Origin: Alistipes sp.
GTDB lineage: Bacteria; Bacteroidota; Bacteroidia; Bacteroidales; Rikenellaceae
NCBI GenBank assembly: GCA_017555105.1
Contig: JAFZHB010000005.1
Coordinates: forward strand, 1 to 64,000
Reading direction: 5' to 3'
DNA: 64,000 nt
In this document: positions 1-64,000 of the stretch, piece by piece
Layout of the letters: each line of letters begins with the position of its first letter
Numbering within the stretch: position 1 is the stretch's first letter
Translations under genes and position numbers: made by a program
Notes under the pieces: model-generated
Told to the model about the DNA's origin: nothing
The model's database searches: none
The model's input: only the letters and a program-made list of their open reading frames with translations

Positions 1-528
1 TCCTAATTTTTTACGGATTCGGTGCAGGCGCACCTTTGTATTTGATTCGCTGATCGAAAGTATCTCGCCACACTCGGCCAGGGGGCGATTTTCGTAGTAG
101 TGAAGTTGCACCAAGGCTCGCTCATCGGGGGCGAGGCGATCTAGTGCCGCAAGGAGTGCCCGCTCCTGCTCCTCGCTGAGGGTCGCCAACTCCGCATCTT
201 CATCCACCTGATCGGGCAGTCGCTCGCCCCGCTCGGAGTCGAAGAGCGAGAAGCCTTTTCGATGCCTCCTGACGGCCGAAAGGGCTTCGTTGCAGGCGAT
301 GCGATAGAGCCAAGTCGAGAAGGCACTGCGCCCGCGAAACGAGGAGAGCTTCATATAGGCTTTGAGAAAGATATCCTGCGTCAGCTCCTCGGCCTCTTCG
401 CGCCGCCCCACGATACCCACCACAAGGGCAAAAATCGGACGGCTGTACCGTTCGACCAAGGGGGCAAAGGCCTCGGCATTGCCCTCCAAAACTTTGCGAA
501 TCAATCGCAGCTCTTCGTGGGGTGTCAT
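1..528 (-). CDS. ECF-family RNA polymerase sigma factor (3' end cut by window)
   Basis: Directs RNA polymerase to a specific set of promoters. Starting at the ATG at 526-528, 176 codons are open to the window edge. Sigma region 2 spans about residues 24-90, with EELTQDIFLKAY and FSTWLYRIACN typical of the core-binding and -10 recognition helices. Region 4 spans about 125-175, with a helix-turn-helix ending in SESNTKVRLHRIRKKL. Only a few C-terminal residues should be missing. In Bacteroidota an anti-sigma or small membrane protein often follows, but that would lie outside the window. A possible promoter on this strand is TATTTTTG at 563-570. The family is clear; the regulon cannot be read from the sequence. 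Confidence 0.93.
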   Translation of the reverse strand, partial: MTPHEELRLIRKVLEGNAEAFAPLVERYSRPIFALVVGIVGRREEAEELTQDIFLKAYMKLSSFRGRSAFSTWLYRIACNEALSAVRRHRKGFSLFDSERGERLPDQVDEDAELATLSEEQERALLAALDRLAPDERALVQLHYYENRPLAECGEILSISESNTKVRLHRIRKKLG

Positions 529-632
529 CGTCCAATTAGACGGCAAAGCGACCGTCGGGTTACAAAAATAGCGAAGAAAAGGGGGTTAAGGGTGTCAACT
601 TGCTGATTTTTTGCACTTTTTTTTGCGCGAAT

Positions 633-663
633 TTTGAATTTTAGATTTTCAATCGTACTTTTG
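633..663 (+). promoter_or_regulatory. Promoter of rplY-pth
   Basis: TTTG at 633-636, 19 bases, then TACTTTTG at 656-663 fits the Bacteroidota housekeeping promoter (TTTG N19-21 TAnnTTTG). The expected transcript starts near 668 and leaves about 85 bases of leader before rplY. Confidence 0.65.
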
Positions 664-689
664 CACTCCCAAACAGACGGAACAGGGGT

Positions 690-729
690 GCGATCCGTTG
701 GAGGTCGCGCTGAAAACCGTCGGTGGTTT
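690..729 (+). promoter_or_regulatory. Structured leader of rplY
   Basis: Two small stems lie between the promoter and the rplY start: GCGAT (690-694) with GTCGC (704-708, one G-U pair), and AAACC (714-718) with GGTTT (725-729). The position suits an autoregulatory ribosomal-protein leader, but no known motif was recognised, so that role is inference. Confidence 0.3.
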
Positions 730-754
730 AACTTAATTAAACATTTTCAAACAG

Positions 755-1324
755 ATGAAAACTATCGTTGTAAATGCCGTTGAGCGTAAGGACTTCGGCA
801 AGAAGGCAGCTAAGGCTGTTCGTCGCGAGGGTCAGGTACCCTGCGTATTGTGCGGTAATGGCGAGAGCGTGAACTTCACGATCGACCCCCGTGACATCAA
901 GGCTCTGATCTACACCCCCAACTCGTACATCGTTGAGTTGCAGTTTGGTGACAAGGTAGAGAAGGCTGTTATGCGTGAGGCTCAGTGGCACCCCGTACGC
1001 GAGGAGCTGCTCCATGTAGACTTCTTCCGCATCGCTGACGGCAAGCCCGTTTCGGTTGCTGTTCCCGTACGCCTGACCGGTAACGCCGAGGGTGTAAAGG
1101 TTGGTGGTAAGCTCGTTCTTTCGGCTCGCAAGGTGACCGTTAGCGCACTGGCTGAGAACCTGCCCGATGAGATCGTAGTTGATGTAACGACGCTGGGCGT
1201 TGGTAAGACGATCTTCGTAGGCGACCTGAAGGTTGAGAACCTGAAGTTCGTGACGCCCGCTACGACGGCTGTCTGCGCAGTTCGCGTAACCCGCGCTTCG
1301 CGTGGTGCTGCTGCCGGTAAATAG
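755..1324 (+). CDS. rplY: 50S ribosomal protein L25 / general stress protein Ctc
   Basis: Binds 5S rRNA in the large ribosomal subunit. The 189-residue protein is the long (TL5/CTC) form: an N-terminal L25 beta-barrel of about 90 residues (start MKTIVVNAVERKDFGKKAAK) followed by a C-terminal beta domain. Length and order match the family in Bacteroidota. It is followed after 12 bases by pth, a common pairing of L25 with peptidyl-tRNA hydrolase. A consensus promoter lies at 633-663. The start at 755 is the first ATG in frame after the leader. Identification is secure. Confidence 0.97.
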   Translation: MKTIVVNAVERKDFGKKAAKAVRREGQVPCVLCGNGESVNFTIDPRDIKALIYTPNSYIVELQFGDKVEKAVMREAQWHPVREELLHVDFFRIADGKPVSVAVPVRLTGNAEGVKVGGKLVLSARKVTVSALAENLPDEIVVDVTTLGVGKTIFVGDLKVENLKFVTPATTAVCAVRVTRASRGAAAGK

Positions 1325-1336
1325 TCCTAGCAGACC

Positions 1337-1900
1337 ATGAAATACCTCATTGTTGGGTTGGGGAACATTGGCGCCGAGTACGCCGATACCCGTCACAACA
1401 TTGGATTCAAAGTATTGGACGCACTCGCTGAGGCGTCCAATACTTCGTTTTCCACCGTACGCTACGGCGACCTGGCCACGGTGCGCCACCGCGGTCGACA
1501 GCTGCTGCTCCTGAAACCCTCGACCTACATGAACCTTTCGGGTAAGGCCGTGCGCTACTGGATGGAGCAGGAGAAGATCAAGCCGGAGAACCTGCTCGTC
1601 ATCTCCGACGACATCGCCATTCCCTTTGGGCAGTTGCGCATGCGTCCGCAGGGTTCGGCCGGTGGTCATAACGGTCTGAAGAACATCGCTGAGCTGCTCG
1701 GCACCGAGGCTTATGCCCGCATGCGCTTCGGCGTGGGTGGCGAGTTCGCACGCGGCCATCAGATCGACTATGTGCTGGGCTCCTGGACCGAGGAGGAGCG
1801 CAAGGCGCTTCCCGAGCGTCTGAAGGTCTTTGGCGACGCAATCCTCTCGTTTGCCGCCGTAGGATGCCAGATGACGATGAACAACTTCAACAAGAAGTAG
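1337..1900 (+). CDS. pth: Peptidyl-tRNA hydrolase
   Basis: Releases tRNA from peptidyl-tRNA that drops off stalled ribosomes. The 187 residues match the usual length. The N-terminal GLGNIGAEYADTRHNIGF carries the substrate-binding Asn10 and catalytic His20. DDIAIPFGQLRMRPQGSAGGHNGL (split here as DDIAIPFG and GSAGGHNGL) gives the conserved central Asp and the His-Asn pair. It lies 12 bases after rplY, probably in the same transcript, and is followed by a strong terminator hairpin at 1923-1957. Confidence 0.97.
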   Translation: MKYLIVGLGNIGAEYADTRHNIGFKVLDALAEASNTSFSTVRYGDLATVRHRGRQLLLLKPSTYMNLSGKAVRYWMEQEKIKPENLLVISDDIAIPFGQLRMRPQGSAGGHNGLKNIAELLGTEAYARMRFGVGGEFARGHQIDYVLGSWTEEERKALPERLKVFGDAILSFAAVGCQMTMNNFNKK

Positions 1901-1922
1901 TCACAACACCTCTAACACAGAG

Positions 1923-1957
1923 AAGACCTGCCATTCGGCGGGTCTTTTCTGTTTTTC
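1923..1957 (+). terminator. Intrinsic terminator after pth
   Basis: AAGACCTGCC (1923-1932) pairs with GGCGGGTCTT (1937-1946), with one G-U pair and an ATTC loop. A T-rich tail, TTTTCTGTTTTT, follows. Confidence 0.85.
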
Positions 1958-2031
1958 AGAGCAGGGGGTCATTTCACCCGATGAAATTTCCGTTTTACCC
2001 AGAAAATTAGGTTTCATCTCACTATTTTTTC

Positions 2032-2039
2032 TATCTTTG
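2032..2039 (+). promoter_or_regulatory. -7 box of the pectate lyase promoter
   Basis: TATCTTTG at 2032-2039 is a perfect TAnnTTTG box, 36 bases ahead of the PL1 lyase start. The -33 box is weaker (GTTTCA near 2011). Confidence 0.6.
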
Positions 2040-2075
2040 TCATGCAAATTCTGCAAATTAAACACCTAAAGATAG

Positions 2076-3809
2076 ATGAACAAAAAGATTTTTACACTGG
2101 CGCTGGCACTCGTGCTGGGTCTGACGGCGTGGGCGCAGTACCCCTCGCTGACCCCCGAGGCCAACAAGAAGAAGGGGGAGTTGATGGCCACGACCCACCA
2201 GCACTCCGAGGAGGCTTGGCAGCAGGCTCTGCCAATCGTGAGACAGCAGGCCGAGGAGGGTCGCCCCTTCGCGCCGTGGGCAAGTCGTCCCTACGACCTC
2301 GTGCAGGCCGAGATTCCCGCATTCCCGGGCGCCGAGGGTGGCGGTATGTACACCATTGGTGGCCGTGGCGGCAAGGTATACACGGTAACGAACCTCAACG
2401 ACAGCGGTCCGGGCTCGTTCCGCGAGGCTTGTGAGGCAGGCGGTGCGCGCATCGTAGTCTTCAATGTGGCCGGTATTATCCGCCTCGAGACGCCCATCAT
2501 TGTGCGTGCACCCTACATCACCATTGCCGGTCAGACGGCTCCGGGTGATGGTGTCTGCATCGCCGGTCAGACCTTCCAGATCGATACGCACGATGTGATC
2601 ATCCGCCACATGCGTTTCCGCCGTGGCGAGACAATGTCGTGGCACCGCGAAGACTCCTTTGGTGGTAACCCCGTGGGTAACATCATGATCGACCACTGCT
2701 CGTGCACCTGGGGCCTGGATGAGAACATCTCCTTCTACCGCCACATGTACGACCCGAGCGAGGGTGAGTACAAGACAACTCCGAGCAAGCTCCCGACCGT
2801 GAATGTCACAATCCAGAACACGATCTCGGCCAAGGCGCTCGACACCTACAACCACTCGTTTGGCTCGACGCTCGGTGGCGAGAACGCCTCGTTCATGCGC
2901 AACCTCTGGGCTTCGAATGTAGGTCGCAACCCCTCGGTTGGTTGGAACGGCGTCTTCAACTTTGTGAACAATGTCCTCTTCAACTGGATGAACCGCACGG
3001 TGGATGGTGGCGACTACACGGCCATGTTCAACATGATCAACAACTACTACAAGCCGGGTCCCGCAACCCCGCGCACATCGCCCGTAGGTCACCGCATCTT
3101 GAAGCCCGAGTCGGGTCGTTCGAAGCTGAGCTACAAGCAGTACGGCCGCGTCTATGCCCACGGTAACATCATGGAGGGTCATCCCGAGATTACGGCCGAC
3201 AACTGGAACGGTGGTATTCAGATCGAGAGCCAACACAACACCGACGGCCACACGGCAAAGATGCGTTCGGATCGCCCCTTCGCCATGCCCTACCTGACGA
3301 TTCTCTCGGCTCAAGAGGCCTATGAGTATGTGTTGAAGAATGTAGGTGCCAATATCCCCTGCCGCGACCGCGTGGATGAGATCATCGTCAACGAGGTGCG
3401 CACGGGCGAGATCTACTACGAGAAGAAGCTCCCGAAGGAGAACCCCTATGGTGACAACTGGGGTCTGGCCGAGAAGTCGCAAAATCCCGACGGCACCTTC
3501 CGTTTCCGCCGCATGGGCAACGACTCCTACAAGAAGGGTATCATCACCGATATCCGACAGATGGGCGGCTACCCCGAATATAAGGGTCAGCCCTACCTCG
3601 ACACGGACAAGGACGGTATGCCCGATGCGTGGGAGCAGGCCAACGGTCTGAACCCGAACGACGCATCGGACGCCAACGGCGACTGCACAGGCGATGGTTA
3701 CACGAACATCGAGAAGTACATCAACGGCATCCCGACGACGGTAAAGATCGACTGGCGCAACCTGAACAACAACTACGACACGCTGGCTGCCAAAGGCAAG
3801 CTTTTATAA
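2076..3809 (+). CDS. Secreted pectate lyase, polysaccharide lyase family 1-like
   Basis: Likely cleaves pectate by beta-elimination outside the cytoplasm. Residues 1-20 are a signal peptide (MNKKIFTLALALVLGLTAWA). The parallel beta-helix domain starts near residue 80 with AFPGAEGGG and the PL1-typical VTNLNDSGPGSFREA. IMIDHCSCTWG near 203-213 matches the family's IDHCS signature. The C-terminus carries calcium-binding, thrombospondin-type-3-like repeats (DTDKDGMPDAW and NDASDANGDCTGDGYTN). At 577 residues it matches Bacteroidota PL1 enzymes with this tail. The DUF3826 gene follows 18 bases later and often accompanies pectin lyases. No SusC/SusD pair is nearby. Exact substrate (pectate or rhamnogalacturonan side region) is not determined. 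Confidence 0.88.
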   Translation: MNKKIFTLALALVLGLTAWAQYPSLTPEANKKKGELMATTHQHSEEAWQQALPIVRQQAEEGRPFAPWASRPYDLVQAEIPAFPGAEGGGMYTIGGRGGKVYTVTNLNDSGPGSFREACEAGGARIVVFNVAGIIRLETPIIVRAPYITIAGQTAPGDGVCIAGQTFQIDTHDVIIRHMRFRRGETMSWHREDSFGGNPVGNIMIDHCSCTWGLDENISFYRHMYDPSEGEYKTTPSKLPTVNVTIQNTISAKALDTYNHSFGSTLGGENASFMRNLWASNVGRNPSVGWNGVFNFVNNVLFNWMNRTVDGGDYTAMFNMINNYYKPGPATPRTSPVGHRILKPESGRSKLSYKQYGRVYAHGNIMEGHPEITADNWNGGIQIESQHNTDGHTAKMRSDRPFAMPYLTILSAQEAYEYVLKNVGANIPCRDRVDEIIVNEVRTGEIYYEKKLPKENPYGDNWGLAEKSQNPDGTFRFRRMGNDSYKKGIITDIRQMGGYPEYKGQPYLDTDKDGMPDAWEQANGLNPNDASDANGDCTGDGYTNIEKYINGIPTTVKIDWRNLNNNYDTLAAKGKLL

Positions 3810-3827
3810 ACAAACGACACAAGAACC

Positions 3828-4505
3828 ATGAAACAGATTCTTTTGAGTGTGATGCTGCTTCTGCTGGCATCCACCACCGCTTCGGCCATTGAGCTCAAGA
3901 GCGAGGGTCGCGACCCGCAGTATGTCGAGTCGATCCTGAAACGCTCGCAGAAGATCGTCGATAAGCTCGCCCTGGAAAACACCGCTACGAGCGAGGAGGT
4001 GACCAAGATCATCGCCAACCGCTACTTCGAATTGAACGATATCTACGAGGTGCGTGATCAGCGCCTGGCCAAGATCAAGGAGCAGGGTCTGACGGGCGAG
4101 GAGAAGAAGCACGCCACCGAGTTTGCCAACTACGAGTGTGACAGCAAGCTCTATCGTTCGCACTTCGCCTTCCCCGCTACGCTGGGAATGTTCCTGAGCG
4201 ACGAGCAGGTGGAGCAGGTGATCGACGGCATGACCTACGGTGTGGTGCAGGTTACCTACCAATCGCACCTGGATATGATCCCCTCGCTGACCGAGGAGGA
4301 GAAACTCCAGCTCATGGCCTGGTTGAAGGAGGCACGCGAGTTGGCTGTGGATGCCGAGAACTCGAACAAGAAGCACGGTGTCTTCGGCAAGTACAAGGGT
4401 CGCTACAACAACTACCTCACCCGACGCGGCTACGACCTGAAGGCCGAGCGTGCCGAGTGGTACAAGCGTATCGAGGCTGCCAAGGCCGCCAAAGCAGAGG
4501 AGTAA
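3828..4505 (+). CDS. DUF3826 domain protein, exported, pectin-associated
   Basis: Function unknown. A signal peptide covers about residues 1-20 (MKQILLSVMLLLLASTTASA). The remaining 205 residues are mostly helical and charged, as in DUF3826 proteins. These recur beside pectate lyases in Bacteroidota, and here the gene lies 18 bases after a PL1 lyase, so it is probably co-transcribed. No catalytic motif can be named. It may be a periplasmic or outer-surface accessory to pectin breakdown. A strong bidirectional-looking hairpin at 4524-4556 ends the unit. Confidence 0.8.
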   Translation: MKQILLSVMLLLLASTTASAIELKSEGRDPQYVESILKRSQKIVDKLALENTATSEEVTKIIANRYFELNDIYEVRDQRLAKIKEQGLTGEEKKHATEFANYECDSKLYRSHFAFPATLGMFLSDEQVEQVIDGMTYGVVQVTYQSHLDMIPSLTEEEKLQLMAWLKEARELAVDAENSNKKHGVFGKYKGRYNNYLTRRGYDLKAERAEWYKRIEAAKAAKAEE

Positions 4506-4523
4506 TCCTGCGTGATGAGCAAC

Positions 4524-4556
4524 AAGAGAGGCTGTCAATACGACAGCCTCTCTTTC
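4524..4556. terminator. Terminator between DUF3826 gene and phage-derived cassette
   Basis: GAGAGGCTGTC (4526-4536) pairs perfectly with GACAGCCTCTC (4542-4552) around an AATAC loop. T residues follow on the plus side. The converging cassette ends at 4559, so the hairpin could serve both strands. Confidence 0.8.
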
Positions 4557-4558
4557 GT

Positions 4559-4960
4559 TTATTTTAGGTAGAGCTCCCACCCCCGCTCCACAGCCATCCA
4601 ATCCGCCTTGCTTCCATTCTCTACCTGCGAGATGGCCGCCACCAGCGGGATCATCGTCGAGCGATCCTGCGGATCAATCTCCTCGCTCGGGGCGATGCCG
4701 GTCAGCGAGGTGACGCTACGGATGTAGCGTGCCGTATCGTTCTCCGACGGGGGTGCCCAGCGCGCAATCATCTCACTCAGCGTGCGAAGGTGGTGCTTGC
4801 GCCAATAGGTACGCAACACCACAAAGATTGCGCGATAGCCCCACTCGTCCGCTTCGAACTGCTTGAAGGCGGGATCGGTCGAGGGCAGCACCTCCCCACG
4901 AAATCGGCAGACTGAGCGGCGGATATTGCCCGGATTGTGATTACGCAGCCCCCGACTCAT
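4559..4960 (-). CDS. Phage structural protein P5-like muramidase / lysis enzyme
   Basis: Predicted peptidoglycan-degrading enzyme of phage origin. The ATG at 4958-4960 gives 133 residues beginning MSRGLRNHNPGNIRRS. The RGxRNxNPGNIR opening is the signature of phage PRD1 P5-like lytic transglycosylase domains. Further family-like segments are FEADEWGYRAI and ENDTARYIRSV. It is the last gene of the cassette and overlaps the holin gene by 20 bases, so holin and lysis enzyme are translationally coupled. An upstream in-frame ATG would add 21 residues lying inside the holin gene, and I prefer the shorter start because the motif begins there. Confidence 0.8.
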   Translation of the reverse strand: MSRGLRNHNPGNIRRSVCRFRGEVLPSTDPAFKQFEADEWGYRAIFVVLRTYWRKHHLRTLSEMIARWAPPSENDTARYIRSVTSLTGIAPSEEIDPQDRSTMIPLVAAISQVENGSKADWMAVERGWELYLK

Positions 4961-5378
4961 CTCCCACCTGTTTTTGGATTCGACGATGCACATAGCGACG
5001 CAGCCAACGAAAGAGCGGAGCATCGCTCAGCTGCGCAGCATTCTCCAGAAACGACCACAGCTCCACGCCGCAGGCAAAGCCTGCCAGATAGCGAGCGAGG
5101 TGGCAATCGACGAAGGTCAGCACATAGTGTTCGAGCAGCCACCCCATACCGAGCATCGTGACCACAAGGGCCGCCTTCACGATGGTATGCCAGGCGCGAC
5201 AGCTCTCGAAGTACCATCGACGCCCCTCACGGCGCGCCGTGACACGATCGGCTAGCACACCACTCACAAAGTCCACTGCAATGAAGAGCAGCGAGCAGAT
5301 CACCAGTGGGGCAATCGGCGCAAAGAGCCCCAGCGTTGCTGCTATAAGCCCGCTAAAAAATCTGTACAAAGCCTCCAT
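4941..5378 (-). CDS. Phage holin family protein
   Basis: Predicted inner-membrane pore former that lets the lysis enzyme reach peptidoglycan. Of 145 residues, two or three hydrophobic segments are clear: about 8-27, 28-42 (VICSLLFIAVDFVSGVLAD) and 68-85. SLLFIAVDFVSGVLADR resembles the Asp-rich membrane motif of the phi-29/phage-4 holin families. The C-terminus is basic. It overlaps the upstream structural gene by 26 bases and the downstream lysis gene by 20, giving a compact lysis module. Confidence 0.8.
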   Translation of the reverse strand: MEALYRFFSGLIAATLGLFAPIAPLVICSLLFIAVDFVSGVLADRVTARREGRRWYFESCRAWHTIVKAALVVTMLGMGWLLEHYVLTFVDCHLARYLAGFACGVELWSFLENAAQLSDAPLFRWLRRYVHRRIQKQVGDESGAA

Positions 5379-5826
5379 CGGTCATGCAACGGTGTAAGAT
5401 GTTCTCATGCAGATCATACTCGGGGAAGGCCTCCGCATGCTCATCGAGGTAGTCGGAGGCGCGGCGCAGGAGGATCGAAACCTCGTGGCGCAGGTTGGTA
5501 TGCAGGCGGTTAAGCGCCGCCTGGTCGGCCGGCGAGCCGTTGTCAGCCTTCGGCGAGAGGGTTCCGAGCGGGGTGGTGCGCAGGTCGAGGCGGGATTGTA
5601 TCAACATGCGGGTAGCGAGAGCAAGCGCCGTGGTCAGGTAGTCGCTCACAAAATCGGCATAGCGCCCTTCGAGAAGCGCCTCGTGCATGGCAGCACCCAC
5701 CACCGGGCGCAGCCATGCCGACTCTGCGGCTGCGATATCGGCCACCGAGATTGCTGTGGCGGCGAGGGGTTCAAGCCCCGCAAAAGCGTGGCGTTGAACC
5801 TGTTGTGGAGTGATTAGGGTCTTCAT
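5353..5826 (-). CDS. Phage head-tail adaptor-like hypothetical protein
   Basis: No function is certain. The protein has 157 residues from the ATG at 5824-5826 and is mainly helical (AAAESAWLRPVVGAAMHEAL, TTALALATRMLIQSRLDL). It sits directly after the portal gene, where head-completion or adaptor proteins usually lie. Its size and composition resemble the DUF6712-type proteins of Bacteroidota prophages, but this is a weak comparison from memory. The start overlaps the portal stop (TGATG), and the 3' end overlaps the holin start by 26 bases. Confidence 0.5.
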   Translation of the reverse strand: MKTLITPQQVQRHAFAGLEPLAATAISVADIAAAESAWLRPVVGAAMHEALLEGRYADFVSDYLTTALALATRMLIQSRLDLRTTPLGTLSPKADNGSPADQAALNRLHTNLRHEVSILLRRASDYLDEHAEAFPEYDLHENILHRCMTDGGFVQIF

Positions 5827-7058
5827 CAATCGATACTTTTAAGGTTATACTTCGCAATCTGCGAGAGGAAGAGTTGCTGATCGGGATCCTCCGGATCGTA
5901 CTCCAAGCCATCGGCCTTGCGCGCCTCCCATACCCGCATGTAGATCGGTTTGGAGCGTGTCGGCGGACGGTTGATGATCTGCAACGAGGAGCAATCGAGG
6001 CCGAGCACCGTGTGCAAGAGTTCACGCAGGGGTTCGAGCAGCTCCTCCTGCTCGCTCAAGATCACCGTGTTGAGCGCAATCTCATACTCTTGCAGGATGC
6101 GCTCCGAGGAGAATCCCGAGGCATAATCGAGACCACTCAGCGTGCGAAACCAGGAGTGGGCTATCACGATATCCGAGACAGCCTGCTCGTGCAGGGCCTG
6201 CCAGTCGCCCTCGTTCTGTGCCGTGATGGGGATGAAACGCGAGTGGTCGTTCTCCGCCCCGTCGCGGATCACAAAGAGGACCTGTCCGGGATTACCGCCG
6301 AACTTCTGCTCGGCCAGGCGGGCGATGCGCTCCGCCTCGGCATCGCTATCCACGGTCGAGTCGAGCATCATCACACCTGAGAGTTGGAACGAGTTGTCGA
6401 GACGGGCAATGTTCCAGCGATCGGTCTTGTAGGCGATGGCCGAGACATTTAGGCCGGCGATGTAGGTCGGTATGCCGTAGTGACGAAACATCGGCTCATA
6501 CTCCTTGTAGTGAATCATGGCGCGCAGCGTGCCATCCTCCTGCTCCTCAAAGCGAGGGTAGAGGGGTAGGACGCGCGCCTCTTGCTCACGAAACTGATGC
6601 CAATCGTGGTGAAGGAGGATGTGCTCCGAGTCGCGCGCGAGGCGGCAACGCGAGGCATCCTGATGGTAGAGCGCAAGGAAGCTGTGGGAGGGGTCTGTGA
6701 CCACCTCGAGAAAGGCGTTTCCGAAGAGGGACTTGTCGAGTGCTAACTTATGCAGCAGGCTGCGCAGCGACTCCCCCTCGCCATTGACCTGCGCAATGAA
6801 GTGGTTCAGCAACGGCTCGTGGTGGCTGTCGCAGATAAAACCCTTGCCCGAGATGTAGTCCGCCTTGTCGTTGATGATGCGACGATGGGTCGTCGATCGG
6901 CGAGCCATCAGCGCAAGCGCTTCGGGCAGGAGGTTATCCTCACCCCAACGCCAGAATCGGCGATCTTCGCATCGGGCAGCGCCAGCCAGGTAGGGGTCTG
7001 AACCTTTATTGCTCAGCGCCACGGCGCAGGGTTTGACGGTTGTTTGCTCTTTGTTCAT
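5826..7058 (-). CDS. Phage portal protein
   Basis: Predicted dodecameric vertex protein through which DNA enters a capsid. The ATG at 7056-7058 gives 410 residues. The N-terminal half has the portal-like pattern RIINDKADYISGKGF followed by a helical stretch (LLHKLALDKSLFGNAFLEVV). The central beta-rich part ends in TDRWNIARLDNSFQLSGVMM. The C-terminal helices (SERILQEYEIALNTVILSEQ, LREL) resemble portal stem and wing helices. It lies between the capsid and adaptor-like genes, the canonical neighbourhood. No terminase gene precedes or follows it, which is unusual. Confidence 0.75.
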   Translation of the reverse strand: MNKEQTTVKPCAVALSNKGSDPYLAGAARCEDRRFWRWGEDNLLPEALALMARRSTTHRRIINDKADYISGKGFICDSHHEPLLNHFIAQVNGEGESLRSLLHKLALDKSLFGNAFLEVVTDPSHSFLALYHQDASRCRLARDSEHILLHHDWHQFREQEARVLPLYPRFEEQEDGTLRAMIHYKEYEPMFRHYGIPTYIAGLNVSAIAYKTDRWNIARLDNSFQLSGVMMLDSTVDSDAEAERIARLAEQKFGGNPGQVLFVIRDGAENDHSRFIPITAQNEGDWQALHEQAVSDIVIAHSWFRTLSGLDYASGFSSERILQEYEIALNTVILSEQEELLEPLRELLHTVLGLDCSSLQIINRPPTRSKPIYMRVWEARKADGLEYDPEDPDQQLFLSQIAKYNLKSID

Positions 7059-7115
7059 GGGTGAAAAGATAAGGGAGGTGCAGAGCGCACCCCACACCTC
7101 CCGCGTGAAACAAAA

Positions 7116-8093
7116 TTAATCGAGGTAAGCGTAGTAGAGCTGGTTCTCGTCGAGGATCTCGCAACCGGCCATGAAGACGGCGCGCTGACGATTCTCCATC
7201 TCATCGGGATTGTACCACATGCGCACCTCGTTGCCGGGCATATCGGCCGTATTGACCGCCAAAACCAGGTTGCGGCGATCCGTGAAGAGGCAGAACGACT
7301 GGTGCAGCGTGGTCGCGGGGAGGTAGGCATTCACCTTCACATCCACCACCGGGATGCCGTGGTACGAGAGGGTCTGGTGACCATCGGTCGTGCCGACGAA
7401 GGAGGCCTCCACGCCCATCGAGTCGAGGTACTTCTCATAGAGGCGGTAGATGTCCGAGGTGACAAAGTAGACGAGCTGACCCTCATCCTTCATCACACGC
7501 ATGCGCTCCGAAGCGTTCTCCCAAAGATTATCGAAGAGCTTGACCACATAGGAGGGATCCTCCAAATCCTGCATCGAGTAGACATCGTAGTCGATCGACT
7601 CCTCATTGACGCACTCCTTGAGGATCTTCAAGAAGCCGTTGAAGGAGTTGTAACCCGCCGAGAGGGAGCTGTCGCCAATCCACATCGTCGTGCGGATATT
7701 CTCGGCAATGGCGCGCTTGAAGAGCTCGGTCTCGACCTGCTCGAGCTGCGTGCCCGTCAGGTCCTCCATGTTTACATCGGGTGAGGCCGTGATCTGCTCA
7801 TAGACCAGCGAGAAGTAGTCGGCTGCCGAGAAGGCCATCTCGGCCTTGATGCGCTGCATATCGATCGTCTTCTGGTACTTCTTCGAGGGTGCGCCACCCA
7901 CCCAGCCGTTCGACGAGAATTTGTGCAGCAGGTTGCGCTGACCGTCCCAATACTGCACGGTGGTCGGCAGGGGCATGTTGTAGAGAATACGCACGCCGAG
8001 CTCTTCGGCCGAGGGGCCCTTCAACATCGGGCGGAAAAAGATACGATCAACATCGTTACCGGTGTACTGCTTTGCGGTTTCCAAATAGTTCAT
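7116..8093 (-). CDS. Phage major capsid protein
   Basis: Predicted capsid subunit. The ATG at 8091-8093 gives 325 residues, starting MNYLETAKQYTGNDVDRIFF. The length suits an HK97-fold capsid protein. Two features fit: a helical segment (LEQVETELFKRAIAENIRTT) before a central domain with FVTSDIYRLYEKYL and YHGIPVVDVKVNAY, and a C-terminal strand-rich part (VFMAGCEILDENQLYYAYL). The assignment rests mainly on position between a ClpP-like prohead protease and the portal. An upstream in-frame start would add 45 Thr/Asn/Pro-rich residues and is unlikely. Confidence 0.7.
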   Translation of the reverse strand: MNYLETAKQYTGNDVDRIFFRPMLKGPSAEELGVRILYNMPLPTTVQYWDGQRNLLHKFSSNGWVGGAPSKKYQKTIDMQRIKAEMAFSAADYFSLVYEQITASPDVNMEDLTGTQLEQVETELFKRAIAENIRTTMWIGDSSLSAGYNSFNGFLKILKECVNEESIDYDVYSMQDLEDPSYVVKLFDNLWENASERMRVMKDEGQLVYFVTSDIYRLYEKYLDSMGVEASFVGTTDGHQTLSYHGIPVVDVKVNAYLPATTLHQSFCLFTDRRNLVLAVNTADMPGNEVRMWYNPDEMENRQRAVFMAGCEILDENQLYYAYLD

Positions 8094-8154
8094 GGTTGTT
8101 TCTGTTTTAAGGTTTAAGGGAAAAATGGTTGTGTTAGGATGTGTGTTGTGTGGG

Positions 8155-9027
8155 TTAGCGGTTGCGTTTGAACTGCTTGACATCTTCGGCATAGGCGCGT
8201 TCGTTGGCCGAGAGGCGGGGTTCACCAATCGAGGGATCCTCCACTGGCTCTACGCGGGTCGGTTGCACCCCCTGCTGACCGCTGACAATGGCGGCCACGC
8301 TGCGGGCGTGGGCATAGCTCTCGTTGGCAGGATGGAGAATGTTGTGATCCTCCGGGAGCTCCTCCTCGCGCTGCAATCCGATCGAGTGCATCAGGCGACG
8401 CCAGCCGCGAGCGATGTTCTCGGTGAGGGGCGCTGTGGTCGGCTCCTCGCCAATGAGGCGATCGGCCAAACCTGCCTGAATAGCCTCCTCGGGTGAGAGC
8501 CAACGGCCGTTGCCGTTGTTTTCGGCCATCAGGGTGCGGAACTCCTCCGCCTCGCGCCCCGAGCGTGCGGCATAGAGGGCTGCCAGGCGCTCATCCGTGG
8601 CATTCAGCAGGGCAATCTGCTCGCCGAGCGCTGCAGCATTGCCCTCGGTGGAGCAGGTGGCCTGATGGATCAGGTAGAGGGCATTGGCCGAGAGCTCACG
8701 ACACCCCTCCGAGGCCGCCTGGGCGATGATCGTAGCGGCCGAGGCTGTGTAGCCATAGCAGCGGGTCGTAATGCGACCTCCGATCTGACGCAGCGCATCG
8801 TGGATCAGCAGGGCATCGTTGACATCGCCTCCCATCGAGCGGATCGTCACAATCACCTCCGAGGCATCCACCTCGGCGATGCGAGCCACCGCCTCACGGA
8901 AGCGTTCGTAGGTCGCCACCCGCTGATCGGGGTGGTCGAACTGCCACTCCTCGGGCACTCCGATCGTCCCCTCAATCTCGATGTGGCACACATCCGCCAC
9001 ATTTTCGATGTGAATCTGGGTTTTCAT
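8155..9027 (-). CDS. ClpP-like prohead protease with C-terminal extension
   Basis: Predicted serine protease that trims capsid or scaffold during head maturation. The ATG at 9025-9027 gives 290 residues. Residues 1-185 form a ClpP/crotonase-fold domain. RSMGGDVNDALLIHDAL is the oxyanion-loop motif, CYGYTASAATIIAQ carries the nucleophile Ser96, and NALYLIHQATCS carries His121. Residues about 190-290 are polar, helical and not ClpP-like, and could act as a scaffold. It lies 61 bases ahead of the capsid gene, the normal protease-capsid order. Cellular ClpP is unlikely given the divergent sequence and the neighbours. Confidence 0.8.
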   Translation of the reverse strand: MKTQIHIENVADVCHIEIEGTIGVPEEWQFDHPDQRVATYERFREAVARIAEVDASEVIVTIRSMGGDVNDALLIHDALRQIGGRITTRCYGYTASAATIIAQAASEGCRELSANALYLIHQATCSTEGNAAALGEQIALLNATDERLAALYAARSGREAEEFRTLMAENNGNGRWLSPEEAIQAGLADRLIGEEPTTAPLTENIARGWRRLMHSIGLQREEELPEDHNILHPANESYAHARSVAAIVSGQQGVQPTRVEPVEDPSIGEPRLSANERAYAEDVKQFKRNR

Positions 9028-9047
9028 CTCTTGAATTTTGAACAGTT

Positions 9048-9296
9048 TTAAGGTTTTTGATAAAAGCATTGGCGCACCTTCTCATACGAGCAGCAGAACT
9101 CCTCCGCCGTCCACTGCATCGCATCACAGCGCCGTGCACCTTGACGCTGAAACTCAATAATCCGCTCCCGCATAGCCATCGCCTCGACCTTGCGCAGATC
9201 GATCAGCCCCCTCTCGATCAGGCGTTGAGCGGCCGCCTTGGAGCACGCTCCGCTGCGCTCTATGATGGCACAGAGTTGCTTTTCATACCGCGTCAT
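9048..9296 (-). CDS. Small hypothetical protein of the phage-derived cassette
   Basis: I do not recognise this 82-residue protein. It is basic and helical, with LCAIIERSGACSKAAAQRLI and a second helix pair around EEFCCSYEKVRQCFYQ. This could form a helix-turn-helix, so DNA or RNA binding is possible. It begins 4 bases inside the preceding tail-like gene and ends 20 bases before the protease gene. A link to packaging, such as a small-terminase-like role, is only a guess, and size and motif do not establish it. Confidence 0.55.
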   Translation of the reverse strand: MTRYEKQLCAIIERSGACSKAAAQRLIERGLIDLRKVEAMAMRERIIEFQRQGARRCDAMQWTAEEFCCSYEKVRQCFYQKP

Positions 9297-11650
9297 CGCT
9301 CATCGCAACGGTTAAATCGACACCGCACCTCGCCCGTCGTCGGGTCGTAGTGTCCCACCTTGCTCAGCGTGCCGAGGAGCTCGCCCTCATCGGTTCGGAG
9401 CAGGTAGCGAGTACGCAGATCAGTCCCTCCGTTCTCCACAAGCAGGAGGCTCTCATAGTCGCTCGGCGCGAGGCGCAGGGTGAGCTCAACCGCCCCACAG
9501 AGGCTCTCATGGAGCAGCTGCCGATCGTAGAAGCGGTGCAGACCCTCCACCCCGTCGCGATCCTCAAAGCAGAGTGTTCGCGGCGCACAGTCACCATCCC
9601 CGGCGAAGTGGAAGGCCGCCAGCGGATAGCGGTTTTCGGTGGCTGGATAGCCCCAATGCTCCCCCTCGGGCAGGGAGTGCATACCAATCAGGCTGACAAT
9701 ACGCGGAGTCAGCTGCTCGCTCTCCCCCTCGGTGGCATCACGGTCACCCACCTCCAAGAGCAGCGCCGAGGGGGCATTGCGATAGTGTCCGGCAACACTG
9801 AACGAGGCTGCAAAGAGGGGATTGCGACGACACGCTTCACCCTGGAGCGCAGCGGCACTCGGGGTGGTGTAACTCCATGCACCAAACTCCTCACCCTGCT
9901 GCTCCTCCCAGCGCTTCACCACACCATCGCTTGCCAAGTAGCACCAACGGCGCAGCTCGTGCTGCTCGACAGCCGTATCGATCAGCTGGATCGGCTCTCC
10001 CAGATCGACCTTCTCGCGCCAATCGACCACTTCATCGCGATAGAAGGCATCGTAGGGCTCGATGCGCACCGTCTTGCTCGCCTCATCGGTGTAGAAGCGC
10101 AGGTTGAAGAGGTGAGCCAGGGCTTGCAGGAGCTCGATCTGACGCATCCCGTGTTGCAGGATGTCGGCCAGGAAGAGTGTCGATCCAAAACCGCCACCGG
10201 CATAGAAGCGCGGGGTCAAGGTGGTCTCCCGATGGAGCGTGAGGCGCATGCCCTCCTCCGCACCATAGAAGTAGAGCTGATCGAAACGCACCGTTTGTCC
10301 TGCCGCAACCTCTCGCGAGGCGGTGCTGACACGCAGGTGAACGGCCGTCTCGCCTCGCTCCTCGATGTAGCCGTCGTAGAGTGCCCAATCACCCTCATAG
10401 GGAATCCAATAACCGCCCTGCAGGTAGTCGAGCGTGGGGTTTTGCAACTCTCCCGAGGCGGGCGAGGTGACCAACTCAGCACGCTCGGAGAGGAGTTTCC
10501 ATGTGGTCGCCACGCCATCGATCTCGCTCCGCAAGCGGTAGGTGTTGCCCTCCGTATGATCGAAGACAATCGCTCGATAGGTGTAGTTGTTCGAGAGGTT
10601 GTTACGGCGATCCGTGTAGCGATTCGCCAGGCGGAACTTTAGATCGCTTCCCGCCCCGAGATAGACCGAATCGAACCCCGTGAGGTAGTGGCGCGAGGCT
10701 ATGCGATGCTCGGTCGTGTAGTGCAGGTCGTACTCGAAACCCACCGTCACGGCGGTCGTCGGCGTAAAGCTGATCGCACCATCGGCCTCGAGCTTGAAAC
10801 ATTGCCCATTGTTGTAGAGGGTGTAGCAGGGCTCACCCACCTCATTGAGTGCCGCAGGAGAGGCGCTCTCGACGATGTTACCCAGCGAATAAGCCGCTGA
10901 GTAGGGCGAGGCGTAAACGCGCCCGAGGTAGTTCGCCGCTGCCGAGGCGGTGGTCAGACGACCCGCCAAGAAACCCATACGGCTCTTGAGGGCGGTGGTA
11001 TCGCGATGGGCATAAGCGCCACTCATATAGAGCGAGCGGAAAAAGTCACTCTGCATGAAGTCGCTCTGCACCGTATAGCCCGCATCGGCAAAGATCTGGC
11101 GTACCAGCCGGTCGATCTGCAAGAAGGGGTGATAGTCATCGACCGAGAGGAGGCGTTCGGCTGGAAGCAGGTCGGTAGGTTGGCTCTGCGCCGGGTAGCT
11201 GTCGCGGTGGATGGGCAGGAACTTCACAAAGCCCCCCTCTTCCCAGCTCTCGACCACGGTGGTCGGACTTAGGGTTGCCATGTAGAGGAGACCTAACTCC
11301 GAGAGCTTGCGTTGCGCCGCCTCCGACGCCCAACGCTCACCCCCTTCGCGCAACTCGATCGTGTAACCCTTGGCCGAAGAGGCCAATAATCGCACGCTTC
11401 CCTGCATCAACACCGCCCCCTCGTGGGTCAGCACCGCCGCGTGCACCACCTCATTGAAACGGATGCCCGTCTCGGGATCGCGACCTCGGCCAAAGAGTTG
11501 ATCATTGGTCGAAGTTGCCGGTACGACGAGCTGCAACGAACGGCCACTGCGCGCCGCATTTGGATCGGCAAAACGGCTGCAGTCGTAGGGCGGAATGTGG
11601 ATCTTCTCCAGCGGAAGATCACACCGCTGAGCATCGATTATTAACTCCAT
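9293..11650 (-). CDS. Large phage tail/baseplate-like structural protein
   Basis: At 785 residues this is the largest cassette gene. It has no signal peptide or membrane segment and is beta-rich. Two segments resemble large structural proteins of Bacteroidota siphophages as I remember them: FLQIDRLVRQIFADAGYTVQ, and ILQHGMRQIELLQALAHLFN followed by KTVRIEPYDAFY and DWREKVDLGEP. Those proteins are probably tail-tip or baseplate components. The gene overlaps the upstream 320-residue gene by 10 bases and the downstream 82-residue gene by 4. No tape-measure or tail-tube gene was found near it. A structural role is likely; the exact place in a particle is inference. Confidence 0.6.
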   Translation of the reverse strand: MELIIDAQRCDLPLEKIHIPPYDCSRFADPNAARSGRSLQLVVPATSTNDQLFGRGRDPETGIRFNEVVHAAVLTHEGAVLMQGSVRLLASSAKGYTIELREGGERWASEAAQRKLSELGLLYMATLSPTTVVESWEEGGFVKFLPIHRDSYPAQSQPTDLLPAERLLSVDDYHPFLQIDRLVRQIFADAGYTVQSDFMQSDFFRSLYMSGAYAHRDTTALKSRMGFLAGRLTTASAAANYLGRVYASPYSAAYSLGNIVESASPAALNEVGEPCYTLYNNGQCFKLEADGAISFTPTTAVTVGFEYDLHYTTEHRIASRHYLTGFDSVYLGAGSDLKFRLANRYTDRRNNLSNNYTYRAIVFDHTEGNTYRLRSEIDGVATTWKLLSERAELVTSPASGELQNPTLDYLQGGYWIPYEGDWALYDGYIEERGETAVHLRVSTASREVAAGQTVRFDQLYFYGAEEGMRLTLHRETTLTPRFYAGGGFGSTLFLADILQHGMRQIELLQALAHLFNLRFYTDEASKTVRIEPYDAFYRDEVVDWREKVDLGEPIQLIDTAVEQHELRRWCYLASDGVVKRWEEQQGEEFGAWSYTTPSAAALQGEACRRNPLFAASFSVAGHYRNAPSALLLEVGDRDATEGESEQLTPRIVSLIGMHSLPEGEHWGYPATENRYPLAAFHFAGDGDCAPRTLCFEDRDGVEGLHRFYDRQLLHESLCGAVELTLRLAPSDYESLLLVENGGTDLRTRYLLRTDEGELLGTLSKVGHYDPTTGEVRCRFNRCDER

Positions 11651-12603
11651 AAGCGACTGTTTTTCTGGTTAGTACGAATTACAACCGAGAGCTTGCGCAT
11701 CACGCCGTGGCGAAGGATCTCACACTCCTCGGTGAGCAAGTCTACGGCCTCGTAACCCGCAGCTGTGACGCGCCACACCTGCTCGGCATAGAGCAATTCG
11801 GAGAGCGCACGCATCATCTGCGCTGTTTCGTAGGCCGAGTGGAGCTGCCAGCGCTCCTCCACCTCGACCGAGGTCAGCGAGTAACCTGCAGCACCGCAGG
11901 CACGCTCCTTATCCACCAGGAGGCGAATTGCCTCCACAATCGGGAAGGTGTAGTGCTCGATCGAGCCCGCCGACGAGCGCCAAGCCAGCGTCACAGCCCC
12001 CTCATTGGGCGGAGCTACCGTGTAGTGTAGCTGACCGATCCCCTCCACCGTGAGGGTGATCTGCTCGGCCTCGGGATAATCGGCCGCCACGAGGCGGAAA
12101 CACTGCAGGCCCTGCTCGGGCGAGGTGAACTCCTCGCTGACGATGGCGGTGGGTGACTCGGCCGTCACCGTAATCTTGCGTGGATCGACAGCCACAAAAC
12201 TCACTTCATCGCACGCTTCGGGTGCAATCAGCCGACTCATCGGCAGGGTGGAGCAGATCGCAGGCAGGGTTACGGAGGTCCAGGCGAAGAGGATGGTGCG
12301 CGCAGCGGAGGTTACACGCTCCGATCCACTGATCGCTTCGACGCGCATCGTGAGGGTTCGGTCGGCGGAGGCGACAAAACCGGTGGATGCCACGGCGGGA
12401 GTGAAGGCTGCGGCGCGACGCACAATCGGGGCGAGATCGACCGTGCAGGAGCCGTTGCCTATGAGGCGTTTGGTGGCGAGCAGACGCCCTTCGTCGGTGT
12501 AGATGTTCAGTTGGACACGGCCGTCGGTGAGCCCCGCAAGGGTGTAGTTTAAGGGGGCATCAAGGGCCGCAAATTGGGTAGGAATGGAGGTAAATTGAAG
12601 CAT
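11641..12603 (-). CDS. Phage structural protein, first gene of the cassette
   Basis: The 320-residue protein has alternating beta strands and no signal peptide. TLAWRSSAGSIEHYTFPIVE resembles the 'W-x-x-G-x-x-x-Y-x-F' segment common in structural proteins of Bacteroidota phages. The C-terminus contains a short helical part (ETAQMMRALSELLYAEQVW). It is the promoter-proximal gene of the cassette, about 170 bases after a TATCTTTG promoter, and overlaps the 785-residue gene by 10 bases. These two proteins probably act together. The function is not established by any catalytic motif. Confidence 0.55.
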   Translation of the reverse strand: MLQFTSIPTQFAALDAPLNYTLAGLTDGRVQLNIYTDEGRLLATKRLIGNGSCTVDLAPIVRRAAAFTPAVASTGFVASADRTLTMRVEAISGSERVTSAARTILFAWTSVTLPAICSTLPMSRLIAPEACDEVSFVAVDPRKITVTAESPTAIVSEEFTSPEQGLQCFRLVAADYPEAEQITLTVEGIGQLHYTVAPPNEGAVTLAWRSSAGSIEHYTFPIVEAIRLLVDKERACGAAGYSLTSVEVEERWQLHSAYETAQMMRALSELLYAEQVWRVTAAGYEAVDLLTEECEILRHGVMRKLSVVIRTNQKNSRLWS

Positions 12604-12666
12604 AAGGCTGAAAAAATTAAGGATGCGAAGGGTAGCCGGCAGCAGGGGGAATTTGCTGTCGATAAA

Positions 12667-12761
12667 ATTGTTAATAACGGTTGATAACCGAGAATAACCT
12701 ATCCGCTATTGGCTAAAGATCAGCCGATTGAGAATTGTTAATAAGTTGTATTTGCGGATAG
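12667..12761. repeat. Direct and nested inverted repeats in the cassette leader
   Basis: ATTGTTAATAA occurs at 12667-12677 and again at 12734-12744. CTATCCGC (12699-12706) is inverted as GCGGATAG (12754-12761). Inside it ATTGGCT (12708-12714) faces AGCCGAT (12722-12728). All lie between the predicted cassette promoter and its first gene, so they would be transcribed as leader RNA or could bind a regulator. Confidence 0.7.
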
Positions 12762-12782
12762 CCTTGTTGTTGATTGGCAGGA

Positions 12783-12814
12783 CAAAGATACGATCGGCGA
12801 TACCCCCTTGTCAA
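12783..12814 (-). promoter_or_regulatory. Promoter of the phage-derived cassette
   Basis: On the minus strand, TTG (12814-12812), 21 bases, then TATCTTTG (12790-12783) fits the Bacteroidota consensus. The transcript should start near 12777 and have a leader of about 170 bases before the gene starting at 12603. Confidence 0.65.
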
Positions 12815-12862
12815 GAGGTTGCGCAATTTTTTCTATAATTTTTAGAAAAATTTACCGATTTT

Positions 12863-12897
12863 TGCGTACATTTGCCCTAAGAACCGAATTGTACGCA
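12863..12897 (+). promoter_or_regulatory. corA-side promoter box inside an operator-like inverted repeat
   Basis: TACATTTG at 12867-12874 matches TAnnTTTG. TGCGTACA (12863-12870) overlaps this box and is inverted as TGTACGCA at 12890-12897. The pair could bind a dimeric regulator straddling the transcription start. No clear -33 box was seen, so activation may be needed. Confidence 0.45.
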
Positions 12898-12907
12898 TAT
12901 TCAGCTT

Positions 12908-12991
12908 ATGGACGATGGTAATAGTTGCACGCATAGTAGCAGCATCGTACGCCGTTACGATGCCGAGCCTCTATGGGATGCGCGGCGCTGA
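12908..12991 (+). CDS. Possible 27-codon upstream frame in the corA leader
   Basis: ATG at 12908-12910 opens 27 codons (MDDGNSCTHSSSIVRRYDAE then PLWDARR) ending TGA at 12989-12991. It begins about 30 bases after the predicted start of the corA-side transcript and could be a leader peptide. No clear ribosome-binding site is seen, and coding cannot be shown from the sequence alone. Confidence 0.2.
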   Translation: MDDGNSCTHSSSIVRRYDAEPLWDARR

Positions 12992-13046
12992 TCTTCTTCA
13001 CGTCGCCTCGTCGTCTATTTTCTCCAATCAGAAGCAACAGTCCCTT

Positions 13047-13088
13047 AAAAAATGCTGGGACACGGGTCGCAAATACGAACCTGTGCCC
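13047..13088 (-). terminator. Minus-strand terminator-like hairpin ahead of corA
   Basis: GGGACACGGGT (13057-13067) pairs with ACCTGTGCCC (13079-13088), with one bulged A and one G-U pair. Read on the minus strand the stem is followed by AGCATTTTTT, the form of an intrinsic terminator. On the plus strand the same stem would sit in the corA leader. Confidence 0.5.
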
Positions 13089-13108
13089 AATCCCGGCTGA
13101 AGAGGTTA

Positions 13109-13129
13109 GCAAACCCACACGGGGTTTGC
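13109..13129. repeat. Hairpin close to the corA start
   Basis: GCAAACCC (13109-13116) pairs perfectly with GGGTTTGC (13122-13129) around ACACG. No T-run follows on either side, so it is more likely a leader structure than a terminator. Confidence 0.55.
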
Positions 13130-13179
13130 CATAGGTGATACCAAATCCGAAATCAGCCCATTTTTAAGCGACCTATGTC

Positions 13180-14163
13180 ATGATTACCATCTACCTCAAA
13201 CAGTACAACAAGATTATTCGCAATGCCGATGTCCGCCTCTTCGACGAGTTGGGCTACGACGATATTCTCTGGATCGACATGATGCAGCCCACGATCAAGG
13301 AGCAGCGTGCCGTCGAGAGCTTTATCGAGATCAGCCTCCAGACGCGTCAGCAGGTGGAGGAGATCGAGTCGACCTCAAAGTACTCGGAGAACGAGAACGC
13401 CATCATCTCGAACTCGAACTTCTTCATCCCGACGGGCGATTCATTCGTCGTAGAGCCCATGTCGTTCATCATCTCGAACGAGGGTGTGCTGGTCTCGGTG
13501 CGTGAGGCCGAGTCGCGTACCTTCCGCGAGACGGAGAAGCGTCTGCAGATGAACTACCGCAGCTACTCGACCGGCTACCACATCTTCATCTCGCTCCTCG
13601 AGGTGCGCATCGACTTCGATGCCGACCTGGTGGAGTTCGTGGCCAAGCAGGTAGCTGCCCTCTCGAAGGATATCAACACCGAGGACTCGATCGACAAAGA
13701 GGTACTGCACCGCATCAGCGCCCTGCAGGAGAACACCATGTTGCTGCGTGAGAACATCTTCGACCGCCAGCGTGTCCTCTCGGGCATCTTACGCTCGGAG
13801 CGCTTCCCGAACGATATCTACCCCCGCCTGCAGCTGATGATCAAGGACGTCAACTCGCTGATCAACCACGCAGACTTCAGCTTCCAGCGACTGGACTATA
13901 TCCAGGATGCAGCCCTCGGTTTGATCAACATCGAGCAGAACGGAATCGTAAAGATCTTCTCCGTGGCCTCGGTGATCTTCATGCCCGCTACGCTCATCGC
14001 ATCAATCTACGGCATGAACTTCCAGGTGATGCCCGAACTCAGTTGGCAAATCACGCTCGCCAACGGTTGGACCATCCCGGCCGGCTATATCTTTGCACTC
14101 GGCCTGATGCTCTTCTGCTCGGGACTTACGATCTGGTACTTCAAATACAAGAAGTGGCTGTAA
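13180..14163 (+). CDS. corA: CorA-type magnesium transporter
   Basis: Pentameric inner-membrane channel for Mg2+ (also Co2+ or Ni2+ in the family). It has 327 residues: a cytoplasmic alpha/beta and long-helix domain to about residue 260, a first membrane helix ending in the signature YGMNF (Gly278-Met279-Asn280), and a second membrane helix ending in the basic tail YKKWL. Length and topology are standard. It is transcribed away from the phage-derived cassette, with a long intergenic leader containing hairpins, so Mg-responsive control is possible but unproven. A terminator at 14188-14224 separates it from the flippase gene. Confidence 0.95.
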   Translation: MITIYLKQYNKIIRNADVRLFDELGYDDILWIDMMQPTIKEQRAVESFIEISLQTRQQVEEIESTSKYSENENAIISNSNFFIPTGDSFVVEPMSFIISNEGVLVSVREAESRTFRETEKRLQMNYRSYSTGYHIFISLLEVRIDFDADLVEFVAKQVAALSKDINTEDSIDKEVLHRISALQENTMLLRENIFDRQRVLSGILRSERFPNDIYPRLQLMIKDVNSLINHADFSFQRLDYIQDAALGLINIEQNGIVKIFSVASVIFMPATLIASIYGMNFQVMPELSWQITLANGWTIPAGYIFALGLMLFCSGLTIWYFKYKKWL

Positions 14164-14187
14164 ATCAAACGGCTAACAAAGAGATTT

Positions 14188-14224
14188 AAGGGCTATTAAG
14201 GGATCACCTTGATAGCCCTTTCTT
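14188..14224 (+). terminator. Terminator after corA
   Basis: AAGGGCTAT (14188-14196) pairs with ATAGCCCTT (14212-14220), with further AAGG/CCTT pairing inside, followed by TCTTG. Confidence 0.7.
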
Positions 14225-14280
14225 GTGGGTGCGCTTGGCTGTTTTGGAAACAGCACTCAACCCCCTCTTCAAAAAAATCA

Positions 14281-14326
14281 TCTTGCATTTTGCATTCTAA
14301 ATTTTGCATCCTCCTGCACCCCCTTC
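14281..14326. repeat. AT-rich intergenic repeat (TTTTGCATT type)
   Basis: Reiterated TTTTGCATT/AAATTTTGCAT units. Related TTTTGAATT runs occur near 630, 26920 and 39160, always between genes. Confidence 0.5.
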
Positions 14327-14389
14327 TGCAATTTTCTCTCGCTCGCGCACATAATGCGCGCATCGTGCGCGTATGTCACAAGAATTTTA

Positions 14390-14397
14390 TATCTTTG
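14390..14397 (+). promoter_or_regulatory. -7 box of the flippase operon promoter
   Basis: TATCTTTG at 14390-14397, 19 bases before the ATG at 14417. It probably drives the ten-gene run to 24128, with a leader of only about 13 bases. Confidence 0.6.
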
Positions 14398-14416
14398 CAG
14401 AATAGATTGGATTACT

Positions 14417-15886
14417 ATGCTCGAAAAGTTAGCCAAACAGACCGCCGTTTACGGTGTCAGCACGATTCTGGTGCGCTTCCTGAGCTACCTGCTTACCCCC
14501 TACTACACGCGGGTCTTCGGGCAGGAGGCTTACGGAATCGTGACGGATATCTATGCGCTGATTCCGCTGGCGCTCACGCTGCTGACGATGGGCATGGAGT
14601 CGAGCTACTTCCGCTTTGCGGCCAAGGCCGAAGCGGAGGGAGGCGAGGTGCGCAGCAACAAGCGGCGCCTCTTTGCCACCACCTGGGGCACCACCACCTT
14701 CGCCGCCGTGCTCTTCACGGCGCTGGTGATTGCGCTGCACACCCCGATTGCCTCGGTGATGGGTGAGGCGTATGTCGCCCACCCCACCTACATCATCTGG
14801 GTAGCGCTAATCATCCTCTTCGATGTTGCATCGGCCATTCCCTATGCGCGCCTGCGCGAGGAGGGTCGATCCATGACCTTTGTAGGGTTGAAGCTCGTGG
14901 GCGTGGTGATCAACCTGGTGCTTGCCTTCGGTTTCGGTTTTGCCGGTCTGTTTGCCGACGAATTTGGCGTAGGATGGGTCTTTGTAGCCAACCTCACGGC
15001 GAGCCTCATCACCTGGCTGCTGCTTCTGCGAGCCGTGGGGTGCGTCACTTGGCGCATCGACCGCACCTTGCTGCGCAGGATCTTGATCTACTCGCTGCCG
15101 CTACTGATCGGCGGTGTGGCCGGAACAGCCAACGAGTTCATCGATCGCCAGCTGATCAAGTACCTCGTTCCCGAGGGGGCTATGGCCGAGCTGGGCATCT
15201 ACGGCGCGATCACGAAGATTGCCGTGGTGATGATGCTCTTCTACCAAATGTACCGCCTGGCTGCCGAGCCCTTCTTCCTCTCGAACTTCAAGAAGGAGGA
15301 GTTCAAGGAGATGAACGCCGCGGCGCTGAAATACTACCTGATGGTCTCGATGGTGATCTTCCTGGCCATCGCCCTCTTCCGCGATCTCTTTGCGCTGATC
15401 GTCGGACGCGACTTCCGCGAGGGCATCTACATCCTGCCGGTGGTCTTGGGTGCCAATATGCTGGCGGGCGTGTGGCTCAACCTCTCGTTCTGGTACAAGC
15501 GCGAGGAGCGCACGCAGCTTGCCATCGTAGTCACGCTCTGTGGCTTGGTTGTCACGGTCGTAGCAGGTTTTGCGCTCATTCCGCACATGGGGTACTACGG
15601 TGCTGCCTGGATGCGCCTGGCCAGCGAAGCCGCCATGGTCGGAGTCAGCCTCTGGCTCAACCACCGTTTCTACCCGACGCCCTACGATTGGCGACGCATC
15701 ACGGAGTATGTGGCTGTGGGACTTCTCCTCTTCCTGGTGGCCGAGGAGACACGCGAAATGTGGGACGAGCAACTTGTAGGGTGCTATGCAACCAATATAT
15801 TGATTTTTGTAGCCTATGGAGCCTATCTCGTGCGCCGCGAGCAGATTGATCTCGCCGCGCTGATCCGCTCCATAAGAAAACGATAA
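14417..15886 (+). CDS. Polysaccharide/lipid-linked sugar flippase (MATE-like, Wzx/MurJ type)
   Basis: Integral membrane transporter that likely flips lipid-linked saccharides across the inner membrane. The ATG at 14417 gives 489 residues with about 12-14 hydrophobic segments. The N-terminus (LAKQTAVYGVSTILVRFLSY) has the Wzx/oligosaccharide-flippase pattern, and TPYYTRVFGQEAYGIV is the conserved first loop. A longer in-frame start at 14225 would run through the AT-rich repeat and promoter, so it is rejected. No glycosyltransferases are beside it. It heads a run of housekeeping genes, beginning with holB 6 bases downstream. The substrate is unknown. Confidence 0.85.
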   Translation: MLEKLAKQTAVYGVSTILVRFLSYLLTPYYTRVFGQEAYGIVTDIYALIPLALTLLTMGMESSYFRFAAKAEAEGGEVRSNKRRLFATTWGTTTFAAVLFTALVIALHTPIASVMGEAYVAHPTYIIWVALIILFDVASAIPYARLREEGRSMTFVGLKLVGVVINLVLAFGFGFAGLFADEFGVGWVFVANLTASLITWLLLLRAVGCVTWRIDRTLLRRILIYSLPLLIGGVAGTANEFIDRQLIKYLVPEGAMAELGIYGAITKIAVVMMLFYQMYRLAAEPFFLSNFKKEEFKEMNAAALKYYLMVSMVIFLAIALFRDLFALIVGRDFREGIYILPVVLGANMLAGVWLNLSFWYKREERTQLAIVVTLCGLVVTVVAGFALIPHMGYYGAAWMRLASEAAMVGVSLWLNHRFYPTPYDWRRITEYVAVGLLLFLVAEETREMWDEQLVGCYATNILIFVAYGAYLVRREQIDLAALIRSIRKR

Positions 15887-15892
15887 GAGAAG

Positions 15893-17038
15893 ATGCAGTT
15901 CAAGGATATTGTCGGACAAACAGAGCTCAAGGAGCGACTCGTGCGTGCCGTTGAGAGCGGTCGCGTGAGCCACGCCCAGCTCTTCACAGGCTCAGCCGGT
16001 ACGGGTGCTTTGGCCCTTGCCGTAGCCTATTTTCAGTACCTCTGTTGCACGAACCGCCACGACGGCGATTCGTGTGGCCACTGCCCGAACTGCCAGCAGA
16101 TCGCTGCCTTGGCACACCCCGACCTGCACCTGGTTTTCCCGGTGAACAAGCAGGGTAAGAAGTCGGGCGAGGCGATGCTCTCGGATGAGTTCCTGCCTCT
16201 TTTCCGCGAACTCTTCGCCGAGAAGCAGGGCTACTGCTCACCGCAGGAGTGGTTCGACCGACTCGACCTGGGCAAGACGCTCAAAGGCATGATCTCGGCA
16301 CGCGAGGCGGATGAGATGATCCGCAAGCTCTCGTTCAAGAGCTTCGAGGCATCCTACAAGGCAGTGCTGATCTGGCTGCCGGAGGCGATGAACGAAGAGG
16401 CGGCCAACAAGATCCTGAAGATACTCGAGGAGCCGTGGGAGAAGACGCTCTTCTTGCTCGTCACGGAGCAGCCTACGCGCCTGCTTCCGACGATCCTCTC
16501 ACGCACGCAGGAGGTAGCTGTGCCGCGCATCGAGCCCGCCATCTTGGAGCGAGAGGCCGCAGCGCGCGGCATCACCGACCCCGTGCAGGCACGCAACATG
16601 GCGCGCCTGGCCGATGGATCGCTCATCGAGTTGGGACACCTCGTTGCGGGTGAGAGCGACGGACAGCGCAAAGAGAACTTCGACCTCTTCTGTCAGCTGA
16701 TGCGCTTGAGTTACAACGATAAGCACCTCGAGTTGATCGGCTGGGCCGAGGAGGTGGCGCAGTTGGCACGCGAACAGCAGCGCGCACTATTAAGTGACGC
16801 AGCGCGTCTCTTACGCGAGAGTTTCATGTTACACGCCGGCCTGCCCGAGATCTCCTATCTCTGGGGTGAGGAGCTGGCTTTTTGCTCGAAATTTGCCCCC
16901 TTTGTAGGGGTTGAAAATATCGAACCGCTCATTGCCGAGATCGAGAGCGCCCGCGCACAGATCTACCAAAACGGCAACCCGACGATTGTATTCACCCATT
17001 TTGCTCTGGCGGTGAGCAAGATGATCAAACATTTGTAG
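15893..17038 (+). CDS. holB: DNA polymerase III clamp-loader delta' subunit-like ATPase
   Basis: Part of the complex that loads the sliding clamp at replication forks. The 381-residue protein starts MQFKDIVGQTELKERLVRAV, typical of DnaX/HolB AAA+ proteins. The position of the P-loop reads GSAGTGALALA and lacks the Walker A lysine, as expected for delta', which does not hydrolyse ATP. Four cysteines (CC, then CGHCPNC) near residues 50-65 form a zinc module. LPEAMNEEAANKILKILEEP and FLLVT..PTRLLPTILSRTQ are family motifs. It lies 3 bases ahead of folK. Confidence 0.9.
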   Translation: MQFKDIVGQTELKERLVRAVESGRVSHAQLFTGSAGTGALALAVAYFQYLCCTNRHDGDSCGHCPNCQQIAALAHPDLHLVFPVNKQGKKSGEAMLSDEFLPLFRELFAEKQGYCSPQEWFDRLDLGKTLKGMISAREADEMIRKLSFKSFEASYKAVLIWLPEAMNEEAANKILKILEEPWEKTLFLLVTEQPTRLLPTILSRTQEVAVPRIEPAILEREAAARGITDPVQARNMARLADGSLIELGHLVAGESDGQRKENFDLFCQLMRLSYNDKHLELIGWAEEVAQLAREQQRALLSDAARLLRESFMLHAGLPEISYLWGEELAFCSKFAPFVGVENIEPLIAEIESARAQIYQNGNPTIVFTHFALAVSKMIKHL

Positions 17039-17041
17039 AAA

Positions 17042-17536
17042 ATGGCACGAGTAGCACTGCTTTTAGGAGGAAATATCGGCGATGTAAAACGCACCCTGCA
17101 AGCCGCACAGCAGCTCATCAATGAGCGTGTAGGCGCCGTGATGCGCTGTTCAAACCGTTACGAGAGCGCCCCATGGGGCTTTGAGAGCACCAACCCCTTC
17201 TTCAACCAGGCGTTGGAGTGTTCGACCGAGCTCACAGCCGAGGAGGTGCTCGATGCGATTCAGCAGATCGAGAACGAATTGGGACGCAACCGCGCGGCCG
17301 AGCAGATCGAGAAGGCGGCCACGGGGGCGCGTTACACCTCGCGTCCGATCGACATCGACATCCTCTTCTACGGCAGCGAGGTGATCTCGACCGAGCGACT
17401 GCAGATCCCCCATCCACACCTGCCCGAACGCGAGTTTGCCCTCGCACCGCTGGCTGAGATCATGCGTTCGTTCCGCCACCCGCAGTTCGACCGCACGGTA
17501 GGCGAAATGCTCGAGGCGGTGCGCCAAACCAACTAA
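17042..17536 (+). CDS. folK: 2-amino-4-hydroxy-6-hydroxymethyldihydropteridine diphosphokinase
   Basis: Transfers pyrophosphate from ATP to 6-hydroxymethyl-dihydropterin in folate synthesis. The 164 residues match the family. ALLLGGNIGDVKRTL is the N-terminal loop. YESAPWGFESTNPFFNQAL holds the conserved pterin-binding WG-FN pattern. RYTSRPIDIDILFYG contains the catalytic R-x-x-D-x-D-x-L signature, and IPHPHLPEREFALAPLAEI completes the C-terminal motif. The 3-base spacing to holB suggests translational coupling. Other pteridine genes (folE, queD) lie elsewhere in the window. Confidence 0.97.
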   Translation: MARVALLLGGNIGDVKRTLQAAQQLINERVGAVMRCSNRYESAPWGFESTNPFFNQALECSTELTAEEVLDAIQQIENELGRNRAAEQIEKAATGARYTSRPIDIDILFYGSEVISTERLQIPHPHLPEREFALAPLAEIMRSFRHPQFDRTVGEMLEAVRQTN

Positions 17537-17547
17537 AAAACCTGATT

Positions 17548-18534
17548 ATGAGATTGCGTTTTTGGACCATATTGCTGTTGAGCGCGCTTGCCTGCTCGCT
17601 CTCGTCCTGCCTGAAAGGGGATACGGACGGGAAGACCACCTATGTGATCAAACCCCTCGTGCAGCGCACCTCGGGTGATCGAAACGAGCCGCTTGCCGAC
17701 ATCATCGCCTACGCCTTCAAGGCCGATACCACAGAGTGGGGTGTCGCCTCTTACGAGGATGCCGTAGCGGGTATCCTGACCCACAAGGAGCGCCCCAACG
17801 AGCAGCTCGGAACACCGATTGCTACGGCGGAGCCCTACGGTGTAGAGGGGTTGGAGAACCGTTTTGTGATGACGCTGCCCGACTACCCGGTCATGCTGCT
17901 CGTCGTTGACCACATCAACCGACTCTACGCCTACACGAACCAAAACCTGCAACCGAACATGGGTTCGCTCTTCGTGACGCTGATCTTCAAGCCATGGAAG
18001 GAGGTGACCGCCTACAAAGAGGGTTGGTCCTTCTACAACCCCTTCTACGAGCCACCGAAGGAGCTGGAGCTCTACACGCGCGTCTTGGCACAGTCGGCCG
18101 AGAATGGTCCCGAGGAGAAGATCGAATACCTGAAGCTCTACGCCTTCGCTGCCGATACCACGCTCTGGCGCATCGCCTCCTATGAGGATGCCGTGGCAGG
18201 CATCATCACCATGAAGGAGAATGAGCACGAGCAACGCACCACACCTGAGTTCAACGCCTACGCCACGAACGATCCGGGGCTCTACCGCATGAAGGTAACC
18301 CAGCCGACGCTGATGCTGGTGGCTGTCGATCGCACGCACGGCCTCTATGCCTACACGAAGCGCGTGGTCGATCTGTCGGGAGAGAGCCCGACCTACAACC
18401 TGCTCTTCCGCCCGTGGATGCCGCAGTGGATCACCGAGGAGGAGGGTTGGTGCATTGTCAACCCGGAATATGAACCCACTACCGAGGAGCAGGATCCCGA
18501 AACGCCCTCCACGGAAAACAGAAGCAACGAATAA
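17548..18534 (+). CDS. Lipoprotein with two tandem copies of an unnamed domain
   Basis: Function unknown. A type II signal sequence ends at Cys21 (ALACSLSSC). The mature part holds two related halves. Copy one contains AFKADTTEWGVASYEDAVAG and a later LLVVDHINRLYAYTNQ. Copy two contains AFAADTTLWRIASYEDAVAG and LVAVDRTHGLYAYTKR. Each ends with an 'FKPWK..EGWSFYNPFYEP'-like stretch. This shows an internal duplication, and one copy is about 145 residues. It is followed after 6 bases by the Ig-like lipoprotein, suggesting an envelope function in the same transcript. Confidence 0.75.
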   Translation: MRLRFWTILLLSALACSLSSCLKGDTDGKTTYVIKPLVQRTSGDRNEPLADIIAYAFKADTTEWGVASYEDAVAGILTHKERPNEQLGTPIATAEPYGVEGLENRFVMTLPDYPVMLLVVDHINRLYAYTNQNLQPNMGSLFVTLIFKPWKEVTAYKEGWSFYNPFYEPPKELELYTRVLAQSAENGPEEKIEYLKLYAFAADTTLWRIASYEDAVAGIITMKENEHEQRTTPEFNAYATNDPGLYRMKVTQPTLMLVAVDRTHGLYAYTKRVVDLSGESPTYNLLFRPWMPQWITEEEGWCIVNPEYEPTTEEQDPETPSTENRSNE

Positions 18535-18540
18535 CCATCG

Positions 18541-20619
18541 ATGATACACAAGAAACCATCAATCAATCTGTTACGACTCTTTGTCGTGGCGCTCTTTGCC
18601 ACGATGATGCTCTGTCGTTGTGCGACAGTAGGCTCTCCCACGGGTGGTCCGCGTGATACGCTGCCTCCGGTGATTGTCAACCTCACGCCCGACAACTTCT
18701 CGGTCAATCGACCGCTGACAGGTCATCAGCGCATCTACATCGAGTTCGACGAATTTGTCCAGATCAAGGACCAACAGAAGGAGTTCTTCACCTCGCCTGC
18801 AATGAAGAAGAAGCCGCTCATCACGCTGCGCGGCCGCGGCATCATGGTGCAGTTGCGCGACACGCTCGCCCCCAACACCACCTACTCGCTCAACTTCGGC
18901 AGTGCGCTGCGCGACAACAACGAGGGCAACCCGCTCCACTCGATGCGCTATGTCTTCTCGACAGGCTCCTCGATCGATTCGTTGTTGCTCTCGGGTTATA
19001 CGGCCGACAGCTACAAGGCCGACTCCGTATCGAAGAGTTTCATCTGGTTCTTCCCGGTGGATTCGGTCGAGGAGGTGCGCGACTACGACTCGACGATCTT
19101 TAAGTACAGCCCTGCACAGATCGCCCGCGCCGAGACCAACGGCATCTTCATCGCCCAGAACCTCAAGCCGATCCCCTACCGCATCTACGCCATTCAGGAT
19201 AAGAATGACAACCAGATGTACGAGCCAGGCGTCGACCAGATTGGTTTCCTGGATAAGACCCACAACCCGGCCGAGCTGCCCGATTTTGCCATCTGGTTCG
19301 ACTCGTTGCGCAGCTACTACACAGCCGAGCCGCAGCTCTACTTCCGCATGTTCACCGACAAGCCCTTCCGCCGTCAGATCCTGCAGGAGAAGAAGCGCCC
19401 CTTGCAACACAAAGCCGAACTCTACTTCTCGGCTGCCTACCCCAAGATCGAGGAGCTTCGCTTCGACAGCATCGCCTCGGACAAGGTGCTCATCGAGCCA
19501 CTCACGAGTGGCCGCGACACGCTGGCATTGTGGTTCAATGTCCCCTCCGAGCAGCTTCCCGACACGATTCGTGGCGAGATCACCTACTTCAAGCACGACA
19601 CGGCCAATGTCCTGCAGCGCGTGAGCGAGGAGCTGAAGCTCTCGTGGCGCAAGATCGAGACGAAAGAGGAGGAGCGCGAGCGTGAACGCCTCGAGCGCGA
19701 ACGCCGCAAGGCCGAAGCACAGGGCGAGGTGTTCGAGGAGCCGAAGGTGGAAAACCCCTTCAAGCATACGCTGCCTACCTCGGGTGACATCCATCCCGAG
19801 GAGCACCTCTGGGTGGAGTTCGACTACCCGCTGAATCGACTCGATACAGCCTCGATCAAGTTGGTGCGTACTTTGACCGAGGGTGAGGAGGGAGAGAGCC
19901 CCCAAGCCGAGGATTGCCGCGTGGAGTTCCTGCGCGACACGGCCAAGTTGCGCCGCTACCAGGTGCGCAGCAACTGGCAGACGGGTTACAACTACCAGCT
20001 GACCATCCCTGCCGGCGCTTTTGCCGATGTGGCCGGACAGCTGAACGACACGATCATCGGCCGATACAGCGTGCTCAACCCCGAGAAGTTTGCCGTACTG
20101 AAGGTGAAACTGACCGGCAGCGACCCCTCGAAGCGCTACATTGTACAGCAACTCGACGCCTCGGGCAAGCTCAAGCAGGAGAAGTTCGACATCACCACCG
20201 TCTCGGGAGAGGTGCAATTCAACTATGTCGCCACGGGCGAGATCCAGGTGCGCCTGGTCGAGGACACCAATGGCAACGGCCGTTGGGACACGGGTAATGT
20301 GGTCGAGCTCCGCCAGCCCGAGCGCACGGAGCTCTATGTCAACGAGCAGGGTGAGTCGCTCTTCATCACGAAGGCCAATTGGGAGATCGAGCTCACGATC
20401 GATGTAGATCGCCTCTTTGCTCCCGTCACGATGCAATCGTTGCAGCAGCTGCTCGACGAGCGCGAGCTGCAGCGCCTGGCACGCGAGGCCGAGAAGCAGG
20501 CCAAGTCGGGCAAAAAGAAGAACAACGACGGACACAACCACGGTCTCGGCGGTACGAGCAGCGTCAATGCGATGAGCGCCATGCAATCGACCGGTGATAT
20601 GTTCCAACGACACAGATAG
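18541..20619 (+). CDS. Ig-like domain lipoprotein (Big_5 type)
   Basis: Envelope protein of unknown function conserved in Bacteroidota. Of 692 residues the N-terminus is a lipoprotein signal with probable lipidation at Cys27. The following ATVGSPTGGPRDTLPPVIV is characteristic of this family. A bacterial Ig-like domain (FSVNRPL..IYIEFDEFVQI) follows to about residue 140. Beta-rich modules fill the middle, with a highly charged stretch near residues 380-400 (EEERERERLERERRKAEA). The C-terminus is Gln/Lys/Asn/His-rich and low complexity. It lies 3 bases ahead of the PorT-like barrel gene, so the two may work together at the outer membrane. Confidence 0.8.
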   Translation: MIHKKPSINLLRLFVVALFATMMLCRCATVGSPTGGPRDTLPPVIVNLTPDNFSVNRPLTGHQRIYIEFDEFVQIKDQQKEFFTSPAMKKKPLITLRGRGIMVQLRDTLAPNTTYSLNFGSALRDNNEGNPLHSMRYVFSTGSSIDSLLLSGYTADSYKADSVSKSFIWFFPVDSVEEVRDYDSTIFKYSPAQIARAETNGIFIAQNLKPIPYRIYAIQDKNDNQMYEPGVDQIGFLDKTHNPAELPDFAIWFDSLRSYYTAEPQLYFRMFTDKPFRRQILQEKKRPLQHKAELYFSAAYPKIEELRFDSIASDKVLIEPLTSGRDTLALWFNVPSEQLPDTIRGEITYFKHDTANVLQRVSEELKLSWRKIETKEEERERERLERERRKAEAQGEVFEEPKVENPFKHTLPTSGDIHPEEHLWVEFDYPLNRLDTASIKLVRTLTEGEEGESPQAEDCRVEFLRDTAKLRRYQVRSNWQTGYNYQLTIPAGAFADVAGQLNDTIIGRYSVLNPEKFAVLKVKLTGSDPSKRYIVQQLDASGKLKQEKFDITTVSGEVQFNYVATGEIQVRLVEDTNGNGRWDTGNVVELRQPERTELYVNEQGESLFITKANWEIELTIDVDRLFAPVTMQSLQQLLDERELQRLAREAEKQAKSGKKKNNDGHNHGLGGTSSVNAMSAMQSTGDMFQRHR

Positions 20620-20622
20620 ACT

Positions 20623-21417
20623 ATGAAAAAACTACTCATATATGGATGGCTGTTGATGGCTCTCTGCTGGAGCGGCAACCTGGCGGCACAACACACCTAC
20701 GGCGTCAATTTTGGTGGCGGTATGGCTACCGGCCGTTTTGAACCCACGCAGGAGACCAAACCTATTTTGGGCACCTTCACCGGTGGCTTCTCGTGGCGTT
20801 ACTACTCGCCGCAGCGCGTTGTGGGCGGTATTGGTGCCGACCTGGAGTTTGTGCAGCAGGGCTTCCGCATCGCCACGAACACCTCGCGCGTGGATGATAA
20901 GAAGGACTACCTCTACTACACGCGCCATGTCAACTCGATTATGTTGCCCTTCCTCTGGCAGCCCCACGCCTACATCAAGCAGCGCGTGCGACTCTATCTG
21001 GAGGCGGGTGTCAACTTCTCGTACAACCTCTCCTCGACCTATGAGATGGAGGAGCTCGTCGACGGCGTGAAGGTGACACACAAGGGGGATTACCACTTCA
21101 AGACCGTGCGCGACAACCGCTGGGCTTACGGCCTGCTTGGAGGTGGCGGTATCGCAGTGCTCATTAAGCAGTTTGAGATAAACCTGCGTGCTCGCTACTA
21201 CTTCGGCTACTCGGATATCCTCCGCAACCGCACCAAGTACAGCAGCTCGATCGAGGGCTTCACGCTCACGCCGTTACGCTCGCCGCTCGACGACCTGACC
21301 TTCACGGTGGGTCTGAACTACCGTTTCAACAAGGAGGGTTTCGATGCCTGGAAACCGCGCCGCAAGCGCCCGAAGGCGAGCCACACCTTTGACTATCATG
21401 TAAACGAAAACGAATAA
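20623..21417 (+). CDS. Outer-membrane beta-barrel protein, PorT-like family
   Basis: A signal peptide covers residues 1-22 (ending SGNLAAQ). The rest (264 in total) shows alternating aromatic strands ending in an aromatic residue, typical of 8-10-stranded barrels. YGVNFGGGMATGRFEP, LGTFTGGFSWRYYSP and the late FTVGLNYRFN fit PorT-like outer-membrane proteins of Bacteroidota. A basic tail (RRKRPKASHTFDYH) follows the last strand, which is unusual because barrels normally end at that strand. Its location after the Ig-like lipoprotein suggests an outer-membrane pair. Confidence 0.75.
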   Translation: MKKLLIYGWLLMALCWSGNLAAQHTYGVNFGGGMATGRFEPTQETKPILGTFTGGFSWRYYSPQRVVGGIGADLEFVQQGFRIATNTSRVDDKKDYLYYTRHVNSIMLPFLWQPHAYIKQRVRLYLEAGVNFSYNLSSTYEMEELVDGVKVTHKGDYHFKTVRDNRWAYGLLGGGGIAVLIKQFEINLRARYYFGYSDILRNRTKYSSSIEGFTLTPLRSPLDDLTFTVGLNYRFNKEGFDAWKPRRKRPKASHTFDYHVNENE

Positions 21418-21430
21418 AAACCGACACAAT

Positions 21431-21769
21431 ATGGAGAACACACGCCAACAAAAAGTGGCCAAACAGATTCAGAAAGACATCGCCGACATCTTTCAGCGCG
21501 AGGGTGCACACCTGGTGCGCGGCATGCTCGTGACGGTAACGACCGTCCGCGTCTCGCCCGACTTCGGCTATGCGAAGATCTATGTCAGCGTCTTCCCCTT
21601 CGAGCAGCACAAGGCGCTGCTGGCCACCCTCGAAGAGAACAACTGGTTCATTCGCCGTCAGCTCGGTCAGCGCATCCGCAACCAGCTGAAGAATGTGCCC
21701 GAGCTGCAATTCTTCCTCGACGACTCGCTCGAGTACATCGAGCAGATCGACGAGGCGCTGAAACGCTAA
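21431..21769 (+). CDS. rbfA: Ribosome-binding factor A
   Basis: Helps mature the 30S subunit by binding near helix 1 of 16S rRNA. At 112 residues with a KH-like fold it matches the family. TRQQKVAKQIQKDIADIF is the family start. RGMLVTVTTVRVSPDFGYAK carries the V-x-V-S-x-D pattern, and VPELQFFLDDSLEYIEQID is the classic C-terminal motif. It lies 13 bases after the barrel gene and 15 before the permease gene. Confidence 0.96.
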   Translation: MENTRQQKVAKQIQKDIADIFQREGAHLVRGMLVTVTTVRVSPDFGYAKIYVSVFPFEQHKALLATLEENNWFIRRQLGQRIRNQLKNVPELQFFLDDSLEYIEQIDEALKR

Positions 21770-21784
21770 TCCGAATCCGGGATC

Positions 21785-22990
21785 ATGCTCGCATCGCTCT
21801 TCGCCCGCCGCTACCTCTTCTCGCCCAAATCGCGCTCGGTGATCAACCTGATCGCGGCTTTGAGCGTGGTAGCCGTCGCCATACCCGTTGCAGCGATGAT
21901 CATCTTGCTCTCGGTCTTCAACGGATTCAGCGAACTGTTGCGTAGCAGCCAGGCACAGATGGAACCCGACCTAATGGTCCAACCCCGCACGGGACAGGTC
22001 TTCCGGCTCGATGCTGCACAGCGTGCGCTGTTCAACAAAACGGAGGGCATCATCGCTTGGTCGGAGGTGCTGGAGCAACAGGTGCTCATCGATCGCTTGG
22101 GACACCAGGCAACCACCACCCTGCGCGGGGTGGACGAACGCTACGCGGAGGTTGTTCCGATCGAGGAGCTGATCACCTACGGCAAGGGGCGTCTGCAGTT
22201 GGGCGAGATCGACCACCTGCTCATCGGCGAATCACTCGCCGTACAGCTGGGGTTGCACTCCACGGTTGGGGCTGAAGCTACCCTCTACGCCGTGCGACGC
22301 AACGGCTTCTCGTCACTGCTTCCCATGAGCAACTACAGCCGCAGTGTAGTGCCTATCGACGGATTCTTCCGCCTGGTCGGCCAGCCGGACAACAGCTTTG
22401 TATTGGCTCCGTTGCGCCTGGCCGAGGAGCTGTTCGAGCGTGAGGATCTTCGCTCGGCCATTGCTTTGCGTTGCGCATCGAAAGAGGCCGAAAAAAAGGT
22501 GCAACAAACCATCCAAGAGGCTCTTGGCGAAGAGTTTATCGTCGAGAACCGCGACGAACGCCACGCCTCGTTCTACCGGCTTATTCGCTACGAGAAGTGG
22601 GGTATCTTCTTCCTGGCGCTGATGGTGCTGCTGATCGCCTCCTTCTCGGTGGTAGGAGCGCTTTCGATGCTTATCATCGAGAAGCGTGACGAGCGACGCA
22701 CGCTCCACGCCCTGGGGGCTTCGGATCGCCTGATTCGTTCGATCTTCCGCCACGAGGGACTTCTCATCTGCCTCTTGGGAGGGGCTATCGGCCTGCTCTT
22801 GGGGGTGGGAATAAGCCTCCTGCAACAACACTTTGGACTCATCGCCCTGCCGATCGACTCCCTGCCCACGCAGAGCTACCCGGTGCAGTTCCGCATCGAG
22901 GATCTGCTCTTGGTGACCGCCTCGTTTGGTGCGGTGGCTTGGGTGCTCGCATTGGTCACGGTGCGCAGTATGATTAAAAACGAGTATTAA
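21785..22990 (+). CDS. FtsX/LolE-family ABC transporter permease
   Basis: Inner-membrane permease of the lipoprotein-release/MacB superfamily. It has 401 residues: the first membrane helix is at about 18-45 (SVINLIAALSVVAVAIPVAA), then a large periplasmic domain, then three helices near 275-300, 325-345 and 370-395. FNGFSELLRS after helix 1 resembles LolC/LolE. No ATPase gene is adjacent, so it would pair with an unlinked LolD-like subunit. It is followed after 6 bases by a DUF4296 lipoprotein. Lipoprotein export is plausible by family; the substrate is not shown. Confidence 0.85.
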   Translation: MLASLFARRYLFSPKSRSVINLIAALSVVAVAIPVAAMIILLSVFNGFSELLRSSQAQMEPDLMVQPRTGQVFRLDAAQRALFNKTEGIIAWSEVLEQQVLIDRLGHQATTTLRGVDERYAEVVPIEELITYGKGRLQLGEIDHLLIGESLAVQLGLHSTVGAEATLYAVRRNGFSSLLPMSNYSRSVVPIDGFFRLVGQPDNSFVLAPLRLAEELFEREDLRSAIALRCASKEAEKKVQQTIQEALGEEFIVENRDERHASFYRLIRYEKWGIFFLALMVLLIASFSVVGALSMLIIEKRDERRTLHALGASDRLIRSIFRHEGLLICLLGGAIGLLLGVGISLLQQHFGLIALPIDSLPTQSYPVQFRIEDLLLVTASFGAVAWVLALVTVRSMIKNEY

Positions 22991-22996
22991 CACGCT

Positions 22997-23821
22997 ATGA
23001 AACGATTTTTTGGTTGGGCTTTGGCTGCCCTCACCCTGCTTTCGACGGCCTGCAACCGACACACGGTGATTCCCGACGATGAGTTGGCACAGATCTTCCA
23101 CGACGCCTATCTCACAAACGCCTACATCGAGACGCTGCATCCCCGTACCGACTCGCTGAACCTCTACACAGCCATCTTTGCCAACTATGGCTACACGACC
23201 GAAGATGTGCAGTACACGATCGGTAACTTCTCGAAGCGCAAGAGTGCCCGTCTGAGCGATGTGGTTGAGGCTGCGATCGACCTCCTGGAGGAGGAGGGCA
23301 AGCGTTACGACCGCCAGGTAGCGATCCTCGACACAGTGAAGCAGGTCGCCCTGCGCACCATGCGTCGCGAGCTCTTTGCCGACTCGCTGATCCGCATTCG
23401 CTCACTCCGCGACACGGCGGACGCCTGGATCGTGGTGCCGATGGCCGGACGCGGAGAGTACCGCATCTCGCTTGGCTATGAGGTGGACTCGCTCGACCGC
23501 AACAAACGCCTGCAACGCTGCACCTGGGTGGAGCAAAACGACGGAACGATCGCGCAGAAACAGTTCTACACGCTGCAACGCAACCGCCGCGACGCCTATA
23601 CGCGCCGCATCACGGCAGACAGCGCGGCACGCAACCTCCACATCCGCCTGCTCCACTTCCCCGACGAGCCGAAGCGCCCCTCAGTGAGCTTCTACGATGT
23701 GGTGGTCGAGTTTACACCTGCCGAAGAGGATGCGCTCCACCAGCTGCGCGAGCAGCAGATGGGACTCCGCATTTTTGCAGACCACTTCTTACGCGCCGCC
23801 ATTGAGAAAGATAGCCTCTAA
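22997..23821 (+). CDS. DUF4296 lipoprotein
   Basis: A type II signal ends at Cys19 (TLLSTACNRH). Residues about 25-115 fit DUF4296: IPDDELAQIFHDAYLTNAY, then a helix with NLYTAIFANYGYTTEDVQYT. This domain is widespread in Bacteroidota and its function is unknown. The remaining 150 residues are beta-rich and not recognised. The gene follows the FtsX-like permease by 6 bases. Its end overlaps the next gene, which starts at a TTG at 23802. Confidence 0.8.
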   Translation: MKRFFGWALAALTLLSTACNRHTVIPDDELAQIFHDAYLTNAYIETLHPRTDSLNLYTAIFANYGYTTEDVQYTIGNFSKRKSARLSDVVEAAIDLLEEEGKRYDRQVAILDTVKQVALRTMRRELFADSLIRIRSLRDTADAWIVVPMAGRGEYRISLGYEVDSLDRNKRLQRCTWVEQNDGTIAQKQFYTLQRNRRDAYTRRITADSAARNLHIRLLHFPDEPKRPSVSFYDVVVEFTPAEEDALHQLREQQMGLRIFADHFLRAAIEKDSL

Positions 23822-24128
23822 CCTCCTGCTTGACAGCGAGGGGTTGCACCGAAATCCCCTCGTCGAGCTCTCCGATGCGGGGATGATCCATTCGATCACC
23901 ACCACCCCGCATCCCGATCGTGAGCCCTTCACGGAGTTCTACGCCGGAGTGCTGGTCGTGGGGCTCGAGGGGTGTAACCTGAGGGTGCTGGTCGACCAGG
24001 CAGAGACCCCGATCGAGGAGTTGCTCCGTCCGTACCTCAATCCCGCCAACAGAACACTCTGCCTGATCACGGGGCTCAACTACGAAAGACATACACTGAC
24101 AGCAAAAAGCCGCATACACCTCTTCTAA
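23802..24128 (+). CDS. Small conserved-looking protein with a TTG start
   Basis: No function is recognised. The best start is TTG at 23802-23804, giving 108 residues opening (M)RKIASNLLLDSEGLHRNPLV. The opening resembles the N-terminal beta-sandwich of amidohydrolase-like proteins but lacks the metal-binding barrel. A longer frame from 23697 would lie wholly inside the DUF4296 gene and is poor in sense. The gene overlaps DUF4296 by 20 bases, implying translational coupling. Its stop lies inside the loop of the terminator at 24108-24150. Confidence 0.6.
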   Translation: MRKIASNLLLDSEGLHRNPLVELSDAGMIHSITTTPHPDREPFTEFYAGVLVVGLEGCNLRVLVDQAETPIEELLRPYLNPANRTLCLITGLNYERHTLTAKSRIHLF

Positions 24129-24150
24129 AGGGTATGCGGCTTCTCTTTTT
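24108..24150. terminator. Terminator shared by converging units
   Basis: AAGCCGCATAC (24108-24118) pairs with GTATGCGGCTT (24133-24143), followed by CTCTTTTTC. It lies between the plus-strand run and the nitroreductase gene ending at 24164, and A residues on the other side let it work in both directions. Confidence 0.8.
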
Positions 24151-24163
24151 CTGCTCTCTAACG

Positions 24164-24799
24164 CTACTTGAGGATCAGCTCCTCCAGGCGCACCTTCGGC
24201 ACATAGTGGACACCATCACGGCGATAGTAGGCGTGGCTCTCCTCGGCCGAGATCGGCGTGAGGACAATCTTCTCAGCCCCCTTGCCCAGTGCGATGAGCA
24301 TCAGCGGCAGGCTCGGCAGGTTGAACTCGCGCTGCAGGCGCTGCTTGTCGAAAGCACCCATCATGATGCCGTTGAGTCCCATCTCGGTCGCGCGCAGCAG
24401 CATACTCTGCGCCACGATACCGAGGTCGATGTAGAGGTAGTGGTCAGGCTCACACGCCGCACATACGATGATGAATGCGTGCGGCTCCGTCCCGGCAAAG
24501 GGGAGTTTGAGTTCGGGGAGCGCACCGCCAAGGTGGAAGCCCTCCAACACCTTATCCGCCTCATCGGCCAACACGGGGCGAAAACGCAACCCCTGTCGAT
24601 TCATCGCCGAAGGTACACGCGTAGCCACCTCCAGGATGCTGCGCATCTGATCCTCGCGCACCACAAATGAGGGGTCATAGCCTCGCACGCTGCGGTTTTT
24701 CAGCAGGAGGCGGGTCAGATTTTGCGTCGTACGGGGAGTCTTTCGTTCGCCCTTGGCGCGATACTCCTCCATCTTCTTATCCAAATAGTTGTCTGCCAT
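24164..24799 (-). CDS. Nitroreductase-family flavoprotein
   Basis: FMN-dependent oxidoreductase. The 211-residue protein has RSVRGYDPSFVVREDQMRSI and ATRVPSAMNRQGLRF, the FMN-phosphate-binding motif in which Arg and Ser/Asn contact the cofactor. YIDLGIVAQSMLLRATEMGL is the conserved long helix, and LPLMLIALGKG is the late strand and loop. The physiological substrate cannot be read. It stands alone between terminator 24108-24150 and the dprA promoter region, so it is probably monocistronic. A second nitroreductase-like gene is at 39316. Confidence 0.88.
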   Translation of the reverse strand: MADNYLDKKMEEYRAKGERKTPRTTQNLTRLLLKNRSVRGYDPSFVVREDQMRSILEVATRVPSAMNRQGLRFRPVLADEADKVLEGFHLGGALPELKLPFAGTEPHAFIIVCAACEPDHYLYIDLGIVAQSMLLRATEMGLNGIMMGAFDKQRLQREFNLPSLPLMLIALGKGAEKIVLTPISAEESHAYYRRDGVHYVPKVRLEELILK

Positions 24800-24874
24800 A
24801 GATCAATCCACGCTTTTCGATGCACGAAGATAACCATTTTTGGCTAAAAATACACAACTCATCGAACCGCGTTG

Positions 24875-24904
24875 TTGCACTTTGCTCTTTTTTGTCTATC
24901 TTTA
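24875..24904 (+). promoter_or_regulatory. Promoter of dprA-tatD
   Basis: TTG at 24875-24877, 19 bases, then TATCTTTA at 24897-24904. The last base departs from the consensus. The leader to dprA is about 35 bases. Confidence 0.5.
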
Positions 24905-24943
24905 CATTGAGAAAATGGGTGAAAAAAGAAAACTCTGTCTACC

Positions 24944-26050
24944 ATGACCATCGAGGATCTTGCTCTACAGCTGACACCCCGCCTGGGAGTGAAGGGTATC
25001 GTCCACCTTTTAGAGGTCTTTGGCGATGCCCGAGCGATCTTTGCCGCCTCACGCGAGGAACTCATCGGTCGTGCGGAGCTCTCACCCACCGTGGCGGATG
25101 CCCTGCTCCACCGCAGCGGTTTTGCTGCCGCGGAGCGCGAATTGCGCTACTGCCACAAGCATCAGATTGAGCCCATCGCCTCGACCGATGCCGCCTATCC
25201 GCAACTGCTGCGCGAGATACCCGACTACCCACACATTATTTATATACAGGGTGACCCCGCAGCGCTGAACGGACGGCTGCTCTCCGTGGTCGGCACCCGC
25301 TCGGCCAGCAGTTACGGCGAGGAGCAGTGTACACGCCTGATCCGCGAACTCGGCGAGCGCATTCCACAACTGGTCGTGGTGAGCGGCCTGGCCTATGGCA
25401 TCGACGGCGCAGCGCACCGTGCAGCATTGTCCTACGGAGTACGCACCGTGGCGGTGGTAGCCAACACACTGCCCAATATCACCCCCGCCCTGCACAGCCG
25501 CATGGCGCGCGAGATTGTTGACAAAGGGGGCGTGGTGATGAGTGAGCTGCACTCCGAAGCGAAGCAGAAGGGGGTCTTCTACCTGGCTCGCAACCGCTTG
25601 ATTGCAGGACTCTCTGCCGGCACAATCCTCATCGAGTCACCCGCCTCGGGTGGATCGCTCAACACAGCGGCTCACGCCGACTCCTACCACCGCACGGTGA
25701 TGGCCATGCCGGGGCGTCCGACCGATCGTCAGGCGCAGGGAACAAACCACTTGATCCGCACCCACAAGGCGCAGCTCATCAGCTCGGCTGCTGATGTGAT
25801 CGAAGAGTTACAATGGGATCTGGGAAGCGACCCTGCGCTCTTCGAAGAGAAACCGGCCACCGAGCAACTCACCCGCGACGAAGCGGGGCTCTTGTGCTGT
25901 TTCCGCACCTCCGATCCGCTCTCGTTAGAGGAGCTGCGCGACCTGACAGGGCTCGACATGGGCAACCTCACCGCCCTGCTGGTCGGCTTGGAGCTGGCCG
26001 GCAAACTGAAACTGCTTCCCGGAAATCGATACATGAAACGATGCGACTAA
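24944..26050 (+). CDS. dprA: DNA-processing protein DprA (Smf)
   Basis: Binds incoming single-stranded DNA and loads RecA in transformation, and is widely conserved even in species not known to be competent. In 368 residues: an N-terminal helical region (LTPRLGVKGIVHLLEVFGDA), a central Rossmann-like DprA domain with VVGTRSASSYGEEQCTRLI and VVSGLAYGIDGAAHRAAL, LIEGSP-like ILIESPASGGSLNTAAHA, and a C-terminal winged helix (LSLEELRDLTGLDMGNLTAL). The last 10 bases overlap the start of tatD. Confidence 0.95.
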   Translation: MTIEDLALQLTPRLGVKGIVHLLEVFGDARAIFAASREELIGRAELSPTVADALLHRSGFAAAERELRYCHKHQIEPIASTDAAYPQLLREIPDYPHIIYIQGDPAALNGRLLSVVGTRSASSYGEEQCTRLIRELGERIPQLVVVSGLAYGIDGAAHRAALSYGVRTVAVVANTLPNITPALHSRMAREIVDKGGVVMSELHSEAKQKGVFYLARNRLIAGLSAGTILIESPASGGSLNTAAHADSYHRTVMAMPGRPTDRQAQGTNHLIRTHKAQLISSAADVIEELQWDLGSDPALFEEKPATEQLTRDEAGLLCCFRTSDPLSLEELRDLTGLDMGNLTALLVGLELAGKLKLLPGNRYMKRCD

Positions 26051-26856
26051 CCGATACCCACTCCCACCTCTACGACGAGGCCTTCGACGCGGATCGCGCG
26101 GAGGTACTCGAGCGCGCCCTGCAGAGCGGCGTTGAGCGCCTGCTGCTGCCGGCCATCGACAGCGAGAGCCACGCTGCCCTGCACGCCCTTTGCCGCGAGC
26201 ATCCCGAGTGCTGCGTCCCGATGATGGGTCTGCACCCCACCTCCGTGAATGAAAATCCGCGGTGGCGCGAGGAACTTTTGCTCGTAGAGGAGTACCTGCG
26301 CATGCCTCCAATCGGCCTCACACCCTACTGCGCCGTGGGCGAGATCGGCTTGGACTTCTATTGGAGCACGGAGTACTGCGAGGAGCAGATCGAAGCCTTC
26401 CGCACGCAGTGTCGTTGGGCTGCAGAGCTCGACCTGCCCGTGGCGATCCATACACGCGCTGCGTGGGATGCAATGTGCTCGATCATCGAGGAGGAGTGTG
26501 CCGCAGCACGCGCACGCGGTCAGCGTTTACGCGGCCTTTTCCACGCCTACTCCGAGGGGGCAGAGGTCTACGAGCGGTTGCGCAAGACGGGAGAGTGGCT
26601 CTTCGGTATCGGAGGGGTGGTCACCTACAAAAAGAGCATCGTAGCCGAGGCTGTAAAAGCGATGCGCCTGGAGGAGATTGTCTTGGAGACGGACTGTCCC
26701 TACCTGACACCCGTGCCCCATCGAGGCCAGCGCAACGAGCCCTCCTATGTCGTACACACCTGCAATAAAGTAGCTGAACTGCTGTGCGTTACCCCCGAAG
26801 AGGTGGCCGAGCAAACCAGCCGAAACGTAGAAAGGATGTTTTTTAGAGAAAGATAA
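26041..26856 (+). CDS. TatD-family metal-dependent hydrolase (DNase)
   Basis: TIM-barrel metallohydrolase with 3'-5' exonuclease activity in studied members. The ATG at 26041 gives 271 residues. DTHSHLYD supplies metal ligands His7 and His9. GEIGLDFYW carries the bridging Glu. AIHTR and LFHAYS supply further His ligands, and LETDCPYLTPVPHRG is the C-terminal Asp motif. It overlaps dprA by 10 bases, a coupled pair that may act together on DNA. A longer in-frame start inside dprA is rejected because the catalytic motif begins at this ATG. Confidence 0.93.
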   Translation: MRLTDTHSHLYDEAFDADRAEVLERALQSGVERLLLPAIDSESHAALHALCREHPECCVPMMGLHPTSVNENPRWREELLLVEEYLRMPPIGLTPYCAVGEIGLDFYWSTEYCEEQIEAFRTQCRWAAELDLPVAIHTRAAWDAMCSIIEEECAAARARGQRLRGLFHAYSEGAEVYERLRKTGEWLFGIGGVVTYKKSIVAEAVKAMRLEEIVLETDCPYLTPVPHRGQRNEPSYVVHTCNKVAELLCVTPEEVAEQTSRNVERMFFRER

Positions 26857-26953
26857 AAATTGGCCACCCTTAATGGCCCTTAATTCCCTTTAATAGCCCT
26901 CATCAAACGACTCCATTTTGAATTTTGAATTCCACATTTTGAATTAACACCAT
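26857..26953. repeat. AT-rich intergenic repeat ahead of asparaginase
   Basis: Contains CCCTTAATGGCCCTTAAT and CTTTAATAGCCCTC, followed by TTTTGAATTTTGAATT units. The GGGCTATTAA core is shared with the corA terminator region at 14188-14200, and the TTTTGAATT units recur at three other gaps. Confidence 0.45.
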
Positions 26954-27988
26954 ATGCGCTCTTCGATTCTCATCATCTACACGGGCGGTACGATCGGCAT
27001 GCAGACCGACACCGCAACGGGGGCTCTGATCCCCTTCGATTTCAGCGGCATCTACGAGGAGTTTCCTTCGCTCAAACGACTCAATGTCTCGATCGATGTC
27101 CACACGCTTTCGCCCGTGATCGATTCGTCGAATGTCTCCCCCGAAAATTGGGTAACACTCGCCACGCTGATCCGCGACAACTACACGCGCTATGACGGTT
27201 TTGTCGTGCTTCACGGTACGGATACGATGTCCTACACCGCCTCAGCGCTGAGCTTCATGTTCGAGAACCTCACCAAGCCCGTCGTCTTCACCGGAAGCCA
27301 GATTCCGATCGGCGTGCTGCGCACCGACGGTCGTGAAAACCTGATCACCGCAATCGAGATTGCCGGTGCGCGCGATGCGGCAGGGCGTCCGCTTGTGCCC
27401 GAGGTCTCGCTCTACTTCCAGAACCACCTCTTCCGCGCCAACCGCACCACGAAACGCAGTGCCGAGGCGTTGAGTGCCTTCTACTCGTTCAACTTCCCTC
27501 CGCTGGCCGATGTCGGGGTCAACATCTCTTACAACCAGGGGTTGATCCACCATCCCGAGCCGAGCGCCGAGCAGGAGTTGCGTGTGGCCACGGAGCTCTC
27601 CACCGAGGTGTGTGTCATCAAACTCTTCCCGGGCATCAGCAAGCCCATCCTGAGCGCCATTCTCTCCACGCCGAACCTCAAGGCGGTAATCCTGGAGACC
27701 TATGGCGCCGGCAACGCCCCCACCTCACCATGGTTCATCGAGCTGTTGCAGGAGGCGATCAATCGCGGGGTAATTGTACTCAACATCACGCAGTGCAAGG
27801 GCGGCTGTGTCTCGATGGAGCTCTATGAAACGGGTCTCAGACTCTTGCAGATTGGCGTGACGAGCGGCTACGACATGTCGACCGAGGCAGCCGTGACGAA
27901 ATTGATGTATCTGCTGGGAAAAAAGCTACCGATCGAAGAGACCAAGGAGCTCTTAAGAACCTCTCTCCGCGGAGAAATTACGCGATAA
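26954..27988 (+). CDS. ansA: Type I L-asparaginase
   Basis: Hydrolyses asparagine to aspartate and ammonia in the cytoplasm. At 344 residues with no signal peptide it fits the cytoplasmic type I enzyme rather than the periplasmic type II. IIYTGGTIGMQTD carries the first catalytic Thr and HGTDTMSYTASALSF carries the second Thr with the Asp. VVFTGSQIPIGVLRTDGREN is a family signature. The neighbouring genes are unrelated. No clear terminator follows it. Confidence 0.95.
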   Translation: MRSSILIIYTGGTIGMQTDTATGALIPFDFSGIYEEFPSLKRLNVSIDVHTLSPVIDSSNVSPENWVTLATLIRDNYTRYDGFVVLHGTDTMSYTASALSFMFENLTKPVVFTGSQIPIGVLRTDGRENLITAIEIAGARDAAGRPLVPEVSLYFQNHLFRANRTTKRSAEALSAFYSFNFPPLADVGVNISYNQGLIHHPEPSAEQELRVATELSTEVCVIKLFPGISKPILSAILSTPNLKAVILETYGAGNAPTSPWFIELLQEAINRGVIVLNITQCKGGCVSMELYETGLRLLQIGVTSGYDMSTEAAVTKLMYLLGKKLPIEETKELLRTSLRGEITR

Positions 27989-28310
27989 GGAGTTGCACAA
28001 AAGAAATTTATTTCTTATATTTCGGTCGGTAAAGGTGCATTGTAAAGTCAGAGAAGCGGCTTGAAATGAACCGATTTTGGCTATAATATGCTGTTAAGCA
28101 GTGTGTTATAGCGTTGTTTGGCGGTCTTTTTCTCCACAAGGGTGGAGTGCGCATTGTTGTGTCCGGATCGGATCACGGGTTGATCTGCACCGAAAAAAAA
28201 GGGGCTAAACGGATTTTTTTGAGAAATATTTTTGGACAAAAAAGCGAAACGAAAACCAAAACTATAAAAAAACAAAAAAACAACTAACAAATCATTTATC
28301 AAACACAACT
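27989..28310 (+). promoter_or_regulatory. Gap before the ExbB cluster with a candidate -7 box
   Basis: This 322-base AT-rich gap has no convincing gene. TATTTTTG at 28227-28234 matches TAnnTTTG and would start the ExbB-cluster transcript near 28240. No good -33 box was found. CTCCAC (28132-28137) pairs with GTGGAG (28142-28147), but no T-run follows the stem. Confidence 0.4.
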
Positions 28311-29099
28311 ATGAAAAAACTTTTTTTGATTCTGACGGTTGCTCTGTTCTCGTTGGGTACCGTTAACGTGTTCGCGCAGGAGGCTGAGGCCGCTGCTACG
28401 GAGGAGGCTGCTGTTGAGGCAGTTGCTGAGGAGGCTGCTGTTGCAGCTGAGACCGTTGTCGAGGGTGAGACGATGCACCACATTCTGATGCAGAAGTTCC
28501 TCGAGGGTGGTTGGGGCTGGATGTTGCCCGTATTGCTCTGCTTGGTACTGGGTCTGGCTATCGCCATCGAGCGCATTCTCTATCTGTCGCTCTCGTCGAT
28601 CAACACGAAGAAGTTCATCGCCGCTGTAAACGAGGCTCTGAACAATGGTGGTGTTGAGGCTGCTAAGGAGGTTTGCAAGAACACGCGTGGTCCGATCGCT
28701 TCGATCTACTGGCAGGGTCTCGACCGCTACGAGCAGGGTCTCGACGCTGTTGAGAAGGCCGTTGTATCGTACGGTTCGGTTCAGACGGGCCAGATGGAGT
28801 CGGGTCTGTCGTGGATCGGTCTGTTCATCGCACTCGCCCCGATGTTGGGTTTCATGGGTACGGTAGTAGGTATGATCGGTGCATTCGACGCTATCCAGGC
28901 TGCTGGTGACATCTCGCCGACGCTCGTAGCTGGTGGTATCAAGGTCGCTCTGTTGACCACCCTTATGGGTCTTATCGCTGCTGTGATTCTGCAGATCTTC
29001 TACAACTACATCATTGCTAAGATCGACACGCTCGTAAACGCTATGGAGGACGCTTCGATCACGCTGATGGACATCCTGACGGTCTACAACAAGAAATAA
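28311..29099 (+). CDS. MotA/TolQ/ExbB proton-channel family protein
   Basis: Inner-membrane stator subunit that uses the proton gradient to energise outer-membrane transport or envelope work. It has 262 residues. A cleavable-looking signal (1-22) is followed by an unusual Ala/Glu-rich stretch at about 23-52. Three membrane helices lie near 68-90, 165-190 and 205-232, and the last two contain LSWIGLFIALAPMLGFMGTV and KVALLTTLMGLIAAVILQIF, typical of ExbB/TolQ. It heads a cluster with a four-helix membrane protein and two ExbD-like proteins. A TonB gene is not nearby. Confidence 0.92.
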   Translation: MKKLFLILTVALFSLGTVNVFAQEAEAAATEEAAVEAVAEEAAVAAETVVEGETMHHILMQKFLEGGWGWMLPVLLCLVLGLAIAIERILYLSLSSINTKKFIAAVNEALNNGGVEAAKEVCKNTRGPIASIYWQGLDRYEQGLDAVEKAVVSYGSVQTGQMESGLSWIGLFIALAPMLGFMGTVVGMIGAFDAIQAAGDISPTLVAGGIKVALLTTLMGLIAAVILQIFYNYIIAKIDTLVNAMEDASITLMDILTVYNKK

Positions 29100-29129
29100 T
29101 CACAACCGATTTTAAGATCTGAAATCACT

Positions 29130-29549
29130 ATGAAAAAAGTATTGAACATATTGCTGGGTGCTCTGATGCTGATCACCGTAGCCCTCACCGGTTACACGAT
29201 CGCAGCAGGTGGCTCGGACGCAGCTATCAACCTGACCTTGATCTGGGGTTACATCCTCATGGTCAGCGCGGTTGCAGCAGCTGTGCTCGGTGCCATTTAC
29301 AGCACGCTGAAGAGCCCGGCAGGTGCAAAGATGTCGATTCTGTCCGTAGTGCTGATCCTTGCGATTGTAGGTGTTGCCTACTTCATCTCGGCCGGCCACA
29401 CGGTGCAGATCGTCGACCTGCAGAACAACGGTTATTTCCCCCATGTGGATACCGTTATCACCGAAACGAGCATTCTGGTTACCTATGTAGCTTTCGCCGC
29501 AGCAGTCGTTACGGCACTGGTTACGGAGATCTGGGCTGCTTTCAAATAG
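29130..29549 (+). CDS. Four-helix membrane protein of the ExbB/ExbD cluster
   Basis: Not recognised by family. It has 139 residues with four hydrophobic segments near 7-26, 35-58, 68-88 and 112-135, short loops, and no catalytic motif. It lies 30 bases after the ExbB-like gene and 11 before the first ExbD-like gene, so it is probably an accessory subunit of that energy-transduction complex. An inserted membrane protein at this position recurs in Bacteroidota as I remember it, but I cannot name it. Confidence 0.7.
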   Translation: MKKVLNILLGALMLITVALTGYTIAAGGSDAAINLTLIWGYILMVSAVAAAVLGAIYSTLKSPAGAKMSILSVVLILAIVGVAYFISAGHTVQIVDLQNNGYFPHVDTVITETSILVTYVAFAAAVVTALVTEIWAAFK

Positions 29550-29560
29550 ACTAATTAATT

Positions 29561-30163
29561 ATGGCAGATAAAAGAAAGGTACCAGAAGTCAACAGTAGCT
29601 CGCAGGCCGATATCGCCTTCTCGCTGCTGATCTTCTTCCTGGTAGCAACGACCATGAACACCGATACGGGTCTGGCGCGTATGCTTCCCCCGATGCCCCC
29701 TGAGAATCAGAAGCAGGAGGATGTGAAGGTGAAGGAGCGCAACCTGTTCCTGGTGCTCATCTCGGGTAACGGTGCTATCATGGCTGGTACGCCCACCGAT
29801 CAGCAGATCATCGACCTCCGCCAGCTGACCGATAAGGCTAAGGAATTCGTCCTCAATCCCTATGATGACGCAAACCTGCCCGAGAAGAAGGACGAGGAGA
29901 TTGTGATGCCGGACGGTTCGAAGTGGGTCTATCCTGTCAGCCAGGGTGTGATCTCACTCCAGACCACGCGTGATACGGGCTATCAGTCGTATATCCAGGT
30001 TCAGAATGAGTTAACCCGCGCCTTCAACGAGATTCGCGACGAGGTATCCGAGCAGAAGTTCGGTTCGAAGTTCGCCGATCTCAGCGAGGAGCAGCGTAGC
30101 GTAATCACCAAGGCTATTCCTCTGAAGATTTCGGAGGCTGAGCCGCGTAACATTAAAAAGTAA
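29561..30163 (+). CDS. ExbD/TolR-family protein (first copy)
   Basis: Single-pass stator partner of the ExbB-like channel. The 200 residues include one N-terminal membrane helix (QADIAFSLLIFFLVATTM), where Asp17 is at the position of the proton-carrying Asp of ExbD. A periplasmic domain follows. Family length is about 140, and the excess is an insertion in the periplasmic part around residues 90-140. It is followed 6 bases later by a second ExbD-like gene, so the complex may contain a heterodimer. Confidence 0.9.
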   Translation: MADKRKVPEVNSSSQADIAFSLLIFFLVATTMNTDTGLARMLPPMPPENQKQEDVKVKERNLFLVLISGNGAIMAGTPTDQQIIDLRQLTDKAKEFVLNPYDDANLPEKKDEEIVMPDGSKWVYPVSQGVISLQTTRDTGYQSYIQVQNELTRAFNEIRDEVSEQKFGSKFADLSEEQRSVITKAIPLKISEAEPRNIKK

Positions 30164-30169
30164 GGGATT

Positions 30170-30640
30170 ATGGCAGTAATGAAAAAGAAGGGCAAGAAAG
30201 AGTTGCCCGCAATTTCGACCTCGTCGCTTCCTGACGTGATCTACATGATCCTGTTCTTCTTTATGGTATCGACTTCGATGCGCGATCAGGAGCTTTTGGT
30301 TCGTTACAAACTTCCCGAGGCAACCGAGGTGCAGAAGCTGGAGAAGAAATCGCTCGTCAGCTACATCCACATCGGTCAGCCCTCACTGTCGATGCAGGCC
30401 AAGTTTGGTACTGCACCGCGTATCCAGCTGAACGACTCGTACAAAACGACGCAGGATATCTTGGATTTCGTAGCCGCCGAGCGCGACCAGCTCAACGAGG
30501 CTGACCGTGCCGCTATGACGATCTGCATGAAGGCAGATGTCAGCACGAAGATGGGTATCGTGACGGATGTGAAGCAGGAGCTTCGCCGTGCAAACGCGCT
30601 GAAGATCAACTACGCAGCATCCAAGTCGCTGGGTTACTAA
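30170..30640 (+). CDS. ExbD/TolR-family protein (second copy)
   Basis: The second ExbD-like subunit has 156 residues. A basic N-terminus (MKKKGKKELPAIS) precedes one membrane helix with SSLPDVIYMILFFFMVSTSM, where Asp22 is the presumed proton carrier. The periplasmic domain is short and ends TDVKQELRRANALKINYAAS, which fits the ExbD C-terminal helix and strand. It is the last gene of the cluster, followed by a strong terminator at 30661-30691. Confidence 0.9.
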   Translation: MAVMKKKGKKELPAISTSSLPDVIYMILFFFMVSTSMRDQELLVRYKLPEATEVQKLEKKSLVSYIHIGQPSLSMQAKFGTAPRIQLNDSYKTTQDILDFVAAERDQLNEADRAAMTICMKADVSTKMGIVTDVKQELRRANALKINYAASKSLGY

Positions 30641-30660
30641 ACCCTACGATAGTTTATCAA

Positions 30661-30691
30661 AAAAAGACCTCCCAAAGGAGGTCTTTTTTTT
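30661..30691 (+). terminator. Terminator of the ExbB/ExbD cluster
   Basis: GACCTCC (30666-30672) pairs with GGAGGTC (30677-30683) around CAAA, followed by a run of eight T and flanked upstream by A residues. It may also act on the rnhB side. Confidence 0.9.
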
Positions 30692-30741
30692 GTTGCGGCT
30701 ATCCGAATAACTGAAAGTAAGCAGGTGGAAACCTTTCTCCA

Positions 30742-31338
30742 TTAGAAGAGCTTCAGCTGCTCAATCCCGCAGTTGAAACTCTTGCGGTGATAGGGCGAGA
30801 GGCCGTGCTCGCGAATCGCCTGACGGTGATCCGAGGTCGGATAGCCCTTGTTTCGCTTCCAGTTGTAGCAGGGATACTCCTCGTCAATGCGACACATATA
30901 CTCATCACGGTAGGTCTTGGCCAAGACGGAGGCCGCTGCGATGTTAGCGAAGCGCGCATCGCCCTTCACAAAGCAGGCATAGGGAAGATCAAGCTTGGTG
31001 CGGAAGCGATTGCCGTCAATGGCCAGGAACTGCGGTGCAGGATTGAGTTGTGTTGCGGCAAGCGACATCGCCTCGAAGGAGGCGTTAAGGATGTTGATCT
31101 CATCGATCCGTTCAGCCGAGAGAGGTTGCACCGCCCACGCTACCGCCTCACGCTCAATGACACCACGCAGCAACTCGCGGCTACGCTCGGTCATCTGCTT
31201 CGAATCGTTCAGCAGCGGATGGTGAAAATCGGGCGGCAGAATCACTGCAGCGGCAAAGACCGGCCCGGCCAAACAGCCACGCCCGGCCTCGTCACACCCC
31301 GCCTCGAGCAGGTCGTATTGACTACACAACTCCAACAT
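30742..31338 (-). CDS. rnhB: Ribonuclease HII
   Basis: Removes RNA from RNA-DNA hybrids, including single misincorporated ribonucleotides. The ATG at 31336-31338 gives 198 residues. AGCDEAGRGCLAGPVFAAAV carries catalytic Asp16-Glu17, DSKQMTERSRELL is the conserved second motif, and FLAIDGN holds another metal-binding Asp. KGDARFANIAAASVLAKTYRD (first 20 read KGDARFANIAAASVLAKTYR) is the family's basic helix. A longer in-frame start overlaps the divergent membrane-protein promoter and is unlikely. It is divergent from the gene at 31421. Confidence 0.96.
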   Translation of the reverse strand: MLELCSQYDLLEAGCDEAGRGCLAGPVFAAAVILPPDFHHPLLNDSKQMTERSRELLRGVIEREAVAWAVQPLSAERIDEINILNASFEAMSLAATQLNPAPQFLAIDGNRFRTKLDLPYACFVKGDARFANIAAASVLAKTYRDEYMCRIDEEYPCYNWKRNKGYPTSDHRQAIREHGLSPYHRKSFNCGIEQLKLF

Positions 31339-31420
31339 AAGACTTTCCTCGGTGCTTTTTGCACTTCGCGTTGTAAAGTTACGAATTATTTGTAATTTTG
31401 CTCTCAGAAAGATCACAAAG

Positions 31421-32419
31421 ATGCCGTTTCATGTAGCCAAACAATCCCTGATTCCCGCCTTTCTGACGCTTGTGGGAATTACCACCATCGCCCTGCTCTG
31501 TGCACGCGAAGGGGTTGCTGTACCCGATCTGCGCTTCGGTCTCACTCAGGAGGTGCTACCGTTGGTCAATTGGGGCGCTTGGCTGCAGAACTTCCAGGTA
31601 GCCCATCCGCACATCAGCGGTTGGATCTCGGCGCTTCTGATGCTCTACACGGGAGCCTCGCTCGGCCGTTTGACGGTGCGCTACAACCTCTACGGCACCG
31701 GCACCTGCCTCTCGATCGCCCTCTATGGGGTGGCTATGCTCGGCACGATGCTGAGTGGCTCCTACCTGATCGCTACGGTCAACTCCCTGCTGCTGCTGCT
31801 CTCGATCAAAAACTTCTGCTTGAGCTACCGCAACGGATTCGGCTTCGACCGCATCTTCCGCGGAGCGCTCTACCTCAGCCTGCTGATCTTCATCGAGCCG
31901 TCGGCCGTCGTCTTGCTGCTGTTGCTGTGGAGCATATCGAACCGCTTCCACCGCACCACGCGCGAAATGATGGTCGCCTTCGCAGGTCTTCTCCTCCCCA
32001 TAGCCACTGTCTGCTATGTGAATTGGGCCTTGAAAGGGGAGTTCACCGCCCCGCTGCGGATGCTCTACCGCGCCTTTATGGCCGGGGAGTGGGGAACGGC
32101 CATGCTCACAGTATCTCTCCCCACACAGATCTTTTGGGGCGTATTGCTGCTTCTGAACCTGCTGTCGCTCGGACTCTTCAGCACGAACAGCTACAACCTC
32201 AACCGCAAGGCTCGCCACATCCTGCAAACCTGCAGCCGCCTGCTCCTGCTCACGCTCGTAGCTCTCTGCCTCCCTTCAGCCTCCGTTTCGACGCTGGCTT
32301 TGGTCGTTGTGCCCTCAACGCTGCTGCTGCCGGTTCTCTTCATCCGCATCCATCAGTCAATTGCGCAGCTGCTCTATCCGCTGCTGATCGCAGGTGCAGT
32401 AGCCTACCTCTTCTTCTGA
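31421..32419 (+). CDS. Multi-helix membrane protein, DUF6427-like
   Basis: Function unknown. The ATG at 31421 gives 332 residues with about eight to ten hydrophobic segments and no signal cleavage site, so it is an inner-membrane protein. The opening PFHVAKQSLIPAFLTLVGIT and a central FGFDRIFRGALYLSLLIFIE resemble the membrane proteins collected as DUF6427 in Bacteroidota. This match is from memory and tentative. It is divergent from rnhB, with its promoter probably in 31380-31410 (TAATTTTG-like). The AraC regulator downstream is separated by 144 bases and its own promoter. Confidence 0.6.
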   Translation: MPFHVAKQSLIPAFLTLVGITTIALLCAREGVAVPDLRFGLTQEVLPLVNWGAWLQNFQVAHPHISGWISALLMLYTGASLGRLTVRYNLYGTGTCLSIALYGVAMLGTMLSGSYLIATVNSLLLLLSIKNFCLSYRNGFGFDRIFRGALYLSLLIFIEPSAVVLLLLLWSISNRFHRTTREMMVAFAGLLLPIATVCYVNWALKGEFTAPLRMLYRAFMAGEWGTAMLTVSLPTQIFWGVLLLLNLLSLGLFSTNSYNLNRKARHILQTCSRLLLLTLVALCLPSASVSTLALVVVPSTLLLPVLFIRIHQSIAQLLYPLLIAGAVAYLFF

Positions 32420-32518
32420 CGCGCTGAAAATCGATTAAAAACACTTTATACGGGCCACAAAAGGGTTCGTTTTGTCCTTTTTAGCAACATTTGGTTTTAT
32501 ATTACAATTTTATATTGT

Positions 32519-32526
32519 ATTTTTGT
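32519..32526 (+). promoter_or_regulatory. -7 box of the AraC regulator gene
   Basis: TATTTTTG at 32519-32526, 38 bases before the ATG at 32564. The nearest TTTG (32491-32494) is 24 bases upstream, longer than the usual 19-21, so the -33 match is weak. Confidence 0.4.
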
Positions 32527-32563
32527 TCTTGAAATCATTCACATCACACAAAACAAATCAATC

Positions 32564-33478
32564 ATGTGGAATCAAGAACCGCTGACGAGCGAAGCACCCG
32601 TAATCGTCAAACTTGTTGAAAAAGCGCCTACGGGTGTCGTTACCATGCACCAATCGCGTTATGCCATCGGCTGTGTCCTGCGAGGCACACTCTACATCTA
32701 TGATGGCGATAAGCGACGCTCCGTCAGCCGAGGCGAGATCCTCTTTCTGGGCATCGGGCGCCACTATGTAGAGCAGCAGCCCGACGAGCAACAACCCTTT
32801 GAAATGATCCTCTATTACTACACGCCGCAGGTCTTGGAGCGGGTATTGATGCACCTGAACATCACCTATCGATTGAGCATCACGAACCATCACCACTGCG
32901 AAGCGTGTCAAAAGGGCTCCTATGTGATCGGCCGCGAAAACTCGGCGCTCTATCGCCACTTTCAAAACACAAACAACTACCTGAAGGAGAATATCAGTCG
33001 TCGTGACGAAACGGCCGAGAATATCAAGATGACCGAGTTGATCTACCTAATCGCCTCGCAGGAGGAGGATTGTCTGAAGAGTCGGCTGTTGCGTTCACTC
33101 GATCGGGAGCAGGAGCTCTTCGAGCAAACGATCTTCGAACACATCTTCAAAACGATCTCGATCGAGGAGCTTGCTTCGCGTACTAACCGTTCGCTCACCT
33201 CCTTCAAGAAGGAGTTCCGTCGCCACTTCCATAAGCCGCCACACAAGTGGTTTGTCGAGCAGCGACTCGTGCACTCGCGTCTACTGTTGCTCTCGACCAA
33301 CAAGTCTATCTCCGAGATCGGCAACGAGTGCTCCTTCCCGAACACCTCTCACTACATCAAACTCTTCAAACGAGCCTATCAGATGACCCCGGCAGCCTAC
33401 CGTCAATACCACCTCCCCTCTGTAGACAGGGAGAAGCCGACGCAGGAGATGATCTGCATCGAGGCCGAGAGTTGCTAA
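32564..33478 (+). CDS. AraC-family transcriptional regulator
   Basis: Cytoplasmic DNA-binding regulator of 304 residues. The N-terminal half is a cupin-like sensor (CVLRGTLYIYDGDKRRSVSR, then GEILFLGIGRHYVEQQ). The C-terminal AraC domain from about residue 195 has two helix-turn-helix units: ISIEELASRTNRSLTSFKKE and KSISEIGNECSFPNTSHYIK, with FKRAYQMTPAAYRQY closing the signature. Short flanking residues after the domain are unstructured. Nearby genes do not reveal a target, and the effector is unknown. The gene stands alone, with the small-RNA candidate beginning about 90 bases after its stop. Confidence 0.92.
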   Translation: MWNQEPLTSEAPVIVKLVEKAPTGVVTMHQSRYAIGCVLRGTLYIYDGDKRRSVSRGEILFLGIGRHYVEQQPDEQQPFEMILYYYTPQVLERVLMHLNITYRLSITNHHHCEACQKGSYVIGRENSALYRHFQNTNNYLKENISRRDETAENIKMTELIYLIASQEEDCLKSRLLRSLDREQELFEQTIFEHIFKTISIEELASRTNRSLTSFKKEFRRHFHKPPHKWFVEQRLVHSRLLLLSTNKSISEIGNECSFPNTSHYIKLFKRAYQMTPAAYRQYHLPSVDREKPTQEMICIEAESC

Positions 33479-33536
33479 TGGATATTATAGATTTAAATAA
33501 AATTTATTCTTAAACGGAAAAATTTTAACAAAAAGG

Positions 33537-33567
33537 TTTGTCGAGCAGAAAAAAAGATATATCTTTG
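33537..33567 (+). promoter_or_regulatory. Promoter of a small-RNA candidate
   Basis: TTTG (33537-33540), exactly 19 bases, then TATCTTTG (33560-33567). This is among the best consensus promoters in the window, yet no coding frame follows on this strand. Confidence 0.75.
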
Positions 33568-33572
33568 TCCAG

Positions 33573-33657
33573 CAATTGTGGGTTAAACCCCCACACTCAT
33601 TGACCTAACTAACCTAATCCGAAGGGGGCTGCCGCAAGGTTCGCCCCCTTCATCTTT
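33573..33657 (+). ncRNA. Candidate small RNA of about 85 bases
   Basis: A consensus promoter at 33537-33567 predicts a start near 33573. The first hairpin is TGTGGG (33577-33582) with CCCACA (33590-33595). A linker follows (CTCATTGACCTAACTAACC). The strong terminator-type hairpin is GAAGGGGGC (33621-33629) with GCCCCCTTC (33643-33651), then ATCTTT. The next genes downstream are on the opposite strand, so it is not the leader of a known gene. No reading frame of useful size was seen. No known RNA family is recognised. Confidence 0.6.
33621..33657 (+). terminator. Terminator of the small-RNA candidate
   Basis: Nine-pair GAAGGGGGC/GCCCCCTTC stem with a 13-base loop, followed by ATCTTT. Confidence 0.7.
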
Positions 33658-33674
33658 GAAAACCAATCAGATAG

Positions 33675-33715
33675 AAAAAACAGCACCCGACCGATCCATC
33701 AATCGGTCGGGTGCT
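33675..33715 (-). terminator. Terminator of the 148-residue protein gene
   Basis: A perfect 14-pair stem of AGCACCCGACCGAT (33682-33695) with ATCGGTCGGGTGCT (33702-33715) and a 6-base loop. On the minus strand it is followed by TTTTTT (33680-33675). It lies 3 bases past the stop codon. Confidence 0.9.
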
Positions 33716-33717
33716 TG

Positions 33718-34164
33718 CTATCCGTAGATAGCACGCCACTCGGGCTCTTCGCGAAAGAGGCGGAAGGTGCGATCGGCCTTCAAGATCTCGGCAAGTCGCG
33801 GATCGGAAGCTGCACAACGCAGCACCTTTCCTCGCAGCTCACGCGCACGAAGGCAGAGCGCATAGGCGGGAAGCTGCGTGCGCTCCCAATCGTAGTACTC
33901 ACCATCGAGCGCACAGGCCATTGCCTCGATGTAGGCACGCATAGCCGCAGCCATGGCGCCCGTCTCCCAGAGGAAGTCTCCCTTGCGTTCACACTCGATC
34001 GAGAGGCGATGCGCACGCTTGTTACGGTCGCGCTCATAGCGTTGGATCGCATCGATACGGCGATCGTAGAGGCGAGCGAGCTCGTCGCGCACCTCGGCAT
34101 TGATCATCAGACGGTGGCCCTTCATGCGGGCTACCAAACGGTAGTTGGATTTGTTGTTTTGCAT
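33718..34164 (-). CDS. Hypothetical helical protein with long leader
   Basis: Not recognised. The 148-residue protein has no signal peptide, is very Arg/Ala-rich and almost entirely helical. A stretch (FLWETGAMAAAMRAYIEAMA) resembles a TPR-like helix pair. The N-terminus (QNNKSNYRLVARMKGHRLMI) is basic. It is an isolated gene with its own consensus promoter at 34343-34374, a leader of about 170 bases with a strong hairpin, and a near-perfect terminator. Regulation at the RNA level is therefore suggested. Function is unknown. Confidence 0.65.
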   Translation of the reverse strand: MQNNKSNYRLVARMKGHRLMINAEVRDELARLYDRRIDAIQRYERDRNKRAHRLSIECERKGDFLWETGAMAAAMRAYIEAMACALDGEYYDWERTQLPAYALCLRARELRGKVLRCAASDPRLAEILKADRTFRLFREEPEWRAIYG

Positions 34165-34299
34165 AACACACCAAAAATTAAAGAGTGAAACAATGCTCCG
34201 TGGCTGCCGAAAATGTCAAAGAACGAGCAGGACATAGTAATCCCACTAAGGCCTTCGACAGCCCATCGGAAATAGGTGTGTTACGATTTGTTTAAGGAG

Positions 34300-34325
34300 A
34301 CTCCGTCTATGTCGCTCGACGGAGT
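34300..34325 (-). promoter_or_regulatory. Leader hairpin of the 148-residue protein gene
   Basis: ACTCCGTC (34300-34307) is paired by GACGGAGT (34318-34325), about 15 bases after the predicted transcript start and about 135 bases ahead of the gene. No known riboswitch is recognised. Confidence 0.5.
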
Positions 34326-34342
34326 GGGGTGATTTGCTTTGG

Positions 34343-34374
34343 CAAAGGTAACGAAAAAAAGGGAAAGCACCAAA
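34343..34374 (-). promoter_or_regulatory. Promoter of the 148-residue protein gene
   Basis: On the minus strand TTTG (34374-34371), 20 bases, then TACCTTTG (34350-34343). This is a full consensus match. Confidence 0.7.
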
Positions 34375-34408
34375 TTCGGATGCTTTCCCCGCCTCGGAGC
34401 GCCGTTCG

Positions 34409-35038
34409 TCAGAACGATATACCCACTCGGAAGCCGAAATTTGTCAACCCGTCGATCGAGTATGAGAGTAGCTTGCCGCTATTGGTTGCATAACTGAAAT
34501 AGAGCGCCGCATGAAATCCGAAACGCATATCGGGACGCGGAAAGATGGACACACCTGCCTCGGGCGAGAGGTAGAATCCCCAGGTGTTGGTATACTGCTG
34601 ATAGAGGTAGTAATAGGAGGATATCTGCGCCCAGGCAGCACCGAGCTTCAACCCCACATAGGGCTGACAGATCGAGTCGGGTAGCCAATTGTAGCGCCCC
34701 GAAACGCCAAACGGGAGTTGAAAGATTGCGTGTTTTTGGCTGGTGGTGAGAGCCGACCCATTGCTGAGCGTGAGGGTCTGACGCGGGATGGAGCGGAAGT
34801 TGGTCTGATAGGCAATAAAGCCGCCCACAGTGATCTCCTCCGTGAGGAAATATCCGCCCTCGAAGTTCATACCCCACCCCGAGGTTTTATCGGCAAAGCT
34901 TTCGGAGATGGGAACTCCAAGTTGCCAATCGATGTTGAAGTAGGTATCCGGCAGGAGTTGAGCCTTGGCACCCTGCAGCGTGAAGAGCAACGCCACGGTG
35001 GTTGCTACGCATTTCGATATCGTGTAGAGATGTTTCAT
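34409..35038 (-). CDS. Outer-membrane beta-barrel protein
   Basis: The ATG at 35036-35038 gives 209 residues. A signal peptide ends near AKA at about residue 26. Alternating hydrophobic strands follow (NFEGGYFLTEEITVGGFIAY, QPYVGLKLGAAWAQI), and the protein ends with an aromatic strand, TNFGFRVGISF, the normal barrel end. The size fits an 8-stranded OmpW/OmpA-like barrel. It lies 7 bases after the DUF4136 lipoprotein gene, so the two are probably co-transcribed envelope proteins. The ligand is unknown. Confidence 0.75.
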   Translation of the reverse strand: MKHLYTISKCVATTVALLFTLQGAKAQLLPDTYFNIDWQLGVPISESFADKTSGWGMNFEGGYFLTEEITVGGFIAYQTNFRSIPRQTLTLSNGSALTTSQKHAIFQLPFGVSGRYNWLPDSICQPYVGLKLGAAWAQISSYYYLYQQYTNTWGFYLSPEAGVSIFPRPDMRFGFHAALYFSYATNSGKLLSYSIDGLTNFGFRVGISF

Positions 35039-35045
35039 AGCCAAG

Positions 35046-35723
35046 CTATTTTACGGTGGAATTTTTCAGATAGGGGGATTGCGTGAACGCCTGCTGCAGG
35101 GCATCCACAGCATCGGTGATGCGGATCTTCTTCCCCTCAAGCAGGCCGCTGATGTAGCTGTTCCAGAGCACGGAGAGTTTTCGATCGGCACCCTCTTCGC
35201 TACGCAGATCAACCAACTCGACGAGGAGCGATCCGGTCGTGTAGCTGTAGTAGACGGCAAAAGGATAGTACCAACCACCCCAATAGCCCCAATAGGAGGG
35301 TGACCAGTAGTAAGGATCATCCCACCACCAATAGGGGGAGCTGTAACCCGTGAAGTAGGCCGTCTCTTCCACATAGCTGAGCTGAAAACCCACCTCGGCC
35401 GTGGCGCGATTTGCCCCTTTGACGCGCGTGTAACCACGATCGGCCATTTCACTTGCCACCGTATTGACGAGCGAAAGTGCGTCGCTATCACTCCAATACT
35501 TCGACACCTTATCCCCTGCCTCATTCACCGCATGCGTACCAATGAGGAGGATGCTGTCGGGGAGGTAGAAGCGCTCGATGCCCGCAAAATCACGCTCGGT
35601 ATCACACGCCGTGTAGACCAGGTACTCCTTGCTCAGCGAGGAGGTGGAGGGGTCTTTCTGGCAGCTGGCGGCCAACAACAGCGCCACGATGGCTGCCGAT
35701 GAGAAGAGTTGTTTAGAGTTCAT
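35046..35723 (-). CDS. DUF4136 lipoprotein
   Basis: A type II signal ends at Cys21 (VALLLAASCQKD). The 225-residue protein contains the DUF4136 pattern: NTVASEMADRGYTRVKGANR, then an aromatic-rich linker with many Trp and Tyr (WWWDDPYYWSPSYWGYWGG), then a second beta part (GSLLVELVDLRSEEG, LSVLWNSYISGLLEG). Such lipoproteins are common in Bacteroidota and unassigned. It is the first gene of a pair with the barrel gene 7 bases downstream. Confidence 0.85.
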   Translation of the reverse strand: MNSKQLFSSAAIVALLLAASCQKDPSTSSLSKEYLVYTACDTERDFAGIERFYLPDSILLIGTHAVNEAGDKVSKYWSDSDALSLVNTVASEMADRGYTRVKGANRATAEVGFQLSYVEETAYFTGYSSPYWWWDDPYYWSPSYWGYWGGWYYPFAVYYSYTTGSLLVELVDLRSEEGADRKLSVLWNSYISGLLEGKKIRITDAVDALQQAFTQSPYLKNSTVK

Positions 35724-35781
35724 GTTGCGTGATGTTAAATGTTTCCGTCACGCAAAACTCAAAATCTATACCAAACGCAAA

Positions 35782-35815
35782 GCGGGCCGCCCGACTCCTT
35801 GGTCAGACAGCCCGC
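35782..35815 (-). terminator. Strand-specific terminator of the PL10 lyase gene
   Basis: Read on the minus strand GCGGGCTGTCTGAC (35815-35802) pairs with GTCGGGCGGCCCGC (35795-35782) over 14 pairs, three of them G-U, around CAAGGA. The tail is TTTGCGTTT. On the plus strand the three G-U pairs become A-C mismatches, so the stem favours minus-strand RNA. Confidence 0.7.
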
Positions 35816-35838
35816 CGCTCTTTTTTCTGCTTGATCTG

Positions 35839-37059
35839 TTATTCGATCTTGTGCTTCTTCTTCCAGCGCGGATAGTCGCGCTCGATGATGCGCTGCATGT
35901 TGCTCGAGTACCAGCCGTAGCTCATACGACGATCCTGCGAGAGTTCATCGATCGAGTAGAGACGCACGAAGTCATACATACCGAAGATTGGGCGGCAGGT
36001 CGTCAACTCGTAGAAACGAGCCCAGAGGTTGCGCTTGCCCTTCGCCTCGACCACCGTGCGATCTACCACCGTGCGACCCTCGTAGATCAGAGCATACTCC
36101 TGGTCGAGGATACGGTGTGCATCGAGCCACTCCACGGCAGCCTTCACCGAACGCTGAATGTCGCTCCACATCGTGGGATAGCCCTTCGGAATATCGAGCG
36201 GATCGACCTGCATGAGCGTTGTCAGGAGGCCGGCCGTCTCTCCGCCACAATACGAGGGGAACTCATAGGCGCGAGCCTGAGCCGGCTCGAGGGTCTCCGC
36301 ATCGTGTTGTGCACACCAGATCGAGAGCGGGGAATCGCCCACGCGACGATCAGCCACGATCGTGCCATTGTCGGTCTCGCGGAAGGTGTACTGCTCATAC
36401 TCACCGTCGATCTGACAATCAAGAATGCACTGAATACCCTTATAGAAGCTCTTTTTAGCCGCTTTCTGCTGCTTTTTATCGATGATCGGAGCCCACAACG
36501 GATCACCCGTGTAGATCTGTTTCAAGACCATCAGGATGTTGGTCATCGCATTGTCGTTGAAGTTGATGTTGCTGATGTAGTTCTTGCCCGTCACAGGATT
36601 TGTAATGCCATAGGCTCGGTAGCACGCCTCCGTCAGGGGATAATACATCGGCCAACCACCATTGTCGTACTGCGCCTCGATGATCAGCTCAAAGGCTCGA
36701 TCAAAGGCCTGCTTGTAGCGTTTCTCGGGATGCGAAGCATAGACCTTAGCCAGGAAGCGCATCTCGGTCGTCGTGGCATTGTTGTCGAAAATCGACGAGC
36801 CGATCTGCTTGGCACGCGCCAACGCCTTCTCGTGCTTCTCGGTCATCTGGTTCCAGGGGATGTTTTTACACCAGCCGCCACTAGGGAGCTGGGCATCCAG
36901 TACCTTTTCGGCCAGCGCCACCGCCTCATCCGAGGCGTACCACTCGGCCGGCATGCGGGTAGCCAGACGCCCCCACGATTGTCGCACCGCTTCGTGCACC
37001 TGCGCCGAGAGCGTAGCCACCGAACAGAGGAGCACCAGAGAGAGTAAAAATCGTTTCAT
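35839..37059 (-). CDS. Secreted pectate lyase, polysaccharide lyase family 10
   Basis: Cleaves polygalacturonate. The ATG at 37057-37059 gives 406 residues with a signal peptide (MKRFLLSLVLLCSVATLSAQ). The PL10 alpha/alpha core shows QLPSGGWCKNIPWNQ near the N-terminus, FDNNATTTEMRFLAKVY, and QYDNGGWPMYYPLTEAC. Late motifs are DAHRILDQEYALIYEGRTVV and CRPIFGMYDF, with a conserved final YGWYSSNMQRIIERDYPRW. It lies 17 bases after folE but is probably functionally separate. It is a second pectin enzyme besides the PL1 gene at 2076, without a local SusC/D pair. A longer upstream frame overlaps folE and is rejected. Confidence 0.92.
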   Translation of the reverse strand: MKRFLLSLVLLCSVATLSAQVHEAVRQSWGRLATRMPAEWYASDEAVALAEKVLDAQLPSGGWCKNIPWNQMTEKHEKALARAKQIGSSIFDNNATTTEMRFLAKVYASHPEKRYKQAFDRAFELIIEAQYDNGGWPMYYPLTEACYRAYGITNPVTGKNYISNINFNDNAMTNILMVLKQIYTGDPLWAPIIDKKQQKAAKKSFYKGIQCILDCQIDGEYEQYTFRETDNGTIVADRRVGDSPLSIWCAQHDAETLEPAQARAYEFPSYCGGETAGLLTTLMQVDPLDIPKGYPTMWSDIQRSVKAAVEWLDAHRILDQEYALIYEGRTVVDRTVVEAKGKRNLWARFYELTTCRPIFGMYDFVRLYSIDELSQDRRMSYGWYSSNMQRIIERDYPRWKKKHKIE

Positions 37060-37076
37060 AAAGGTTATTGGTTGGT

Positions 37077-37691
37077 TTAGCGATATTTGTGCGAAATGAG
37101 GTTCATAAACTCTTCGCGTGTGCGGTGATCTTTGAGGAAGATACCCGTGAAGGCCGAGGTGGTTGTAGCCGACTGCTGGCTCTCCACGCCGCGCATCTGC
37201 ATACACATGTGGCTCGCCTCGATCACCACAGCCACGCCAAGCGGTTTGAGTGCCTCCTGGATGCAATCACGAATCTGCACCGTCAAGCGCTCCTGCACCT
37301 GCAGACGACGCGCAAAGCACTCCACCACGCGGGCGATCTTCGAGAGACCCGTGATGCGGCCATTGGGTATGTAGGCCACATGTGCCTTGCCGTAGAAGGG
37401 CAGGACATGGTGCTCGCACATCGAATAGAACTCGATATCCTTCACCAAGACCATCTGCTGATACTTCTCGTTGAACATGGCCGACTGCAGGATCGCCAAC
37501 GGATCCTCCTGATAGCCCTTCGTCAGGAAACACATCGCCTTCGCCATGCGTTCGGGGGTCTTGACGAGCCCCTCGCGCTCGGGATCCTCGCCCAGCAGAC
37601 GCAAGACCGCCGTATAGTGCTCTTTGAGTGCCTCGATCGTCTTCGGATCGTAGAGCTCCTCCTTCCGATAGTTGAAATCCAACTCCTCCAT
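37077..37691 (-). CDS. folE: GTP cyclohydrolase I
   Basis: Converts GTP to dihydroneopterin triphosphate, the first step for folate and for queuosine. The ATG at 37689-37691 gives 204 residues. [19 protein letters not shown] is a family motif. [20 protein letters not shown] has the zinc-binding Cys and His, and [20 protein letters not shown] has the second Cys and the GTP-binding part. [20 protein letters not shown] is the conserved core. It lies 13 bases after rdgB and 17 ahead of the PL10 lyase gene. QueD, the next queuosine enzyme, is also in this window. Confidence 0.97.
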
Positions 37692-37704
37692 ATCCTCGTC
37701 TTTT

Positions 37705-38283
37705 TTAAGCGTTCTTATGCAGATATTCCACCAACTTGCGCACGGCGCGACCGCGATGCGAGACGGCATTCTTCTCCTCGGCCGTCATCTCGGCAAAGGT
37801 GCGATCGAACCCATCGGGCACAAAGAGCGGATCGTAGCCAAAGCCCTCCGATCCCGACTCATGATCGATGATGCGCCCCTCAACGATCCCCTCGAACAGG
37901 TGCTCCTCGCCCCCCTCGATGAGCGAGATCACCGTGCGGAAACGGGCACGACGGTTCTCCTTGCCCTCCATGTTTTTCAAGAGCAGACGGTTGTTCGCCT
38001 GGAAATCGTGGCCGTCGGTGGCGTAGCGTGCCGAGTGCACACCCGGAGCGCCATCCAGCGCCTCCACCTCCAAACCCGTATCATCGGCAAAGCAATCCAG
38101 CCCGGTCTTCTCGTAAAGGTAGTGCGACTTTTGCGAGGCGTTGCCCTCGAGCGTGTCGCTCGTCTCGGGAATATCCTCCTCGACACCACACATGCGTGGG
38201 GTCACCAACTCGAAGCCGTCACCCAATACGGCCTGCACCTCACTCAGTTTGTGGGCGTTGTTTGTTGCAAAAATGATCTTCAT
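37705..38283 (-). CDS. rdgB: XTP/dITP diphosphatase (RdgB/HAM1)
   Basis: Removes deaminated purine triphosphates from the nucleotide pool. The 192 residues match the family. [18 protein letters not shown] is the N-terminal substrate loop, [20 protein letters not shown] contains the metal-binding Asp, [20 protein letters not shown] holds the F-x-Y-D-P base-recognition motif, and [10 protein letters not shown] is the C-terminal signature. It lies between a HAD hydrolase gene (4 bases upstream) and folE. Confidence 0.96.
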
Positions 38284-38287
38284 CGTC

Positions 38288-39130
38288 TTACTTTCCTGCT
38301 TCCATTTTTTCCAGTCGATCGTCGAGATCGATCTTATCGATAATCATCTTCACCAGGCGATCCATCTCTCCTCCCTCGGAGTAGTCGGCCGGGCAGACAT
38401 GGTTCACACGATTGTCGCGGATCAGTGTCGCCATCTGCTTGCGAGCACCCTGCTGTGCGGGGTTGAAGACCGCAATCGAGTGTCCGCCAAAGTTCTTCAC
38501 CAGGCGCATACAGGGAATATCGGTCGTACCGTCACCCACATAGATCATGTGCTTGAAGGGCACGGGACGCTCCGCCTCGGGGATGTAGCGGTTCACGAGG
38601 GTCGAGTCGCAGACCGACTCCACACCCTTGTTGATCTTGAAGATGAACTGCGTCTTGTTCGTGTAGTTGACCGCCACAGCCGGCCAGTAGGCGATGCCGT
38701 CAACATCGTAGAGGAACGAGCAGGCGTAGATCTTGCGAAACTCGTGCGCAATCTCCGTACCCTCGATGATCTCGGTCAGTCCCGACGAGTTGATGTAGTG
38801 GAGAATGCGGATGCCGTGCTCCTCACCGTAGCGATTGATGCGCGAGAACCACTCCTTCACACCGCGGTAGAGCTGCACCTTGCGCCCCGACTCGCGGAAG
38901 GCCTCACGACGCAACGACAGCCCCTTCGACTTCGCCTCCTGGATCATGCGCGCCATGTAGGTCAGCACCATATCCGCATCCTGCTGCTCGGCCAGGTCGT
39001 TCGCTTCGCTCCAAAACTCCTTGTTGCTCTTGCCCACAGCAGGGATAAAGTCATACTCCTGCATGTTGCCGGGAGCCAGCGTACCATCGAAGTCGTAGAT
39101 CAGCGCAATCGTAAAACGGGGATTCTCCAT
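38288..39130 (-). CDS. HAD-superfamily hydrolase
   Basis: Phosphatase-like protein of 280 residues from the ATG at 39128-39130. A GTG three codons upstream is a less likely start. [20 protein letters not shown] carries the nucleophile and acid Asp pair (DxDGT), and [20 protein letters not shown] is the motif II region. [20 protein letters not shown] is the GDG-x-x-D metal site. The helical cap between (residues about 20-120) is larger than in minimal members. The substrate is unknown. A full promoter (TTTG 39182-39179, 21 bases, TATCTTTG 39157-39150) lies upstream, and rdgB and folE follow. Confidence 0.85.
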
Positions 39131-39149
39131 ATCAAACACATTAATTGTT

Positions 39150-39182
39150 CAAAGATAGGCATTTTCAAATTAAAAATTCAAA
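39150..39182 (-). promoter_or_regulatory. Promoter of the HAD-rdgB-folE unit
   Basis: On the minus strand TTTG (39182-39179), 21 bases, then TATCTTTG (39157-39150). It overlaps the AT-rich TTTTGAATT repeat, which supplies the -33 box. Confidence 0.65.
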
Positions 39183-39204
39183 ATTTAGAATTCAAAATTC
39201 AAGA
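39158..39204. repeat. AT-rich intergenic repeat (AAAATTCAA type)
   Basis: Runs of AAATTCAAAATT and AATTCAAAATTCAAG on the plus strand, i.e. TTTTGAATT units on the other. The same unit occurs near 630, 14290 and 26925. Confidence 0.45.
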
Positions 39205-39265
39205 GAAAGCACCTACCACCTCCTCTCCTGCCGAAAATTTTGACCCACAGTCTCGTGGAATAAAA

Positions 39266-39297
39266 TTTGCAAAACGGGGCGGCGTATGCTATCTTTG
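39266..39297 (+). promoter_or_regulatory. Promoter of the second nitroreductase gene
   Basis: TTTG (39266-39269), 20 bases, then TATCTTTG (39290-39297). The leader is only about 12-14 bases before the ATG at 39316. Confidence 0.7.
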
Positions 39298-39315
39298 TAA
39301 AAAGTATTCTCGACT

Positions 39316-39840
39316 ATGGATTTCAAGACCCTTATCGCCAAGCGTCGTTCGATTCGCAAATACGACGCTCGTCCCGTGCCGCAGGAGGTGATCGACCGCC
39401 TGTTGGAGGCCACCCTCACCGCACCCTCGTCGCGCAACTCGCACTCGACCCACCTAAGGGTGATCACCGATCCGCAGCTGCTCGAGCAGCTCGCCTCGAT
39501 GCGCGACTACGGCTCGGCCTTCATGAAGAGTGCCCCGCTTGCCATCCTCGTCTTGGGCGACACGAGTGTTACAGATAAGTGGCTGGTAAACAGCTCTATC
39601 TCTGCCACCATGCTCCAACTGGCCTGTGTTGATGAGGGGCTTGGTTCGTGCTGGGTACACATCGACGGCAGCCTCTGCTACAAGGATGAGCCCGACGGCC
39701 CAACGGCCGATCAGTTTGTGCGCAAGCTGCTCGACCTGCCCGAGCACCTCAAGCCGCTCTGCGCCATCGCCATCGGCTACTCGGATTTCGAGCCGGCGCC
39801 GCTGCCCGCCTGGGACAAGGCCGCCCACATCCACCAATAG
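39316..39840 (+). CDS. Nitroreductase-family flavoprotein (second copy)
   Basis: FMN-dependent oxidoreductase of 174 residues. FKTLIAKRRSIRKYDARPVP has the conserved R-S-x-R-x-Y/F phosphate-binding motif, and ATLTAPSSRNSHSTHLRVIT is the flavin-contacting SSRN region. VDEGLGSCWVHIDGS is the expected glycine-rich segment, and LCAIAIGYSDFEPAP is the C-terminal loop. It is shorter than the copy at 24164 and its substrate is unknown. It is monocistronic, with its own promoter at 39266-39297 and a terminator at 39866-39892. Confidence 0.9.
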   Translation: MDFKTLIAKRRSIRKYDARPVPQEVIDRLLEATLTAPSSRNSHSTHLRVITDPQLLEQLASMRDYGSAFMKSAPLAILVLGDTSVTDKWLVNSSISATMLQLACVDEGLGSCWVHIDGSLCYKDEPDGPTADQFVRKLLDLPEHLKPLCAIAIGYSDFEPAPLPAWDKAAHIHQ

Positions 39841-39865
39841 CCACAAGGCGTACCACAAAAAACAA

Positions 39866-39892
39866 TAGAACCTGCCGCATGGCAGGTTCTAT
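39866..39892. terminator. Terminator between converging nitroreductase and recJ
   Basis: AGAACCTGCC (39867-39876) pairs with GGCAGGTTCT (39881-39890) around GCAT, followed by ATTTGTTTAT. It is near-symmetrical and so probably bidirectional. Confidence 0.85.
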
Positions 39893-39923
39893 TTGTTTAT
39901 AAATCCCCCAAAAGCGGGGTAAC

Positions 39924-41684
39924 CTATCGAACAGGTTTGATGTCCTTCACGCGGAGCTGCGTCGTCACCATTCCACGATAGTGGTTCTCGACAATCTGGT
40001 AGCAGACATCGATCGGACGACCGCCACGCACCCACTCGTAGTGAGTCGGTTGCTGGAAGGCGATGGCCGGAAGCTTCGTGTTGGGCTTCTGGCGCTGGAT
40101 CAGATCCATCTTCAGGTGCTCCTGCTCCAAACCAACCAGCTTGGCATCGCCCTGGTTGCTCACGCTGCGCGTAGCAAACACCGGCGAGGTGTTACCCGGG
40201 CCGAAGGGCTGGAAGCGGTTCAGGTGCGAGCGGAACTCGGGCGTGATGTCCGAGAAGAGCAACTCACTATCCACATCCACCTGCGGGATGAGCATCTGCG
40301 GATCGATATGCTCCTCCACATAGGCATTGAAGCGACGCGTGAACTCCTCCACACGCTCGGGGCGCATCGTCAGACCCGCCGCATACATGTGACCACCGAA
40401 GTTCTCGAGCAGATCCGAGCAGGACTCCACCGCCTGATAGAGGTCGAATCCCGGCACCGAACGCGCCGAGCCGGTGACATAGCCGTTGCTCATCGTGAGC
40501 ACCACCGTCGGACGGTAGTAGGTCTCGATCAGACGCGAGGCTACGATACCCACGATACCCTTCATCCACTTCGGATTGTAGATCACCGTGCTCTTCTGAG
40601 CCTTCAGAGCGGGGTTATTCTCGATGTAATCGTGTGCCTCCTGCGTCACCGAGCGGTCGATCGACTTACGATCCTGGTTGTAGGAGTCGATCACCTCACC
40701 GAATTTCGCAGCCTCCACCTCGTTACCCTCGATGAGCAGCTCCACAGCCGCATGACCACCCGAAGGCGAAGCATTCTCGTCGTTCTCGTCCATACGCATA
40801 CGGCCTGCCGCATTGATGCGCGGACCGATCTTGAAGACGATGTCATCGATCGTGATCTGGTGCTTGTCGAGCCCGCAGATCTTGATGATCGAGAGCAGTC
40901 CCTTCGAGGGACGACGATTCAGGTTTTGCAGACCGAAGTAGGCCAGAATACGGTTCTCATCCGACAGCGGCACGATGTCCGAGGCGATCGAGACCACCAA
41001 CAGATCGAGCAGATCGAGGATCTGCGCGAAGGGGATGTTGTTCTTCTGTGCATAGGCCTGCACCAATTTAAAACCTACACCACAGCCCGACAACTCGTCG
41101 AACGGGTAGGAGCAGTCGACCCGCTTGGGGTCTAGAACAGCCACCGCCTGAGGAATCTCCTCGGCAGGGAGGTGATGGTCGCAGATGATAAAATCTACGC
41201 CCTTCGTCTTTGCATAGAGCACCTTTTCAGTGGCTTTGATGCCACAATCGAGGGCAATGATGAGGCTCACACCCTTGCGGGCGGCTACATCAATACCACG
41301 AACCGAGATACCATACCCTTCGGTATAGCGGTCGGGAATGTAGAAGGTCAGGTTTTTATGCCCGATCTGGCGCAAGAACTTATAGACCAACGCGACAGCC
41401 GTACAGCCATCGACATCATAGTCGCCGTAGATCATGATCTTCTCACCACGCTCCACAGCTTGCTCGACGCGAGCGACCGCCCGATCCATATCCTTCATCA
41501 GGAAGGGGTCGTGGAGGTCCTTCAAGTCGGGCTTAAAGAACTTGTTCGCCTTCTCTACCGTGTCTATGCCTCGTTGTACGAGCAGGTTGGCCAACACAGG
41601 CGAGATCCCGAGCTCGGTGGCAAGCATAGCCACCTGCGCGGGGTCGCCCTGAGGCTTCACTACCCAGCGTTTTTCTATAGGCAT
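39924..41684 (-). CDS. recJ: Single-stranded-DNA-specific exonuclease RecJ
   Basis: 5'-3' exonuclease used in recombination and mismatch repair. The 586 residues include DHH-type motifs: KIMIYGDYDVDGCTAVALVY, ALDCGIK, and IICDHHLPAE with SGCGVGFKLVQ. RINAAGRMRMDENDENASPS contains the Arg-Asn motif. The later DHHA1 domain has MKGIVGIVASRLIETYYRPT and FGGHMYAAGLTM. Its 3' end is 8 bases before the terminator unit. It starts 8 bases after lipB, probably in one transcript with lipB and lipA. Confidence 0.96.
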   Translation of the reverse strand: MPIEKRWVVKPQGDPAQVAMLATELGISPVLANLLVQRGIDTVEKANKFFKPDLKDLHDPFLMKDMDRAVARVEQAVERGEKIMIYGDYDVDGCTAVALVYKFLRQIGHKNLTFYIPDRYTEGYGISVRGIDVAARKGVSLIIALDCGIKATEKVLYAKTKGVDFIICDHHLPAEEIPQAVAVLDPKRVDCSYPFDELSGCGVGFKLVQAYAQKNNIPFAQILDLLDLLVVSIASDIVPLSDENRILAYFGLQNLNRRPSKGLLSIIKICGLDKHQITIDDIVFKIGPRINAAGRMRMDENDENASPSGGHAAVELLIEGNEVEAAKFGEVIDSYNQDRKSIDRSVTQEAHDYIENNPALKAQKSTVIYNPKWMKGIVGIVASRLIETYYRPTVVLTMSNGYVTGSARSVPGFDLYQAVESCSDLLENFGGHMYAAGLTMRPERVEEFTRRFNAYVEEHIDPQMLIPQVDVDSELLFSDITPEFRSHLNRFQPFGPGNTSPVFATRSVSNQGDAKLVGLEQEHLKMDLIQRQKPNTKLPAIAFQQPTHYEWVRGGRPIDVCYQIVENHYRGMVTTQLRVKDIKPVR

Positions 41685-41692
41685 AAGCGATA

Positions 41693-42379
41693 CTATTTAT
41701 ATATTTTAACATTTAATATTTCACATAAATGGTTTGTAATCAACCCCTTCACCTCCTCCATCGAGGGCTTGGAGCCAATCTCCTTCTCGATCGAAGTCAC
41801 CCCTCGATCCACAAATCCGCACGGGTTGATGCGACCGAACCACGCCAAATCGGTGGTCACATTCAGCGCAAAGCCGTGCATGGTAACAAAACGCGAAGCG
41901 CGCACTCCTATTGCGCAGATCTTTCGTGGCGTGCTGCTTTTCTCATCGAGCCACACACCCGAAGCACCCGCCACGCGACCCGCCACAATGCCGTAGTGAG
42001 CCACCGTGCGGATCACCGCCTCCTCCAGCGCGTCGATGTAGTCGCGCAGACCGATGCCGATCTGCTCCAGGTCGAGGATCGGGTATCCGACCAGCTGACC
42101 CGGACCATGGAAGGTGATGTCGCCTCCGCGATCGATGTGAAAGAACCGTGCACCCATCTGCTCAAGCGCAGCCTGCGAAACAAGCAGGTTGTCCGGCTTG
42201 CCACTCTTACCAAGCGTATAGACGGGCAGATGCTCCACCAAGAGCAGCGTTCCGGCTTTTTCATCGGCCGTGCGCTCCGATGCGCGTTTCCGAGCGAGCA
42301 ACGCATCGAAGAGCTCCTGCTGCAACTGCCAGCAGGCTTCATACTCCATCGTGCCCAGGTCTCGGTACTCGATCTGCAT
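41693..42379 (-). CDS. lipB: Lipoyl(octanoyl) transferase
   Basis: Moves octanoyl from acyl carrier protein to lipoate-dependent enzymes. The 228 residues include DRGGDITFHGPGQLVGYPIL, the family signature with acyl-binding loop. ASGVWLDE and RKICAIGVRASRFVTMHGFA follow, with Lys near the conserved catalytic site. RINPCGFVDRGVTSIEKEIG carries the conserved Cys. It lies 3 bases after lipA, an operon arrangement in which LipA then inserts sulfur into the octanoyl group. Confidence 0.96.
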   Translation of the reverse strand: MQIEYRDLGTMEYEACWQLQQELFDALLARKRASERTADEKAGTLLLVEHLPVYTLGKSGKPDNLLVSQAALEQMGARFFHIDRGGDITFHGPGQLVGYPILDLEQIGIGLRDYIDALEEAVIRTVAHYGIVAGRVAGASGVWLDEKSSTPRKICAIGVRASRFVTMHGFALNVTTDLAWFGRINPCGFVDRGVTSIEKEIGSKPSMEEVKGLITNHLCEILNVKIYK

Positions 42380-42382
42380 TGT

Positions 42383-43264
42383 TTATCTGCTCTTTACACT
42401 ATTGAGTGCCTCTTCTGCCAAGTAGGAGGAGCGGACCAGCGGTGCCGAAGCACAATAGCTGAAACCCATCTCCAACGCTCGTTGGCGATACCATTCGAAC
42501 TTTTCGGGGGTGATATAAGCTGCCACCGGATAGTGTCCCAACGAAGGTCGAAGGTATTGTCCGAGGGTTACGATGCTAACCCCTGCTTCGCGCAGGTCAG
42601 CCAGCGTCTGCAACACCTCATCTTCCGTCTCGCCCAAGCCCAACATCAAGCCGCTTTTGGTTTTGGCGCCCCCATCGGCCAGGTATTTGAGTGTGGCTAG
42701 GCTCGTGCGGTACTTCGCACGCGAGCGCACCTCGGAGGTCAACCGCTCCACGGTTTCGATGTTGTGGCCGACGATGTCGGCTTTCGACGCCAGAATCACA
42801 TCCAGCAGATGCGGTTTAGCGTCCATGTCGGGAATAAGGAGTTCGATGGCTGCGTCGGGATTCTGCTCACGCACGGCCTCTACGGTTGCCTTCCAATGGT
42901 TGGCACCACCATCCTCAAGGTCGTCGCGCGTGACGGAGGTCAAGACGACGTATCGAAGTTGCATGAGTCGTACACTCTCGGCCACCTCCCCAGGCTCTTT
43001 TTCATCGGGGGGCAGGGGTCGTCCGGTCTGCGTGGCGCAGAAGCGGCAACCGCGTGTACAAATATCGCCTAAAATCATGAAGGTAGCCGTACGCCTCGAC
43101 CAGCACTCTGCCTGGTTCGGGCATCGTCCGCTGCTACAGATCGTGTGGAGGTGATGCTCCTCAACGATGTGGCGCACCTCGGCATAGTTGGCGGTGCGAT
43201 GCAAACGGATCTTCAACCAATCCGGTTTTTTGATACGGGTTACCTGATCATACAACTTCGGCAT
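42383..43264 (-). CDS. lipA: Lipoyl synthase (radical SAM)
   Basis: Inserts two sulfurs into protein-bound octanoyl groups. The 293 residues contain the two iron-sulfur binding sets: the auxiliary set in CSSGRCPNQAECWSRRTATF, and the radical SAM C-x3-C-x2-C in ICTRGCRFCATQTGRPLPPD. GGANHWKATVEAVREQNPD and GLMLGLGETEDEVLQTLADL are further LipA motifs, and VRSSYLAEE near the end contains the conserved Ser. LipB follows after 3 bases. A weak promoter box (TATTTTTG, minus strand) is at 43298-43291. Confidence 0.97.
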   Translation of the reverse strand: MPKLYDQVTRIKKPDWLKIRLHRTANYAEVRHIVEEHHLHTICSSGRCPNQAECWSRRTATFMILGDICTRGCRFCATQTGRPLPPDEKEPGEVAESVRLMQLRYVVLTSVTRDDLEDGGANHWKATVEAVREQNPDAAIELLIPDMDAKPHLLDVILASKADIVGHNIETVERLTSEVRSRAKYRTSLATLKYLADGGAKTKSGLMLGLGETEDEVLQTLADLREAGVSIVTLGQYLRPSLGHYPVAAYITPEKFEWYRQRALEMGFSYCASAPLVRSSYLAEEALNSVKSR

Positions 43265-43394
43265 TTAAATCACTTTTTTCCCAATTGATGCAAAAATACT
43301 AAAAATGTTTGGATTTTCGCCATGATTGCATTATAAAATGACAAATGCAACGGATTTTTTTATTTCACTTCTCGTTTTCAAGGGGATAGAACAG

Positions 43395-43433
43395 ACAGCG
43401 ACCGGCATCGGATACCCTGATGCCGGTCGCTGT
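43395..43433 (-). terminator. Terminator-like hairpin after polA
   Basis: ACAGCGACCGGCATC (43395-43409) pairs perfectly with GATGCCGGTCGCTGT (43419-43433) over 15 pairs with a 9-base loop. Only a weak T-rich tail (TGTTCTATCC) follows on the minus strand, so termination may be less efficient. Confidence 0.6.
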
Positions 43434-43455
43434 TTCGAAAAAAACCTCGGAATGA

Positions 43456-46350
43456 TTAGTGCGCTTCGAGCCAATTTTCGCCCACACCGGCCTCGGCCGT
43501 CAGGCGAACCTTCAACTTGGCAGCCCCCTCCATCGCCTCGCAGACGATGCGGGTTACCTGCTCCTGCTCCTCGCGCACAAGGTCGATCACCAACTCATCG
43601 TGTACCTGCAGGATCACGCGTGAGCGTACCCCCTCGGCCATAAAGCGACGGTGTACCTCCACCATGGCGATCTTCATAATGTCGGCTGCCGAACCCTGAA
43701 TCGGTGCATTCACCGCATTGCGCTCCGCCATACCGCGCGCCACGGCATTGCGCGAGGTGAGGTCGTTCAGGTAGCGACGACGGCCGAAGATGGTCGTCAC
43801 ATAGCCCTCTTCACGCGCCTTCTCCACCACCGTATCCATATACTCCTTCACCTTGGGATAGGAGCGGAAGTAGCCCTCGATAAGCTCTTTGGCCTCCTTG
43901 CGCGGGATCTCGAGACGCTGACTCAAACCAAAGGCCGAGATACCGTAAATAATACCAAAATTGGCCGTTTTGGCTCTGCGACGCTCCTCGGATGTTACCG
44001 CTCCGATCTCCTTACCAAAGAGGCGAGCAGCCGTGGCTGCGTGGATATCTGCTCCCTGCTCGAATGCGGCAATAAGCGACTCATCACCAGAAAGATGCGC
44101 CATCAGTCGCAGCTCCACCTGGCTGTAATCGACCGAGAGGAGCAGGTGCTGCTCGTCGGAGGGGATAAAGGCTCTGCGAATGCGGCGTCCAAGCTCGTCG
44201 CGCACGGGGATATTTTGCAGGTTAGGGTTGGTCGACGAGAGGCGACCCGTAGCCGTCACTGCCTGGTTGAAGGAGGTGTGGATGCGACCCGTGGTTGCAT
44301 TGACCAGCTGCGGCAGCGCCTCCACATAGGTCGAGAGGAGCTTTTTCACACCGCGATACTCCAGAATGAGCGCCACGATGCGGTGTTCGCCCGCAAAGCC
44401 TTGCAGGTACTCCTCATCGGTGCAGAACTGCTTGGTCTTGGTCATCTTGGGCTTCTCGGCGATGCGCAGTTTCCCAAAGAGCACCTCGCCAAGCTGGCGC
44501 GTAGAGTTGATATTGAGGGTCGGCTCATCAGCCTCGGCTCGCACCGCAGCCTCCAACTCCGCCAGTCGAGCACCCAGCTCCACAGCGTAGTCGGCCAGTG
44601 CCTGCGTATCAATTCTGACACCCTCCAACTCGATTGCGGCCAGCACGCGAATTAGCGGCTCCTCCACCTCGGCATAGAGGTTCTCCACCCCCATATCTAC
44701 CACCTGGGGATAGAGCACCTGCTTGAGCTGCAGCGTGATATCGGCATCCTCGGCTGCATACTCTGCCACGCGCTCCACGCCCACCATCTCCATCGTCAGC
44801 TGCTTCGCACCACGGCCGATCAGCGTCTCGATCGGAATGGGCGAGTAGTGCAGGTAACGCTCCGCGAGGGCATTCATATTGTGTCGCGACTCGGGATCGA
44901 GCAGGTAGTGCAGGATCATCGTATCGTAAAGACGACCGCGCACCTCAACACCCAGTCGCTTCAAGACCATATAGTCGAACTTGATATTCTGACCCACCTT
45001 GGCGATCTGCTCCTCCTCAAAGAGCGGTTTGAGCAGCGCGATGTAGGCCTCCTTGTTGGCGTCATTCAGCGGAATATACCACGCCTCATGTGCCTTCACG
45101 GCGATCGACAGACCCACCGCGCGGTCGTTGAAGAGGTCGAAGCCCGTAGTCTCGGTATCGAAGCAGAACTCACCCGCCTCACGACAAGCGGCAACCACCT
45201 CCTGCACCATCGCAGGATCGGTTACAAGCGTATAGCGGTGGGGGGTTGTCTGCGCCGTAGCATATTCCGTCAACGCGAGCTCCTGCTGCGCGTCGGCTTG
45301 TGGGGCTGCTTCTGCCGGCACCACGGCCTCAACAACCGCAGGTGCAGGTGCAGCATCAAACATGGCAAAGAGATCGCCCTGGCCCTCCATTTTGGCCTTT
45401 TTAGCCGCAGCGGACTTAGCACGCGCCACCTCTGCCAGCTGGCGCTGATCCTCCTGACGCGGACGGTCGGAGGGCTCCTCCACCGGCGCAAGGTTCTGCA
45501 GGTCGGCTGCAAAAGCCTTGAAATCGAGCTTGGCATAGAGCGCACGCAGATCGTCGTAGTGTGGGCAGCAGACCGTCAAAGCCTCCTCCTCGAAGGGGAT
45601 CGGCACATCGAGACGGATCGTAGTAAGCTCCTTCGCCAAGCGGAGTTTATCCCCCCAAGCGGCGATCTTCTCACCCTGCTTGCCCTTGATCGATCCGACA
45701 TTCTCCAAGATGCGCTCCACCGTGCCCCACTCCTGCACCAACTTACAAGCACCCTTCTCGCCAATACCCGGAACACCCGGGATGTTATCCGAGGCATCGC
45801 CCCAGATGGCCAGGATGTCACGCACAAGCTGCGGATCGTCAATGCCATACTTCTCGCTGATGGCCGCACGGTCCACGATCTCAATGCCGTCGCCCTTCTG
45901 CTTGTAGATTTTGCAGTGATCGCGCACGAGCTGACCGTAATCCTTGTCGGGGGTCACCATATAGACCTCGTAGCCCGCCTCTACACCCTTCATCGAGAGC
46001 GTTCCGATCACATCATCCGCCTCAAAACCAGCCACCTCCAAAATCGGAATGCACATCGCCTCCAGGAGGCGCTTGACATAGGGTAGCGAGGTGATGATAT
46101 CCTCCGGAGTCTCCGAGCGGTTAGCCTTGTATTCGGGGTAGAGGGTACGTCGGAACGAGCCCCCCTTCGGATCAAACGCCACACCGAGCAGATCGGGATG
46201 CTCGCGCTTCTGAATGTCGCGCAGGAACTTCACAAAGCCAAAGATGACCGAGGTGTTCATGCCCGCATGGTTACGCATCGGTCGCCCGTAGAAGGCGTAG
46301 TAGTATTTGAACATCAATGCATACGCATCGACCAGGAAGAGTTTTTTCAT
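43456..46350 (-). CDS. polA: DNA polymerase I
   Basis: Repair and Okazaki-fragment polymerase. The ATG at 46348-46350 gives 964 residues. The N-terminal 5' nuclease domain (to about 290) has FLVDAYALMFKYYYAFYGRP and IWGDASDNIPGVPGIGEKGA. A linker of about 100 residues holds QGDLF at 324-328, a possible sliding-clamp binding motif. The proofreading domain appears intact (FCFDTETTGFDLFNDRAVGL, AAEDADITLQL). The polymerase domain has LSVDYSQVELRLMAHLSGDE, RRAKTANFGIIYGIS and QVHDELVIDLV. It lies 4 bases after queD. Confidence 0.97.
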   Translation of the reverse strand: MKKLFLVDAYALMFKYYYAFYGRPMRNHAGMNTSVIFGFVKFLRDIQKREHPDLLGVAFDPKGGSFRRTLYPEYKANRSETPEDIITSLPYVKRLLEAMCIPILEVAGFEADDVIGTLSMKGVEAGYEVYMVTPDKDYGQLVRDHCKIYKQKGDGIEIVDRAAISEKYGIDDPQLVRDILAIWGDASDNIPGVPGIGEKGACKLVQEWGTVERILENVGSIKGKQGEKIAAWGDKLRLAKELTTIRLDVPIPFEEEALTVCCPHYDDLRALYAKLDFKAFAADLQNLAPVEEPSDRPRQEDQRQLAEVARAKSAAAKKAKMEGQGDLFAMFDAAPAPAVVEAVVPAEAAPQADAQQELALTEYATAQTTPHRYTLVTDPAMVQEVVAACREAGEFCFDTETTGFDLFNDRAVGLSIAVKAHEAWYIPLNDANKEAYIALLKPLFEEEQIAKVGQNIKFDYMVLKRLGVEVRGRLYDTMILHYLLDPESRHNMNALAERYLHYSPIPIETLIGRGAKQLTMEMVGVERVAEYAAEDADITLQLKQVLYPQVVDMGVENLYAEVEEPLIRVLAAIELEGVRIDTQALADYAVELGARLAELEAAVRAEADEPTLNINSTRQLGEVLFGKLRIAEKPKMTKTKQFCTDEEYLQGFAGEHRIVALILEYRGVKKLLSTYVEALPQLVNATTGRIHTSFNQAVTATGRLSSTNPNLQNIPVRDELGRRIRRAFIPSDEQHLLLSVDYSQVELRLMAHLSGDESLIAAFEQGADIHAATAARLFGKEIGAVTSEERRRAKTANFGIIYGISAFGLSQRLEIPRKEAKELIEGYFRSYPKVKEYMDTVVEKAREEGYVTTIFGRRRYLNDLTSRNAVARGMAERNAVNAPIQGSAADIMKIAMVEVHRRFMAEGVRSRVILQVHDELVIDLVREEQEQVTRIVCEAMEGAAKLKVRLTAEAGVGENWLEAH

Positions 46351-46354
46351 GGCG

Positions 46355-46804
46355 CTATTGGTTATCTTCGGCAAACCATTCGGCATAGGAGGTGGCCGTC
46401 TCGTGCAGACGCAGCGCATGGAGCTTCACCCCCTCCGGAAGACGCGTCGCAATGCGCACCGCAAAGTCCTCGAGCATATTTTCGCAGGTAGGCTGGTAAT
46501 CGACCGTGATCAGGTTGTCAAACTGCTCGGAGAGGAGTCGGCGCAGCTGCTCATCGGCCGTCGTACGCAACACAAGGGCGTGGTCGAAGCGCGACACAAC
46601 CTCCTCGTGGACGATTTTTTTCAACACCCCGAAATCGAGCACCATGCCCTGCTTCGGATCATCCGACGCGGAGGATGGCGTACCCTTCACCGTTACAAAC
46701 AGACGGTATGAGTGGCCATGAATCTCACGGCACGGTCCATCGTAGCCCCCCAACGCATGGGCGGCCTCAAACGAAAACTCTTTGGTTAAACGAATGATTG
46801 CCAT
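46355..46804 (-). CDS. queD: 6-carboxytetrahydropterin synthase (QueD)
   Basis: Makes 6-carboxy-tetrahydropterin from dihydroneopterin triphosphate in queuosine/preQ0 synthesis. At 149 residues it fits the family. FSFEAAHALGGYDGPCREIH and GHSYRLFV carry zinc ligands His16, His29 and His31 and the catalytic Cys25. MVLDFGVLKKIV, RFDHALVL and QPTCENMLEDFAVRI are further signatures, and ETATSYAEW is the C-terminal motif. It sits 4 bases ahead of polA. FolE, which supplies its substrate, is at 37077-37691. Confidence 0.96.
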   Translation of the reverse strand: MAIIRLTKEFSFEAAHALGGYDGPCREIHGHSYRLFVTVKGTPSSASDDPKQGMVLDFGVLKKIVHEEVVSRFDHALVLRTTADEQLRRLLSEQFDNLITVDYQPTCENMLEDFAVRIATRLPEGVKLHALRLHETATSYAEWFAEDNQ

Positions 46805-46816
46805 TGTTCTCTTTTT

Positions 46817-48094
46817 TTACTCTTTCAACACCTGCCAACGCGCTGCCCAGTCGGCCATAATCTCTTGGCGAACGGCTATTTGCGTATTAGCACCAGCGTG
46901 TTTGTTCCAACGATCCTCCTCTGCATAGCTGTCGGTCCACCAACAATCACCCACCACAAGGTCATCTTCGTTGGGGGCTACATCCCAACTGTTCTCCACC
47001 GTGATTTCACCCTCAAAAGCCTCGAAATCGGGCAGCGAAGAGGTCATCGTATAGGAGAGTACTCCCGTGTAGTAGGTCGAGTGGCGCAACAGATAGTTGC
47101 CGTCGCCCTTGTAGTAACCCGTCCACTTCTGCTTGCGAATATCGAGCGTGAGGCAGGCCGAATCCACCGCGATCTCTGGGCGGTTCGGACCCTTCAACTG
47201 CCACTCAATAATGCCACAAATCTGGGCGGTATCAGCTGCCGTAGTAGGACCATGGAATACGCGACGCGGTGTGCGCTTCGTCTTCACAAAGCGCCCGGCC
47301 CACGACTGTTGCTCGGGCAGCTCGGGGTTGCTGCCATGCATCAGGTAGAGCAGCGTGGGGGTGTCGCCCAATTTGGGATTGCCCTTGTAGTAGGCGGCAA
47401 AGTCGCGACCCAGGTGGCCGGCATCGCAAATGTACTTCTCGAAGTAGCCCATATTCCACTCATCGGGGTTCTTCGAGTCGTAGATAAAACCACGGTAGGT
47501 CGTGTTGTTCTCGATCATCCAGAGGTCGGGGAAGTGCTCGACAATATACATGTAAGCATTCACACCCCACTTCTTGTTCGGACCGGCAATCCAATGCACA
47601 CGCAACTTAGGAGCGATCTCCGGAGCATCGTGCAGCGCCTGTGCCACATCCTCCAAGCAACCCCACACCAAGATATGGAGCGGACGCTTATCCTCCTTAC
47701 GAGCACACTTTACGATCCACTCCGAACCCTCGGTCGGCTCGCCATAGCCACATGCCGGAGCACCACTCTTGCGTCCCTGCTTTACGATGGCACGCACCTC
47801 ATCGGGCTGCATCAAATCGGGGTAGTGAGCCAAAAGTGTAGGTAGATCCGCTTCATACACATCCACCATGCGCAGGATCTCCTCCTTGTTTCCATCACCA
47901 AACGAAGGCGAGGAGACAATACCTTCGATATCAAATAGATCGCTATACATCAACAGATGCGCCATCGACTGATTATCGTCGGGGTCTGTTCCGCCAATAT
48001 CCGACGAGATCAGGATGCGATGCTTCTCTTGGTTTGTTGAACCACAAGCTGCCAAAAGCAGACAGAGCAACAAAATCAGGGGTGCTCTTTTCAT
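46817..48094 (-). CDS. DUF1593 lipoprotein (nucleoside-hydrolase-like, Sde182 type)
   Basis: Probably a surface or periplasmic carbohydrate-active accessory protein. A type II signal ends at Cys17 (CLLLAACGST). Residues 25-290 are DUF1593: ILISSDIGGTDPDDNQSMAH resembles the Asp-rich metal site of nucleoside hydrolases. VHWIAGPNKKWGVNAYMYIV and PTLLYLMHGSNPELPEQQSW are typical. The C-terminal third is beta-rich. Members have been tied to cellulose binding, but the substrate here is not known. It lies 24 bases after sppA and 12 ahead of queD. Confidence 0.85.
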   Translation of the reverse strand: MKRAPLILLLCLLLAACGSTNQEKHRILISSDIGGTDPDDNQSMAHLLMYSDLFDIEGIVSSPSFGDGNKEEILRMVDVYEADLPTLLAHYPDLMQPDEVRAIVKQGRKSGAPACGYGEPTEGSEWIVKCARKEDKRPLHILVWGCLEDVAQALHDAPEIAPKLRVHWIAGPNKKWGVNAYMYIVEHFPDLWMIENNTTYRGFIYDSKNPDEWNMGYFEKYICDAGHLGRDFAAYYKGNPKLGDTPTLLYLMHGSNPELPEQQSWAGRFVKTKRTPRRVFHGPTTAADTAQICGIIEWQLKGPNRPEIAVDSACLTLDIRKQKWTGYYKGDGNYLLRHSTYYTGVLSYTMTSSLPDFEAFEGEITVENSWDVAPNEDDLVVGDCWWTDSYAEEDRWNKHAGANTQIAVRQEIMADWAARWQVLKE

Positions 48095-48118
48095 GGTATT
48101 TTTCGTGTATGTTTAATA

Positions 48119-49900
48119 TTATTCCAACTCCACCTTGTAGGGCGAATACATCACCACACCCTGCTGCGAGAGCGCCTCTTGCACCGTGCGGTACTGCTTC
48201 ATCATGACGCCCAACTCCGAAGCCTCCCACGAAGCCTTCACGCGCGCCGAGAAGCTGGAGAAGTAGGCAGCAAGGCCGGTCGGCATTTCGAGCTGCTCCA
48301 CCACGCGGTACTCATCGCCCAGGTCGGCCTTCTCAGCCGCCAACGCGATAGCATATTTCAGACCACCATGGCCATCGATCAGGCCGATCGGGAGGGCGTC
48401 GATACCCGACCAAACGCGACCCTCGGCCACCTCCAACACCTTCTCAAGCGGGAGGTTACGACCCTGAGCGACATGCTCCGTGAAGGTCGCATAGACGCGA
48501 TCCACACCGCGCATGATCTTCTGGCGCTGCTGCGCCGTGAGGGGCGACAAGCCACCCTTACCGGCCGAGCGGTTAGTCTTCACGCCGTCGATCGTCACGC
48601 CGAGCTTGTTCTTCAGCGCATCTACCGGATTGAGCATCATACCAAAGACACCGATCGAGCCCGTGAGGGTCATCTTATCGGCCACAATCACATCGGCCGG
48701 AGCTGAGATGTAGTAACCACCGCTAGCGGCATACGAGCCCATCGAGACGATGACAGGCTTCTCGCTCTTGAGGAGCTCCATCTCGCGCCAGATGACATCG
48801 GAAGCCAAAGCCGAGCCACCGGGCGAGTTCACGCGCAGCACGACGGCCTTCACCTGATCGTCCTCGCGCACCTGACGGATCATCTGAGCAAGCGAGTTGC
48901 CGTAGATCATATCGCCGTAGCCCTCGCCATCGACAATCTGACCCGAGGCGTAGACCACAGCCACCTGCGGAGCCGAGAAACTCTTGACATCAACACCCAC
49001 CTGTGCGGCATACTCGCCGAGGGAGATCATGTGGTAGTTGCCCTCCTCGTCAGCCTCGACGCCGAGCTCCTCGAAGACCTCGTTCATCTGATCCTCGTAG
49101 ATCACGCCATCAACCATCTTGTGAGCCAACGCCTCCTGCGGCAGGGTCACCTCCAGGTTGTCGGCAATCTTGTTCAGCTCCTCGACCGAGATTCCGCGCG
49201 AAGCCGAAACAGCCTCGGTAATGGTCTGCCAGAGCGAGCCGATCATCTGCTGCATCTGCGCACGGTTGGCGGGCGAGAGCTCCTTGAGGAAGTAGGGCTC
49301 TACGGCACTCTTATACTTGCAGACCGTGGGGCGGAAGATCTCCACCTTGAGGTCGAGCTTGTCGAGCAGCCCCTTGTAGAACATCACCTGCGAGGCCATA
49401 CCCGACCAATCCATCGAGCCCTCGGGCTGGAGATAGATCTTGTCGGCTGCCGTAGCCAGGTAGTAGCTCCCCTGCGTATAGCTTTCGTTGTACGAGACAA
49501 CAAACTTACCGCTCTGCTTGAACTGCACGAGTGCCTCGCGCAGTTCCTCCATCACACCCGTGCCATCGAGCGTACCCGCACCGTTCATGCGCAGGTAGAT
49601 ACCCTTGATGCGGTCGTCGGCCGCAGCGGCCTCCACAGCGCGCAGCGTCTCGAGCAGCGAGAGGCTCGAGGTCATCTCCATCGAGGCGAAGTCGATACCG
49701 GCAAAGGGGTCGGTCGAGGGGGCGTCGGTGATGTTCTCCGCAAAGTCGATCTTCAGGATCGAGTTATCAACCACGGGGGTAATCTGCGTGCTCATCGAAC
49801 CGATAGCACCCACAAATATCAGAATCCAGATAACACATACGGCAAACGAGCCGACAACAAAGGCCAGCAATGCGGCCAAAAAGATGCGCATAAACTTCAT
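48119..49900 (-). CDS. sppA: Signal peptide peptidase SppA, 67-kDa type
   Basis: Membrane-bound serine protease that digests cleaved signal peptides. From the ATG at 49898-49900 it has 593 residues; another ATG four codons upstream is also possible. One membrane helix lies near residues 4-28. Two S49 domains follow. The catalytic Lys is Lys197 in CKYKSAVEPYF and the catalytic Ser is Ser393 in MGSYAASGGYYISAPADVIV, consistent with the E. coli Lys209/Ser409 pair. LTGSIGVFGMM follows the Ser as expected. It lies 13 bases after the BNR-repeat gene and 24 ahead of DUF1593. Confidence 0.95.
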   Translation of the reverse strand: MKFMRIFLAALLAFVVGSFAVCVIWILIFVGAIGSMSTQITPVVDNSILKIDFAENITDAPSTDPFAGIDFASMEMTSSLSLLETLRAVEAAAADDRIKGIYLRMNGAGTLDGTGVMEELREALVQFKQSGKFVVSYNESYTQGSYYLATAADKIYLQPEGSMDWSGMASQVMFYKGLLDKLDLKVEIFRPTVCKYKSAVEPYFLKELSPANRAQMQQMIGSLWQTITEAVSASRGISVEELNKIADNLEVTLPQEALAHKMVDGVIYEDQMNEVFEELGVEADEEGNYHMISLGEYAAQVGVDVKSFSAPQVAVVYASGQIVDGEGYGDMIYGNSLAQMIRQVREDDQVKAVVLRVNSPGGSALASDVIWREMELLKSEKPVIVSMGSYAASGGYYISAPADVIVADKMTLTGSIGVFGMMLNPVDALKNKLGVTIDGVKTNRSAGKGGLSPLTAQQRQKIMRGVDRVYATFTEHVAQGRNLPLEKVLEVAEGRVWSGIDALPIGLIDGHGGLKYAIALAAEKADLGDEYRVVEQLEMPTGLAAYFSSFSARVKASWEASELGVMMKQYRTVQEALSQQGVVMYSPYKVELE

Positions 49901-49913
49901 AACAGCAAACATG

Positions 49914-51083
49914 TTATTTCAACACTTCGGTATCACGACCGATGTTCACCTGCATAGAATCGGCACTCATCACCCACGGCAGCTCCTCCTTCGGCCACTG
50001 ACCATCGACGATGGGAGCCGTCACGAGCTTCGCGGGGTCGAGCACCACATGCTTGATGAACTTGCGGTGCCACGAGTAGGTGATGTGCACCAGACCGTCG
50101 CGCGTGCGGATCATGGCGGGGTAGGAGTACTGCACAGCACCCGTGCGGAACTCCAAGACGGCTGCGGCGTTCCAATTCACGCCATCTTTCGTCTCGGCCA
50201 CGGTCAGGATGCCGCGACCCTTGCGGCCACACGAGTCGTCGTTGCGCGTCGAATGGTTGTAGACCAGCAGATGACGCCCATCGGGCAGCGATACGGCATC
50301 GATGGCCGAGTTGTTGTTCGGCAGGGTGGTGTTCGTCACCTCCGACCAGGTCTTACCGCCGTCCTCGGACCATGCCTGAGCAATCTTCGTCTCGGCATCT
50401 TCACCACCCGAGCGTGCCAAGAGCTGAATCTTCTCCTGCGAGTGTACGAGGAAGGTGGGCTGAATGAGCTTGAACTGCTTCGGGTCGTTCAGCACCGGCG
50501 TACGCGTCCAGCTCTTACCCTTGTCGGTCGAACGCTCCACATGGATGCGCCAACCCGGGCCGCCCTCCATCGAACCACCGGAGAGGATCGTACCATCCTC
50601 CAGGTAGATAGGTTTATTCACCAGCGGACCGGTGAACTCCTTATCCAGGGCAACCGACTTCGACCAGGTGTGACCGCCATCATTCGAGGTGATCACGCGA
50701 CCATCGTTGATGTCGGGCGAGAGGTAGAAGAGCTGCAGCGTATCACCACCACACTGCACAATCACGGGATTAAAAACCGAACCACCCAACTCCTCCTCGG
50801 CTTTGGCCACCGGTTCAGGCGTGCTCCACACACCACCCAGGGGCTTACGCGATACCCAGATCTGCACATCGGGGTGGCTCTCGCGCGTACCACCAAACCA
50901 GGTGCAGAGCAGGTCGCCATTCTCCAACTCGATGAGCGACGAGGCGTGGCAGTCGCGCGTGAGGCGCTCATTGCAGACAAACTCCTCCTCCACGATCGCA
51001 CGCTTCGAGGCGGGCAGGTTAAATTTCGGGGCGCAGCTCGCTACAAAGAGGGCCGCCAGGCATACAAACAAGATCTTTTTCAT
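49914..51083 (-). CDS. BNR/Asp-box repeat lipoprotein, exo-sialidase-like
   Basis: Predicted surface glycan enzyme of the six-bladed beta-propeller type. A type II signal ends at Cys17 (AALFVASCAPK). Asp-box repeats are visible: SNDGGHTWSKS, STDKGKSWTRT and SEDGGKTWSEV. LIELENGDLLCTWFGGTRES and LLARSGGEDAETKIAQAWSE resemble sialidase-family proteins annotated for plant-cell-wall sugars as well as sialic acid. The canonical N-terminal RIP Arg motif of sialidases is not obvious, so true sialidase activity is uncertain. It is the first gene of a tight unit with sppA. A possible promoter is TACCTTTG at 51132-51125 on this strand. Confidence 0.75.
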   Translation of the reverse strand: MKKILFVCLAALFVASCAPKFNLPASKRAIVEEEFVCNERLTRDCHASSLIELENGDLLCTWFGGTRESHPDVQIWVSRKPLGGVWSTPEPVAKAEEELGGSVFNPVIVQCGGDTLQLFYLSPDINDGRVITSNDGGHTWSKSVALDKEFTGPLVNKPIYLEDGTILSGGSMEGGPGWRIHVERSTDKGKSWTRTPVLNDPKQFKLIQPTFLVHSQEKIQLLARSGGEDAETKIAQAWSEDGGKTWSEVTNTTLPNNNSAIDAVSLPDGRHLLVYNHSTRNDDSCGRKGRGILTVAETKDGVNWNAAAVLEFRTGAVQYSYPAMIRTRDGLVHITYSWHRKFIKHVVLDPAKLVTAPIVDGQWPKEELPWVMSADSMQVNIGRDTEVLK

Positions 51084-51200
51084 GATTTCTATCGTTTTTT
51101 AATTATTTACACTCCTTCAATCTACAAAGGTATAAATTTTTTTCAAATATATAGCCCCCACTCGAAAGAGCCTTTTTCGATCATTTTCTTTCGTGCAGCG

Positions 51201-51231
51201 TTGGTTTATTGAGGCTTTTCCAATACCTTTG
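51201..51231 (+). promoter_or_regulatory. Promoter at the ATG of the 252-residue membrane protein
   Basis: TTG (51201-51203), 20 bases, then TACCTTTG (51224-51231). The ATG is at 51236-51238, so the transcript should begin at or within a base or two of it. Confidence 0.6.
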
Positions 51232-51235
51232 TCGT

Positions 51236-51994
51236 ATGGAGAATAAGGAGATTACAACCATCAAATACTGGGTGCAACGAATCTTCTCGCTGCAGAGCCT
51301 CGGTTTCTTCGTGGCGCTCGGCTCGCTCTTGATCGGAGCGCACCAATTGTGGCTGACCAAAGAGGGTACGATCGCGGTCTGCTGGGAGGGGGAGGAGCTT
51401 CTGAGCGAAGCTGTTCTACGCACCTATGTCTACTCCTGCAACGAATCGCTCGTGCCGATGAGCCCGCTGTTGGCAAAGGTCGAAAACCACGCCCCGCACG
51501 CGGTGCGCGACCTGAGTGTTCGCTACACGGTCGACCTGCGCGGATTAAACGGCATCTACCACTCCGACTACAAGTGGCAGAGCACAATGCAGGGGACGGA
51601 ACTGCGCAACGAGGATCGTTCACTGCCGGCTCATGAAGAGTTGATGGCGCCGATTGAAATGGTTGAGCTGCAAAAGGTTATGGGAAGATGTATGCTCTCC
51701 ATGCGCCTTTCGTACAACGGCTTGGAAGAGCCCTTCACCTACCAACATAACTTCTACATCAAGCAGCTCGGAAAACGCAAATTCCGCGAGCGTGCGATCA
51801 ACGATTTTCTGGCCCAAAAGGAGTATGCTGAAGGGTGTTCTCTCTACCTCTACGACGGCTTCAACGGCTTTGTCCGCATCGATGTGAAGGAGCTGTTCGC
51901 AGAGGGTGCAGAGCGCCTACTTGAGAGCAAAGAGGATCCCTTCAACGAAGAGCATCTGCCTCAACCGCCCGAGTTGGGCGTGCTGCTCAATTAG
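51236..51994 (+). CDS. Hypothetical single-pass membrane protein
   Basis: Not recognised. The ATG at 51236 gives 252 residues. A short basic N-terminus precedes one membrane helix (SLGFFVALGSLLIGAHQLWL) near residues 20-39. The rest is a soluble domain with alternating strands (VAVCWEG-type, VRDLSVRYTVDLRGLNGIYH). A soluble, probably periplasmic domain is likely. The family cannot be named. The promoter predicts a leaderless transcript. A hairpin at 52021-52054 may end the unit ahead of mrp. Confidence 0.65.
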   Translation: MENKEITTIKYWVQRIFSLQSLGFFVALGSLLIGAHQLWLTKEGTIAVCWEGEELLSEAVLRTYVYSCNESLVPMSPLLAKVENHAPHAVRDLSVRYTVDLRGLNGIYHSDYKWQSTMQGTELRNEDRSLPAHEELMAPIEMVELQKVMGRCMLSMRLSYNGLEEPFTYQHNFYIKQLGKRKFRERAINDFLAQKEYAEGCSLYLYDGFNGFVRIDVKELFAEGAERLLESKEDPFNEEHLPQPPELGVLLN

Positions 51995-52020
51995 CCAAAG
52001 GCTCAAAAGTGTATAAAAAT

Positions 52021-52060
52021 AGAGATTGCTGATCGGTTTTTGACGACAATCTCTTATTTT
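52021..52060 (+). terminator. Weak terminator before mrp
   Basis: AGAGATTG (52021-52028) pairs with CAATCTCT (52047-52054), with an 18-base loop, followed by TATTTTATAT. The stem is short and AT-rich. Confidence 0.5.
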
Positions 52061-52087
52061 ATATATGTAATATATCTATTTTTTCGC

Positions 52088-52095
52088 TATCTTTG
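52088..52095 (+). promoter_or_regulatory. -7 box of mrp
   Basis: TATCTTTG at 52088-52095, 25 bases before the ATG at 52121. No clear -33 box. Confidence 0.5.
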
Positions 52096-52120
52096 TAGGT
52101 TGTAAATAGTCAGACACTCT

Positions 52121-53173
52121 ATGCAGACAACCATTGAAAAACTCTTGGGGTCGATTATCCACCCCGAGCTGGAGCAGGATCTCGTTTCGGGCGGCCTTGT
52201 GGAGCATATTGCCGCCTCGGAGGCTGCCATCACCATAACGCTGCGTTTTCCGAAGACGCGCGACCCCTTTGCTGTAAAGATCAAGAATCAGGCCGAGCAA
52301 CTCCTGCAGGAGCATTTTCCTGCCGCCAAGGTGTTGGTGATGGTCAAGGAGGGTGCCGCACAGAAGCGTCCCGAACCGAAGCAACATACCACCACGGGCG
52401 ACATCACGAAGGTGATCGCCGTAGCCTCGGGCAAGGGTGGGGTAGGCAAATCGACCGTCGCAGCCAACCTGGCCGTGGCGTTGAGTCTCTTGGGCTTCCG
52501 CGTGGGTCTGCTCGATGCCGATATCTATGGTCCGTCGCAGCCGAAGATGTTTGGCGTGGAGGGCTATCTCCCCGACGCCGAGCAGGTAGATGGAGTTGAT
52601 CTGATCGTACCGGCCGAGTCGATGGGGATCAAGATCATGTCGATCGGCTTCTTTATCCGCCCGACCGATGCGCTGTTGTGGCGCGGAGCAATGGCGGTGA
52701 ATGCCATGAAGCAGATGATCCATCAGACCAAGTGGGGCGCACTCGACTTCCTGATCTGCGACCTTCCGCCGGGCACGGGCGACATTCACCTCTCGATCAT
52801 CGGCGAGTTGAAGGTCGATGCCGCAGTGATTGTATCTACGCCGCAGCAGGTAGCTGTAGCCGATGTGGTGCGCGGTGTGGAGATGTTCCGCAACGAGAAG
52901 GTGATGATCCCTGTTGCTGGCGTGGTGGAGAACATGGCTTGGTTCACCCCCGAGGAGTTGCCCGAGAACCGTTACTACCTCTTTGGTAAGGGTGGTGCAC
53001 GCAAGGTAGCCGAGGAGTATGGCGTTCCATTCCTGGGTGAGATTCCGATCGTGCAGTCGATCATGGAGGGTGGCGATGCAGGCCAGCCCGCCTCGGCTAT
53101 CGATCCGCGTGTGGAGGAGTGGTACCGTTCGATTGCTGACAAACTGGTCGGAACAGTGATGAAAAACGGTTAA
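52121..53173 (+). CDS. Mrp/NBP35-family iron-sulfur cluster carrier ATPase
   Basis: P-loop ATPase that moves Fe-S clusters to target proteins. It has 350 residues. An N-terminal MIP18-like domain covers about 1-90 (GSIIHPELEQDLVSGGLVEH). IAVASGKGGVGKSTVAANLA is the deviant Walker A with Lys, LLDADIYGPSQPKMFGV is the next motif, and DFLICDLPPGTGDIHLSII contains Walker B. The C-terminal CxxC seen in many Mrp proteins is absent (VENMAWFTPEELPENRYYLF instead), a variation I recall from other Bacteroidota. The last gene before the candidate oriC gap. Confidence 0.93.
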   Translation: MQTTIEKLLGSIIHPELEQDLVSGGLVEHIAASEAAITITLRFPKTRDPFAVKIKNQAEQLLQEHFPAAKVLVMVKEGAAQKRPEPKQHTTTGDITKVIAVASGKGGVGKSTVAANLAVALSLLGFRVGLLDADIYGPSQPKMFGVEGYLPDAEQVDGVDLIVPAESMGIKIMSIGFFIRPTDALLWRGAMAVNAMKQMIHQTKWGALDFLICDLPPGTGDIHLSIIGELKVDAAVIVSTPQQVAVADVVRGVEMFRNEKVMIPVAGVVENMAWFTPEELPENRYYLFGKGGARKVAEEYGVPFLGEIPIVQSIMEGGDAGQPASAIDPRVEEWYRSIADKLVGTVMKNG

Positions 53174-53544
53174 TAAACCGTTGATAAGTGTGGAATAAAA
53201 TTTAACAGATTTTGCTTGCTTTTTTCGTGAAAGGTCGGCTTAATCGAAAAAGATGGAAATCCAAAAAAAGTTTTCATTTTCTATACCACCAATTATCAAA
53301 ACCGAAAGAGGCCCGAATGTGAAAAACAAAAGAGTGTTGAAGTGTTAATAACGGTTTTCAACTTTTGTTAATTATCCACTCAACCCATTTATTTATAACT
53401 ATTTATTACGATTTTTTATAAAGAGAAAAAATAAAATTTGTCGATTATTCCACCGCCACAAAAGTTGTGAACAGTGTGAACAGGCTTTATTTTATCTATT
53501 CTTTTTTATTTTATTAAAATATATTAAAAAAATTAAAAGAGCAT
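53174..53544. other. Candidate chromosomal replication origin (oriC)
   Basis: A 371-base gap with strongly raised AT content and no gene. It contains TTATCCACT (53372-53380), one base from the DnaA box TTATCCACA. TGTGGAATAA (53189-53198) and TTATTCCACC (53445-53454) are related to each other in opposite orientation, and TGTGAACAG occurs twice in tandem (53466-53474, 53475-53483). GTTAATAA occurs at 53169 and 53344. The last 60 bases are almost pure A/T, suitable as an unwinding element. Mrp lies upstream, nadA downstream, and mnmG (often near oriC) is 6 kb away. Confidence 0.5.
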
Positions 53545-54474
53545 ATGGTCGAAAACCTTCGTGAGCGCATCGAAACGCTCAAGCGCGAAAAGAACGCCGT
53601 AATCCTGGCTCACTACTACACGAATCCCGAAGTGCAGGCTGTCGCCGATTTCCTGGGTGACTCGCTTGCCTTGTCCGTCAAGGCTCAATCGGTCGATGCC
53701 GATGTGATCCTTTTCGCCGGCGTAAATTTCATGGCCGAGACCGCCAAGGTGCTCTGCCCCGATAAGCGTGTATTGATTCCCTGCCCCGAGGCGGGTTGCT
53801 CGCTGGCCGAGTCGTGCAATGCAGCGGAGTTTGCTGCCTTCAAGGCGCAATATCCCGATCATAAGGTGGTCTCCTATGTGAATACGACGGTAGGTGTGAA
53901 GGCACTGACCGATGTCTGCTGCACTTCGTCGAATGCGCTGGAGGTGGTGAAGTCCTTCCCGGAGGATCAGCCGCTGATCTTTGCTCCCGATCGTAACCTG
54001 GGCTCCTATATTAAAAAACTCACGGGGCGCACGAATATGGTGCTTTGGGATGGTGCCTGTCTGGTGCATGAGGCCTTCTCGTTGGAGGGGTTGCAGGCCC
54101 TGAAGAAGAGCCACCCGGAGGCTAAAGTGGTGGTACATCCCGAGTGTAAGGAGGCGTTGGTTCAGGAGGCAGATTTTGCAGGCTCCACGGCGGCTATCCT
54201 GGAGTATTGCGGCTCGTCGGAGGCGGATACCTTCATCGTGGTGACCGAGGCGGGTATTTTGGCCGAGATGGAGAAACGCTTCCCGGAGAAGAAGTTTATC
54301 CCTGCCCCCACCGTTGACCCGGCATGCCGTTGCAACGAGTGTAAGGATATGAAGCTCGTAACACTGGAAAACATCATCACGACGCTCGAAACCCTCTCAC
54401 CTGAGGTGGTGATCGACGAAGAGACGCGCAAGGCGGCCGAGCGCTCTATCTTGAACATGATTGCTATTCAGTAG
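53545..54474 (+). CDS. nadA: Quinolinate synthase A
   Basis: Condenses iminoaspartate with dihydroxyacetone phosphate to quinolinate in NAD synthesis. The 309 residues hold the [4Fe-4S] ligands: CPEAGCSLAESCN, CCTSSNALEVV, and DPACRCNECKDMKLVTLENI near the C-terminus. VILAHYYTNPEVQAVADFLG is the first domain signature, and FAPDRNLGSYIKK is another. NadB and nadC are not adjacent. The upstream AT-rich region may also contain its promoter, although no clear TAnnTTTG box was found. Confidence 0.97.
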   Translation: MVENLRERIETLKREKNAVILAHYYTNPEVQAVADFLGDSLALSVKAQSVDADVILFAGVNFMAETAKVLCPDKRVLIPCPEAGCSLAESCNAAEFAAFKAQYPDHKVVSYVNTTVGVKALTDVCCTSSNALEVVKSFPEDQPLIFAPDRNLGSYIKKLTGRTNMVLWDGACLVHEAFSLEGLQALKKSHPEAKVVVHPECKEALVQEADFAGSTAAILEYCGSSEADTFIVVTEAGILAEMEKRFPEKKFIPAPTVDPACRCNECKDMKLVTLENIITTLETLSPEVVIDEETRKAAERSILNMIAIQ

Positions 54475-54510
54475 CACATATATATAAATTGTAAAAAAAA
54501 TTAAACAGAT

Positions 54511-56682
54511 ATGAAGAAACTTCTTTTTACGCTCAGCGCAGCGCTTTTGAGCCTTACGGCGATGGCCGATGAGGGTATGTGGCTTTTGCCCTACCTGCAG
54601 AAGATGAATGCAACGGATCTTCAGGCCAAGGGGTGCAATCTCTCGCCCGAAGAGATCTACTCGATGAATAACTCCTCGCTCAAGGATGCCATCATCATCT
54701 TTGGTGGCGGTTGTACGGGTGAGATTGTATCGTCCGAGGGTCTGATTTTCACGAACCACCACTGCGGCTTTGGTGCTATCCAGTCGCTCTCGTCTGTGGA
54801 GCACGACTACCTCAAATATGGCTTCTGGGCGAAGAATAATCGCGAGGAGATCCCTGCTCCGGGTTTGAGAGTGCGTTTTATTCGTCAGATTATGGATGTA
54901 ACGGCCGATATCATTGGTAATATTCCCTCGATTGTTTCGCAGGAGGAGTATATGAAGATGGCTGGCGAGAACAAGGCGAAGTTGATCGAGAAGCTGGAGA
55001 AGGAGAACAAGGGTATGGATGTGATCATCCCGGGCTTCTTTGGCAACAACCAGTTCTTTGCCTTTGTGATCGAGACCTACACCGATGTACGCCTCGTGGG
55101 TACGCCTCCGCAGTCGATCGGTAAGTTTGGCGGTGAGACTGATAACTGGATGTGGCCGCGCCACACGGGTGATTTCTCTATTTTCCGTGTCTATGCCGAT
55201 AAGAACAACCGTCCGGCGGATTACTCGCCCGAGAATAAGCCTTATCGTGCCGAGAAATACCTCAAGGTGAATATTAAGGGGTATCAGGAGGGTGATTTTG
55301 CCATGGTGATGGGCTTCCCCGGCTCGACCGAGCGCTACATGACTTCGTATGAGATCGACTACATGTTGCAGGTGGATAATCCGCAGCGCATCTACATCCG
55401 AGGTGAGCGTCAGGCGATCTTGAAGGAGGAGATGGCTGCCAGCGATAAGATCCGTATTCAGTACGCTTCGAAATACGCCTCGTCGTCGAACTACTGGAAG
55501 AATTCGATTGGTATGTCGCAGGCAATCAAGAAACTCAATGTAAAGGGAAAAAAAGAGCTTCAGGAGGCATCCTTCCAGCAGTGGGCTGATCAGAATACAC
55601 TTCCCGAGGAGGGATACATGACGGCTCTGCCCAAAATTAAGGAGTACTACGAGAAATCGGCCGCTGCAGGTGCTGATGTGCAGTATATCAATGAGTCGAT
55701 GATGCGTGCCATCGAGTGGCTGCGTGTTGCAGGTGGTTATCCTGCCTTGAAGATGGGTTTGGAGCTCTCGCATTCGAAGGATCTGAAGAAAAAGAAGGTT
55801 GAGGGTGGCAAGCAGCGTGTAGAGGAGCAGCTCGCTCGTGCGCGTGCCATCTATAAGGATTACGATGAGGCTACCGATCGCCGCGTAGCGAAGCGCATGC
55901 TTACGATTGCACGCGAGAACATGAAGCAGCTTCCGTCGTTCTACGCCGAGGTGGTAGACACGCAGTTTGGTGGGGATGTTGAGAAGTATGTGGATTGGGT
56001 CTATGAGAACTCGATCTTCACCTCGCAGGAGCGCTATATGGCCTATGTGGAGCAGTTCGATGCTGCGCAGCAGTTCGATGATCCGGGTTTGGTGATGTAT
56101 AACTCGATCATGAAGCTTTATCGCAAGCTGCAGGGTGAGCGCGAGCGCTACACTTCGCTCTATGCGGAGGGTCATCGCAAATACATCGACGGTCTGATGA
56201 AACAGAACCCCGAGAAGGCGTGGTATCCGGATGCTAACTCAACGATTCGTGCCACCTATGGTAATATCCTGCCCTATAGCCCGGCTGACGGTATCCGCTA
56301 CAACTACTACACGACCTTAAAGGGTGTGATGGAGAAGGAGGATCCCACGAATCCGACCGAGTTTACGGTGCCGGAGAGACTCAAGGAACTCTATGCCCAG
56401 AAGGATTTTGGTCGCTATGCCAATGAGCAGGGTGAGCTGGTTACCTGCTTCCTCTCGAACCTCGACATCACGGGTGGTAACTCGGGTTCGCCGGTTCTGA
56501 ATGGCAATGGTGAGCTGATCGGTCTGGCCTTCGATGGCAACTGGGAGGCGATGTCGGGCGATGTAGCCTTTGAGCCTGAGTTGCAGCGTATGATCGCTGT
56601 CGATGCACGCTATGTGCTCTTTATCATCGATAAGTTTGCCGGTGCGCAGTGGCTCATCGACGAGATGGATATTGTAGAATAA
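54511..56682 (+). CDS. S46-family dipeptidyl-peptidase (DPP7-like)
   Basis: Periplasmic serine exopeptidase that releases dipeptides. It has 723 residues with a signal peptide ending near ALA-type AMA at 19. Catalytic His84 is in FTNHHCGFGAIQ, a conserved Asp is in RHTGDFSIFRVYAD, and the nucleophile Ser658 is in TGGNSGSPVL. Gly676 follows in LAFDGNWEAMSGD. The corresponding residue (Arg in DPP11, Gly in DPP7, from studies of Porphyromonas enzymes) suggests preference for hydrophobic rather than acidic residues. It lies between nadA and metG. Confidence 0.92.
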   Translation: MKKLLFTLSAALLSLTAMADEGMWLLPYLQKMNATDLQAKGCNLSPEEIYSMNNSSLKDAIIIFGGGCTGEIVSSEGLIFTNHHCGFGAIQSLSSVEHDYLKYGFWAKNNREEIPAPGLRVRFIRQIMDVTADIIGNIPSIVSQEEYMKMAGENKAKLIEKLEKENKGMDVIIPGFFGNNQFFAFVIETYTDVRLVGTPPQSIGKFGGETDNWMWPRHTGDFSIFRVYADKNNRPADYSPENKPYRAEKYLKVNIKGYQEGDFAMVMGFPGSTERYMTSYEIDYMLQVDNPQRIYIRGERQAILKEEMAASDKIRIQYASKYASSSNYWKNSIGMSQAIKKLNVKGKKELQEASFQQWADQNTLPEEGYMTALPKIKEYYEKSAAAGADVQYINESMMRAIEWLRVAGGYPALKMGLELSHSKDLKKKKVEGGKQRVEEQLARARAIYKDYDEATDRRVAKRMLTIARENMKQLPSFYAEVVDTQFGGDVEKYVDWVYENSIFTSQERYMAYVEQFDAAQQFDDPGLVMYNSIMKLYRKLQGERERYTSLYAEGHRKYIDGLMKQNPEKAWYPDANSTIRATYGNILPYSPADGIRYNYYTTLKGVMEKEDPTNPTEFTVPERLKELYAQKDFGRYANEQGELVTCFLSNLDITGGNSGSPVLNGNGELIGLAFDGNWEAMSGDVAFEPELQRMIAVDARYVLFIIDKFAGAQWLIDEMDIVE

Positions 56683-56705
56683 GTAATATAAACAAGAGAT
56701 AAACA

Positions 56706-58751
56706 ATGGAGAATAAGCAGTTCAAACGCTACCTGGTCACCTCGGCTCTTCCCTATGCCAACGGACCGGTCCATATTGGTCATTTGGCGGGTGTATATGT
56801 ACCGTCGGATATCTATACGCGCTACCTCAGACTGAAGGGTCACGATGTGATTTCGGTCTGTGGATCGGATGAGCACGGTGTGCCCATCACGATCAAGGCG
56901 CGCAAAGAGGGTGTAACGCCGCAGGATATTGTCGATCGTTACCATGCCCTGATCAAACGCTCTTTTGAGGGGCTTGGTATCGCCTTTGATATCTATTCGC
57001 GCACCTCGTCGCCTACCCACTCGGTAACGGCTTCTGACTTCTTCCGCAAGCTCTATGATGAGGGTAAGTTTATCGAGCAGACCTCCGAGCAGTATTACGA
57101 CGAGGAGGCCAAGACCTTCCTTGCCGACCGCTACATCGTAGGTACCTGCCCCAAGTGTGGTGCCGAGCGTGCCTATGGCGACCAGTGCGAGAAGTGTGGT
57201 TCTACCCTCTCGCCCGATGAGTTGATCGATCCGCACAGCGCTGTTTCGGGCTCGAAACCCGTCAAGAAGGAGACCAAGCACTGGTATCTGCCGCTCAATG
57301 AGTATGAGCAGATGCTGCGTGAGTGGATTCTGGAGGGTCACAAGGAGTGGAAATCGAATGTCTACGGACAGTGCAAGAGCTGGCTCGACGGTGGCCTGCA
57401 GCCGCGTGCCGTGAGCCGCGACCTGGATTGGGGTATTCCCGTTCCGGTGGAGGGTGCTGAGGGCAAGGTGCTCTATGTATGGTTCGATGCTCCGATTGGT
57501 TATATCTCGGCTACGAAGGACTTCACGCCCGAGTGGGAGAAGTATTGGAAGAGCGAAGATACGAAGCTCGTGCACTTCATCGGTAAGGATAATATCGTCT
57601 TCCACTGCATCGTATTCCCCTCGATGCTCAAGGCTCACGGCGACTATATCCTGCCCGAGAATGTACCCTCGAATGAGTTCCTGAACCTGGAGGGCGATAA
57701 GATCTCTACCTCGCGTAACTGGGCTGTCTGGTTGCACGAGTATCTCGAGGAGTTCCCCGGCAAGGAGGATGTGCTGCGCTATGTATTGTGTGCCAATGCC
57801 CCCGAGACGAAGGATAACGACTTCACCTGGAAGGATTTCCAGTCGCGTAACAACTCGGAGCTGGTAGCCATTCTGGGTAACTTTGTCAACCGTGCGCTGG
57901 TATTGACGCAGAAGTATTACAACGGCGAGGTTCCCGCATGTGGTGAGTTGAATGACTACGATCGTGAGACGATTGCCGAGCTGCAGGCTATCAAGGCGCA
58001 GCTGGAGCGCAACATTGAGAACTACCACTTCCGCGAGGCGCTGAAGGATGCTATGAACTTTGCCCGTATTGGTAATAAGTACCTGGCCGACACCGAGCCC
58101 TGGAAGGTGGTGAAAACCGATCCGGAGCGCGTGAAGACGATCCTGAATATCGCCCTGCAGATTACGGCCAACACGGCCATCGCTATTGAGCCCTTCATGC
58201 CCTTTACGGCTGCGAAGATGCTCACGATGCTCGCTACGGAGAAGTATGGTTGGGAGCAGCTCGGTTCGATGGAGCTCGTTCCGGCCGGCCACACGATCGG
58301 CAAGGCGGAGCTCTTGTTCGAGAAGATCGAGGACGATGTGATCCAGCGTCAGTTGGATAAGTTGCAGGCTACGAAGGAGGCTAATCTGGCTGCCGAGAAG
58401 GCTCAAAATGTTGAGGCTCAGAAAGATAATGTAACTTTCGATGAGTTCCAGAAGATGGATATCCGTGTTTCGACGATCCTCACGGCCGAGAAGGTAGCCA
58501 AGACCAAGAAACTCTTGAAACTGACTGTCGATACGGGTATTGATCAGCGTGAGATTGTTTCGGGTATTGCCGAGCACTTCTCCCCCGAGGAGCTCATTGG
58601 TCAGCAGGTATTGGTACTCGTTAACCTCGAGCCGCGCGAACTGAAAGGTACGCTCTCGCGAGGTATGATCCTCATGGCTGAGGATGCTACGGGTAAACTG
58701 CGCTTGCTGCAGCCGAACGAAAAGACTAACAACGGAGCAATTGTCGGATAA
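56706..58751 (+). CDS. metG: Methionyl-tRNA synthetase
   Basis: Charges tRNA-Met. The 681 residues include [14 protein letters not shown] with the HIGH-type ATP site at 23-26. A zinc knuckle has [19 protein letters not shown]. The KMSKS-equivalent is [12 protein letters not shown]. The C-terminal part after an [17 protein letters not shown] linker is an OB-fold tRNA-binding domain ([20 protein letters not shown]). This is the long form with the appended EMAP-like domain. The stop overlaps the ilvE start by one base (TAATG). Confidence 0.97.
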
Positions 58752-59776
58752 TGAATGAGTTAGCTGATTGGGAGTGGTCGGAGCTTCGCTTCGATTGCTA
58801 CAAGACAGACTATAATGTGCGTTACAGCTTCACCCCTGAAAAGGGGTGGAGCGCGATGCAGCTCTCCGAGGATGAGTATCTTCCCGTCCCCTTGGCGGCC
58901 GCTTGTTTGCACTATGGATCGTCGCTCTTCGAGGGGTTGAAGGCCTTTCGTGGCGTGGATGGTAAGGTGCGCATCTTCCGTTTGGAGGAGACGGTTAAGC
59001 GCCTGCAATCTTCGGCTGCGCGCCTCTGCCTTCCCGTGCCTACGCGCGAGATCATTGTAGAGGCTTGTATGGAGGTTGTGCGTCGCAACCTGCGCCACCT
59101 CCCTCCCTATGGTACGGGTGCAGCGATGTACCTCCGTCCGTTGGAGATTGGCACCTCGACGAGCTTCGGTGTGAAGCCCTCCGAGGAGGCGCTCTTTGTG
59201 GTCTTCTGTTCGCCGGTAGGTCCCTATTTCAAGGGTGGTATTCGCCCGATCGATGTGGCGATAGACCGTCAGCAGGATCGCGTGGCGGCGAATGGTACGG
59301 GTGATGTGAAGATTGGCGCAAACTACGCTGCCAGCCTCCTACCCTACCGCAATGCTCGTACTATGGGTTATTCGAGCGTCTTATTCCTCGATCCGAAGGA
59401 GCACCGCTACCTCGATGAGTGTGTTGCGGCCAACTTCTATGCAATTAAAAACAACACCTACATCACCCCCGATTCGACCACCATTCTCCCGTCGATTACC
59501 AATAAGACCCTGCGTCAGGTGGCACTCGATCTGGGTATGCGCGTTGAGGAGCGACCCATTCCCGTGGAGGAACTCTCCACCTTCGAGGAGTGTGGTTGCT
59601 GCGGTACGGGTGCTATTTTAGCCCCTATTCGTAAGATCTACGACATGCAGACCGAGGAGACCTATCGCTTTGGCGACGAGGTTGGTGCACAGAGTTTGAA
59701 ACTCTACAACCACCTTCTGAATATCCAATATGGATTGGTAGAGGATATTCACGGCTGGAATACGCTTGTGGAGTAG
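58751..59776 (+). CDS. ilvE: Branched-chain amino-acid aminotransferase
   Basis: PLP-dependent fold-type IV aminotransferase making valine, leucine and isoleucine. The 341-residue protein has LHYGSSLFEGLKAFRGVDGK at the N-terminal signature. LYLDECVAANFYAI-like RYLDECVAANFYAIKNNTYI holds the conserved part, and the PLP-binding Lys is in TGDVKIGANYAASLLPYRNA. ECGCCGTGAILAPIRKI is the cofactor-phosphate loop. The start codon overlaps metG by one base. A 36-base palindromic terminator (59795-59830) follows. Confidence 0.95.
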   Translation: MNELADWEWSELRFDCYKTDYNVRYSFTPEKGWSAMQLSEDEYLPVPLAAACLHYGSSLFEGLKAFRGVDGKVRIFRLEETVKRLQSSAARLCLPVPTREIIVEACMEVVRRNLRHLPPYGTGAAMYLRPLEIGTSTSFGVKPSEEALFVVFCSPVGPYFKGGIRPIDVAIDRQQDRVAANGTGDVKIGANYAASLLPYRNARTMGYSSVLFLDPKEHRYLDECVAANFYAIKNNTYITPDSTTILPSITNKTLRQVALDLGMRVEERPIPVEELSTFEECGCCGTGAILAPIRKIYDMQTEETYRFGDEVGAQSLKLYNHLLNIQYGLVEDIHGWNTLVE

Positions 59777-59794
59777 TTAATATTCTGTTGTAGA

Positions 59795-59830
59795 AAAAGA
59801 GGAGAGTTCCACGTGGAACTCTCCTCTTTT
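59795..59830. terminator. Bidirectional palindromic terminator between ilvE and mnmG
   Basis: A perfect 36-base palindrome with no spare loop: positions 59795-59812 are exactly complementary to 59813-59830, with A-tract and T-tract ends. It would fold on either strand, serving convergent ilvE and mnmG. Its centre is parS-like (see 59805-59820). Confidence 0.8.
59805..59820. other. parS-like palindrome 1
   Basis: AGTTCCACGTGGAACT is one base at each end from the ParB consensus TGTTNCACGTGNAACA. It lies inside the terminator palindrome. Confidence 0.45.
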
Positions 59831-59843
59831 GTTTTCTGGTTAA

Positions 59844-59859
59844 TGTTCCACGGGGAACA
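59844..59859. other. parS-like palindrome 2
   Basis: TGTTCCACGGGGAACA matches TGTTNCACGTGNAACA except for one central base (G instead of T). It lies 24 bases past the first site and ends 2 bases before the mnmG stop codon. Confidence 0.5.
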
Positions 59860-59860
59860 A

Positions 59861-61744
59861 TTAACGACCAAACTTAATCAATAATACATTCACATCGGCC
59901 GGCGAAACTCCCGGAATGCGTGCTGCTTGTCCGATCGTGCGCGGACGAATACGCGTTAGTTTTTGGCGTGCTTCGATCGTTAACGACTGCATTGCGTTAA
60001 AATCAAACCCATCTGGGATCGAAACCTCTTCCAAACGGTGGAGTTTTGCCGCATTTTGGCGTTCGCGTTCAATGTACCCTTTGTATTTGATTTGGATCTC
60101 TGCCTCCTCGATTGCCTCGGCCGAGATGCCCTCCTTTTTGATAAAGCGGTCGAGTTTCGGAAGCGCAGTGCGTGCTCCTTCGATCGTTACACCGTTGCGT
60201 ACTACCAGGTCGAAGAGTCGTTTTCCCTGCGTCATAGGCTCCGAACCAACCGAAATTAAATAGTCGTTAAAATCCGCTGCTTTGACACTCAGATTTTGTG
60301 CGAAAGAAATAAGCGATTCTACGAACGATTTTTTTTCGAGGAATTCAGCATATCTTTTTTCACCAATCAAGCCAATTTTTGCTCCGAGTGGCGTGAGTCG
60401 CTCGTCGGCATTGTCCTGTCGGAGCAGGATGCGATACTCGGCGCGCGAGGTGAACATGCGGTAAGGTTCATCCACACCCTTTGTGATCAGGTCGTCGATC
60501 AAGACTCCGATGTAGGCTTCGTCGCGTTTCAGCACGACAGCCTCCTCCCCTATGCGTGCGCGGTGGGCGTTGATACCGGCCATCAGACCCTGAGCGGCGG
60601 CCTCCTCATACCCGGTCGTACCATTCACCTGTCCGGCGAAATAAAGACCCTCGATCGGCTTCGTCTCGAGCGAGTGGTGAAGCTGTGTGGGCGGGAAATA
60701 GTCGTACTCGATTGCGTAGCCCGGGCGGTAGATATGCAGGTTTTCAAACCCCTCAATTTGGTGCAACGCCTCCCACTGCACCTCCCACGGAAGCGACGAA
60801 GAGAAGCCATTGAGGTAGTACTCGTTCGTGTTTCTACCCTCGGGTTCGAGGAAGAGTTGGTGGCTCTCCTTGTCGGCAAAGGTGCGTAACTTGTCCTCAA
60901 TCGAGGGACAGTAACGCGGGCCGATGCCGTGGATCGTACCGTTGAAGAGCGGCGAACGATCAAATCCGGTGCGAAGCGTGTCGTGCACCTGCTTCGAGGT
61001 GTAGACCAAATAACACGGAAGTTGATCTTTAACAGCCTCTGTTTCAGATGAGTAAGAGAATTTTGACGGATTCTCGTCGCCCGACTGCGGCTCCATGTTC
61101 TCGAAGTTGATCGTGCGCGCATCGAGGCGTGCGGGCGTACCGGTCTTCATGCGTCCTACCTCGAAGCCCAGCGAGCGGAGCTGCTCGGTCAGGCCGTGCG
61201 AGGCGGCATCACCTGCACGACCACCCTCGGCATTTGAGCTGCCGCAGTGCATCACACCCTCGAGGAAGGTTCCGGCCGTGAGAATCACCTTTTCGCAGGT
61301 GAACGCAACCCCCATTCTGGTCTTAACACCCTTAATGATAGGCGTTTGCGCGTTTTTTTCGAGCATAAGCTCCGTGGCAGCATCCTGCCAGATGTAGAGA
61401 TTGGGCGTCTCTTCGAGCACCTTGCGCCAGGCAGCCGAGAAGGCGCTCTTGTCGCACTGTGCTCGCGGGCTCCACATGGCGGCTCCCTTCGAGCGATTGA
61501 GCATGCGGAACTGGATCGCTGTGCGGTCGGTGATGATGCCCATCATACCACCCAGCGCATCGATCTCGCGTACGATCTGCCCCTTGGCTACCCCACCTAC
61601 GGCGGGGTTGCACGACATGGCAGCGAGTTTCTCCATATCCATGGTCAGCAGCAGCGTGCGCGAGCCGAGGCGTGCAGCGGCCGAGGCCGCCTCACAACCG
61701 GCGTGTCCGCCACCGATGACGATGATGTCGTAGTGCAGGGTCAT
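59861..61744 (-). CDS. mnmG: tRNA uridine-5-carboxymethylaminomethyl modification enzyme MnmG (GidA)
   Basis: FAD-dependent subunit that, with MnmE, makes the cmnm5 modification at wobble uridine. The ATG at 61742-61744 gives 627 residues. IIVIGGGHAGCEAASAAARL is the FAD-binding loop, MSCNPAVGGVAKGQIVREID is the family signature, and MKTGTPARLD follows. FAGQVNGTTGYEEAAAQGLM (with AGQVNGTTGYEEA) is the second FAD motif, and ARIPGVSPADVNVLLI is the C-terminal helix. Its stop is 2 bases past a parS-like site. GidA is often near oriC. ybeY overlaps its start (ATGA). Confidence 0.97.
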   Translation of the reverse strand: MTLHYDIIVIGGGHAGCEAASAAARLGSRTLLLTMDMEKLAAMSCNPAVGGVAKGQIVREIDALGGMMGIITDRTAIQFRMLNRSKGAAMWSPRAQCDKSAFSAAWRKVLEETPNLYIWQDAATELMLEKNAQTPIIKGVKTRMGVAFTCEKVILTAGTFLEGVMHCGSSNAEGGRAGDAASHGLTEQLRSLGFEVGRMKTGTPARLDARTINFENMEPQSGDENPSKFSYSSETEAVKDQLPCYLVYTSKQVHDTLRTGFDRSPLFNGTIHGIGPRYCPSIEDKLRTFADKESHQLFLEPEGRNTNEYYLNGFSSSLPWEVQWEALHQIEGFENLHIYRPGYAIEYDYFPPTQLHHSLETKPIEGLYFAGQVNGTTGYEEAAAQGLMAGINAHRARIGEEAVVLKRDEAYIGVLIDDLITKGVDEPYRMFTSRAEYRILLRQDNADERLTPLGAKIGLIGEKRYAEFLEKKSFVESLISFAQNLSVKAADFNDYLISVGSEPMTQGKRLFDLVVRNGVTIEGARTALPKLDRFIKKEGISAEAIEEAEIQIKYKGYIERERQNAAKLHRLEEVSIPDGFDFNAMQSLTIEARQKLTRIRPRTIGQAARIPGVSPADVNVLLIKFGR

Positions 61745-62169
61745 GCCTTCCAAAATTTCAGGTATTTATCCTCCTTGCGGTGCATTTGAGCATTGGCGCG
61801 CGGGGTTTTGTCCTTCTGACCACAGAGGTGCAGCACGCCGTGAACTACCACGCGACGCATCTCTTCGAGCGTGGTAGCGCCATACTGGCGAGCGTTGTCG
61901 GCTACGGTCTCCACATCGATGAAGACATCGCCGGCTACGATGCGTGCCCCGCGGCGGTCGCTGTAGTCGAAGGTGATCACATCGGTGTAGTAGTCGTGGC
62001 CGAGGAACTCGCGGTTCATGGCCAGCAGACGCTCGGCCGAGCAGAAGATGTAGTTCACATCGCCCAGCGTGTAGCCTTCAGCCTCGGCAACCTCTCGCAG
62101 CCAAGCCGAGGTGCGGCGTTTTTCGGGTAAACGGTAGTTACACTCCTCCGTATAATATCGAACAGCCAT
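61741..62169 (-). CDS. ybeY: Endoribonuclease YbeY (rRNA maturation)
   Basis: Metal-dependent RNase in 16S rRNA 3'-end processing. The 142 residues match the family. GHDYYTDVITFDYSDRRGAR is a strand motif and VVHGVLHLCGQKDKTPRAN is the metal-binding motif. The first two His ligands of H-G-x-L-H are present. At the third ligand position, where the usual HGxLHLxGxDH has His, the sequence reads GQKDK. I recall similar variants in other Bacteroidota, so activity may remain. It overlaps mnmG by 4 bases. Confidence 0.92.
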   Translation of the reverse strand: MAVRYYTEECNYRLPEKRRTSAWLREVAEAEGYTLGDVNYIFCSAERLLAMNREFLGHDYYTDVITFDYSDRRGARIVAGDVFIDVETVADNARQYGATTLEEMRRVVVHGVLHLCGQKDKTPRANAQMHRKEDKYLKFWKA

Positions 62170-62187
62170 TCTTTGCGTTGTTTTAAG

Positions 62188-63309
62188 CTATTTTTTGAAA
62201 CAATTTGCCGCAGACATCACCTCACTTGGGTTGGGTGAGAAGATGCCAAAAACGAGCTTGTATTCCGTGTTCATCGTGGTCGGGTCAACCGCCGTACCAA
62301 TTGTGCCGATTGCCTGATTCTTGGTCACCTTGGCACCCTTCTCCACCGAGGTGGCGCCGAGGTTGGCATAGGAGGTGATGTACTCGCCGTGGGCGACAAA
62401 GACTTCGTATTTAGCCGTGATACGGTTGCGCTTCACCTCGACCACCTTACCCTCGTAGATCGAGCGTACGACCGCCCCCTTCGAGCCTGTTATCTCGGCC
62501 ATGTTGCCCTTGTAGCGCTTCACCTTACCACCCACTACGGGGAGGTTCAGCGCCGTGGTCTTTGACGAGAAGGATGCACCCTCTTTGTTACCTTTCGTGA
62601 GCTTACGCAGCTCGTTGATGGCTACGCTCAGCTGCTGCTCCTGCTGCAGTTTGCGCTGCAAGGCCTCCTTTTCATTGCGTGTCATGCGCTTTATCTCGTT
62701 CTTGGCATCGTTTACATCGCGCTGCAGACGCTGCTTTTGGCGCGTGGCGTTGCGCTTGACCGAGTCGAGCGAGTTTTTTTGACGGTCGAGCTTGGTGCGC
62801 TCGGTCGTTAAGTCGTTTTGTAGTTGGGTGATCTCCTGCATCTTGCGCTCGCGCAAGGCGGCCATTTCGCGCATAGCCGAGAGGCGGCGCGCTATCTCGG
62901 AGAAGCTGCGTGAGGAGAAGATGTAGCTGATGTAGTTGTTTTGGCGGTAGTTGCGGTAGCTCTCGCGCACCAGCTCGGCGTAGAGCGCACGGTTGCGATC
63001 GAGTGTGCGGGCCAGGTCGTTTGCTACGCTGTCCGTGCGGGCAATCTCTCCGCGCAGGAGCGACGCCTCACGCTCGGTCTCCACGAGCAACTGGTTGCGA
63101 GCCTCGATCTGCTTGGCGAGTTTTCGTGCACGCGCCTCCTTGTCCGATCGCCCCTTTTTGAGCTTTGAGATCTGCGCCTCCTCGGCGGCAATCTGCTTTT
63201 CGAGCGAGGCAATGGCGCGTCGCTGTTCAGCAATCTTCGCCTCGTTTTGGGCGGTTGCGGAACAGATACAGAGTAGCAGTGTCGCGAGGGTTAGTAACAG
63301 CTTTTTCAT
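62188..63309 (-). CDS. EnvC-like murein hydrolase activator (degenerate M23 domain)
   Basis: Probably activates an amidase during cell division. The 373 residues start with a signal peptide (LLLTLATLLLCICSATAQ). Residues about 20-240 are a long coiled coil (ASLEKQIAAEEAQISKLKKG, EIARRLSAMREMAALRERKM). The last 100 residues are LytM/M23-like (RSIYEGKVVEVKRNRITAKY, FVAHGEYITSYANLGATSVE). The usual zinc ligands (HxxxD and HxH) are not evident, as in EnvC, which activates but does not cut. It lies 6 bases after the TPR gene and 18 ahead of ybeY. Confidence 0.88.
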   Translation of the reverse strand: MKKLLLTLATLLLCICSATAQNEAKIAEQRRAIASLEKQIAAEEAQISKLKKGRSDKEARARKLAKQIEARNQLLVETEREASLLRGEIARTDSVANDLARTLDRNRALYAELVRESYRNYRQNNYISYIFSSRSFSEIARRLSAMREMAALRERKMQEITQLQNDLTTERTKLDRQKNSLDSVKRNATRQKQRLQRDVNDAKNEIKRMTRNEKEALQRKLQQEQQLSVAINELRKLTKGNKEGASFSSKTTALNLPVVGGKVKRYKGNMAEITGSKGAVVRSIYEGKVVEVKRNRITAKYEVFVAHGEYITSYANLGATSVEKGAKVTKNQAIGTIGTAVDPTTMNTEYKLVFGIFSPNPSEVMSAANCFKK

Positions 63310-63315
63310 TCGATC

Positions 63316-64000
63316 TTACTCGCTCTTTTTTATGGGTGGTTGTGCCAGTCGGCGCTCCACCTCCTGTTTGTCGTACCCCTTGTCGAGGGCGCGCTTCCAA
63401 TAGGTCTCGGCCAGGTATTGCTCTCCGAGGGCGTGCAACACATCGCCGTAGTGGATCAGCAGCTCGGCACTGCGATGTCCGTCGAGGGCGATTGCCTGGC
63501 GGAGGATTGGTCGAGCCTCCTCGAAACGACCCAAGCGGAAGAGGATCCACGCTTGTGTATCCATGTAGGTGGGGTTTTTGTCGGTGAGCTCTTGTACGCG
63601 CGTCGACATGGCGAGAGCCCGCTCCAAATCCACCCCCTCGAGCGCGAGGAAGTAGGCCCAGTTGTTTAACACGAGGATGTTGTCGGGGTTGTACTCCAAT
63701 GCCTTTTTGTAGGCCTTGTAGCACATGCGTTGTGCTGCTCGTTGGAAAGCCCAACCATTGAACTCTCGTTCGCTTTTAGCGTGGTATACATCGCCGATCT
63801 GCCCCCAGACGGAGCTGCGCAGCGAGTCGCTCGGCAGGTAGCGTAACGCCCGTTTGAAGGAGTTGATCGCCTGGTTGTATGCCCCCATCTGGTAGTAGAT
63901 CTGCCCATGCATAAGGCGATACTCATGTTGCTCGGGGAAGGCGTTCAGGGCCTGCTCGGTGTAGTATATGGCCGAGTCGGGTCGTTGCAGGTAGCTCTCT
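63316..64000 (-). CDS. TPR-repeat protein (5' end cut by window)
   Basis: The frame is open from 64000 to the stop at 63316 without interruption. At least four tetratricopeptide repeats are visible: ALNAFPEQHEYRLMHGQIYY, YNQAINSFKRALRYLPSD, AYKKALEYNPDNILVLNNWA and AETYWKRALDKGYDKQEVER. Such repeats form protein-binding superhelices. No membrane segment is visible in the retained part, and the N-terminus is missing, so secretion and partner cannot be judged. It lies 6 bases upstream of the EnvC-like gene, in the same run as ybeY and mnmG. Confidence 0.85.
   Translation of the reverse strand, partial: ESYLQRPDSAIYYTEQALNAFPEQHEYRLMHGQIYYQMGAYNQAINSFKRALRYLPSDSLRSSVWGQIGDVYHAKSEREFNGWAFQRAAQRMCYKAYKKALEYNPDNILVLNNWAYFLALEGVDLERALAMSTRVQELTDKNPTYMDTQAWILFRLGRFEEARPILRQAIALDGHRSAELLIHYGDVLHALGEQYLAETYWKRALDKGYDKQEVERRLAQPPIKKSE

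Follow-up and report, generated by a model that had tools for sequence, protein, structure and literature searches.

The genome of an Alistipes, a representative of a common gut genus, carries a compact block of nine phage-derived genes and, on another contig, a phage-type large terminase gene. Judging from the sequences and their distribution among related genomes, we consider it probable (at about 0.68) that the two loci together form a domesticated, vertically inherited DNA-packaging system of the Rikenellaceae, which would work like a gene transfer agent (GTA). The nine-gene block is real and intact. The DNA analyzed, here termed the window, is a stretch of 64,000 nucleotides (G000:C2:1-64000), in which the block had been singled out by an earlier note made from the sequence alone.

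The nine-gene cassette and its phage relatives

The cassette occupies positions 4559-12603 of the window and consists of nine open reading frames, all on the minus strand and none with an internal stop. The genes are as tightly packed as had been described: six junctions overlap (g1/g2 by 10 nt, g2/g3 by 4, g3/g4 by 22, g6/g7 by 4, g7/g8 by 26 and g8/g9 by 83), and intergenic gaps of 55 and 54 nt separate g4 from g5 and g5 from g6, respectively. The GC content of the block (approximately 0.57 to 0.61) is similar to that of the adjoining kilobases, in line with the host-like composition originally ascribed to it. The open reading frames flanking the block look like ordinary chromosomal genes; the names corA, mqnA, tsaD and groEL are those which we take to apply to the host genes. 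Profile searches of the genome found neither a phrog_38 terminase nor a PF00589 integrase within the window, the latter search covering tyrosine recombinases only. A likely cassette promoter is located at positions 12783-12814 on the minus strand (TTGACAAGGGGGTAT-N9-TATCTTTG) and is of the -33/-7 type, which we assume to be that of the Bacteroidota. Of 66 regions upstream of g1, that of the window included, 53 contain the pattern TTGACAA-N14-18-TAnnTTTG, and 24 of these 53 matches read TTGACAAGGGGGTA; the count was zero in each of 50 Markov-shuffled sets.

The first three genes, g1 (11641-12603, minus strand, 320 aa), g2 (9293-11650, minus strand, 785 aa) and g3 (9048-9296, minus strand, 82 aa), show no convincing family match in Pfam and PHROG scans, and profiles of g1 and g2 matched no solved structure. 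By homology, g1 and g2 are tail-associated proteins: in direct comparisons with a prophage of the same genus, L119, their counterparts are proteins of 307 aa (1e-11) and 884 aa (5e-23), respectively, both encoded just ahead of the tape measure. The small protein g3, with its conserved CSYEKVR..YxK end, resembles an 82-aa open reading frame directly after the L119 tape measure (1.7e-6) and has divergent homologues at the equivalent place in other loci.

The remaining genes, likewise on the minus strand, encode head and lysis functions. The product of g4 (8155-9069, 304 aa, although translation might begin further on, at the ATG at 9027) is a ClpP-type head maturation protease (Pfam 3e-25, phrog_94 4e-37); among 94 loci tried, its catalytic Ser and His are kept in 84 of the 85 that match, with a gap in the other one. 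The major capsid protein, g5 (7116-8093, ~325 aa), is matched weakly by phrog_1623 (1e-6), and the same profile family picks up the L119 capsid protein (2e-121), which itself matches phrog_1623 at 2e-15. The portal protein, g6 (5826-7058, ~410 aa), matches phrog_11226 (4e-19), its score against the Pfam Phage_portal model falling just under the cut-off; a PBSX portal match is likewise below threshold. These are followed by g7 (5353-5829), a DUF6712 protein (Pfam, 5e-11) which is head-tail adaptor-like by position, the holin g8 (4941-5378; Phage_holin_4_1, 1.4e-8), and the P5-like lysis enzyme g9 (4559-5023), which contains a phrog_873 endolysin stretch (8.8e-46). The identities proposed earlier for the protease, portal, holin and endolysin hold by family match, that of the capsid by a weak one. 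Searched as single sequences, the capsid protein and the terminase described below matched no solved structure.

A closely related arrangement occurs in a prophage of the same genus. Genome G006 contains a second portal gene, 49% identical, inside a prophage (L122/L119) whose order is integrase (PF00589, 3e-24), reverse transcriptase, TerS (PF03592), TerL (phrog_38), two small genes, homologues of g1 and g2, and tape measure (phrog_167, 1e-5), followed by the 82-aa g3-like open reading frame, protease, capsid, a 171-aa protein, portal, DUF6712 and holin. The order of the window block is that of this prophage minus the tape measure; what had appeared to be an unusual gene order is therefore the native order of this phage type, the tape measure being missing from the block. 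The prophage carries homologues of both the cassette and the terminase locus within one genome and is similar to the window system in gene order, terminase (57%) and portal, but it differs in having an integrase and a tape measure. Bacteroides phage B40-8 is likewise similar in its terminase (46%), but possesses annotated replication genes.

In other Alistipes, the cassette includes an extra gene of ~134 aa before g1 and another of ~160 aa between the capsid and portal genes. Either gene occurs in 27 of the 58 covered loci, the other 31 lacking it, and the window contains neither. The ~160-aa gene product resembles a protein encoded between capsid and portal on the integrase-bearing contig L118 (1e-16) and aligns at low identity with the 171-aa protein of L119. 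The ~134-aa gene occupies the position of a 130-aa gene of the prophage, their homology resting on position only, since its profile showed no preference for the 130-aa protein. The labels "tail tube" and "tail completion" for these two genes are guesses; the window's clade has no copy of the gene that might encode a tail tube. No tape measure was recognized in the 58 loci, and an insensitive search of whole genomes with a single phage sequence yielded no match in 11 of 13; the two matches, in G006 (the source of the query) and G104 (a separate match of 27%), are not explained by the system. Since no tape measure was recognized, the particle may be tail-less or very short-tailed, or may use an unrecognized protein. 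A one-sequence TerS profile likewise found no match in any of the 58 Alistipes cassettes.

The unlinked terminase locus

The earlier note had remarked on the lack of a packaging motor. This is true of the window and of the window only, as the genome has, on a different contig, a terminase gene from the same phage lineage. In a phrog_38 search, the terminase was found in 40 of 41 genus genomes, mostly as one match; in the window's own genome (G000) it is located on contig C19. The locus, which lies outside the window (G000:C19:2748-5424), comprises an XRE-S24 repressor of 223 aa (HTH_19 and Peptidase_S24; phrog_4, 8e-32), a divergent 95-aa protein assigned to no family, and the large terminase of 476 aa, with housekeeping genes around the trio. 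The same three genes occur together in all eight terminase loci compared.

A search with the terminase protein itself gave matches in 114 of the 120 family genomes. Portal and terminase co-occur closely in this set: 112 genomes have both, four have neither (G123, G124, G133 and G138) and four are discordant. Two of the latter, G108 and G110, have the portal without the terminase (in G110, the repressor is situated at a contig end), and the other two, G100 and G115, have the terminase without the portal. As these two genomes keep the terminase without the capsid, the enzyme may have another use.

Examination of 52 terminase sequences from 48 genomes (G020, G024, G063 and G065 are represented twice) shows that the GKS of Walker A, the DD of Walker B and the nuclease residues D317, D320, D324, E373, D449 and D452 are invariant, whereas the acidic neighbour D323 varies (D in 43 of 52). 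By this measure, the terminase is under selection for function. Some terminases are irregular: the gene is split into two open reading frames in G120, lacks its middle part in G066, occurs as two pieces in G145 and G159, and is cut by the contig end in G097. In the repressor, the Ala and Gly of the cleavage site are conserved in 17 and 20 of 21 sequences, respectively, and the Ser and Lys in 18 and 19, some of the 21 being distant homologues; control by self-cleavage is therefore putative.

In genomes where both loci lie on one contig, the direct distance between them is 2.0 Mb in G104 and 2.6 Mb in G067; along the other arc of a circle it would be 1.4 and 1.2 Mb, respectively. In G122 the distance is at least ~0.22 Mb even if the contig is circular. 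Comparison of k-mers, inverted repeats and promoters between the cassette and terminase loci revealed only A/T-rich matches and no shared operator, so that co-regulation is putative. The terminase locus of G000 contains a palindrome, TTCAATAATTGAA, upstream of the -7 element, and a TTCAA-N1-5-TTGAA pattern is present in three of the eight terminase loci.

In other genera, the two loci can be linked, as seen in L164, L165, L166 and L168. L168 carries the repressor, the 95-aa gene and the terminase 3.7 kb upstream of the cassette. In L164 and L165, two small genes, terminase, protease, capsid, portal and DUF6712 form one short cluster amid chromosomal genes, and g1 and g2 were not found within the 19.9 kb read. 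The 88-aa gene of L164 has phrog_645 as its best PHROG match (0.019) and the 131-aa gene of L165 has none; both are TerS-like by position only. The gene preceding the terminase in L167 resembles TerS in a C-terminal part of phrog_309 only (positions 202-284 of 319), with no match to a helix-turn-helix. Loss of the DNA-binding part of TerS would be consistent with packaging without a phage start site, as is reported for the Faecalibacterium element FpGTA (PMC12946183). In the genus of L167, L171 and L172, the protease is reduced to a short piece (88 aa, C-terminal, in L172), suggesting that its scaffold function stays after proteolysis is lost.

Conservation, selection and inheritance

A first sample contained the portal in 34 of 36 other genomes of the genus, as opposed to one of 24 from other families (a weak match, 27% identity). 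In the larger sets, 70 of 72 genomes of the genus have it, the window's own among them (which is 86% complete, the others at least 90%), as do 114 of the 120 genomes of the family, representing 14 of 17 genera. Of the two genus genomes without a portal, G115 shows a deletion of capsid, portal and DUF6712, with protease and holin still in place on either side, and G100 has no cassette gene beside the expected neighbour. For 14 of the 114 family genomes, a stop is reported within the portal alignment; in the four of these whose loci were read (G120, G121, G136 and G156), the portal open reading frame is whole. In G158 the portal is in two pieces.

From 236 related loci ranked by their portal, the best 80 were kept, of which 68 entered the clustering of extra genes, 66 the promoter scan, 58 the coverage table and 54 the neighbour count. 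Of the 58 well-covered loci, 56 have the full set of six core genes intact. Individually, g1 and capsid are intact in all 58, as is the portal (by construction, the loci having been chosen by it), g2 and DUF6712 in 57, and the protease in 56. Of the lysis genes, the endolysin is intact in 51 loci (absent in seven) and the holin in 49 (absent in nine). The two exceptions among the core genes are L022, with a mere trace of g2 and partial protease and DUF6712 genes, and L017, with a partial protease. Counts for g3 were set aside, because the g3 model overlaps the protease in some members, and the corresponding figure of all nine genes in 37 of 58 loci is unreliable. A corA homologue is located upstream in 45 of the 54 loci with enough sequence, indicating that the cassette mostly resides at one conserved locus. 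A strain-variable element with broken relatives, which the earlier note had named as the refuting outcome, is not seen as a rule. Departures from the intact locus, apart from the absence of the portal in G100 and G115 and the g2 trace in L022, include a transposase gene between g1 and g2 in G104. Seven IMG/VR contigs (L111-L117) and the GenBank entry MT838736 consist largely of cassette genes.

The genes are under purifying selection, in answer to the proposal that dN/dS be computed across relatives. The median dN/dS is 0.10 for the portal (30 pairs), 0.17 for both protease and holin, 0.21 for the capsid, 0.23 for DUF6712, 0.26 for g2 (26 pairs), 0.27 for the endolysin and 0.37 for g1 (23 pairs). 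These values, which are for eight genes and exclude g3 and the two optional ones, were obtained by the Nei-Gojobori method from the 30 closest portal pairs with dS between 0.05 and 2; the pairs share members and are not independent.

The portal and terminase trees of the 35 genomes with both sequences have 20 of 32 splits in common, with no conflict at a support of 0.9, and their patristic distances are correlated (r 0.92), a value reached by none of 1000 shuffles. For the 30 of these genomes with host markers, a tsaD+groEL tree gave r 0.88 with the portal and 0.95 with the terminase (0 of 1000 shuffles each). In this set, there are two strongly supported conflicts between portal and terminase, three between portal and host and one between terminase and host; five of the six involve other genera and one concerns the place of the window's own genome. 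The pattern fits mostly vertical descent, with rare exchange possible.

A putative gene transfer agent of the Rikenellaceae

If the two loci act together, locus 1, probably transcribed from a single promoter, would supply the protease, capsid, portal and adaptor as well as two tail-associated proteins, the holin and the lysis enzyme, and locus 2 the XRE-S24 (CI/LexA-like) repressor, the 95-aa protein and the large terminase. A stress signal would lift the repression in some cells, whereupon the terminase would dock on the portal and the capsid would be filled with host DNA without the need for a phage packaging site. The holin and lysis enzyme would then set the particles free, and these could deliver their DNA via a very short or unconventional tail. 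A domesticated gene-transfer-like system was among the possibilities raised at the outset, and the intact block and its mostly conserved locus argue in its favour. A more specific proposal, which we hold to be evenly balanced, is that this is the first GTA family of the Bacteroidota, acquired near the base of the Rikenellaceae, in which the terminase was separated from the capsid genes and came to be controlled by a CI/LexA-like repressor. The tape measure would have been discarded, as would a tail-tube-like gene in the clade of the window, leaving tail-less or very short-tailed delivery.

The same genes might instead serve a capsid and packaging system domesticated for a use other than delivery, such as phage interference or stress lysis with release of DNA, whose particles are never infectious. 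The lack of a recognized tape measure would agree with this, as would the absence from the window of the two phage-type genes of ~160 and ~134 aa, each retained in no more than 27 of 58 loci, and the fact that a gut survey, in its available part, names no member of the Rikenellaceae as a GTA-like packager (PMC12946183). Yet g1 and g2 are intact in 58 and 57 of the 58 loci, and the ATPase and nuclease sites of the terminase are invariant, and we regard this explanation as rather unlikely. Less likely still, and in our view improbable, is that the cassette and the solitary terminase locus were domesticated independently of each other and serve separate functions. The loci are indeed unlinked in the window's genome, no common operator was found, G100 and G115 retain a terminase without capsid genes, and two portal-terminase conflicts are strongly supported among 30 genomes; against this stand their linkage in L164, L165, L166 and L168, their co-occurrence in the family (112 genomes with both, four with neither and four discordant of 120), their common homology to a single prophage genome and the overall agreement of the trees.

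A decaying prophage remnant, or a satellite that borrows the terminase of another phage, would account for a window with neither terminase nor integrase and for the broken cases (the G115 deletion, the G100 loss, L022 and the G104 transposase gene). However, the core six are intact in 56 of 58 loci, the upstream neighbour is the same in 45 of 54, and the genes are under purifying selection, mostly vertically inherited and accompanied by an unlinked terminase of their own; we consider such an origin very improbable. A decayed prophage, as the earlier note had argued, would more often show broken genes. An ordinary prophage was rejected, with PF00589 absent from the window and the portal present in 70 of 72 genus genomes, and so was the suggested satellite with a helper terminase, given the unlinked terminase in 114 of 120 genomes, the near-universal presence, the mostly vertical inheritance and the absence of a tyrosine integrase beside the block.

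The preferred reading, a domesticated GTA-like system, can be compared with the six defining features of GTAs given in PMC9662315. Full endogenization, often at several loci, is reflected in two loci amid housekeeping genes and in a window without a tyrosine integrase. Vertical inheritance with the host is seen in the correlations with the host tree (0.88 for the portal and 0.95 for the terminase, with three and one strong conflicts). Derivation from a caudoviricete is apparent in the sequences, the caudovirion-like particles that belong to this feature being predicted. As regards an own genome too large to be packaged whole in the head, the loci lie at least 0.22 to 1.4 Mb apart on single contigs (G122, G067 and G104). 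Packaging of mostly random host DNA and its delivery to other cells, the two remaining features, are predicted for this system, and for the former the gut survey does not list the Rikenellaceae among its GTA-like events. The system is GTA-like as far as the sequences go and a putative member of the class. RcGTA and other classified GTAs are, according to the same source, similarly caudoviricete-derived, fully endogenized, mostly vertically inherited and often distributed over several loci; RcGTA, however, has a 49-nm tail, whereas no tape measure is recognized in the Alistipes system, whose phage ancestry is of a Bacteroidota lineage.

The closest published parallel found is FpGTA, which PMC12946183 describes as the first of its kind in the human gut microbiome. 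It also belongs to a human-gut anaerobe and consists of two unlinked operons with capsid, portal, terminase and lysis genes, and its possible TerS is without an obvious DNA-binding domain and no tails were identified, as is likewise the case here. It differs in phylum and in layout: terminase, portal and capsid share one operon, and baseplate, fibre and lysis genes form the second locus, whereas in Alistipes the capsid, portal and lysis genes are together and the terminase is apart, with the repressor. Moreover, capsid-like particles of ~40 nm and packaged fragments of 8.4-8.9 kb were demonstrated for FpGTA, whereas for the Alistipes system both are predicted. In the part of PMC12946183 that surveys encapsidated gut DNA, the Rikenellaceae are named once, as abundant in total DNA, and 23 of 25 GTA-like events are attributed, none of them to this family, a silence that counts against frequent activity in those three donors. 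The open literature on Alistipes, Rikenellaceae, Bacteroidetes and Bacteroidales, including the accessible parts of PMC9723715, PMC7947584 and PMC12946183, yielded no GTA for the Bacteroidota, subscription papers and preprints lying outside this search.

The present case illustrates that a packaging motor can be overlooked when the search is confined to a window around the capsid genes, and that such cassettes get filed as viruses, as in the IMG/VR and GenBank entries above. If the loci indeed form a family-wide particle system, it would represent a route of gene exchange not found described for the Bacteroidota in the literature searched, would add an independent case to the short list of phage domestications, and would make it testable whether GTAs can do without a tail altogether. 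In that event, members of the Alistipes family in the gut may send out parts of their own genome inside virus-like particles.

Loss and insertion of genes in and beside the cassette

The head maturation protease is cut down to a short piece in one other genus of the Rikenellaceae (three genome loci) and in one IMG/VR contig (L172:5841-6107, L167:2450-2794, L171:4583-4906 and L117:6998-7264), and at these loci the capsid and portal genes are whole. In genome G115, which keeps the terminase locus, capsid and portal are absent, and the protease ORF (L213:12825-13724) finishes with a stretch that seems to be the last part of the DUF6712 protein. In the one-contig genome G104, a transposase gene of the IS110 family, assigned by Pfam, lies between the tail-associated genes g1 and g2 (L202:14446-15525). 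Between corA and g1, many relatives carry a longer gene, which we take to be MqnA-like. The 61-aa ORF of the window (12915-13100, plus strand) resembles the start and end of that gene and looks like its shrunken remnant.

Terminase promoter and terminases matched in two pieces

In the terminase promoter, a palindrome, TTCAATAATTGAA (L126:3474-3486), immediately precedes the -7 element and may be a repressor site; the pattern is present in three of the eight terminase loci compared. The terminase match falls in two pieces in G145 (C3:18471-19979) and G159 (C31:6249-7766), both pieces being contained within a single longer open frame of 734 and 718 aa, respectively, as if something had been inserted in frame.

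Chaperonin genes, a related prophage and virus catalogues

In G157, the interval from the cassette to the terminase locus contains genes which are presumably groES and groEL (L167:9582-11517), and a presumed groEL is found about 5 kb from the portal gene in G122. This chaperonin is often needed for capsid assembly; the proximity to the cassette is possibly due to chance. In the related prophage of genome G006, of the same genus, two ORFs whose C-termini resemble each other precede a reverse-transcriptase gene (PF00078; L122:13638-16581), an arrangement that looks like a diversity-generating retroelement.

IMG/VR and GenBank list fragments of the cassette itself (L111-L117 and MT838736.1, our L319) as contigs of a virus or phage, and virus catalogues may therefore count the cassette as a free phage.
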